From: a virus | Direction: 5' to 3' (one strand) | Virus record (IMG/VR): IMGVR_UViG_3300044618_000229 | Location: 1 to 24,457 of that record | Length of the DNA: 24,457 nt | Part shown: in pieces, positions 1 through 24,457 of the stretch | Numbering within the stretch: position 1 is the first letter of the stretch | How the letters are laid out: every line of letters starts with the position of its first letter | Position numbers and translations under genes: made by a program | The notes under the pieces: model-generated | Told to the model about the DNA's origin: nothing | Databases searched by the model: none | The model's input: only the letters and a program-made list of their open reading frames with translations

Positions 1-116
1 TAATGCTAAAATTATGCAAAAAAGGAAACTGGCTAAAACGCTTACATTCAAGCACTAACTCAACCGAGGGGTGCGACTCGCCAACGCACATTCTTTAAAC
101 CTCAAACCTCAAAACC
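1..116. other. Leader region at window start, no firm gene
   Basis: No convincing gene is seen. Two tiny open frames exist: one open from the window edge to a TAA at 56-58, which could be the last residues of an upstream gene (ending LTFKH), and a 31-residue ATG frame from 3 to 98. Neither has a recognisable product. The last bases before 117 are A-rich, and the 16-base string AAACCTCAAAACCATG at 104-119 is repeated exactly at 235-250 before the next gene, so it appears to be the local translation-start context. Confidence 0.4.
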
Positions 117-236
117 ATGAACCACGAAACCCAAGCCAAACTCAAAGCAGCCCTCGTTACGGGCTACATCCTGCTGGCAACCATGACCGGCATCGCCTTC
201 TTCGGCAGATTCATCTTCGCACTCCTAACCAACTAA
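117..236 (+). CDS. Small single-pass membrane protein
   Basis: This 39-residue frame starts in the same A-rich context (AACCTCAAAACCATG) as the next gene. A short charged N-terminus (MNHETQAKLK) is followed by one hydrophobic segment at about residues 11-35 (ALVTGYILLATMTGIAFFG, then RFIFALL) and it ends in LTN. A cytoplasmic N-terminus with one membrane span is the simplest reading. The family is not recognised. It lies 11 bases upstream of the ERF-like gene and is probably cotranscribed with it. The duplicated start context supports translation, but the small size keeps confidence moderate. Confidence 0.5.
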   Translation: MNHETQAKLKAALVTGYILLATMTGIAFFGRFIFALLTN

Positions 237-247
237 ACCTCAAAACC

Positions 248-805
248 ATGCACAAATTCAAAACCACCAACATCAAAGGCAAGGACTATGTCGAAGTCAA
301 CCAACGCCTCCTGTACTTCCGCAACGAATCGGCCTACGCTGGCTGGTCGTTGGAATCCGAACTCATTGACCTGCAACCCGACCGCTGCTGCGTCCGTGCA
401 GTTATCCGGGACAACGAAGGTCGCATCCGTGCAACGGGCCATGCCTCCGAGGACCGCACCAGTTCAATGATTAACAAGACCTCCTATGTCGAGAACTGCG
501 AAACATCCGCTTGGGGCCGTGCCTTGGCCTGCATCGGAATCGGAATCGAAACGAGCATCGCATCGTCCAACGAGGTGCAGATGGCTATCGCCCAGCAGAA
601 CCTTGGCGACCTCAACGACAAACTCGGACTGGTCCCTTCCTACGACGAACTGACCACCGCAACCCTCAAGGCCGACTTCCTTGCATTGCTTGACAAACTA
701 CCAAAGGAGCAGCAGGCCAAGTTCATGAAGGACATCGACCACATGACCCCTGCACGATTCGAGAAAGGCATTCAATTCATCCAAAACCAACTTGCAAAAT
801 CATGA
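248..805 (+). CDS. ERF-like single-strand annealing / recombination protein (putative)
   Basis: A 185-residue protein. The frame is open from 71, but the start at 248 is chosen because it follows the A-rich leader also found before 117. The N-terminal part (GKDYVEVNQRLLYFR) and the stretch near residues 75-105 (TSYVENCETSAWGRAL, then IGIETSIASSNEV) resemble phage ERF-type annealing proteins, in which a conserved ETSAxGRAL segment lies in the DNA-binding core. The C-terminal third is helical and charged. If so, it would bind single-stranded DNA and anneal complementary strands during recombination-dependent replication. Its neighbourhood of SSB-like, nuclease and replication genes fits. It could instead be a related phage ssDNA-binding protein, since the assignment is by motif memory only. 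Confidence 0.55.
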   Translation: MHKFKTTNIKGKDYVEVNQRLLYFRNESAYAGWSLESELIDLQPDRCCVRAVIRDNEGRIRATGHASEDRTSSMINKTSYVENCETSAWGRALACIGIGIETSIASSNEVQMAIAQQNLGDLNDKLGLVPSYDELTTATLKADFLALLDKLPKEQQAKFMKDIDHMTPARFEKGIQFIQNQLAKS

Positions 806-1023
806 ACCTACTCGAACAAATGAACGCTGACGAGTTTAAGAAACTCCTTGAGTTCAAAGACAAATTTCCCATTATTGGCCTTGACTTGGTCAAAGCCTTG
901 ACCGAGAAAACCCTTCCAATCCAACTAACCTTGGGCGAGTGCATCGACCTGTCCAATGCAGTCGGTATTCGATACGGCCAGTACTGCAACCAAATCTTTG
1001 ACGCTTTTAAATCGAAACCATGA
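802..1023 (+). CDS. Hypothetical small protein
   Basis: A 73-residue protein whose ATG overlaps the stop of the annealing-like gene (ATGA), indicating translational coupling. It is predicted mostly helical (MNLLEQMNADEFKKLLEFKD) with no membrane segment or cysteine motif. The family is not recognised. Its position between a recombination gene and another small helical protein suggests an accessory role in early DNA metabolism, by context only. Confidence 0.65.
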   Translation: MNLLEQMNADEFKKLLEFKDKFPIIGLDLVKALTEKTLPIQLTLGECIDLSNAVGIRYGQYCNQIFDAFKSKP

Positions 1024-1469
1024 TTCACCCAACTCTCATCACAATACCAAAGGCTGACATCTGCAAGGCAGAAATCGCCCAAATAGCCCAGCAACTGACC
1101 GACCGAATCAAAGACGGAGAGGTCAACCCGGTGGAGGCCCACATCAAACTAAAGGCCATCGTCAAGGCTTTGGAGGCAACCATCAAGGCCACCGAGCAGA
1201 CCGTTGCAGACGAGGCCTCCAAGCACGGCAAGACCTTCCAAGCCTTCGGTGCAGAGATTACCCTCAAGGAAGGGACACTCACCCCCAACTACGAGGAAGA
1301 CGAAGTGTATGCCGACCTCAAAGCACAACTCAAAGCGAGGGAAGAACTGCTCAAGATAGCCTTTCGGCAAGCCGGTAAGACCGCTATCTTTGACGAATCA
1401 ACAGGCGAGCAGGTTCCAGTCTGCACCGCCAAGGCCACCAAAGCGTCCATAGCCGTATCTTTTAAATAA
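1020..1469 (+). CDS. Hypothetical helical early protein
   Basis: A 149-residue protein overlapping the previous stop by 4 bases (ATGA) after the leader ATCGAAACC. The first two thirds are lysine/glutamate-rich helix, likely coiled coil (residues about 15-70, AEIAQIAQQLTDRIKDGEV and following). The C-terminal third contains a mixed segment, LTPNYEEDEVYADL, and a threonine/alanine-rich tail. The general shape resembles phage proteins that modulate host nucleases or recombination complexes (Gam-like or Gp157-like), but no diagnostic motif is visible, so it is left unnamed. It is coupled to the recombination genes upstream. The base composition is GC-richer than the gene after it. Confidence 0.65.
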   Translation: MIHPTLITIPKADICKAEIAQIAQQLTDRIKDGEVNPVEAHIKLKAIVKALEATIKATEQTVADEASKHGKTFQAFGAEITLKEGTLTPNYEEDEVYADLKAQLKAREELLKIAFRQAGKTAIFDESTGEQVPVCTAKATKASIAVSFK

Positions 1470-1476
1470 CCACAAA

Positions 1477-1749
1477 ATGGAACTATACAATTTTGATAAT
1501 CAAATCGCATATTGCGAAGCCATGGGCCTTTCTAAATGTTTTGAGGCTTATGCAAAAAACTGCTCATCCGAGGAAATTATGCTAATCGGATTTAACAAAA
1601 ATAGCGGTAATGTTTATATTGCCCTTGAAAACGGGGTTACAATTTGCAGTATGCTTGGCCGTGATGTCAGTTACATTTGTCATAGCAATGAGGACGAAGA
1701 ATTGTTTTTTGCGTCTTACGAGGAAACATTAAATTGTTTGCAACAATGA
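1477..1749 (+). CDS. Hypothetical protein, AT-rich insert
   Basis: A 90-residue acidic protein starting 7 bases after the previous stop in an A-rich context (CCACAAAATGG). It contains five cysteines (in YCEAMG, KCFEAY, NCSSEE, ICSML, YICHS) and a short beta-rich centre (NVYIALENGVTICSML), but no recognised domain or metal-binding spacing. Third codon positions are much more AT-rich than in the gene before it, marking the left edge of an AT-rich segment that runs to about 2320. It is probably a recently acquired accessory gene of unknown role. Confidence 0.6.
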   Translation: MELYNFDNQIAYCEAMGLSKCFEAYAKNCSSEEIMLIGFNKNSGNVYIALENGVTICSMLGRDVSYICHSNEDEELFFASYEETLNCLQQ

Positions 1750-1937
1750 AAAGAGTCGTCAACACCATCAAGGCTTTGCGGTTATTATCGCAGAAGCCTC
1801 TCAGGGCCTCTCAGTTGCAAGATATTCTTGGAACGAGCAAAGGGGCCACCTACCGAATCATAAGGGATTTACGGGCCTCTGGTGAGGTCGTAGAGAGAAC
1901 CCTTTGCACTTACTCAATTAAACCTAAAAATCAATGA
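1746..1937 (+). CDS. Small winged-helix DNA-binding protein
   Basis: A 63-residue protein. The ATG at 1746 overlaps the previous stop (ATGA); an upstream TTG at 1734 is in frame but less likely. The sequence reads as a compact winged helix: a first helix (NTIKALRLLSQKP), a helix-turn-helix (LRASQLQDILGTSKGATYRI, then IRDL) with the recognition helix around SKGATYRIIRDL, and a wing (GEVVERTLCTYSI). This fits an IclR/MarR-type fold reduced to the DNA-binding part. It probably acts as a transcriptional regulator or DNA-binding accessory. No partner operator was identified, although the repeats at 4993-5051 are candidates. Confidence 0.65.
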   Translation: MKRVVNTIKALRLLSQKPLRASQLQDILGTSKGATYRIIRDLRASGEVVERTLCTYSIKPKNQ

Positions 1938-2560
1938 TAGGTAATAATGACTTTAGGTTTGACGTTGCTCTTCAAAAAGAATTTGAACATGAAGAAAATC
2001 TTGCAAATTTATTAAAAGAATTAAGCAAAGACCTTGGAGGCGATAATAGAAGGTTTGAACTAAAGCATGATTATCAAACTCACAAAACAGGAAATGTTTA
2101 TATTGAATTTGAATCAAGGCAAAAGCCAAGCGGAATCTCAACATCTCAATCCGACTGGTATGTTTTCCTTCTTGAACCTATCTTAATTTTTATACCAACT
2201 AAAGTCCTAAAAGAAATTGCACATAATTATCCAGTAAAATTAGGAGGCGATGATTTAACCTCAAAAGGCTATTTAATACCAATAATTGATTTAATAAAAG
2301 ACTCACAACTAAAAAACAAACCCATGAGTTACACCCCCCAACCCAACACCTTCACCCTGTTCGTCAACGACAAAGGCGACAACCCGAAACGCCCGGATTA
2401 CAGGGGCGATGTGGTTCTCCCCGATGGAACCAAGATGCGCCTCTCCGGGTGGGTCAAGGAATCCAACGGCAAGCGGTTCATCAGCGGTAAAGTAGAGCCG
2501 ATGCAGCAGCAGACCAGCGGTGGAAATCTTGCACCACAAGATGGCGATATGCCTTTTTAG
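1934..2560 (+). CDS. Nuclease-like domain joined to DUF736/SSB-like domain
   Basis: A 208-residue frame starting with an ATGA overlap. Residues 1-130 resemble a small phage PD-(D/E)XK nuclease-type domain: RRFELKHD supplies an E-x-K, followed by TGNVYIEFESRQKPSGI and SDWYVF and ending near GGDDLTSKGYLIP. Residues 131-208 resemble the DUF736-like phage family (TLFVNDKGDNPKRPDYRGDV, then RLSGWVKE) and end in DGDMPF, like the acidic DxxPF tail of single-strand DNA-binding proteins. The first part is AT-rich and the second GC-rich, with the change near an internal ATG at 2324. It is either a true fusion or two products from one frame. Both domain calls are by eye. Confidence 0.6.
   Translation: MIGNNDFRFDVALQKEFEHEENLANLLKELSKDLGGDNRRFELKHDYQTHKTGNVYIEFESRQKPSGISTSQSDWYVFLLEPILIFIPTKVLKEIAHNYPVKLGGDDLTSKGYLIPIIDLIKDSQLKNKPMSYTPQPNTFTLFVNDKGDNPKRPDYRGDVVLPDGTKMRLSGWVKESNGKRFISGKVEPMQQQTSGGNLAPQDGDMPF
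2324..2560 (+). CDS. Possible internal-start DUF736/SSB-like protein
   Basis: An in-frame ATG at 2324 has a typical local start context (AAACAAACCCATGAG) and would give a 78-residue protein that begins exactly where the DUF736/SSB-like domain begins. In many phages such domains are stand-alone proteins of about this length. The acidic tail DGDMPF could recruit replication proteins as in SSB. This may be the original gene, with the upstream nuclease-like frame later placed in frame without a stop. Whether both products are made cannot be told from sequence. Confidence 0.4.
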   Translation: MSYTPQPNTFTLFVNDKGDNPKRPDYRGDVVLPDGTKMRLSGWVKESNGKRFISGKVEPMQQQTSGGNLAPQDGDMPF

Positions 2561-2573
2561 TGTAAATTTGTGC
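2561..2573 (+). promoter_or_regulatory. Putative promoter, Bacteroidetes -7 element
   Basis: TAAATTTG at 2563-2570 matches the Bacteroidetes -7 consensus TAnnTTTG exactly and lies just after the stop at 2560. The surrounding string GTGTAAATTTG-T/C-GC recurs at the promoter at 4974. A TTG at the usual distance upstream is not seen, so only one half is clear. Transcription would begin near 2577 and enter the structured region before the terminator. Confidence 0.5.
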
Positions 2574-2576
2574 CTT

Positions 2577-2691
2577 AGATACATTTACCAATAGACGCAT
2601 TGCTTGTATAGCAGCCAAGTAATGCTACCGATAAAGGGTCATGCTTGAACCCCTACCCCGGCTGCTGCTATCAGTCGGGGTATTTTTTTTT
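2577..2691 (+). ncRNA. Candidate structured noncoding RNA or attenuator leader
   Basis: About 115 bases between the promoter-like element and an intrinsic terminator, with no convincing reading frame. A 9-bp hairpin (one G-U pair) forms between 2597-2605 and 2617-2625, with the 11-base loop 2606-2616. A weak 4-bp hairpin (2636-2639 with 2649-2652) follows, then the terminator hairpin. The first loop contains TAGCAGC (2609-2615), exactly complementary to GCTGCTA (2664-2670) in the terminator loop, so the two loops could kiss or form an alternative pairing that affects termination. It could be a small phage RNA or a leader that attenuates the replication initiator at 2698. No known RNA family is recognised. 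Confidence 0.45.
2654..2691 (+). terminator. Intrinsic terminator
   Basis: A perfect 7-bp stem, TACCCCG (2654-2660) with CGGGGTA (2676-2682), encloses a 15-base loop and is followed by a run of T residues (2683-2691). It lies between the promoter-like element at 2563 and the start codon at 2698, so it either ends a short transcript or conditionally terminates leader RNA. The loop is long for a simple terminator and pairs with the upstream hairpin loop. Confidence 0.7.
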
Positions 2692-2697
2692 ACCGCT

Positions 2698-3402
2698 ATG
2701 AAGCAAATATCTTGGTTTAAATTCTCCCCAGCCGATTGGATGATGGGCAGAATATCACGGCAACCTGCCGAAGTTCAAGTCGCATTCCTACGCCTTTGCT
2801 GCGTGTATTGGAACGCAGAATGTGAGATGACTCACGACCACGCTCACTTGGAGGGGGACGGACACTTGGAGCGACTACTCACAACCAAACTTGTTGAAAC
2901 CAATGGTCAGCACATCTTCATTAAATTCCTTGATATTCAATGGGAAGAGGCCAATTTGCACCGTACAAAGATGTCCGAAGCAGGCAAAAGAAGTGCCGAA
3001 CGAAGGCTCACTAAGATTGTAGAAACTCCAACTCACGTTGAACCTATGTTGAACCTACCTTCAACCAAGGTTGAACCTGTGTTCAATAGAGAAGAGGAGA
3101 GAAGAGAAGAGGAGAGAAGAGAAAATGTGAGTGAGCAGTTCGAGGGTTTTTGGAAAGCATTCCCAAGAAAGACCGACAAGGCAAGAGCCAAGCGTTCATT
3201 CCTACGTCTAACCAAGACCGAGCAAGAACTGGCAGTCAGCAACATTCAACGCCTCTACTCCGAAACCCCTGCACAATTCGTTCCGCACCCTTCCACCTAC
3301 CTAAACGGCAAAAGATGGGAGGACCAAGCCATCCAACGAACACCTAACTTCGCCTACTCAAACCTAACCTCCGATGATGAACCCTTACCAGTTGTCCGCT
3401 GA
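2698..3402 (+). CDS. Phage replication initiator / helicase-loader-like protein
   Basis: A 234-residue protein. The frame is open from 2641, but the start at 2698 is chosen because 2641-2697 covers the terminator and the protein then begins MKQISWFKFSPADWMMGR, a typical phage initiator N-terminus. Residues about 1-100 form the N-terminal domain. A linker (about 108-142) rich in proline and then EEERREEERREN follows. The C-terminal part (FWKAFPRKTDKARAKRSF, ending PHPSTYLNGKRWED) resembles the C-terminal domain of phage O-like replication proteins. It probably binds the origin and loads the DnaB-type helicase encoded next, whose start overlaps it by 29 bases. The DNA encoding the linker holds iteron-like repeats and a purine tract. 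Confidence 0.7.
   Translation: MKQISWFKFSPADWMMGRISRQPAEVQVAFLRLCCVYWNAECEMTHDHAHLEGDGHLERLLTTKLVETNGQHIFIKFLDIQWEEANLHRTKMSEAGKRSAERRLTKIVETPTHVEPMLNLPSTKVEPVFNREEERREEERRENVSEQFEGFWKAFPRKTDKARAKRSFLRLTKTEQELAVSNIQRLYSETPAQFVPHPSTYLNGKRWEDQAIQRTPNFAYSNLTSDDEPLPVVR
3037..3086 (+). repeat. Iteron-like repeats, putative replication origin
   Basis: Three direct copies of GTTGAACCT begin at 3037, 3048 and 3070, spaced 11 and 22 bases, or one and two helical turns. Two inverted copies of the TTGAAC core lie at 3060-3066 (TTCAACC) and 3081-3086 (GTTCAA). All lie in the interdomain linker of the initiator gene and are followed by an all-purine tract. Lambda has its origin iterons inside gene O in the same arrangement, so this is a good candidate origin; function is inferred. 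Confidence 0.5.
3088..3125 (+). repeat. All-purine tandem repeat tract
   Basis: Every base from 3088 to 3125 on this strand is a purine. It contains two exact tandem copies of the 15-base unit GAAGAGGAGAGAAGA (3091-3105 and 3106-3120), encoding the EERRE repeats of the linker. Strong purine asymmetry next to iterons may serve as an unwinding or strand-bias element. It could also simply reflect a charged protein linker. Confidence 0.7.
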
Positions 3403-4642
3403 ACGCAAACTGCTCGGCTGCCTCATGGACAAGTTCGTGAACCGAACTGTCCTCCTAACCCAAATTCCTGAACGCCTATTCACAGGCAACAACGTCCTCC
3501 TGTACCGGGCTATCGAGTCCCTCCACAAAGCAGAGCGAGAGGTGGACATCGTTACCGTCTACAAATACCTCGCAGACCAAGGTCAAGCCCATGTCCTGCT
3601 CGAAGGCATCGACCCCGAAGCAGGGCTTGTCAGCAACTGGAAGACCTACGCATCCGACCTGCACGACCTTTGGAAGGAACGTGAAGAAGCAAGAATCATG
3701 GAAGAACTCGCCCATGACCGGGACATACCTAAAGCCTTTCAACGCTACCAATCCATTCAAGCCGTTGAATCCAACGCCTCCGAATCGTCAGCCCATGAAC
3801 TGGCAAAGGATTTTCTCGTAAACATGAACGAGGTCCGGGAAGGCAGACGCAAGGACCAAATCTACCAAACCTTTATCCGACCGCTTGACAACATCTGCAC
3901 TGGGTTCAAGCCATCCGAGTTCATCCTCGTAGGTGGTAGGCCTGCAATGGGTAAGACCCTGCTCGCTTTGCAAATAGCGATGAACCAAGCCATGGCCGAT
4001 ATTCCCGTCGTATTCTTCACGATGGAGATGTCAGCAGACCAACTGACCCAACGTATGCTTTCCAACCTTGGAACCATGGACGGGTCTGCATTCCTAAAAC
4101 CCGACGAGCGTATCAGCACCGAGCAGTTCCTGACCTTGGCCCAAAAAGCCGACCAACTGAAAGGCAAGCCTCTCTACATCGTGGACTTGCACCAAGCCAA
4201 CCTCGACCGCATCGAGGGGGAGATAGCGAAACTTAAGGCCAAGTTCGGAATCGTTGGTTTCTACCTCGACTACCTGCAACTTGTAGAACCTGCCAAGATT
4301 GACAAGCCCAAGCCCAAGATTGAGCAGATGACCAACATTAGCAAGCAACTCAAAGCAATCTGCAAGAGGCAGAAGGTCTTCGGGGTCGTGGTTTCTTCGC
4401 TCTCAAGGGCAACCGAAGGCAGGGCCGACCATCGTCCCATCATGTCTGACCTGCGAGAAACGGGGCAACTGGAGTTCGATGCCGACAAAATCGCTTTTGT
4501 TTACAGGCCCTACGAACACGACAAGAGCGCAGAGCAAGACCTGATGGAAGTCATCTTCCGAAAGAACCGGAACGGAAGCCTTGGAATCGCCCAAGTTCAA
4601 TGTCAACTGCCCTACACCAAAGCCAACGAATATCCGCTATGA
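3374..4642 (+). CDS. dnaB: DnaB-type replicative helicase
   Basis: A 422-residue protein. The N-terminal domain (about 1-110, beginning YQLSAERKLLGCLMDKF) matches the DnaB N-terminal domain. The RecA-like C-terminal domain has Walker A GGRPAMGKT at 187-195, the motif FFTMEMS near residues 215-221, Walker B FYLDYLQLV at about 296-304, and an arginine-containing segment (LRETGQLEFDADKIAFVYR) near the end. Length is slightly below typical bacterial DnaB. It forms a hexamer that unwinds DNA at the fork using ATP. It overlaps the initiator gene upstream (29 bases) and the nuclease gene downstream (ATGA), so the three are probably one operon. A second ATG at 3377 is possible. Confidence 0.92.
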   Translation: MMNPYQLSAERKLLGCLMDKFVNRTVLLTQIPERLFTGNNVLLYRAIESLHKAEREVDIVTVYKYLADQGQAHVLLEGIDPEAGLVSNWKTYASDLHDLWKEREEARIMEELAHDRDIPKAFQRYQSIQAVESNASESSAHELAKDFLVNMNEVREGRRKDQIYQTFIRPLDNICTGFKPSEFILVGGRPAMGKTLLALQIAMNQAMADIPVVFFTMEMSADQLTQRMLSNLGTMDGSAFLKPDERISTEQFLTLAQKADQLKGKPLYIVDLHQANLDRIEGEIAKLKAKFGIVGFYLDYLQLVEPAKIDKPKPKIEQMTNISKQLKAICKRQKVFGVVVSSLSRATEGRADHRPIMSDLRETGQLEFDADKIAFVYRPYEHDKSAEQDLMEVIFRKNRNGSLGIAQVQCQLPYTKANEYPL

Positions 4643-4968
4643 CCCCCGAATACACCCTGCAAGCAGCCTGCGTTAAGTTGTTCAAACTCCTAAGGCCACA
4701 CGAAGAAGGGCGGTTGTTCCTGAACCTCAACAACCCACGAAGCCGAACCAACGGTCATTTTCTCAAGGGCATTGGCCTGACCGCTGGGGTTGCAGACATG
4801 ACCTACCTCTCCGACAAAGGAGCCATCTTCCTTGAGTTCAAGGCCAATAAGGGCAAGCAGTCCCTCTCGCAGAAGTGGTGGCAGGGACTGGTCCAAGAGG
4901 CAGGGTACAGGTACGAGGTCATTCGGAGCATTGAGGATTTTCAGCGAGTGGTTGTAGGTGTGGAATAG
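4639..4968 (+). CDS. VRR-NUC domain nuclease
   Basis: A 109-residue protein. The ATG at 4639 overlaps the helicase stop; the frame is open farther upstream, but the coupled start gives a full domain. The PD-(D/E)XK core of the VRR-NUC family is visible: GVADMTYL with D53, then IFLEFKANKGKQS with E66 and K68, followed by Q and W residues (SQKWWQ) and AGYRYEVIRSIEDF. Phage VRR-NUC proteins act as structure-specific or Holliday-junction-type nucleases in replication and recombination. Being next to the helicase fits processing of replication intermediates. It is the last gene before the promoter region at 4952. Confidence 0.85.
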   Translation: MTPEYTLQAACVKLFKLLRPHEEGRLFLNLNNPRSRTNGHFLKGIGLTAGVADMTYLSDKGAIFLEFKANKGKQSLSQKWWQGLVQEAGYRYEVIRSIEDFQRVVVGVE

Positions 4969-4981
4969 TTGTGTAAATTTG
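4952..4981 (+). promoter_or_regulatory. Bacteroidetes-type promoter (TTG-N19-TAAATTTG)
   Basis: TTG at 4952-4954 is followed after 19 bases by TAAATTTG at 4974-4981, an exact match to the -7 element TAnnTTTG with the usual -33 spacing. It overlaps the end of the VRR-NUC gene and would drive the small-gene operon from 5128. The core shares GTGTAAATTTG with the element at 2563. This is the best promoter in the window. Confidence 0.75.
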
Positions 4982-4992
4982 CGCTATACGCA

Positions 4993-5051
4993 ATCGGATA
5001 TAATGAATGAGGAATCGGTCAATAAGCACCCTTATCGCATATAATGAATGA
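4993..5051 (+). repeat. Operator-like direct repeats
   Basis: An 18-base sequence, ATCGgATATAATGAATGA at 4993-5010, is repeated with one mismatch at 5034-5051, 41 bases apart, just downstream of the promoter at 4974. The place suggests binding sites for a regulator, perhaps the winged-helix protein at 1746, but that pairing is only a guess. Confidence 0.5.
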
Positions 5052-5058
5052 TTAATCC

Positions 5059-5076
5059 GTCAGCCCACACGCTGAC
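5059..5076 (+). repeat. Small inverted repeat in leader
   Basis: GTCAGC (5059-5064) and GCTGAC (5071-5076) form a perfect 6-bp hairpin with the loop CCACAC. No T run follows, so it is not a standard terminator. A further GTCAGCC lies at about 5092. It may be an mRNA leader structure or a protein-binding site in the 146-base untranslated stretch before 5128. Confidence 0.45.
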
Positions 5077-5127
5077 AAAACCTCCCCCATCGTCAGCCTA
5101 TAACCTTACCAAACAAACCTTAACCCC

Positions 5128-5280
5128 ATGAAAACCACACCTATCGATTTCCGACGCTGGCAACTGCACATCCGCAAGGAGTGCGTCAACTGCAACCGCC
5201 CCGACAAATCCGAAACCATCAAGGCTTGGTCCGTGAACTGGACCCTGCTCGGTCGAATCCTTCAAGCCAAAAACGCCTGA
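5128..5280 (+). CDS. Small hypothetical protein
   Basis: A 50-residue basic protein starting after an A/C-rich leader (AACCTTAACCCCATG). It carries a CVNC pair near residues 19-22 and several arginines, with WSVNWTLLGRILQAKNA at the end. There is no membrane segment, and one CxxC alone does not define a zinc domain. It is the first gene after the promoter at 4952-4981 and is followed with one base of spacing by the DUF551-like gene. The family is not recognised. Confidence 0.5.
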   Translation: MKTTPIDFRRWQLHIRKECVNCNRPDKSETIKAWSVNWTLLGRILQAKNA

Positions 5281-5281
5281 C

Positions 5282-5461
5282 ATGGAATGGATTAAATGCT
5301 TGGACCGTATGCCGGAACCTTACGAGCCAGTCCTGATATTCACGACCGACATGAACCAAGCCTACGCATGGCTCGGAGATGGACGCTGGCACTACGAGCA
5401 TCAAACGTGGTTCCTAATCGAAGTAAGCCATTGGATGCCCCTACCCCCTAACCCGTTCTAA
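5282..5461 (+). CDS. DUF551-like protein
   Basis: A 59-residue protein beginning MEWIKCLDRMPEPYEPVLIF and ending with SHWMPLPPNPF. This order of WI-x5-RMPE...PVL and a terminal HWMPLP is characteristic of DUF551 proteins, common in phages and prophages, usually 60-70 residues long. Function is unknown. It starts 1 base after the previous stop and belongs to the small early operon. The short length is normal for the family. Confidence 0.7.
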   Translation: MEWIKCLDRMPEPYEPVLIFTTDMNQAYAWLGDGRWHYEHQTWFLIEVSHWMPLPPNPF

Positions 5462-5471
5462 CCCAAACAAA

Positions 5472-5675
5472 ATGAAAACACCAGACGAAATCCTCGCCAA
5501 GCACGAAAACGCTAATGAGATGCACTTCCATCAAGTTGATAGGGAATGGATTATTGAGGCGATGAAGGACTTTGCCTTTGAGTTTGCGGAAGCAGCCGTT
5601 GAGAATTGGGGATTGACCAAAGTTGAACGGAATTATCTGGTAAACTTCTATAAGAAAATAACAACCAACCCCTAA
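5472..5675 (+). CDS. Hypothetical small helical protein
   Basis: A 67-residue protein in the small-gene operon, starting after an A-rich leader (CCCAAACAAAATG). It reads as mostly amphipathic helix: MKTPDEILAKHENANEMHFH, then REWIIEAMKDFAFEFAEAA. It resembles small unnamed proteins common in Bacteroidetes phages that begin with a TPDEIL-type motif followed by an IIEAM helix. No function is known. It is more AT-rich than the GC-rich genes around it. Confidence 0.6.
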   Translation: MKTPDEILAKHENANEMHFHQVDREWIIEAMKDFAFEFAEAAVENWGLTKVERNYLVNFYKKITTNP

Positions 5676-5684
5676 CCCCAAGCC

Positions 5685-6056
5685 ATGAAAAACGAATTTA
5701 TACCTTACGAACAAGCCCTTGCACTCAAAAAACTTGGGTTTGATGAATCATGCTTGGGGTACTATGATATAGAAGGCTTAAAAGTAAGTTATGATAGATA
5801 TTTGAATAGCGAGAACAAAAACAGTTTGTTCCCACATCCATCTATCACGAATAATCCAAAAATATCTGCCCCCCTCTACCAACAAGCGTTCAGGTGGTTC
5901 AGGGAGGAGTGCGGATTAAGGTACTTTATTGAGTATGACAACGGCCATTACAACGCTGTTGTTCAATCCTCTTTAGTGTACCATTGTGACACTCACGAAG
6001 AAGCGGAACTTGCCTGCCTTAAAAAACTAATTGAACTTTTAACCAAGACGGCATAA
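5685..6056 (+). CDS. Conserved Bacteroidetes phage hypothetical protein
   Basis: A 123-residue protein starting MKNEFIPYEQALALKKLGFD, followed by a variable middle, then APLYQQAFRWFREECGLRYF and EEAELACLKKLIELL. This combination recurs in Bacteroidetes phages and prophages as an unnamed protein. The QAFRWFRE helix and the C-terminal THEEAELACLKKLIE segment are the conserved parts. No catalytic motif is seen and its role is unknown. It is AT-rich like its upstream neighbour and ends 2 bases before the DnaA-like gene. Confidence 0.65.
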   Translation: MKNEFIPYEQALALKKLGFDESCLGYYDIEGLKVSYDRYLNSENKNSLFPHPSITNNPKISAPLYQQAFRWFREECGLRYFIEYDNGHYNAVVQSSLVYHCDTHEEAELACLKKLIELLTKTA

Positions 6057-6058
6057 CC

Positions 6059-6358
6059 ATGGACCTAATCTCACGCACCATCCTCGGATATACCGCAGAG
6101 GTTGTCGGGGTCAGCCCCGATGACATCTTGAGCGAAGTCAAGACCCAAGAACTGGTACTTGCTCGAAGCATCTTTGCCGACATCGCCTACTCGGAGTACC
6201 TGTACACCTACTGCCAAATCGGGCGTATCATCAAGAGGAACCACGCAACGGTCATGCACAACCTTGAAATCCTTGCGATAAACATGAGAGCAAGGCCCGA
6301 CATCAAGTTCCTGCGTACACAAGTTTTAAACAGGACACGGGATTTTTTGCAACATTAG
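6059..6358 (+). CDS. Stand-alone DnaA domain IV-like protein
   Basis: A 99-residue protein matching the C-terminal DNA-binding domain of DnaA: VVGVSPDDILSEVKTQELVL, then ARSIFADIAY, then the recognition part CQIGRIIKRNHATVMHNLEI. In DnaA the equivalent is IGR-x-F-x-x-RDHTTVLHA, which binds DnaA boxes. The AAA+ domain is absent and the start is close to the domain edge, so this is not a full initiator. It might bind host or phage origins, compete with host DnaA, or act as a regulator. It starts 2 bases after the previous stop. Confidence 0.75.
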   Translation: MDLISRTILGYTAEVVGVSPDDILSEVKTQELVLARSIFADIAYSEYLYTYCQIGRIIKRNHATVMHNLEILAINMRARPDIKFLRTQVLNRTRDFLQH

Positions 6359-6379
6359 CGAGAACCCCATTCATCTTTG
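6347..6379 (+). promoter_or_regulatory. Putative promoter of the sigma-like gene
   Basis: CATCTTTG at 6372-6379 differs from TAnnTTTG at one base. A TTTTTTG run ends at 6349, 22 bases upstream. A transcript from it would begin about at the GTG start at 6385, implying a leaderless or nearly leaderless mRNA. The match is imperfect. Confidence 0.35.
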
Positions 6380-6384
6380 CGTGA

Positions 6385-6933
6385 GTGAACGCAGAGGCTA
6401 CCATTCTTGACCTGTACCGAAGCGGAGAAATCCGCAAGGCTTGCCTCACCATTACGGGGGGCAATCCGCTTTGGAAGGACCTCGAACAAGAGGTCGTCCT
6501 GATTCTGCTCGAAAAAGACCCTGACAAGATTACCAAGATGCAGGTACAGGGATACCTGCGGTTCTACATCGTCCGTTTGATAATGAACCTGTACCGGGGC
6601 AACAACAACCAATTTGCGAAGAAGTACCGCCACCACGACGAGCGAGTAGAGGTGGACCCCGAAACCCAAGAAGAGGGCAAGGACTACGATACCCTTCTCG
6701 ATGACCTTTGGGCCATCGCCCAGCAAGAGATGGATTCTTGGGCCAAGGATGGGGCATTTCCGTACGACAAAGAACTGCTCAATCTGCTGATGCAGACAGG
6801 TAACATGAAAGCCATGAGCCGGGAAACGGGCATCCCGTACCGCTCAATCATTTACTCCATCGAGCAGGCCAAGGCCAAAATCAAAACCGCAATCGAGTCC
6901 AATGGATATACTGGTTTTTCCAATCCTGATTAG
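6385..6933 (+). CDS. Sigma-70-like (ECF-like) regulator, putative late transcription factor
   Basis: A 182-residue protein with a GTG start at 6385. The first half resembles sigma region 2 (LWKDLEQEVVLILLE, then GYLRFYIVRLIMNLYRG). After an acidic linker (HHDERVEVDPETQEEGKDYD) the C-terminal part resembles region 4: ELLNLLMQTGNMKAMSRETG, then IPYRSIIYSIEQAKAKIK as a helix-turn-helix. Length and order fit an ECF-type sigma factor or a phage derivative. It stands just before the module that leads to terminase and virion genes, so it may direct RNA polymerase to late promoters. An anti-termination or other HTH role is possible. It overlaps the next gene by 32 bases. Confidence 0.55.
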   Translation: MNAEATILDLYRSGEIRKACLTITGGNPLWKDLEQEVVLILLEKDPDKITKMQVQGYLRFYIVRLIMNLYRGNNNQFAKKYRHHDERVEVDPETQEEGKDYDTLLDDLWAIAQQEMDSWAKDGAFPYDKELLNLLMQTGNMKAMSRETGIPYRSIIYSIEQAKAKIKTAIESNGYTGFSNPD

Positions 6934-7153
6934 TGCTTTAGCGACCCTTGCGGTCGTGGAGTTCCGGGTGCTGCCGAATTGGTTCTACGCTTTGCCATTT
7001 GCCAAGCGGAAGCCGTTTTCGTGCATGACCTGCTTCGGGTTTTGGCTTGGGGTGTTGCTGACCCTGCCAACCTGCCAATGGTACTTGGCCCCTATCCTCG
7101 GCCTTGCCTCATCTGCCACCGCAATAATCATCCGGGAATGGACCTTCAAATGA
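6902..7153 (+). CDS. Two-span membrane protein
   Basis: An 83-residue protein with an N-terminal hydrophobic segment (residues about 2-24, LVFPILISALATLAVVEF), a short basic loop holding KRKPFSCMTCFGFW, and a second hydrophobic region (about 45-76). The CMTC pair before the second span recurs in small Bacteroidetes phage membrane proteins of unknown role. Both ends are probably on the same side. It overlaps the previous gene by 32 bases and the next by 4. A holin role is conceivable for a small two-span protein, but there is no endolysin nearby. Confidence 0.6.
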   Translation: MDILVFPILISALATLAVVEFRVLPNWFYALPFAKRKPFSCMTCFGFWLGVLLTLPTCQWYLAPILGLASSATAIIIREWTFK

Positions 7154-7419
7154 CAACCGACCAGTTCATCGTGGCCCAAAAGCATCGCAAGTACTGGGAC
7201 CAATATGTGGCATCGCTGACCATGCGCTTACCACCCGATGCGGTTGGGGAACTGCAAGCCATCCTGACCGCTCACGGACGACCGCCCACAAACTGGTGGT
7301 GTGCGGACTGCGTAAAATCGGCTCTCCAATACATTTACCTTCAAGCGGACTTGTTTGCCGAAGCCAACCAAAACACCATAACCCACTCCCTGAATGCCCC
7401 TGCCAATCCCGAACAATAA
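7150..7419 (+). CDS. Hypothetical protein
   Basis: An 89-residue protein. The frame is open from 6979, but the ATG at 7150 overlaps the previous stop (ATGA) and removes a region that is only a shadow of the upstream gene. It has a WWCADCVKSALQYIY segment with a CxxC pair, and is otherwise helical and polar. The family is not recognised. It overlaps the next gene by 26 bases. Confidence 0.6.
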   Translation: MTTDQFIVAQKHRKYWDQYVASLTMRLPPDAVGELQAILTAHGRPPTNWWCADCVKSALQYIYLQADLFAEANQNTITHSLNAPANPEQ

Positions 7420-7864
7420 CGAAAGCAAAGAAGGCTTCATCGGTCGCTGCATGAGCAACAACGAGGCCAATGCAGAGTTCCCGGATACGGCTCAACGGCT
7501 TGCCGTTTGTGGCTCAACTTGGGAGAATCACAAAAGGCAGCAGTTCGAGTCATACTCCGACTACGGCCAAGAGATTCGGTCGAATGCCAAGCGAGGGATA
7601 GAATTGAACGAGCGGAACGGCAACAAGTGTGCGACGCAAACAGGTAAGGTCAGGGCGCAGCAACTCGCCAACGGGGAAGCAATTTCCCTTGAAACCATCA
7701 AGCGGATGCACTCCTACCTGTCCCGTGCTGAAACCTACTACGACAATGCAGACGACACCTCCGACTGCGGTTACATCAGTTACCTCCTGTGGGGTGGCAA
7801 GTCGGCTCTCTCATGGTCAAGAAATAAACTCCGAGAACTTGGCGAACTCAAAGGCGAAGGATGA
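7394..7864 (+). CDS. Conserved phage protein (RAxQLxxGExIS motif family)
   Basis: A 156-residue protein. The N-terminus MPLPIPNNNESKEGFIGRCM, then FPDTAQRLAVCGSTWE, matches a short motif that opens many phage head-associated proteins. The C-terminal two thirds have NAKRGIELNERNGNKCATQT, then GKVRAQQLANGEAISLETIK, RMHSYLSRAE and GYISYLLWGGKSALSW, a domain found alone or fused in phage portal, protease or minor head proteins. Its biochemical role is unknown. It precedes the packaging genes, which fits a head-related function. The two segments are probably one fused protein. Confidence 0.65.
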   Translation: MPLPIPNNNESKEGFIGRCMSNNEANAEFPDTAQRLAVCGSTWENHKRQQFESYSDYGQEIRSNAKRGIELNERNGNKCATQTGKVRAQQLANGEAISLETIKRMHSYLSRAETYYDNADDTSDCGYISYLLWGGKSALSWSRNKLRELGELKGEG

Positions 7865-7886
7865 CCAAGCCCAAGTGCAGGCTCGG

Positions 7887-8027
7887 ATGGACTCGCTGAT
7901 GATGGTCATTACGACCCTCTGCGACTGCATCGGAGCGGTGGACGATTCTAACTCACCGAATGCATTTGCCGTGAAGATGAAGATAGTGGACAAGATTGAC
8001 GAACTCATAGACAAAATCGAATACTAA
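7887..8027 (+). CDS. Small hypothetical protein, start uncertain
   Basis: A 46-residue protein from ATG 7887 (MDSLMMVITTLCDCIGAVDD, ending KIDELIDKIEY). The frame is open farther upstream, where a GTG at 7875 or TTG at 7839 would overlap the previous gene and add helical residues (AKDDQAQVQAR). An ATG at 7861 in another frame stops after 12 codons and is not a gene. It is predicted to be two helices. The stop shares its last base with the next start. The family is not recognised. Confidence 0.45.
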   Translation: MDSLMMVITTLCDCIGAVDDSNSPNAFAVKMKIVDKIDELIDKIEY

Positions 8028-8596
8028 TGAAACGAGTACCCATAGGCACAATCAAGAACAACCCGAACAACCCGAGGGTTATTAAAGACGACAAGTTCAA
8101 AAAACTCGTGCAGTCCATCAAAGACCTACCCGAAATGGCCGAGGTTCGTCCCGTTGTGGTCAATACCGATATGGTCGTGCTTGGAGGCAACATGAGGCTT
8201 AAGGCCATGCGTGAGGCAGGATGGAAGGACGTGCCGATTCATGTTGTGGATTGGAACGAGGACAAGCAAAGGCAGTTTATCATTAAGGACAACGTAAGCG
8301 GAGGGGAATGGGATTGGGAGATGCTGGCAAATCAATGGGATGAATTAGAACTGCAGGAATGGGGACTTGACGTTTGGAAAGCCCCGGCAGAGGTTGACTA
8401 CTCAATCTTAGATGAAGATGATTTAAGCGACCAAATTGACGGAATGGCATCAAACGTAATGAAGGCTATTCAAATTGAATTTGAACCCGAACATTACGAG
8501 CAGGCCTTTGAGTTGGTTAAGTTTTGGAGGCAGCAAAAACTTTACATTGGTGGCTTCTTGATGGAAAAACTTAAAGAAGAAAGGGAAAAACTGTGA
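8027..8596 (+). CDS. ParB/Srx-like domain protein
   Basis: A 189-residue protein with the ParB N-terminal fold: IGTIKNNPNNPRVIKDDKFK, then LVQSIKDLPEM, then RPVVVNTDMVVLGGNMRLKA and MREAGWKDVPIHVV. The GGNMR segment corresponds to the conserved G-(G/N)-x-R nucleotide-binding motif. After residue about 95 come an acidic linker and a C-terminal region of unknown fold (QIEFEPEHYEQAFELVKFWR). Phage ParB-like domains often sit beside DNA modification enzymes and may be CTP- or ATP-dependent. Here it directly precedes the glycosyltransferase (overlap 4 bases), so a DNA-related role in that pathway is plausible. Composition becomes AT-rich after about 8400. Confidence 0.75.
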   Translation: MKRVPIGTIKNNPNNPRVIKDDKFKKLVQSIKDLPEMAEVRPVVVNTDMVVLGGNMRLKAMREAGWKDVPIHVVDWNEDKQRQFIIKDNVSGGEWDWEMLANQWDELELQEWGLDVWKAPAEVDYSILDEDDLSDQIDGMASNVMKAIQIEFEPEHYEQAFELVKFWRQQKLYIGGFLMEKLKEEREKL

Positions 8597-9306
8597 GGTG
8601 TCTCGCTTTTATACCAAGCAAAGGGAGGCCCGACAACATAGCAAAAAATGTCGAACCTTTTATGCAAAGGCTTGGCATTGATTACAGGATATTTGTAGAG
8701 CCACAAGAAAAGGATATGTATAAGTTCAAGAACGTAATTGCCCTTGAACAAAACAACCAAGGGTTAGGATACTCAACCAAGTTTGCGAAAAAATATGCAG
8801 AAGAGAACGGGTATGACTTGGTTTTTAGGATTGACGATGACGTAAAAGGAATTGGGGAAATAGAGAAAGACTTAGACAAGATTGTTAAATCTTTTGGCAT
8901 TCCAAAGGTAGGAGCCGTTGTTTTTCCTTATGACTTTGAATGGTACGCAAAGTCCGAAAAACTATTCTCAAAAAAGAACAAACGCTGCCAAACTTGCTAT
9001 ATAATTAGGACGAACCTTTTTAGGCCGGAATGCAGCATAAGCACTTTTGACGATTTTTACCAATATTTACTGCTCCGAAATGATGGCTATGACACGCTTT
9101 TTTGTTCAAGGCATCTTATTGAGTGCGCCCCGGTAGGCAAAGGCAAAGGCGGTCTTCAAGCGTTTGACCGTTCGGAAATGGCATTAAGGGAAATAAATAT
9201 CTTTAAAAGTATTGACCCGACTATTGATGTTGTTTCAAAGCCCGATAAGCCTTGGAAGTTTGAGCCAAAATTCACGGACCGCAAATACAAAAGCAGTAAA
9301 TTATGA
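8593..9306 (+). CDS. TET-associated-type glycosyltransferase (TAGT-like)
   Basis: A 237-residue protein with a GTG start at 8593 overlapping the previous stop. The opening MRCLAFIPSKGRPDNIAKNV, then RIFVEPQEKDMY, then NNQGLGYSTKFAKKYAEENG and LVFRIDDDVKGIGE follow the GT-A pattern, with D81-D83 as the metal-binding acidic motif. PSKGR plus VEP...Y plus DDD is typical of the TET-associated glycosyltransferase family, which transfers sugars to hydroxymethylated bases in phage DNA. The next gene encodes a TET/JBP-like dioxygenase, which strengthens the call. The donor sugar is unknown. A glycan-modifying GT-A enzyme is the alternative. The gene is strongly AT-rich, unlike the virion genes. Confidence 0.7.
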   Translation: MRCLAFIPSKGRPDNIAKNVEPFMQRLGIDYRIFVEPQEKDMYKFKNVIALEQNNQGLGYSTKFAKKYAEENGYDLVFRIDDDVKGIGEIEKDLDKIVKSFGIPKVGAVVFPYDFEWYAKSEKLFSKKNKRCQTCYIIRTNLFRPECSISTFDDFYQYLLLRNDGYDTLFCSRHLIECAPVGKGKGGLQAFDRSEMALREINIFKSIDPTIDVVSKPDKPWKFEPKFTDRKYKSSKL

Positions 9307-10061
9307 AAAGAATAGACCTTGTCCAAGTTCAGCACTCCATAAAGATTGGGGATGATTGTCCATACATTGAGCCAAATGTAACCGAGGACTGCGTTCTTTA
9401 CTCGGAAGGGGAGGCAATAGGCTTTTACTTGACAAAGATGCCCGAGAAAATGTGCAAACTTGCCGACTTGGCAAATCACGAATTACAATCAAAAAGGGTG
9501 CCAAAGCAAGGAACCAAAAGGTCCGAAAGTGCAGGTGGTATAGTTCAGGAGTCTTGCATTATTGGGAGCGTTCCACCTAAACCACACATGAAAAGACCCT
9601 ACGCAAGTATAAGCAGCGTCCATCAAGTAGAGTCGGCCAAAACCTTTATTAAGGCCATGCTTCTTTTAGCCAGCGAAAGCGAGGGATTAATAAAGCAAAT
9701 CCTGCCACATCAACATGAAAGGCAGTTGGAGTTATTTCAAGGAGTGCCAAAAAAGTGGAGATTTGCAAACCTTTTTACAAGTTCTATCTCAAACTTCAAT
9801 ATATCGGCTCAATTTCATAGGGATGGAGGCAACATAGTTGGGGCCGTGAATGTGATAATCTGCAAGAAGCACAACTCCAAAGGAGGCGACCTGCATATTC
9901 CTGACTACGGAGCAACCGTCGGCCAGCAGGATAACTCGATTTTAGTGTACCCGGCTTGGAGGAATGTTCACGGGGTTACGCCTATAATTCCAACCCATGA
10001 GGGAGGCTATCGAAATAGCCTTGTTTTTTACCCTTTAAAGGCCTTTGTAGGGCTTCAATAA
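9303..10061 (+). CDS. TET/JBP-like 2-oxoglutarate, Fe(II)-dependent dioxygenase
   Basis: A 252-residue protein overlapping the glycosyltransferase by 4 bases. The C-terminal half carries the double-stranded beta-helix residues: FHRDGGN with H172 and D174, then GGDLHIPDYG, then D-NSILVYPAW, then NVHGVTP with H223, and YRNSLVFYPL with R237. H-x-D...H are the iron ligands and R the 2-oxoglutarate ligand; the GGxLxxPxYG spacing and RxSxVFY ending resemble TET/JBP enzymes. It would oxidise the methyl of 5-methylcytosine or thymine, so that the neighbouring enzyme can add sugar. A non-DNA dioxygenase cannot be excluded. The N-terminal 110 residues are unassigned. No C5 cytosine methylase is seen nearby. 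Confidence 0.68.
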   Translation: MKRIDLVQVQHSIKIGDDCPYIEPNVTEDCVLYSEGEAIGFYLTKMPEKMCKLADLANHELQSKRVPKQGTKRSESAGGIVQESCIIGSVPPKPHMKRPYASISSVHQVESAKTFIKAMLLLASESEGLIKQILPHQHERQLELFQGVPKKWRFANLFTSSISNFNISAQFHRDGGNIVGAVNVIICKKHNSKGGDLHIPDYGATVGQQDNSILVYPAWRNVHGVTPIIPTHEGGYRNSLVFYPLKAFVGLQ

Positions 10062-10077
10062 CTTCGGAGGAACATCG

Positions 10078-10509
10078 GTGCCAACCCAAGAAAAACAACC
10101 GCATGGTGGCTCTCTAACGAGGCCAAATAAGGGGGAGACAATGAACCCTAACGGTCGCCCCAAGAACTTGGAGAATTTGTTGCACGACCACTTCCTTGCT
10201 GAGCATAATCTTCGGCTCACGAAAGGGCAGGCACAAGCCATGATTCAAGTCATTCTCGGTAAAACCAAAAACGAGTTGATTGAAATGGCAAACAATAACG
10301 ACCTTCCTTTTTGGGTTGCATTAATTGCCAAGAAGGCAAATCGAGATTGGGAGAAGGGCAGCATCCATATTCTTGACGTTTTGTTTGACCGGGTTTACGG
10401 AAAACCAAAAGAAGAGGTTGTTCAAGTAATCCACGAAAGGCCTATTTTTACAGGCATCAATCTCGATGTTCAAGGAAACCAAAGCGCAGGCGAAGATAGC
10501 CAACCTTAA
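10078..10509 (+). CDS. terS: Terminase small subunit-like protein
   Basis: A 143-residue protein starting at GTG 10078, preceded by GGAGG (10066-10070), an unusually good Shine-Dalgarno for this window. An ATG at 10141 with GGGGGAG upstream is an alternative. N-terminal features RPNKGETMNPNGRPKN resemble the GxxxNPxGRPK opening of small phage DNA-binding proteins (DUF5681-like); the C-terminal helical part has KGSIHILDVLFDRVYGKPKE. Location directly before the large terminase (44-base overlap) supports a packaging role: recognising the pac or cos site and regulating the motor. Similarity alone is weak; context drives the call. Confidence 0.6.
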   Translation: MPTQEKQPHGGSLTRPNKGETMNPNGRPKNLENLLHDHFLAEHNLRLTKGQAQAMIQVILGKTKNELIEMANNNDLPFWVALIAKKANRDWEKGSIHILDVLFDRVYGKPKEEVVQVIHERPIFTGINLDVQGNQSAGEDSQP

Positions 10510-11641
10510 CAAAAGGGTCAGGGTTATTCAAGGAGGCACGTCTTCATCCAAGACTTTCAGCATTATTCCTTTGCTGATAACCTATGCGATTGATAATCCA
10601 AACTCCGAGATAAGCATCGTTTCCGAAAGCATCCCTCATCTTCGAAGAGGTGCGATGCGTGATTTCATTAAAATAATGGAATGGACTTCAAATTACAATC
10701 CTGACAACTGGAACAAAAGCAGTTTTACTTATCTTTTTAATAGCGGTTCGTTTATTGAGTTTTTTAGCGTTACCGAAGAATCAAAACTCCGAGGCGCAAG
10801 GCGTGATATCCTGTTTGTGAACGAGGCAAACAACGTCCCTTGGGAGGCCTTTCATCAACTATCAATTCGCACCAAAAAGTTTATTTACATCGACTATAAC
10901 CCGACCGCTGAGTTTTGGGCGCATACTGAATTGGTTGGAAAAAATGATACCGATTTTGTTATTTTAACCTACAAGGACAATGATGCTCTTGACCCTGCTA
11001 TCATCCGAGAGATTGAGAAGGCCAAGACCAAAGCCGAAACGTCTGCGTATTGGGCGAACTGGTGGAAGGTCTACGGCCTTGGTCAAGTCGGGACGCTTCA
11101 GGGTGCGATATACGAGGACTTCGAGGTGGTGGAGGGTATAGATGTCAGCCGTGCGAAATTCGTCGCCCTTGGGCTTGACTGGGGCTTTAGCAACGACCCT
11201 ACGGCCTTAGTCGCTATCTACCGGCAAGGGGACTGCCTACTCATCCAAGAACTGCTCTACTCCACGGGACTGACCAACCAAGACATCGCAGACAAGTTGC
11301 GGTCGCTGGGCATCACAAGGGCTTGGGAAATCGTGGCGGATTCAGCAGAACCGAAGTCCATCGAAGAAATCTATCGGTTAGGTTTCAATATCAAGCCAGC
11401 GGAGAAAGGCCCCGATTCGGTCAGGAACGGCATCGACATCCTGAAACGCTACAAGTTGCAGGTTACCAAGGATAGCACCAACCTCATCAAGGAACTGCGG
11501 TCCTACACTTGGGCAACCGACAAAGAGGGCAAGAACACGGGGGTCCCGATTGATTCATTCAACCACGCCTGCGACGCTATGCGGTATGTGGCACTCAACA
11601 AGTTACGGGTCAGTAACTCAGGGAAGTACGTTGTGGTTTAA
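10466..11641 (+). CDS. terL: Terminase large subunit
   Basis: A 391-residue packaging motor protein. The ATPase domain has Walker A QGGTSSSKT (G23-T30) and Walker B-type DILFVNEA (residues 114-121, catalytic E120). The RNase H-like nuclease domain has GLDWGFSNDPTA (D238), IVADSAEPKS (D292) and a C-terminal HACDAMRY with D370 as the three metal-binding acids. It translocates DNA into the prohead and cuts concatemers. Size and motifs fit the PBSX/XtmB-like (Terminase_3) group. The first about 175 codons are AT-rich and the rest GC-rich, which suggests a mosaic joint between the two domains. It is preceded by terS; the expected portal gene does not follow. Confidence 0.93.
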   Translation: MFKETKAQAKIANLNKRVRVIQGGTSSSKTFSIIPLLITYAIDNPNSEISIVSESIPHLRRGAMRDFIKIMEWTSNYNPDNWNKSSFTYLFNSGSFIEFFSVTEESKLRGARRDILFVNEANNVPWEAFHQLSIRTKKFIYIDYNPTAEFWAHTELVGKNDTDFVILTYKDNDALDPAIIREIEKAKTKAETSAYWANWWKVYGLGQVGTLQGAIYEDFEVVEGIDVSRAKFVALGLDWGFSNDPTALVAIYRQGDCLLIQELLYSTGLTNQDIADKLRSLGITRAWEIVADSAEPKSIEEIYRLGFNIKPAEKGPDSVRNGIDILKRYKLQVTKDSTNLIKELRSYTWATDKEGKNTGVPIDSFNHACDAMRYVALNKLRVSNSGKYVVV

Positions 11642-11650
11642 CTTTGAGGC

Positions 11651-11752
11651 ATGAACACCGAACGCATCATCGACCTGCTAATCGAAATCGGGAAGACGCT
11701 TGCAGCCCTTTTCTTCATCATCACCCTTCTAACCCTCCTTTGGACCTTATGA
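11651..11752 (+). CDS. Very small single-pass membrane protein
   Basis: A 33-residue frame 9 bases after the terminase stop. A polar N-terminus (MNTERIIDLLIEIGK) is followed by one hydrophobic stretch (TLAALFFIITLLTLLW) and it ends with TL. Its stop overlaps the next start (ATGA), which argues that it is translated. It has no known family and might be a holin-type or membrane anchor peptide; nothing more can be said. Confidence 0.5.
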   Translation: MNTERIIDLLIEIGKTLAALFFIITLLTLLWTL

Positions 11753-12402
11753 AAGTCGTTCACTACTACCACATCTACTGCGGAGGGAATTGGCAGTTAA
11801 TCCTCAACCAGCACATGATGGCGGTCTGCAATTACGGCCTCATCAATGTCTTGGATGAGATAAGGGTCGGCATTGTCGGTCCACCCGAACAACGCAAGGC
11901 GGTCAAGGAGGTGCTGGAGAACTCGATGGTGGCCGATAAGGTCAAGGTCGTGGTTACCCGAACCAACGCTTGGGAGCAGGCGACGCTTACCGAGATGTAC
12001 CGGGCCTCGCAGGAAGAAGAAGCCGTGTACCTCTACGCCCACACGAAGGGGGCAAGCGACCCATCCCTCATCAACCAACTTTGGAATCGAAGCATGACCT
12101 TCTTTAACGTCGTGGCTTGGGAACGCTGCCTGCAACTGCTGGAAGGTGTGGATGCAGTCGGCTGCCATTGGATTACCAAGGAGCAGTTCCCTCACATGGC
12201 GGACCACAACAACCCCGACGGCTACCCATACTTCGGTGGAACCTATTGGTGGGCCAAGTCCGAGCATATTAAAGAACTGGGCGAACCTGTACGGGACCAC
12301 CGCTGGCAAGCCGAGCATTGGATTGGAAAGAAGCCCGATACGAAGGTCCACGATACCAACCCCGGATGGCCTTCACCCGAACGCTTTGTCATAACCTTCT
12401 AA
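11749..12402 (+). CDS. Glycosyltransferase-like protein (RgpF-like)
   Basis: A 217-residue protein. The ATG at 11749 overlaps the small peptide stop, while the frame is open from 11644. The motif EEAVYLYAHTKGASD (HTKGAS at 98-103) and CHWITKEQFPHMADHNNPDG, then FGGTYWWAKSEHIK resemble rhamnan-synthesis RgpF-like and related GT-A enzymes, which often have an HTK(G/K)xS motif. A DxD motif is not obvious, so the donor is not predictable. It is the first of three linked genes (two glycosyltransferases and a methyltransferase), which probably modify a glycan, for instance on the virion or host surface. The role is inferred. Confidence 0.6.
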   Translation: MKVVHYYHIYCGGNWQLILNQHMMAVCNYGLINVLDEIRVGIVGPPEQRKAVKEVLENSMVADKVKVVVTRTNAWEQATLTEMYRASQEEEAVYLYAHTKGASDPSLINQLWNRSMTFFNVVAWERCLQLLEGVDAVGCHWITKEQFPHMADHNNPDGYPYFGGTYWWAKSEHIKELGEPVRDHRWQAEHWIGKKPDTKVHDTNPGWPSPERFVITF

Positions 12403-12944
12403 TGTCTTTCATCAACATCGTTACACCCTGCTCAAGACCCGAAAGCCTTGGGGCCATTGCGGATTCAATAAACATTCCCAAGAATCATTACAGGTGGATT
12501 GTGGTGTTTGATGCAGACGAGGTTCCATCCGTTGAAATTCCTGCAAATGCAGAGGCACACTCCTACCACGTTGAAGGAGGTTCTGCTGGACACGCCCAAA
12601 GGAACTTCGCAAACAAACTGATTCAAGGTGGCTATGTCTTGCAAATTGATGATGATACCATCCTGCATCCTGATTTTTGGGAAGCGGTCAAGGACTGCAC
12701 CGAAGACTTGGTATGTTGGAAGCAGTGCCACAAAGACGGCCTACACCGTCTAAATGCAGGTGAGTGGCATCTCGGCCACATTGACTCCGGGTCTTTTATG
12801 GCTGACCGCAAAGTCATAGGCGACTCTCAATGGATTTTCAACCGATATGATGCGGATGGTTACTTTGCACAAGAGATGCGAGCCAAGACCGAAAGCGTTA
12901 AAACAATTCAACAATACCTTTCATTTTACAACTATTTACGATGA
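12402..12944 (+). CDS. Family 2-like glycosyltransferase
   Basis: A 180-residue protein sharing one base with the previous stop (TAATG). It starts with MSFINIVTPCSRPESLGAIA, then RWIVVFDADE; the core has SAGHAQRNFANKLIQGGYVL followed by QIDDDTILHPDFWE with D83-D85. These are the GT-A nucleotide-sugar and metal-binding features of small GT2-like enzymes. It is shorter than classical GT2 proteins but comparable to phage versions. It overlaps the methyltransferase by 4 bases, so the two are probably coordinated. The substrate is unknown. Confidence 0.7.
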   Translation: MSFINIVTPCSRPESLGAIADSINIPKNHYRWIVVFDADEVPSVEIPANAEAHSYHVEGGSAGHAQRNFANKLIQGGYVLQIDDDTILHPDFWEAVKDCTEDLVCWKQCHKDGLHRLNAGEWHLGHIDSGSFMADRKVIGDSQWIFNRYDADGYFAQEMRAKTESVKTIQQYLSFYNYLR

Positions 12945-13489
12945 AATACAGCGAAGTATCAAAAGACAACCGATTGCAGGAATTACGCAATACACCGAGG
13001 GTTTATTGGACCGCCCTTGAGAATGAAAATAAGGTGGACGGCCTCATTGACCTTTGCCAAAAGTACCTCAAGCCAACGGACAAGTGCGTAGAGGTTGGAT
13101 GCTTTTCAGGGGTCAGCAGTCGTGTAATTGCGCTTCACTGCGGAGAGTTGCACTGCATTGACCCTTGGTCTTGGGGCGCAGTAGCACAAGCCGAGCAAAT
13201 GTTTGACTCAATGCTTGCGAACTACCCCAACATCGCCAAGGTTAAGATGACCAGCGTTGAGGCATCCAAGCAATATGCCGATGGCTCCCTTGACTTCGTG
13301 TACGTTGACGCTGACCATTCCTACGCCTCGGTCGTGGAAGACATCAACGCTTGGAAGCCCAAGGTCAAGCCGGGCGGTTACATTGCAGGACACGACTCGT
13401 ATATGCCCGAAGTCTTGAAGGCGGTCATGGACTGCCTCGGTGAACCCTTGCAATACTTCACCGATACCTCTTGGATTGTCAAACTATGA
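12941..13489 (+). CDS. Class I SAM-dependent methyltransferase (Methyltransf_24-like)
   Basis: A 182-residue protein. Motif I is CVEVGCFSGVSS (residues 49-60), followed by LHCIDPWSW, and later SLDFVYVDADHSYASVVEDI and KPGGYIAGHDSY, the usual order of Methyltransf_24 proteins. These commonly methylate small molecules or sugars, not DNA. No PCQ-type C5 cytosine motif or DPPY is present, so it is not the missing DNA methylase. Clustered with two glycosyltransferases (4-base overlaps), it probably methylates a sugar or glycan. The next gene also overlaps it by 4 bases. Confidence 0.8.
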   Translation: MKYSEVSKDNRLQELRNTPRVYWTALENENKVDGLIDLCQKYLKPTDKCVEVGCFSGVSSRVIALHCGELHCIDPWSWGAVAQAEQMFDSMLANYPNIAKVKMTSVEASKQYADGSLDFVYVDADHSYASVVEDINAWKPKVKPGGYIAGHDSYMPEVLKAVMDCLGEPLQYFTDTSWIVKL

Positions 13490-14055
13490 AACTCCAAGAC
13501 CTCACCATCGACCAGTTCCAACGCATCGGGGCCATTGAGTTCAGCAGCGTCCTTGGGGACTACGACAAGCGTGCAGGAGTCGTCGCAATCGTTGAGGGGG
13601 TCGATATATCACTCGTCCGAGAGATGCCCGCCAAGGACGTCCTAAAGCGTTACAAGGCCATTATCAGCGAGTGGAACGCATTGCCTGCCCTTGGGTACAA
13701 GCGAAAGTTCAAAGCAGGGGGCAAGTGGTGGATTCCGACCGTGTTCACGGACGAGTTGACTGCAGGGCAGTTGATTGAACTGATGGACGCAAACACGACC
13801 GACGAAAAGCAACTACTGCAGAACCTTCACCGAATCATGGCGACCTTGTGCAGGGAGGGCGGTCTATTCGGATTCTTCCCGAAAAAGTACGACGGGGCTG
13901 CCCATGCGGAGCGAGCCGAACTGATGAAGAAGCACGCCAAGGTCGGGGACGTTTGGGGGGTTGTCAGTTTTTTTTTGCTAAGTTCAGAGTCCTACTTGAA
14001 AGTTTTGAGCGACTATTCCAAGCACCTGATGACGAAGGCAGGGGAGTTGACGTAA
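13486..14055 (+). CDS. Tail assembly chaperone, short (G-like) form
   Basis: A 189-residue protein in the zero frame. ATG 13486 overlaps the previous stop (ATGA), and the frame is open from 13471. It starts MKLQDLTIDQFQRIGAIEFS, has a KWWIPTVFTDELTAGQ core, and ends in a helical region. Position before connector and tail genes, together with a second frame extending its 3' end, fits the G/GT tail assembly chaperones, which coat the tape measure during tail building. The short product ends at 14055; the long one switches frame at the T run near 13977. Confidence 0.65.
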   Translation: MKLQDLTIDQFQRIGAIEFSSVLGDYDKRAGVVAIVEGVDISLVREMPAKDVLKRYKAIISEWNALPALGYKRKFKAGGKWWIPTVFTDELTAGQLIELMDANTTDEKQLLQNLHRIMATLCREGGLFGFFPKKYDGAAHAERAELMKKHAKVGDVWGVVSFFLLSSESYLKVLSDYSKHLMTKAGELT

Positions 14056-14231
14056 GCCCTCTCGCAGGGTACGGTTGGCTGATGGTGGTGTGGAGGATGG
14101 CTAACAAGGACGTTTTAAAATTCGATGCCATCTTTGCGATGAAGGCGGTGGAATTCTTGAACTATGCCTTGCTGATTCACGACATCTTGGAAGCCGAACG
14201 GATGGAGGCTGAAAGAGCAAGACGCAGATAG
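13486..14231 (+). CDS. Tail assembly chaperone, long (GT-like) frameshift product
   Basis: Ribosomes that slip -1 at the T run (13968-13976) would read the zero frame to about residue 164, then continue at 13977 as AKFRVLLESFERLFQA, then DVSPLAGYGWLMVVW and EFLNYALLIHDILEAERM, stopping at 14231. The result is about 248 residues. The extension has a clear conserved-looking hydrophobic pattern (GYGW, then a helix) and has no plausible start of its own. Such a two-form arrangement is the rule for tailed-phage chaperones. The slip rate cannot be judged here. Confidence 0.7.
13968..13977 (+). promoter_or_regulatory. Slippery site for -1 ribosomal frameshifting
   Basis: Nine T residues followed by G. 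Zero-frame codons AGT TTT TTT TTG contain the heptamer T TTT TTG (13971-13977), a classical X-XXY-YYZ slip site. The zero frame then continues CTA AGT, while the -1 frame reads GCT AAG. No clear stimulatory hairpin was found just downstream. Confidence 0.7.
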
Positions 14232-14250
14232 ACACATTCCAGCACGGGGG

Positions 14251-14258
14251 ACATTTAC
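14251..14258 (+). promoter_or_regulatory. Putative late promoter motif ACATTTAC
   Basis: ACATTTAC at 14251-14258 lies 4 bases before the ATG at 14263 and follows GGGGG. The same motif with the same 4-base gap is found before 20495. No TTG at the -33 position is seen here (TAG instead). If it is a -7-like element, transcription would begin about at the ATG. Confidence 0.4.
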
Positions 14259-14262
14259 CCAC

Positions 14263-14910
14263 ATGGAAACAACCATCCTCGCCAATGGCAAGCCCTTAGG
14301 GAAGTTTGGCAGCGGTTCGATGAAGGGCATCGACCAAACCGCTTTGGAGGGGATTGGTTCAGTCGTTGGCCCCAAAGGTGGGGGCAAGTCGCCAACCCAT
14401 GATGTCTTGGTCAAATGGATTGAACGGGTCATTGAACTTGCGAAGAAGAACCTCGAAGCAGCCAACGCCAACGCAGGGGGAACGCTATCGGCATCCATCA
14501 CCCCCGAAGAAATCGAACTATCCGCAAAGCAAATCGTGGTGGCTATCATGGCCAACCCCTATTGGAAGTACGTTGACCAAGGGGTGCGAGGCAAAACGTC
14601 AAGCCTAAAGGCTCCAAGGTCGCCATTCCAATACAGGGACAAGTACCCACCTGCTCAAGCCATGGCCGACTGGATTGCCAACAAGGAAAAAGCAGTTGTG
14701 CCGACCTATTCCCGTGAACTCAAGCGGATGCGGACGAAACAGGAGCAGGGATTGGTGGATGGCAGGTCGGTTGCCTATTGGGTATTCCAGCGAGGAACAC
14801 GGGCCACCAACTTTATGAGCAACGCCCTATCCCCCGAAATGATAGACGTTTTGGTGAACACAATCGCTGAAACCCTTGGCAAATCCATAAGCGTAGCAAC
14901 CAAACTATAA
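14263..14910 (+). CDS. Head-tail connector / tail completion-like protein
   Basis: A 215-residue protein after the ACATTTAC motif. The centre YWKYVDQGVRGKTSS followed by APRSPFQYRDKYPPAQAMAD and WIANK, and later AYWVFQRGTRATNF, resembles phage tail-completion or HK97 gp10-like proteins, which have a VxxGxRGxxxxP segment and a terminal helix. It probably sits at the head-tail junction or completes the tail terminator. Position between chaperone and tail genes agrees. The specific family is not certain. It is separated by 1 base from the next gene. Confidence 0.55.
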   Translation: METTILANGKPLGKFGSGSMKGIDQTALEGIGSVVGPKGGGKSPTHDVLVKWIERVIELAKKNLEAANANAGGTLSASITPEEIELSAKQIVVAIMANPYWKYVDQGVRGKTSSLKAPRSPFQYRDKYPPAQAMADWIANKEKAVVPTYSRELKRMRTKQEQGLVDGRSVAYWVFQRGTRATNFMSNALSPEMIDVLVNTIAETLGKSISVATKL

Positions 14911-14911
14911 A

Positions 14912-16210
14912 ATGGCAGTAACCGTCCTTTCCGGGTCGCCCCAAGTGGCTACACCCGTTTACAACAAGATGCTCTTCAAGGTCAGCAGCAACGAGATAGC
15001 CCAGCCTAATTACCGATTCGTTTGCGATGTCAAAGACAGTGCAGGGAGTACATACGCCCGGTTAAAGTGCGATAAATTACCGATTACCAACCAAGGATTC
15101 TTCGATGTCGCCAAGGTCGTTGAAACCTTAATTGCACCGACCAAGCCATCGCTGACGCAGACCGCATTCAGCAATCATTCGGGGTACTATTCGGGGTATC
15201 GCTTGGACTTCTTCGACGAATACGGCAACACCCCAGCCGTGCAGACGGGGACGGTTACAACCGTGTCGGGCCGTCTTGGATTTGCAGGAAACTTGGAGCA
15301 GTTGGAGTTTCAGTCCTACAATTCTGCAACCCGATTCCCTTCGGGTACGCTTTTGGGTAGTTTGGCTTTGACCACCCCGACCCGATTCGTGTGGCACTCC
15401 AACACCGAAGCGAGGTGGCTCGTTCAAGGGAAGGGAACCACGACGGCCAACTTTGACAAAGCACTGATTCGCTACTACACGGCAGGGGGTACGCTTACAC
15501 GGGTTTACACGGTCAACAACGGCCAACCAGCGGTGCAGCAGGTCGTTCGCTTCGGTGCAGGGCCAAGCAACGTCCGGGCATTGACTTCGGGCCAAGCCAG
15601 CGACGGGTTTAGCGGTGAGTACCTATTCCCGTCCAATGAAGGCGAATACTACACCATTGCATTCGGGGACTCCGCTTGGAACGACTTCAACCAACGCTGC
15701 GATGCGGATGGAGCCGACCCAGCCGAAAGTTCATTTTGCTTGGAGGAACGATTCAACGAACTATACGAGGATAACTACGACGCTTTTGGTCAGGAGTACA
15801 CCTACATCAAGGGTCTTTGCGAGCGGTTCAACTCCATCCCGGTTCACTTCCAAAACAAGTGGGGCGGGCTTGATGCGTATGTCTTCACGTTGAAGAACCG
15901 CAAGAGGGCCAACATTACCCGGCAGACGTTCGGCTACAACTCGGACGTTTATGCGACCACGACCTACGACAAGGTGTGGGCAGGGGAGTTCGATTACGTT
16001 TACGCTCTCAACTCGGACTGGCTGACGGATGCCGAATCCGCTTGGCTTATCGAGATGGTCAGGTCGGGGCAGGTATGGCTTGAACTGGATGGGCAGTTGG
16101 TGGAAGCAATTGTGAACGCCAACACTTACCAATTCATGACTCGCAGGAACGACCGCCTCACGCAGTTGCAGGTCGAGGTTGCCGTGGCTTACAAGAACAA
16201 CATCCTATGA
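14912..16210 (+). CDS. Tail or baseplate structural protein
   Basis: A 432-residue protein, beta-rich, beginning MAVTVLSGSPQVATPVYNKM and ending in a region with DYVYALNSDWLTDAESAWLI, then EMVRSGQVWLELDGQL, a pattern common in Bacteroidetes phage tail proteins. It has no transmembrane segment or enzymatic motif. It was considered as the missing portal and rejected: it lacks the long helical regions of portals. It overlaps the next gene by 4 bases, so the two large tail proteins are probably translated together. Role inferred from position and composition. Confidence 0.55.
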   Translation: MAVTVLSGSPQVATPVYNKMLFKVSSNEIAQPNYRFVCDVKDSAGSTYARLKCDKLPITNQGFFDVAKVVETLIAPTKPSLTQTAFSNHSGYYSGYRLDFFDEYGNTPAVQTGTVTTVSGRLGFAGNLEQLEFQSYNSATRFPSGTLLGSLALTTPTRFVWHSNTEARWLVQGKGTTTANFDKALIRYYTAGGTLTRVYTVNNGQPAVQQVVRFGAGPSNVRALTSGQASDGFSGEYLFPSNEGEYYTIAFGDSAWNDFNQRCDADGADPAESSFCLEERFNELYEDNYDAFGQEYTYIKGLCERFNSIPVHFQNKWGGLDAYVFTLKNRKRANITRQTFGYNSDVYATTTYDKVWAGEFDYVYALNSDWLTDAESAWLIEMVRSGQVWLELDGQLVEAIVNANTYQFMTRRNDRLTQLQVEVAVAYKNNIL

Positions 16211-18633
16211 GCGTAACCCTCATCGCTTACCCTCTCAACGAATCAAACGCAGAGGTTCCCTACGTCCTTGACACCATGGGCGAGATTGACATCGCCCTGA
16301 CCTTTTCGGTGGAGGACATTGCCGACATCACCAAGCGGAGGGGGTCGTTCTCCAAGACCATCACGTTGCCTAATACGACAACAAATCGGGACTGCTTTGG
16401 TCATGCCTACAATATTCAGTCCTTTGTCGGTGGATTCCAACCGAACAAGAAGATTCGTGCTGCGATGTGGGAGGATGGGGTGCAGGTGTTCAGCGGAGTC
16501 CTGCAACTGATTTCTATGTCCAAAATCCGGGGAGAGGTTACCTACGAGGTGGGCCTGTTCTCGGACGACGTAAGCCTGTTCAAGTCCATTGAGGGCAACC
16601 TCCTTGCGACAACCGTTGGGGTCAGCGGAATGAACCACACGCTGACCTCTGCTCATGTTTCTGCGACTTGGACCGCATCGGGTGCGAGCGGTTACGTTTA
16701 CGGCTTGGTGGATTCCTACGGCTATACGGACGTGGTAACGCAAGGATGGTTTGCGGTTCCCTTTTACAAGATGACCCCAAGCATCTACGTCAAGAAGATG
16801 GTGGACTTGATATTCGCACAGGCAGGGTATCGGTACACCTCGGAGTTCTTCAACTCGGAGCGGTTCGGCAAGTTGGTTATTCCATACGCTGCCGGGGAAG
16901 CGATACTGAACTTATCGGGGTCAACGATTTTCGTGGCAAGTACCGGGACGGTTAGTGGGACGTTTGGTCAAAACCTAACAATAAGACTGGAGGACGAAAC
17001 GGGTAGTTATTACGACCGCCCCGGTTATTGGAACCCTTCGTCAAGCACTTTTGTTTCGCCTTCATTCCCGACTCGTTGGAATGTAACTGTCAATTACGAA
17101 TTACAGGCTCAATTCTCTACTGCCGCTTATGGATTCGCAAATATGTCAATACGGAATCTCACAACTTCGGGGGATATTGCGGTCATTCAAGGAATTGTAA
17201 TAAACTACCAAAGCGGTCTTAGTGGTCCGCTATCAACAACTTTTGCCAATATAACCATACCGCCAAACACAACGGCCAACCTCGGTTTTGTGTTTACGAC
17301 TCCACAGGGAGGGACCATTCTTCAAGGAGCAACCGTCCTTTGGGAGTGCTTGGAGAACCCTCAAACATTGCACACCGTTGACATGAGAACCGCCCTGCCT
17401 GCTGACGTGAAGCAGAGCGACCTCTTGCAAGACCTGCAAAAGATGTTCAACCTCTACTTCATGCCGGACCCTGCCGACCCCAAGAACCTCATCGTGGAGC
17501 CTTGGGTGGACTTCTACTCCAGCGGAGTGGTTGACTGGTCGCAGAAATCGGATGAGAACGCAGAGCAGAACATCACGAACGGGGACCCGAATCAGTACAA
17601 GACTATCGTGTTCAAGTACAAGGATGCCGGGGACTATTTGTCAAAGTTGGATAAATCGAACTACCCGCTTGCCAAGGAAGGCTACGGAGGGCGAATCTTC
17701 ACGACCGACAACTTCTACGGCAAAGGAGAGAACGTCGTTGAACTCTCTTGCAGCACTCTAATCCCTGCAAACTTCACAACGGATAAGGTCGTTGCAAGGG
17801 TTTGGGACTTGGACGGCTCCGCTTTATCAGGAACCATCAAGACCTTGCAGAGCGGTTACCGCATAGCCCAATACAACCTCATCGAAGCACCGACGACGTG
17901 GGCCTACCAATATGGGGTCAGCGGTTCGGTAGCACTCGCAGAGTCGTTGCTGAATCTGCCCTTTGTCAGCCACCTTAACAACCCTTACGCAGCAGATTTC
18001 GACCTTGCCTTTGGAATCCCCAAACAGTTGTATTATGCGGTGAATATCGCCGCAAATAGCGACCCTTACGCATATACAAACAACAACCTGTTCAACGTCT
18101 ATTGGTGGAATTTTATCCAAGAAACCGTCAGTCGTGAGGCGATGCAGTTGGAGTTGTCCATTATGCTCAATGCGGTGGACATCAGCCAACTCGACTTCCG
18201 AACCCCTATCTACTACGGAGGTGTCCGTTGGCGGCTGCTTGAGATTCGGGACTACGAGATAGGTCAGCAGAAGCCTTGCAGGGTAACGCTTCGCAGGATT
18301 CTCAACTTGACCGAGTTTGCCCCAAAGCAAATCTATTACTTCCCCTACGACGGCCCGGTTCCTGCAACGGATTCGGATTACCCGAACGAAGTCCCCCCGA
18401 TTCCATCGGTCAAGGAACTGCCAGCGGTTGCAGGTCCTCCGGGTGAAACGGGTGCAACAGGTGCGCAGGGCGACCCCGGTCCAGCAGGTGCAGGGTTCAC
18501 TCCGGGCGATGCAGAGGGCGACATCAAGTATTGGGATGGAGCCGATTGGGTCAACTTGGGAATAGGAAGCGAAGGTCAGGTCTTGGAGGTTGTGTCAGGA
18601 TTACCAGCATGGGCAGATAAAACATTACTATGA
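16207..18633 (+). CDS. Large tail / fibre protein with collagen-like stretch
   Basis: An 808-residue protein starting MSVTLIAYPLNESNAEVPYV and mostly beta-rich. Near the C-terminus, residues 743-763 form seven Gly-x-y triplets (GPPGETGATGAQ and following), then GDIKYWDGADWVNLGIGSEG and QVLEVVSGLPAWADKTLL, a terminal motif common in Bacteroidetes phage tail and fibre proteins. The collagen-like part would trimerise and extend. It is probably a distal tail or baseplate protein with a host-contact tail. Some middle codons (about 17000-17300) are more AT-rich, which may mark a swapped segment. Its 4-base overlap with the tape measure gene suggests coupled translation. Confidence 0.6.
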   Translation: MSVTLIAYPLNESNAEVPYVLDTMGEIDIALTFSVEDIADITKRRGSFSKTITLPNTTTNRDCFGHAYNIQSFVGGFQPNKKIRAAMWEDGVQVFSGVLQLISMSKIRGEVTYEVGLFSDDVSLFKSIEGNLLATTVGVSGMNHTLTSAHVSATWTASGASGYVYGLVDSYGYTDVVTQGWFAVPFYKMTPSIYVKKMVDLIFAQAGYRYTSEFFNSERFGKLVIPYAAGEAILNLSGSTIFVASTGTVSGTFGQNLTIRLEDETGSYYDRPGYWNPSSSTFVSPSFPTRWNVTVNYELQAQFSTAAYGFANMSIRNLTTSGDIAVIQGIVINYQSGLSGPLSTTFANITIPPNTTANLGFVFTTPQGGTILQGATVLWECLENPQTLHTVDMRTALPADVKQSDLLQDLQKMFNLYFMPDPADPKNLIVEPWVDFYSSGVVDWSQKSDENAEQNITNGDPNQYKTIVFKYKDAGDYLSKLDKSNYPLAKEGYGGRIFTTDNFYGKGENVVELSCSTLIPANFTTDKVVARVWDLDGSALSGTIKTLQSGYRIAQYNLIEAPTTWAYQYGVSGSVALAESLLNLPFVSHLNNPYAADFDLAFGIPKQLYYAVNIAANSDPYAYTNNNLFNVYWWNFIQETVSREAMQLELSIMLNAVDISQLDFRTPIYYGGVRWRLLEIRDYEIGQQKPCRVTLRRILNLTEFAPKQIYYFPYDGPVPATDSDYPNEVPPIPSVKELPAVAGPPGETGATGAQGDPGPAGAGFTPGDAEGDIKYWDGADWVNLGIGSEGQVLEVVSGLPAWADKTLL

Positions 18634-20480
18634 CAGTTACTAAAGAAATTGCGATTAAGGTAACCGCTACGGATGCGAGCGGTCCAGCACTTCAATCCCT
18701 TGAAGATAGACTGAACGCTGCGAAGAAGCGGATGATTGAACTTGCCGTTGCTGGCAAGCAGAATACCGAGGAGTTCATAAGGCTTCAGCAAGAGGCAGGG
18801 GAGTTCAAGCGAACCATTGAAGGCGTTGAGCAGTCCGTTGATTCGGTCGCAAAGTCAGGAACGCAAGGGATGCAGTTGTTCTCGGAGGCTTTGACTGCAG
18901 TAACCGCAGGGTTCACGATTGCGACGAGTATGTCGGCCTTGTATGGCGAAGAGAACGAGGACCTTCAAAAGACGATGATGAAGGTTCAAGCGTCTATGGC
19001 TTTGCTTCAAAGCATACAGGCCTTGCTTGCCATTACGACTAAGACGAGTGCCGTAGCAACCACCGCTAACAGGATTGCCTTGGCCCTTTACGACAAGACT
19101 GTCAAAGGGACGACCATAAGCCTCAAAGGTTTTAAGGCTGCACTTGCTGCAACAGGCATCGGGCTGATTGCTGTTGCTGCGGGACTTGCCTACACCAACT
19201 GGGAAAAGTTGCGAGAATTGCTCGGCTTACCACCGAACAATACCAAAGCCATTGCTGCCTTGGAGCGTGAGATTGCTTTGATGGAGGCAAATGGGGCCAT
19301 GATTGAATCCATTGAGGCCAAGAAGATTGAGTTAATCAAACTGCAAGTCCAAGAGATGAAGGGGCAAGAAAAGTTGAACAAACTCAACGAGATTGGCATC
19401 ATAACCGCTCAAGCACAAGTAAGGGCAAAGCAAGCACAAATTGCAACCCAAGAAAAAGCCATTGCTACATCTGAGCGTGAACTTCAGGTGCTGCAATCCC
19501 AATACGTTAAAGGTGAAGAAAATGCAACGGCACAAATCGAACTCGCTCAAAAGATTTATGCTGAAAATGAAAGGCTATACCAACAAAGGAGATTGCTCGC
19601 ACAAAGCCAGCAAGAACTCGACCAACTTGAGGTAGACGAGAAGAACCGAAAGGCTGAAATTTTATCAAACTTGGACTCGCAGTTGCAAGAAGATGCGAAG
19701 AAAGATTATGATGTCAGGAATCAATTAGCGGAAGAACAGTTTAGAGATGAGATAGATAAAGCAAAAACCAAGGGAATCTTACTTGAATCCCAACTTGATG
19801 AAGAGCGAGTTCAAAGGTTGGCAGCAGCCAAGTTAGCCCTCGGAGATACCGAAGCGTACCTCACGATGGAGAAGGACATCAATGCAAGGTTTGATGCAGC
19901 AAAGGTCAATCAAAAGCAACTGACCGAAGAAGAGATATCAAGGATTGAACGTGAACGCAGACAACAAGACCTAAAGATGGCTTCCGATGCCGTTGGTGCG
20001 CTTGGTGATTTGCTGACCGCTGGCTTGGGGCAATCCGAGAAAGACCAAAGAAAAGCCTTTGAGATAAACAAGAAGGCCAGCATAGGTCAAGCCCTCATCA
20101 ATACCTTTATGGCCGTAACCGCTGCCCTGACTGCTGGAGGGAACCCGATTAAACTTGCAACGGGCCGTCAGTTCGTTGACGCAGGTATCGCTCTTGCAGC
20201 AGGTTTGGCGCAGGTTGCGAAAATCAGCAAGACGCAGTTCCAAGGGAGTTCAGCAAGCGGAGGCGGTGGTGCGTTGACTGCCGGGGGCGGTGGAGGTGGA
20301 GAGGCTGCTCCTGCATCAATCTTTGCAAACCCGCAAACGACCATGCTTGGAACCGATGGTGCTGCAATGGGCCAAGGCCAAGGCTCATCGCCAATGCGAG
20401 CCTATGTCGTGGAACGGGACATCACCCAAAGCACTCGCAGGGTTCGGAGGTTGGAGGAATTTGCAACTCTTGGGGCCTAA
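18630..20480 (+). CDS. Tail tape measure protein
   Basis: A 616-residue helical protein. The N-terminal 100 residues are coiled-coil-like (LQSLEDRLNAAKKRMIEL), then comes EALTAVTAGFTIATSMSALY, then QASMALLQSIQALLA, followed by a hydrophobic segment near residues 168-190 (ALAATGIGLIAVAAGLAY), long helical repeats rich in E, K and Q, and a Gly-rich tail (about 536-560). This is the usual tape measure architecture: helical ruler plus a hydrophobic part inserted in the membrane. At the usual about 0.15 nm per residue it predicts a tail near 90 nm. It suggests a long-tailed phage, most likely siphovirus-like since no sheath protein is recognised. Confidence 0.8.
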   Translation: MTVTKEIAIKVTATDASGPALQSLEDRLNAAKKRMIELAVAGKQNTEEFIRLQQEAGEFKRTIEGVEQSVDSVAKSGTQGMQLFSEALTAVTAGFTIATSMSALYGEENEDLQKTMMKVQASMALLQSIQALLAITTKTSAVATTANRIALALYDKTVKGTTISLKGFKAALAATGIGLIAVAAGLAYTNWEKLRELLGLPPNNTKAIAALEREIALMEANGAMIESIEAKKIELIKLQVQEMKGQEKLNKLNEIGIITAQAQVRAKQAQIATQEKAIATSERELQVLQSQYVKGEENATAQIELAQKIYAENERLYQQRRLLAQSQQELDQLEVDEKNRKAEILSNLDSQLQEDAKKDYDVRNQLAEEQFRDEIDKAKTKGILLESQLDEERVQRLAAAKLALGDTEAYLTMEKDINARFDAAKVNQKQLTEEEISRIERERRQQDLKMASDAVGALGDLLTAGLGQSEKDQRKAFEINKKASIGQALINTFMAVTAALTAGGNPIKLATGRQFVDAGIALAAGLAQVAKISKTQFQGSSASGGGGALTAGGGGGGEAAPASIFANPQTTMLGTDGAAMGQGQGSSPMRAYVVERDITQSTRRVRRLEEFATLGA

Positions 20481-20490
20481 CCACATTTAC
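20461..20490 (+). promoter_or_regulatory. Putative late promoter TTG-N19-ACATTTAC
   Basis: TTG at 20461-20463, then 19 bases, then ACATTTAC at 20483-20490, 4 bases before the ATG at 20495. The TTG-N19 distance is the same as at 24414 and equals that of the early promoter at 4952. It overlaps the end of the tape measure gene. It would give a nearly leaderless mRNA for the head module. Confidence 0.5.
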
Positions 20491-20494
20491 CACT

Positions 20495-21088
20495 ATGGAA
20501 CTACCCATTTATAGGATGACCGTTGACGAGGTGGATGAAGGGGTCCAATTCGTGGCCCTGACCGATATGCCAGCCATCGAACGGCCATTCCAAGCATTCA
20601 GCAAGGCCAAGCAGAAGTTTACCGAAACAGGCGAACGGAGAGTGCTGACCGGGCCGCTAATGCTTGCAGACACCCCCATCTTTCGAAAGGACGAAACCTA
20701 CGGGGAATACTACGTTGTATTCGACAAAGCCACCATCCGCAAGATAGTCCAAAAGTATTTCAAGCAAGGCAACCAGCACAACGTGAACGCTTACCACAAT
20801 GCCGAACTTGATGGCGTGTTCATGTTCGAGTCCTACATCACCGACTCCGAGCGTGGCATTATGCCACCCAAGGGCTACGAGGACACCCCCGACGGCTCTT
20901 GGTTCGGTTCCTTCAAGGTAGAGAACGACGAGGTGTGGGACAACCGCAACCTGTTCCGGGGTTTCTCCGTTGAGGGCCTGTTCGGGATGGACAAGACCGA
21001 ATCCGAACTGGAGGTCGCACTCGCTGGCCTCGCTGACGAATTAACCGCTTTTTTGCAACAATTAACCCCCACCTACAAATCCCACTAA
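20495..21088 (+). CDS. Prohead serine protease (XkdF-like)
   Basis: A 197-residue protein preceded by ACATTTACCACT and ATG. The segment RRVLTGPLMLADTPIFRKDE, then GEYYVVFDKATIRKIVQKYF, then HNVNAYHNAELDGVFMFESY, ITDSERGIMPPKGYEDTPDG and SWFGSFKVENDEVWDN, then FRGFSVEGLF match the XkdF-type phage serine protease family seen in PBSX-like head modules. It would cleave scaffold and capsid N-termini. Catalytic residues were not assigned. It is followed after 2 bases by the scaffold gene, then the capsid gene, the standard protease-scaffold-capsid order. Confidence 0.78.
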   Translation: MELPIYRMTVDEVDEGVQFVALTDMPAIERPFQAFSKAKQKFTETGERRVLTGPLMLADTPIFRKDETYGEYYVVFDKATIRKIVQKYFKQGNQHNVNAYHNAELDGVFMFESYITDSERGIMPPKGYEDTPDGSWFGSFKVENDEVWDNRNLFRGFSVEGLFGMDKTESELEVALAGLADELTAFLQQLTPTYKSH

Positions 21089-21090
21089 CT

Positions 21091-21723
21091 ATGAACCTGA
21101 AAAACGCAATCGAATCCCTGCGAAGTGAACTTCGTAAATTCAGCACACAAAAGCAGTCCTTCGCTGACTACAAGTTGACCGATGGCACGGTTGTCCGTGT
21201 GGATGGCGACCTCGTTGCCGGAACTGCCGTTTACGTTGTAGCCGAGGACGGCACTCTCCCTGCCCCCGATGGCGAGCATGTTGTCGAAGGCGTTGGCACT
21301 ATCAAGACCGAAGGAGGCAAGATTGTTGAGGTCATTGCTGCCGAAGTCGCAACCCCCGAAATCGAAGCCTTGCCCGTTGCTGCTGAAATCACTCCCGAAG
21401 TGGCCGTTGAGGTTACCGAGGAAATCAAAGAAGCCTATCCTGCCATGACCCCCGAAGTTGTTGAGGCCATCGTCGCCAAGCACCTCGCTGGCATCATGGA
21501 AGAACTCAAGGCAGCCTATGCTGAAATGGGCAAGATGAAGGAGAAGATGTCCGCATTCGCAAGTCAGGTTGAAACCATGGCCGATATCGTCGAGAAGGTT
21601 TCCGAACTCCCAGCCGAAGCCCCAAAAGCAAGCGGTTCAGCAATCGTTGAGCAACGCAAGGCTCAAGCCTCGCAGAACTTCAACGCTCTCGCACAAGCAC
21701 TCCAATCACTCAAAAAAAACTAA
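21091..21723 (+). CDS. Scaffolding-like protein
   Basis: A 210-residue acidic, largely helical protein between the protease and the capsid gene, 21 bases before the latter. It has a mixed N-terminal part (KLTDGTVVRVDGDLVAGTAV), an alanine/proline/glutamate-rich linker, and a coiled-coil-like region (EELKAAYAEMGKMKEKMSAF) ending SLKKN. Composition and position fit a scaffold that organises procapsid assembly and is then removed by the protease. No sequence-specific signature confirms this. Confidence 0.6.
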   Translation: MNLKNAIESLRSELRKFSTQKQSFADYKLTDGTVVRVDGDLVAGTAVYVVAEDGTLPAPDGEHVVEGVGTIKTEGGKIVEVIAAEVATPEIEALPVAAEITPEVAVEVTEEIKEAYPAMTPEVVEAIVAKHLAGIMEELKAAYAEMGKMKEKMSAFASQVETMADIVEKVSELPAEAPKASGSAIVEQRKAQASQNFNALAQALQSLKKN

Positions 21724-21744
21724 CCCCCTAAACCCCCACTAATC

Positions 21745-22665
21745 ATGGCATACAATTTTGGCAATTTAGTTGCCTACACCGACCAAGAGAGGCTTCCTCT
21801 CATCACCAAGGCCGTGTTCTCGGCCCGTTCAGCAGCCTTGTTCACCAAGCAGGTGGGCATCAAGTTCGCTGCTGCCCTCAACCTCATGGACACCGATGCT
21901 TTGATTCAAGGCGGTGATACTTGCGGTTTCACAAGTTCAGGCACAACCACATTCAGTCAGCGTGTCATCACCGTTGGCCGTATGAAAGTGATGGAAACTT
22001 TGTGTCCTCGCTCCTTGGAGCAGTACTGGATGCAGACCCAGTTGACCCAAGGTTCAATGTACGAAGGCGTTCCTTTCGAGCAGGCGTTTGCCGAGCAGAA
22101 GGCTCTCCGCATCGCAGAGGCTTTGGAGAATGCAATTTGGCAGGGTAACGCTTACTTTTCAGGCGTCAACCAACTCTTGAACGCTGCTTCGGGTTCAACC
22201 ATTAGCGGTAACACAGGAGCGGTATCGGCCTCCGTTGGTATCACTACAAACAACGTGATTTCCATCTTTGACGGAATCTACAACCAAATTCCACAGGCCA
22301 TTCTGACCAAGACTGACCTCGTAATCTTCTGCGGTTGGAACAACTTCCGTACCTTGATTGGTGCTTTCAAAGCCTCCACAGGCGTTATGTACAACCAAGT
22401 TGACTTGGCTGGTCTTGCCGATGGGGACATCATCTACCCCGGTACAAACGTCCGTGTCATTGCGGTTCCCGGCTTGACCAACACCAACCGCATCGTTGCA
22501 TCTTACCTCGGTAACTTCTTCTACGGGACGGACCTTTTGAGCGACGAGGAGCAGTTCTCGATTTTTTATTCAAGGGACCTAGACGAAGTACGGAGTATCG
22601 CAGCTTTCAAAGCAGGCGTACAAATAGCGTATCCAGACTTGGTTGTTGACTTCCGCTTGACCTAA
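21745..22665 (+). CDS. Major capsid protein
   Basis: A 306-residue protein. The sequence has VMETLCPRSLEQYWMQTQLT, then YEGVPFEQAFAEQKALRIAE, ALENAIWQGNAYFSG, and in the second half TNVRVIAVPGLTNTNRIVAS and YFYG-type features (FFYGTDLLSDEEQFSIFYS), a pattern seen in major capsid proteins of Bacteroidetes phages, probably HK97-fold. Its strong terminator at 22673 and the abundance of preferred-looking codons suggest high expression. It follows scaffold and protease. The first 50 residues show no clear HK97-like cleavage site. Confidence 0.85.
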   Translation: MAYNFGNLVAYTDQERLPLITKAVFSARSAALFTKQVGIKFAAALNLMDTDALIQGGDTCGFTSSGTTTFSQRVITVGRMKVMETLCPRSLEQYWMQTQLTQGSMYEGVPFEQAFAEQKALRIAEALENAIWQGNAYFSGVNQLLNAASGSTISGNTGAVSASVGITTNNVISIFDGIYNQIPQAILTKTDLVIFCGWNNFRTLIGAFKASTGVMYNQVDLAGLADGDIIYPGTNVRVIAVPGLTNTNRIVASYLGNFFYGTDLLSDEEQFSIFYSRDLDEVRSIAAFKAGVQIAYPDLVVDFRLT

Positions 22666-22672
22666 TGTGTAG

Positions 22673-22702
22673 GGGGGAGGGAAACCTCCCCCTGCTTTTT
22701 TT
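22673..22702 (+). terminator. Strong intrinsic terminator after capsid gene
   Basis: GGGGGAGG (22673-22680) and CCTCCCCC (22685-22692) form a perfect 8-bp GC-rich stem capped by a GAAA tetraloop, followed by T residues at 22696-22702. It ends or reduces transcription after the capsid gene, separating it from the tail-tube-like gene at 22735. Confidence 0.9.
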
Positions 22703-22734
22703 GTTCTCTTGAAACTTAAAACCAAAACACACAT

Positions 22735-23265
22735 ATGTCCTGCTCTTTAACAACTGGCTACGCCCTTGGCTGCCGTGATTCCGTAGGTGGAATCAAAACA
22801 ATCTACGTCCAATCCTTCATCCCAACAGGGTCCTGCAATGCCAACCTTTCAGGTGCGGTTACGGGCTTCACTGGGTACGCTTCGGGTGGGTTCTTCGAGT
22901 ACGACTTGACCAAGGCCACTTCGTCTTTGACTGAAACCTTGAATGCGAGCATTGAGAACGGCTCGGTTTATTACACCCCCGAAGTAACGTTCACCATCAA
23001 CAAACTGCAAGTCGCAGTCCGCAACGAACTCCGCTTGCTGGTCCGCAACCGTGTCATCGTCATCGTGCAGGACAACAACAATCGTTACTGGTTGTTAGGC
23101 TCTGCCAACGGCTTGGAGGCAACCGCTGGAACCGCTGGAACTGGTACTGCCTTCGGGGACCGCAGCGGATACGAATTGACTTTGACCGGGATGGAGCCTG
23201 ACCCGATGTTCCTGATTGCATCCACAGTCTTTGCACCATCGACTACGCAGATACTCGGTTCGTAG
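22735..23265 (+). CDS. Tail tube-like structural protein
   Basis: A 176-residue beta-rich protein beginning MSCSLTTGYALGCRDSVGGI, then KTIYVQSFIP. The N-terminal CxLTTGYxLGCRD-GGIK pattern is common in virion proteins of Bacteroidetes phages, usually tail tube or major tail. The C-terminal half has LRLLVRNRVIVIVQDNNNRY and GYELTLTGMEPDPMFLI. It lies alone between two terminators and after an A-rich leader, consistent with a separately controlled, highly expressed structural gene. The exact virion position is inferred. Confidence 0.6.
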   Translation: MSCSLTTGYALGCRDSVGGIKTIYVQSFIPTGSCNANLSGAVTGFTGYASGGFFEYDLTKATSSLTETLNASIENGSVYYTPEVTFTINKLQVAVRNELRLLVRNRVIVIVQDNNNRYWLLGSANGLEATAGTAGTGTAFGDRSGYELTLTGMEPDPMFLIASTVFAPSTTQILGS

Positions 23266-23303
23266 TATCTTCGCATCAGGTTTTCATCATCTGAGGTTTG
23301 AGA

Positions 23304-23337
23304 GGGGCAGTCAGCAATGGCTGCCCTTCTTATTTTT
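23304..23337 (+). terminator. Intrinsic terminator
   Basis: GGGCAGTC (23305-23312) pairs with GGCTGCCC (23319-23326), with one G-U pair and a 6-base loop AGCAAT, followed by a T-rich tail TTCTTATTTTT. It lies between the tail-tube-like gene and the glycosyltransferase at 23343, so the latter probably relies on its own promoter or readthrough. Confidence 0.75.
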
Positions 23338-23342
23338 ACCCC

Positions 23343-24419
23343 ATGAAGATTTGCATTGTCTATAACGCCCATCCAACCGGGTGCAGTTATTACCGCCTCG
23401 AAATGCCGAACGCATACCTTGGCGACAACTACCCGGAGTTCGATTACGTCTGCGTTGAGAACATCACCACGATTAGCGACGAGGGATTGAAGTCGATTGA
23501 CCTGTTCCTGTTCAGCCGGCTTTGGTGTCAGGGAACCATGGAGCAAGTTGAAAACGTCTACAAAGCCCTGACCCAATACGGGGCAAAAGTCATCCTTGAC
23601 TTGGACGATTACTGGGTCCTTGAATCGGGCCACATCATGTACCGCCACTATCACCAAACCAAACTCGCAGAGGTCATCCGCAAGCACATCAAATTAGCCG
23701 ATTGGGTTACCTGTACCACCGAGCATCTTGCTGCTCGCATACGGCCTCTAAATACGAATGTGAGCATTTTGCAGAATGAGCCATACGAAGCCTACCAACA
23801 GTTCATTCCCAACCCGGAGGAAGAACCCGACAAGCACATCGTCAAGTTCGGTTGGTTCGGAGGGGCGCAGCACGGAGAGGACATGGAACTGCTCCGTGAG
23901 GGGATGCAGAAACTACGCTGGGACGCAAACCTTGACGGCAAGTACCGCCTCTACCTCGGAGGGTGGAACGACAACAACCCGGTATATGAGGGCTACGAGA
24001 AAATCATCAGCGACCAAGGCAACAACCCGAACTACGGACGCATTCAGGCTGCGGACATCTACTCCTACGTCGGAGGCTACAATTTCGTGAACGTAACGCT
24101 TGCACCGCTCCGGGACACCAAGTTCAACAAACTCAAATCCGAGTTAAAGGTCGTAGAGGCAGGGTGGATGAACAAAGCCATCATCGCAAGCGAAACCATC
24201 CCCTACACCGATGTCATCCGACACGGAGAAAACGGGTTCTTGGTCCCCTACAACAAACCCAAGGACTGGTACAAGTACATCAAACAACTAATCCTTGACC
24301 CCGACCTGCGGAAAGGCTTGGCTGACAACCTAACCCGTGACATAAAATCACGGTTCAACGTGGCCGAAACCGCCAAGAAGCGGGCCGAACTATACAGGCA
24401 GATTGGGCGCAAATTGTGA
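23343..24419 (+). CDS. Glycosyltransferase, GT4-like (GT-B)
   Basis: A 358-residue protein. The ATG at 23343 follows TTTTTACCCC right after a terminator; the frame is open from 23298, but the start at 23343 gives a natural N-terminus (MKICIVYNAHPTGCSYYRLE). The first domain has LILDLDDYWVLESG-like features (VILDLDDYW), and the C-terminal domain has FNKLKSELKVVEAGWMNKAI, then IASETIPYTDVIRHGENGFL, the E-x7-G and NGFLV region of GT4-type enzymes. It probably adds a sugar to a virion or surface target, or serves in the DNA modification pathway. It is the fourth glycosyltransferase in the window. Confidence 0.75.
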   Translation: MKICIVYNAHPTGCSYYRLEMPNAYLGDNYPEFDYVCVENITTISDEGLKSIDLFLFSRLWCQGTMEQVENVYKALTQYGAKVILDLDDYWVLESGHIMYRHYHQTKLAEVIRKHIKLADWVTCTTEHLAARIRPLNTNVSILQNEPYEAYQQFIPNPEEEPDKHIVKFGWFGGAQHGEDMELLREGMQKLRWDANLDGKYRLYLGGWNDNNPVYEGYEKIISDQGNNPNYGRIQAADIYSYVGGYNFVNVTLAPLRDTKFNKLKSELKVVEAGWMNKAIIASETIPYTDVIRHGENGFLVPYNKPKDWYKYIKQLILDPDLRKGLADNLTRDIKSRFNVAETAKKRAELYRQIGRKL

Positions 24420-24443
24420 AATTCGGGGGCATCGCACATTTAC
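24414..24443 (+). promoter_or_regulatory. Putative late promoter TTG-N19-ACATTTAC at window end
   Basis: TTG at 24414-24416, then exactly 19 bases, then ACATTTAC at 24436-24443, and an ATG at 24450. Only ATGCT and a few bases of the next gene are present, so it cannot be identified. The spacing equals that of the motif before 20495. Confidence 0.45.
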
Positions 24444-24457
24444 AAGCAGATGCTTTA

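Follow-up and report, generated by a model that had tools for sequence, protein, structure and literature searches.

Terminator loops are usually regarded as spacers. In the phage RNA described here no part covaries more strictly than the loop of its intrinsic terminator, which is tied to a second hairpin over 16 natural versions. The RNA was found in a stretch of viral DNA of 24,457 nucleotides, which was analysed as a whole and is called the window below. We suggest, with moderate confidence, that it is a cis-acting leader RNA (attenuator) of a phage replication operon, the terminator of which docks on the 5′ hairpin. A sequence-only reading of the same DNA had proposed a new phage small RNA or a kissing attenuator of replication genes, and this proposal gains support, since the element is conserved, occurs once per phage, precedes genes of the replication module and falls outside Rfam. 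The pattern points to a switch or lock of a previously undescribed type, acting at the RNA level on the replication genes of phages. Should docking control termination or the survival of the RNA, the element would be a compact regulator with natural versions that are directly comparable. It also gives a first handle on replication-entry control in these freshwater phages, an uncultured group with probable Bacteroidota hosts.

Organization of the element in the window

The element occupies the gene-free interval of 137 bases between the end of ssb (2560) and the ATG at 2698 on the plus strand (Table 1). No gene lies within 2561-2697, and the promoter-like sequence followed by a terminator hairpin, which the sequence-only reading had reported with no gene between them, is recovered as the −7 box and H3. 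The layout is that of an attenuator or leader, with the intrinsic terminator between the promoter and the first start codon and no other gene in between. H1 lies exactly where it had been placed before, and its stem comprises 10 bp instead of the 9 bp given there. The TAGCAGC/GCTGCTA match between the loops holds as well, the H1 strand being the exact complement of the complete 7-nt terminator loop. Seven of the nine H1 loop nucleotides take part in the pairing, which is 8 nt long with the closing G counted. A scanner for a hairpin and a terminator with fully complementary loops reports one instance in the window. In 150 dinucleotide-shuffled copies of the window, searched on both strands, it reports two, a mean of 0.013 per copy. 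The nested fold of 2570-2700, taken by itself, beats shuffled sequences by a modest margin (z −2.6).

Table 1. Features of the element and the adjacent genes in the window
Feature	Position	Strand	Basis and remarks
SSB ending GDMPF, directly upstream	2324-2560	+	phrog_18154 SSB, E 5.2e-07, residues 138-193 of ORF 1934-2560
−7 box TAAATTTG	2563-2570	+	Bacteroidota primary promoter type, TAHHTTTG
ACATTTAC block, RNA 5′ end	2581-2588	+	Conserved in alignments; 9-10 variable nt from the −7 box
Hairpin H1	2597-2625	+	Fold; 10-bp stem, 9-nt loop UAUAGCAGC at 2607-2615
H1 strand of the loop-loop helix, AUAGCAG	2608-2614	+	Complementary to the full terminator loop
Linker GAUAAAGGG and small hairpin H2 (GGGU...ACCC)	2630-2652 (H2 about 2636-2652)	+	Fold
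H3, intrinsic terminator	2654-2691	+	Terminator scan; 11-bp stem 2654-2682, T-run of nine 2683-2691
Terminator loop CUGCUAU, H3 strand of the loop-loop helix	2665-2671	+	
Primosomal/replication-initiation-like protein, first gene past the terminator	2698-3402	+	PHROGs: phrog_9327 primosomal protein, E 8.4e-21; phrog_270 replication initiation, E 1.4e-17
DnaB-like replicative helicase	3374-4642	+	DnaB_C, E 3.9e-60

The ORF upstream of the element fuses a phrog_13596-like domain to SSB with the usual acidic tail tip GDMPF, and the start of SSB itself may be the internal ATG at 2324. On the other side, ATG 2698 stands 6 nt beyond the T-run; a longer in-frame ATG at 2641 would fall within H2. The first ATG follows the T-run by 0-20 nt in 63/63 distinct RNAs of the main group, with a few cases where it is out of frame and the likely start is some bases further on; in the distant loci L478-L484 it stands somewhat farther away. 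The downstream genes vary in kind, from primosomal/initiator-like proteins with differing N-termini (one with DUF6291) to a VapE-like primase and an N6/N4 DNA methylase that stands ahead of such genes. One loop version occurs with different genes, and one gene occurs with different versions. Hence, because versions and genes assort freely, we regard the element as a module rather than a site tailored to one protein.

Covariation of the two loops

Related RNAs were collected with a detector blind to the loops, which asked for AAGGG followed by a hairpin with 9 bp or more and a T-run. With the truncated RNAs L351, L378 and L046 and the cellular chance match L322 set aside, it yields 63 distinct untruncated phage RNAs, and the full complement of the terminator loop is present upstream in 62 of them. 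These 62 complementary RNAs carry 12 loop versions (H1 side/H3 side): ATAGCAG/CTGCTAT, ATTGCAG/CTGCAAT, ATTCCAG/CTGGAAT, GTCGCAG/CTGCGAC, TTCCGG/CCGGAA, ATTCAGG/CCTGAAT, ATTCCGG/CCGGAAT, ATTGAGG/CCTCAAT, GTAGAGG/CCTCTAC, TGCTGG/CCAGCA, TGACCG/CGGTCA and TTGCGG/CCGCAA. Distant loci add four more, 16 in total, namely GTCGTAG/CTACGAC, GTCGAAG/CTTCGAC (inside an 8-nt loop), GTAGCAG/CTGCTAC and TAACGG/CCGTTA. The loops are complementary in 64/65 matches of the primase query and 58/58 of the second DnaB query; for the version count over both queries the truncated L351 and weak model matches were left out and L398 was kept. The stretch of conserved complementarity matches the terminator loop end to end, at a loop length of 6 nt as well as 7 nt.

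Covariance model R1 was built on the nested helices only, and its alignment of 63 rows (61 distinct) is fitted to H1-H3 and not to the loop-loop helix. In this alignment 98.3% of the cells of the loop-loop helix are paired; 5 of its 7 pairs show both-side changes and none shows a one-side standard change. The H3 stem pairs in 100% of cells, the H1 stem covaries with both-side changes in 6 of 7 modelled pairs, and the whole structure is far above shuffled and slid controls, both in covariation score and in the cells that pair. Along a minimum spanning tree of 59 sequences (without L338 and L045), a rough stand-in for phylogeny, 23 double and no single changes fall on the loop-loop helix, and the double/single changes are 17/17 for H1, 7/25 for H3 and 2/22 for H2. 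The sequence-only reading had staked its proposal on conservation and covariation in related phages and on compensatory changes among homologues; the kissing pair covaries over all 16 versions, and compensatory changes are found in it as well as in the H1 stem.

Closely related RNAs show the same at single pairs. In 84 nt, L199 and L206 differ solely at one loop-loop pair, C-G in one and G-C in the other, and L342 and L366 differ by two loop pairs and one other nucleotide. Twenty-three cellular-genome terminators that share the stem pattern served as a negative control, and an upstream loop partner is present in 0/23. Two hairpin loops with 6-7 bp of complementarity kept by covariation have the form of a kissing loop, and from this pattern we infer that the terminator docks on the H1 loop as a kissing interaction.

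The loop pairing is broken in L045 (1769-1868; 2 of 7 mismatched) and in L481 (394-486; one mismatch). In both, H1 and the terminator derive from two different loop versions; they may be recombinants, i.e. natural losses of pairing, or chimeric contigs.

Distribution

All phage sequences are IMG/VR contigs, many of them near-duplicates, and the counts refer to distinct RNAs where possible. The DnaB query returns 80 viral loci, of which 53 reach 850 nt or more upstream of dnaB (the other 27 were left out). The RNA is present in 52 of the 53, and in the remaining one, L046, it is cut by the contig edge. With a second DnaB query (64% identical) the RNA is present in 67/67 loci with at least 850 nt upstream, 55 recovered via the AAAGGG detector and 12, with CTAAGGG, read directly; the typing list for this query held 79 of 80 loci, 12 of which were left out as too short upstream. 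The primase query returns another 80 loci. Eleven with a match starting on or close to the contig edge were left out, and 65 of the 69 given to the covariance model match with E about 5e-6 or better. The four loci of the 69 with no model match are L461, L463, L464 and L469; L463 and L464 are relatives of the downstream primase without the element. In 12/12 large contigs there is exactly one copy.

The linker and H2 are near-invariant in the main group and replaced in the distant loci L475-L484, which keep the promoter, H1, H3 and the loop pairing. Distant loci with primases 49-51% identical have other stems and another H2, yet the loop pairing is kept.

No phage in the INPHARED collection matches the window at the DNA level, blastn finds no named phage record that carries the element, and among named phage records the window helicase finds only relatives below 60% identity. 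The element was not found in 296 Bacteroidota genomes, in a search that had no positive control and carries little weight. A Hymenobacter match of 32.5 bits was rejected as a plain terminator without H1.

Promoter and likely host

TAnnTTTG stands upstream of the RNA in 62/62 complementary RNAs, where nn is AA, AC, TA, TC, CA or AT and never contains G. A TAHHTTTG promoter rule is given for Flavobacterium (PMC6847099), and the −7 box is placed at −12 to −5 relative to the start (PMC9723704). By the latter rule the start would be expected at about 2575, the sequence-only reading having set it at 2577. No TTTG at the usual −33 spacing was seen by eye upstream of TAAATTTG. Since TAnnTTTG without G fits the TAHHTTTG rule, the phage hosts are probably Bacteroidota.

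We also considered the inverted repeat TGTAAAT...ATTTACA around the start as an operator. The repeat is broken wherever the −7 box reads TAACTTTG, and the promoter reading is thus preferred.

At 2562-2588 of the window the conserved blocks TGTAAATTTG and ACATTTAC flank a 9-nt spacer, which varies among phages like a cassette (GCCTTAGAT, AGGCGTACT, CCGAAGATT and others). The blocks and the spacer possibly form a regulator site over the transcription start. The ACATTTAC block is missing from L193- and L338-type loci.

Proposed mechanism

We suggest the following course of events at the replication-operon leader. Polymerase would start at the TAAATTTG promoter or arrive from the upstream ssb gene. 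The transcript would form H1 first, then H2 and the terminator hairpin H3, which, while forming, would dock its whole 6-7 nt loop onto the waiting H1 loop. Both stems and the loop-loop helix can coexist, so the RNA that docks would also be the one that terminates, about 115 nt long, compact and protected at its 3′ end. Docking may make termination faster or more reliable, or it may shield the 3′ end once the RNA is released. The replication gene would then be made solely by polymerases reading through the terminator, since there is no room for a promoter between the terminator and the ATG. In this way the leader would set, and probably regulate, the amount of replication protein. Transcription itself, the efficiency of termination, its favouring by docking and any signal that relieves it are predictions from the sequence.

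The pairing fits an intact terminator because it covers the loop exactly whether this has 6 or 7 nt; a terminator-blocking sequence would be expected to invade the 5′ arm of the terminator, unlike the conserved pairing. No conserved competing antiterminator pairing appears across the versions in nascent folds, computed with a model without pseudoknots. Two other pairings were rejected. In nested nascent folds of several versions H1 opens to pair with H3; the model is pseudoknot-free, and the alternative registers are not conserved. A second register, GCAGCC/GGCUGC, involving the terminator 5′ arm, is present in the window, and we reject it as a general mechanism because by eye it is absent from the CCGGAAT and L338 versions. 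Against attenuation it can be said that phage genomes are compact, so an ATG beside a terminator need not mean attenuation.

It is possible, though we do not think it probable, that the element is a small RNA gene in its own right. Its docked loops would then protect the 3′ end and shape the RNA for a host or phage partner, and the downstream gene would be expressed from upstream read-through transcripts. The promoter box of its own in 62/62, the strong terminator, the lack of an ORF, the single copy per phage and the free assortment with genes on either side would all suit such a gene. However, a free RNA gene has no need of the position directly before a replication-module gene, which the element takes in the examined loci, and the segments left exposed to meet a target (linker, H2) are not retained in distant relatives. 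The leader and free small RNA roles may both be true.

Beyond the leader role, the loop pair may serve as a swappable self-recognition code, with a replication lock for each lineage and a released leader RNA that also recognises terminator loops of the same version in the cell; we consider this unlikely. P4-type immunity (PMC4825925) offers an analogue of such a specificity code, and so does plasmid incompatibility. If true, the code would give RNA-only copy-number control or interference between co-infecting phages, and the concerted switching of the loops would be a mark of selection to escape a rival's version.

That the loops act between molecules altogether, H1 of one leader reading H3 of another for copy-number control or co-infection interference, appears quite improbable to us. 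By duplex energy the versions are nearly orthogonal, with cognate pairs at −7.1 to −10.5 kcal/mol and most others weaker, although cross-pairing occurs between neighbours such as TTCCGG and ATTCCGG. In RNAs that are otherwise nearly the same, both loops change together (L199/L206, L342/L366), and phages with helicases at least 96% identical to that of the window carry 7 versions, which speaks for action between molecules; but the H1 stems diversify too, loop turnover alone is no proof of selection for change, and the partner in cis is always closer at hand and ought to prevail.

A DNA element (a replication origin or primosome-assembly hairpin), which the place between ssb and primosome/helicase genes might suggest, is very improbable, since G-U pairs are frequent in H1 and H3, the terminator T-run and the TAnnTTTG promoter are retained, and the proteins accompanied are unrelated (DnaB type and VapE primase type).

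Comparison with known systems

The window and eight related loci give no Rfam 15 match at the gathering score; the best weak match is Spot 42, with 22.9 bits against a gathering score of 80. In titles and abstract openings of the open-licence PMC literature we found no described equivalent.

In the P1 c4 RNA, short RNA-RNA pairing within one transcription unit accompanies premature termination. Kissing complexes such as ColE1 RNAI/RNAII and TAR/TAR* have 6-7 nt loops that are fully paired, and the loop sequence gives the specificity; their hairpins are on different molecules, whereas here both lie on one strand of one predicted transcript.

UpsM is a small RNA of the dcw leader of Rhodobacter (PMC5089854), and bacterial attenuators and leader terminators of this kind resemble the element in having a promoter, a structured untranslated leader and an intrinsic terminator before the first gene of the operon; termination would likewise release a small RNA. 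They differ in that here no antiterminator was found, the loop of the terminator has its partner in a hairpin loop upstream, and the operons are phage replication operons. In phage P4 a processed CI RNA pairs with seqA and seqC, which flank it upstream and downstream (PMC4825925); the likeness lies in the untranslated leader of a phage replication operon, the short RNA-RNA pairing within the transcription unit and premature termination. Here the partner is an intrinsic terminator loop, and the conserved complementarity is that between the H1 loop and the terminator loop, not that of a processed RNA with two flanking leader sites. In the type I toxin-antitoxin pairs bsrG/SR4 and bsrE/SR5 a terminator loop also joins loop-loop pairing; these are two antisense RNAs acting in trans with a toxin mRNA (PMC7430163), none of which is present here. 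The element also lacks the conserved ligand-binding core of a riboswitch, since neither H2 nor the GAUAAAGGG linker is retained in L475-L484.

Related architectures

In L453 and L454 (2862-2992) H2 is a hairpin about 30 nt longer, and H1, H3 and the loop pairing are retained. Downstream of dnaB, on the minus strand of L002 at 1015-1105 (also in L003, L043, L051 and L058), the hairpin loop ATTATTAGGTCG complements a terminator-like loop TAATAAT; these loops are AT-rich and nearly invariant, and a pairing between them is unproven. A different architecture occupies the same place before a VapE-like primase in L461 (2740-2915) and L469 (1016-1191), with primases 69% and 63% identical, respectively. 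There, the loop TGGAACC or TCGAACC of a CCCG/CGGG hairpin complements GGTTCCA or GGTTCGA in a large branched terminator, and the two loci are one compensatory change apart.

Follow-up and report, generated by a model that had tools for sequence, protein, structure and literature searches.

In kinetoplastids, base J is made by the thymidine hydroxylases JBP1 and JBP2 and the base J-associated glucosyltransferase. On the phage side, the TET/JBP and TAGT families, as they occur in TET-TAGT-C5 methylase systems, reportedly go back to Iyer et al. 2013. The base J pathway of kinetoplastids proceeds through the hydroxylation of thymidine, after which a glycosyltransferase acts on the hydroxymethyluracil (PMC10276184). 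The characterised phage TET has its role in the hypermodification of cytosine at C5 (Burke et al. 2021), according to papers that cite this work (PMC12730594, PMC11347163). In the phages M6, ViI, and phi W-14, a thymidine route uses a 5hmdU DNA kinase and alkylamine transferases (PMC6449724). For the actinophage Tonitrus, a thymidine hypermodification system was proposed by its authors (PMC11955845). TET/JBP and TAGT genes of phages have been reported or put forward in earlier work, as has a ParB/TET/ADDT/kinase thymidine system. Here, we compare these systems with a phage locus in which a TAGT-family gene lies between a ParB-like gene and a TET/JBP-family gene. We consider a phage thymine-hypermodification cassette with an exchangeable decorator gene to be the best explanation of the locus, and we hold it to be probable, in the absence of any chemistry data.

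Results

Layout and integrity of the locus

The window, by which we mean the whole stretch of DNA that was analysed, is a virus sequence of 24,457 bases (24.5 kb) and is probably a genome fragment. It contains the following features.

8027-8596, + strand: ParB_N-domain protein (ParB-CTPase/Srx fold), 189 aa, upstream bookend; ParB_N E=6.9e-8
8593-9306, + strand: GT-A glycosyltransferase of the TAGT family, 237 aa, filling the exchangeable slot; PF20691 E=4.1e-10
9303-10061, + strand: Fe(II)/2-oxoglutarate dioxygenase of the TET/JBP family, 252 aa, bookend on the downstream side; PF12851 E=5.3e-10
10078-10509, + strand: small terminase-like ORF; weak DUF5681 match (E=1.3e-4, below the cut-off), phrog_15125
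10466-11641, + strand: large terminase; Terminase_3C E=6e-17

A first-pass annotation had proposed a modification cassette of ParB-like, TAGT-like, and TET/JBP-like genes, and this assignment is borne out, with all three products exceeding their Pfam cut-offs. The gene overlaps that it described as 4-base or 1-base need to be restated. Both junctions within the cassette are 4-base overlaps (GTGA at 8593-8596 between the ParB and TAGT genes, and ATGA at 9303-9306 between the TAGT and TET genes), and the 1-base overlap, TAATG at 8027, is upstream of these. The cassette does precede the terminase, but not directly as had been written, because the small terminase-like ORF intervenes before the large terminase gene. 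These two terminase ORFs are markers of the cassette boundary, and the small one is outside the modification system. Downstream of the terminase, at 11644-13489, there is a further glycosyltransferase/methyltransferase group that is not linked to TET.

We compared codons between the window and a contig that encodes a 99% identical TET (L005). The synonymous and nonsynonymous codon changes numbered 23 and 2 in the TET gene, 18 and 1 in the ParB gene, and 13 and 2 in the TAGT gene. Since the changes are mostly synonymous, the cassette genes are under purifying selection and functional, and they are not chance frames. The large terminase of the window is closest to those of Flavobacterium psychrophilum phages, with 48% identity, and a related cassette is present in three MAG contigs, one of which is from Flavobacteriaceae. 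From the terminase match and this MAG contig, a Bacteroidota host is likely for the window phage; it has not been shown.

TET/JBP dioxygenase

The dioxygenase matched Tet_JBP (PF12851) with 39.2 bits against a curated cut-off of 34.9, and this was the only domain over the cut-off in the protein; no J-binding domain as in JBP1 was detected by Pfam. Residues H172, D174, H223, and R237 are invariant across 124 phage relatives, and in a profile-to-PDB alignment they coincide with the iron triad (HxD...H) and the 2-oxoglutarate arginine of TET2. When the PDB was searched with the family profile, TET2 (E=3e-8), CcTet (4e-3), and NgTet1 (0.02-0.03) were retrieved. Single-sequence searches of the PDB gave neither a TET nor a glycosyltransferase match, and the family profile was needed to reach TET. 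The AlphaFold2 model (mean pLDDT 92.2) has a double-stranded beta-helix fold that, by Foldseek against the PDB, is nearest to TET enzymes: TET2, CcTet, NgTet1, and CMD1 fill ranks 1-26, and FTO and AlkB come after them. Profile, invariance, and fold all agree with the first-pass annotation, which had read H172-x-D174, H223, and R237 as a TET/JBP arrangement and had named, as a refuting outcome, profile searches that assign the dioxygenase to a family acting on proteins or small molecules; no such assignment was obtained. The catalytic residues and the fold are thereby shown. That the enzyme is a thymine hydroxylase is a prediction, and its oxidation activity on DNA is inferred.

TAGT glycosyltransferase and ParB-fold protein

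The glycosyltransferase matched PF20691 with 40.4 bits against a cut-off of 27.5, covering profile positions 4-94 of 205, and its PHROG match is a beta-glucosyl-HMC-alpha-glucosyltransferase (E=3e-11). The PSKGR and DDD motifs are residues 8-12 and 81-83, and 18 relatives all share P-[ST]K-x-R, DDD, and GGL without variation. In the structural comparison, the model (pLDDT 87) found its best PDB folds in the GT-A enzymes SpsA, TarS, and TarP. The family match, the conserved motifs, and these folds confirm the initial identification of a TAGT-type GT-A enzyme. The profile searches suggested as a check of that identification, against TAGT (PF20691) and Tet_JBP (PF12851), thus both gave matches over the cut-offs.

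The first gene of the cassette encodes a protein that matched ParB_N with 32.9 bits against a cut-off of 26.3, and its PHROG matches are ParB-DNA methyltransferase and ParB families. In the GxxR P-motif, G54 is conserved in 100 of 103 aligned relatives and R57 in 92 of 103. Phages carry the ParB-CTPase fold fused to DNA methyltransferases (PMC12704722; compare PHROG 498), and considering these fusions, a DNA-loading role fits the ParB protein. By this analogy, it is a probable DNA-tracking or targeting subunit, with its function inferred.

Exchange of the gene between ParB and TET

Scans of viral contigs yielded hundreds of TET relatives, from which 119 distinct TETs, outgroups included, remained after near-copies had been removed; the counts below come from this query-biased sample. 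In most of the 119, a variable segment has a ParB gene upstream and a TET gene downstream. Its contents were assigned by Pfam (FkbM PF05050, TAGT PF20691, ADDT PF18724, Sulfotransfer_2 PF03567). An FkbM methyltransferase alone fills the slot in 51 of the 119, and in one further case it is accompanied by a small additional ORF. A TAGT-type glycosyltransferase stands alone in 35 and together with a sulfotransferase in one (L063). Less frequent occupants are an ADDT-containing set (4/119; L021, L024, L036, and L008) and a second glycosyltransferase-like protein of 301 aa (3/119; assigned by eye, with no Pfam match). The slot is empty, with ParB abutting TET, in L077, L116, and L133.

The two flanking proteins are conserved: identity to the window is about 54-68% for ParB and 69-79% for TET in most relatives, whereas the terminases of the relatives range from 26% to more than 60% identity or are undetected. 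The slot label requires at least 35 changes on the maximum-likelihood TET tree, and well-supported branches alone force 12 changes for FkbM and 11 for TAGT-type genes. Near-collinear phage pairs show the exchange directly, with breakpoints at gene ends or within about 15 bases of them. L195 and L193 are collinear with 81-89% DNA identity through the last base of ParB, and the identity resumes at the first base of TET; they differ only in the slot, where one has FkbM and the other TAGT. L130 and L161, which share 93% DNA identity on either side, likewise differ only in the slot and by these two occupants. In L024 and L037, whose flanks match at 77-82% on the upstream side and at 80% on the downstream side, an ADDT set faces TAGT. 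No slot holds both an FkbM and a TAGT-type gene (0/119), and this mutual exclusion indicates that the two act as alternatives. The cassette is therefore modular, with ParB and TET as conserved bookends and a middle gene that has been exchanged repeatedly.

We also asked whether FkbM could be a hidden supplier of 5mC. As a general rule this is ruled out: the two gene types are mutually exclusive in the slot, and a TAGT cassette would need a supplier just as an FkbM cassette would. Among cultured phages, the FkbM version is carried by MED4-184, P-HS2, and MED4-117, which infect Prochlorococcus. MED4-184 has proteins that RefSeq calls 'queuine tRNA-ribosyltransferase' and 'DNA methylase'; these names were not accepted at face value, as the proteins are TET and ParB, respectively. 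An independent pairing occurs in the Pelagibacter phage HTVC112P, where ParB and a TET of the other clade are accompanied by an FkbM protein, which has 29% identity to the FkbM protein of MED4-184.

The slot data bear on two other explanations. One is that TET makes 5hmU while the TAGT-type enzyme glycosylates a virion protein or a surface glycan and sits in the slot only for its expression. GT-A enzymes are frequent in phages, and the window has its other glycosyltransferase/methyltransferase group, unlinked to TET, in keeping with such a role. However, the TAGT family is defined through its association with TET, and TAGT-type genes hold the slot in 36 of 119 distinct cassettes, mostly with 4-base overlaps (the window gene likewise overlaps that of TET), alternating there with DNA-modification enzymes. 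We accordingly regard a target other than DNA as improbable. The other explanation is counter-defence, in which the cassette oxidises and so erases host-applied 5mC marks or alters gene regulation and leaves no stable decorated base. Animal TET enzymes function in demethylation, and the few cassettes with an empty slot (L077, L116, and L133) could be understood in this manner. In most cassettes, however, a transferase lies between ParB and TET, which fits addition rather than removal, and we give very little credence to this explanation.

Target base of the cassette

The first-pass annotation left the target base open; the gene context now favours thymine, which we consider the likely target by inference from this context. 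ADDT (amino acid:DNA transferase), a thymidine-pathway family, occurs in the slot of relatives whose TETs are 73-79% identical to that of the window, and the TET of L021, with ADDT in its slot, is 93% identical to that of L037, with TAGT. The slot of L021 contains GATase-like, GNAT-like, and ADDT genes and a P-loop gene that looks ATPase-like; since the P-loop gene has no family match over the cut-off, ADDT alone carries the thymidine link there. The complete actinophages CaiB, Tonitrus, LilMcDreamy, and Kozie also have ADDT beside a TET of the clade of the window, and CaiB and Tonitrus have Ploopntkinase3 (E=8e-59 and 4e-50), in line with the thymidine routes cited above for Tonitrus and for M6, ViI, and phi W-14. 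With the Tonitrus TET as the query, no match was found in viral contigs.

A cytosine route has to be weighed against this. In such a route, TET would oxidise 5mC made by a host methylase or a distant phage methylase, and TAGT would glycosylate the 5-hydroxymethylcytosine. The cytosine role of the phage TET cited above supports it, as far as the citing papers convey it, and for TAGT relatives in T6-like phages the assignment is to glucosylated hydroxymethylcytosine (PMC13390438). A C5 methylase is found somewhere in 7 of the 68 records of the window TET clade. Each is, however, at least about 4 kb from TET by the listed coordinates, and none lies within 4 kb of a clade TET. As the first-pass annotation had noted, no C5 methylase is present in the window: a PF00145 search of the whole record, which may be a fragment, was empty. 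None was found either in the complete genomes of MED4-184 and MED4-117 or in those of the actinophages Nigel, Tonitrus, CaiB, Margaery, Kozie, and LilMcDreamy. Of 58 records that carry other phage TETs (P12024L, Cr30, and T4-like phages), 57 show the same absence. Because the absence is not specific to the clade, it is weak evidence alone, and it is not what the thymine claim is built on. The remaining record of the 58, Methylophilales phage Melnitz-3, is the sole isolate found with an adjacent C5 methylase (HhaI type, E=2e-56, overlapping the TET gene), but its TET is outside the window clade and has Asp at the N4-contact position. Nonlabens phage P12024L (TET-TAGT-methyltransferase) was considered as another C5 methylase example and dismissed, as its methyltransferase has a DPPY motif of the N6/N4 type and its complete genome lacks a C5 methylase.

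The base-contact roles of TET residues, including the N4 contact to 5mC, are known (PMC11040006). In the window clade, the N4-contact position (N177) is Asn in 115 of 115 TETs. Position 245, aligned to the O2-contacting TET2 His1904, NgTet1 His297, and CcTet Arg393, is Leu or Ile in all 115, which speaks against the cytosine route. The nine other-clade TETs all have Asp/Arg at the positions aligned with 177 and 245. We do not accept N177 with Leu/Ile245 as a rule that separates thymine from cytosine, because Asn is present in human TET2 as well and is combined with Arg in Synechococcus phage S-CBWM1. Human TET2 acts on 5mC despite its Asn (PMC11040006), so N177 is a clade marker and does not exclude cytosine. 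Considering in addition the pairing of ADDT with the L021 TET, which is 93% identical to the TAGT-linked TET of L037, we find the cytosine route unlikely, while host-supplied 5mC cannot be excluded as a source of substrate.

For thymine, no methyl donor is required, and the cassette is thus already complete. A further point in favour of thymine is that searches for a thymidylate-synthase-type enzyme (PF00303), which could make hydroxymethyl nucleotides, were empty for the window and for all 57 related records.

Discussion

The most likely product of the cassette is glycosylated 5-hydroxymethyluracil, a phage counterpart of base J, although no chemical measurement supports it as yet. In the inferred order of steps, the ParB-fold protein would load on or track replicated phage DNA and recruit the enzymes before packaging. 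TET would hydroxylate the 5-methyl group of thymine in the finished DNA to give 5-hydroxymethyluracil, and TAGT would then add a sugar to the hydroxyl group to form a base J-like nucleotide. The decorated DNA would be packaged by the neighbouring terminase, and the decorated base may shield it from host nucleases, a protection that is inferred. In the FkbM version, O-methylation of 5hmU is inferred to give 5-(methoxymethyl)uracil. Swapping one decorator gene would thus be enough for a phage to alter the group that its DNA carries, with the hydroxylation chassis retained, and the exchange of the middle gene points to a chemical disguise of viral DNA that is easy to change.

A broader reading is that phages of bacteria from several phyla share a plug-in thymine platform, in which TAGT gives a base J-like product, FkbM (in MED4-184, P-HS2, and MED4-117) gives 5-(methoxymethyl)uracil, and gene-exact recombination switches the chemistry. 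Our judgement on this reading is evenly balanced. The swappable platform and the use of FkbM, with a predicted 5-methoxymethyluracil in Prochlorococcus phages, appear to be new. Our literature search found no description of an exchangeable ParB-X-TET slot, of FkbM in such a slot, or of base J in a phage; priority is unverified, because this search did not extend to Iyer 2013, Burke 2021, and Lee 2021.

If true, the phage route from thymine through TET/JBP to a glycosyltransferase would be a prokaryotic counterpart of base J and would have implications for the proposal that the TET/JBP family originated in phages. Slot exchange also provides a natural experiment, in which near-identical phages differ in one decorator, and such pairs lend themselves to studying the effects of decorations on restriction enzymes, type IV nucleases, and CRISPR. 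The FkbM prediction is directly testable, as cultured Prochlorococcus phages carry this version. In addition, the methyl-, glycosyl-, and sulfotransferases of the slot are candidate DNA-acting tool enzymes.

In comparison with the known systems, the window resembles the phage TET-TAGT-C5 methylase cytosine system in that the dioxygenase and TAGT are encoded together, as far as the system of Burke et al. 2021 is described in the papers citing it. It differs in having no adjacent C5 methylase and in its ParB-TAGT-TET order beside the terminase, and at two base-contact positions its clade has Asn/Leu, in contrast to the Asp/Arg that prevails in the other phage clade. As in the thymidine hypermodification of M6, ViI, and phi W-14, the decoration of 5hmU is predicted to be post-replicative; the M6-type phages, however, obtain 5hmU as a nucleotide from a thymidylate-synthase-like enzyme, and PF00303 is absent from the window. 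The locus shares with the ParB-TET/JBP-ADDT-kinase set of Tonitrus the same TET clade together with ParB, and ADDT is in the slot of some relatives of the window. Unlike the kinase and ADDT of the M6-type phages and Tonitrus, the window employs a glycosyltransferase. As in the base J pathway, a TET/JBP dioxygenase that is a predicted thymine hydroxylase would be followed by a glycosyltransferase acting on hydroxymethyluracil. Unlike that pathway, the cassette of the window is phage-borne, consists of three overlapping genes including ParB without a J-binding domain, and has a TAGT-type GT-A enzyme as a decorator that is exchanged among phages.

Possible compound decorators and a possible second slot

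The exchangeable decorator position between the conserved ParB and TET genes holds two genes in the following compared records:

L063, 947-3058: TAGT-type glycosyltransferase and Sulfotransfer_2 protein (E=4e-16)
L260, 3115-4582: two glycosyltransferase-like genes, a Gly_transf_sug (PF04488) protein and a TAGT-like protein
L263, 4574-6004: two glycosyltransferase-like genes, laid out as in L260

The pair in L063 could place a sulfated sugar on DNA, and the paired glycosyltransferase-like genes of L260 and L263 could give a two-sugar decoration.

A second sugar-related gene group was observed at 11644-13489 of the window, with the large terminase on one side and structural genes on the other:

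within 11644-13489: glycosyltransferase-like ORF, no Pfam match
12318-12944: GT2-like protein, match under the cut-off
within 11644-13489: SAM methyltransferase (Methyltransf_24)

In L005, a contig whose TET is 99% identical to that of the window, the middle position of this group is occupied by a different glycosyltransferase-like gene, and its two flanking genes are retained. Accordingly, this group may be a second exchangeable slot.

TET loci of named phages

L170, 7119-9384: adjoining TET, TAGT and DPPY-motif DNA methyltransferase (N6/N4-type) genes, Nonlabens phage P12024L
L166, 7554-8882; L189, 5404-7916; L264, 3024-4370: TET with an additional N-terminal region, T4-like and related large phages
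L265, 4036-6258: consecutive ParB-TET-FkbM, Pelagibacter phage HTVC112P
L082, 15790-17914: ParB-FkbM-TET, cultured Prochlorococcus phage MED4-184
L083, 12347-14471: ParB-FkbM-TET, cultured Prochlorococcus phage MED4-117

The complete genome of P12024L encodes no cytosine-C5 methylase (PF00145), and none accompanies the extended TETs at L166, L189 and L264. These extended proteins, found in Cr30, DLP_6 and many contigs, carry the annotation 'SNF2 DNA repair protein', and in L189 and L190 a glycosyltransferase-like gene comes after them. The TET of HTVC112P, in a row with ParB and the FkbM methyltransferase, belongs to the other phage TET clade, outside that of the window's TET. For the MED4-184 and MED4-117 cassette genes, the RefSeq/PHROG labels 'DNA methylase' and 'queuine tRNA-ribosyltransferase' appear to be mistaken.
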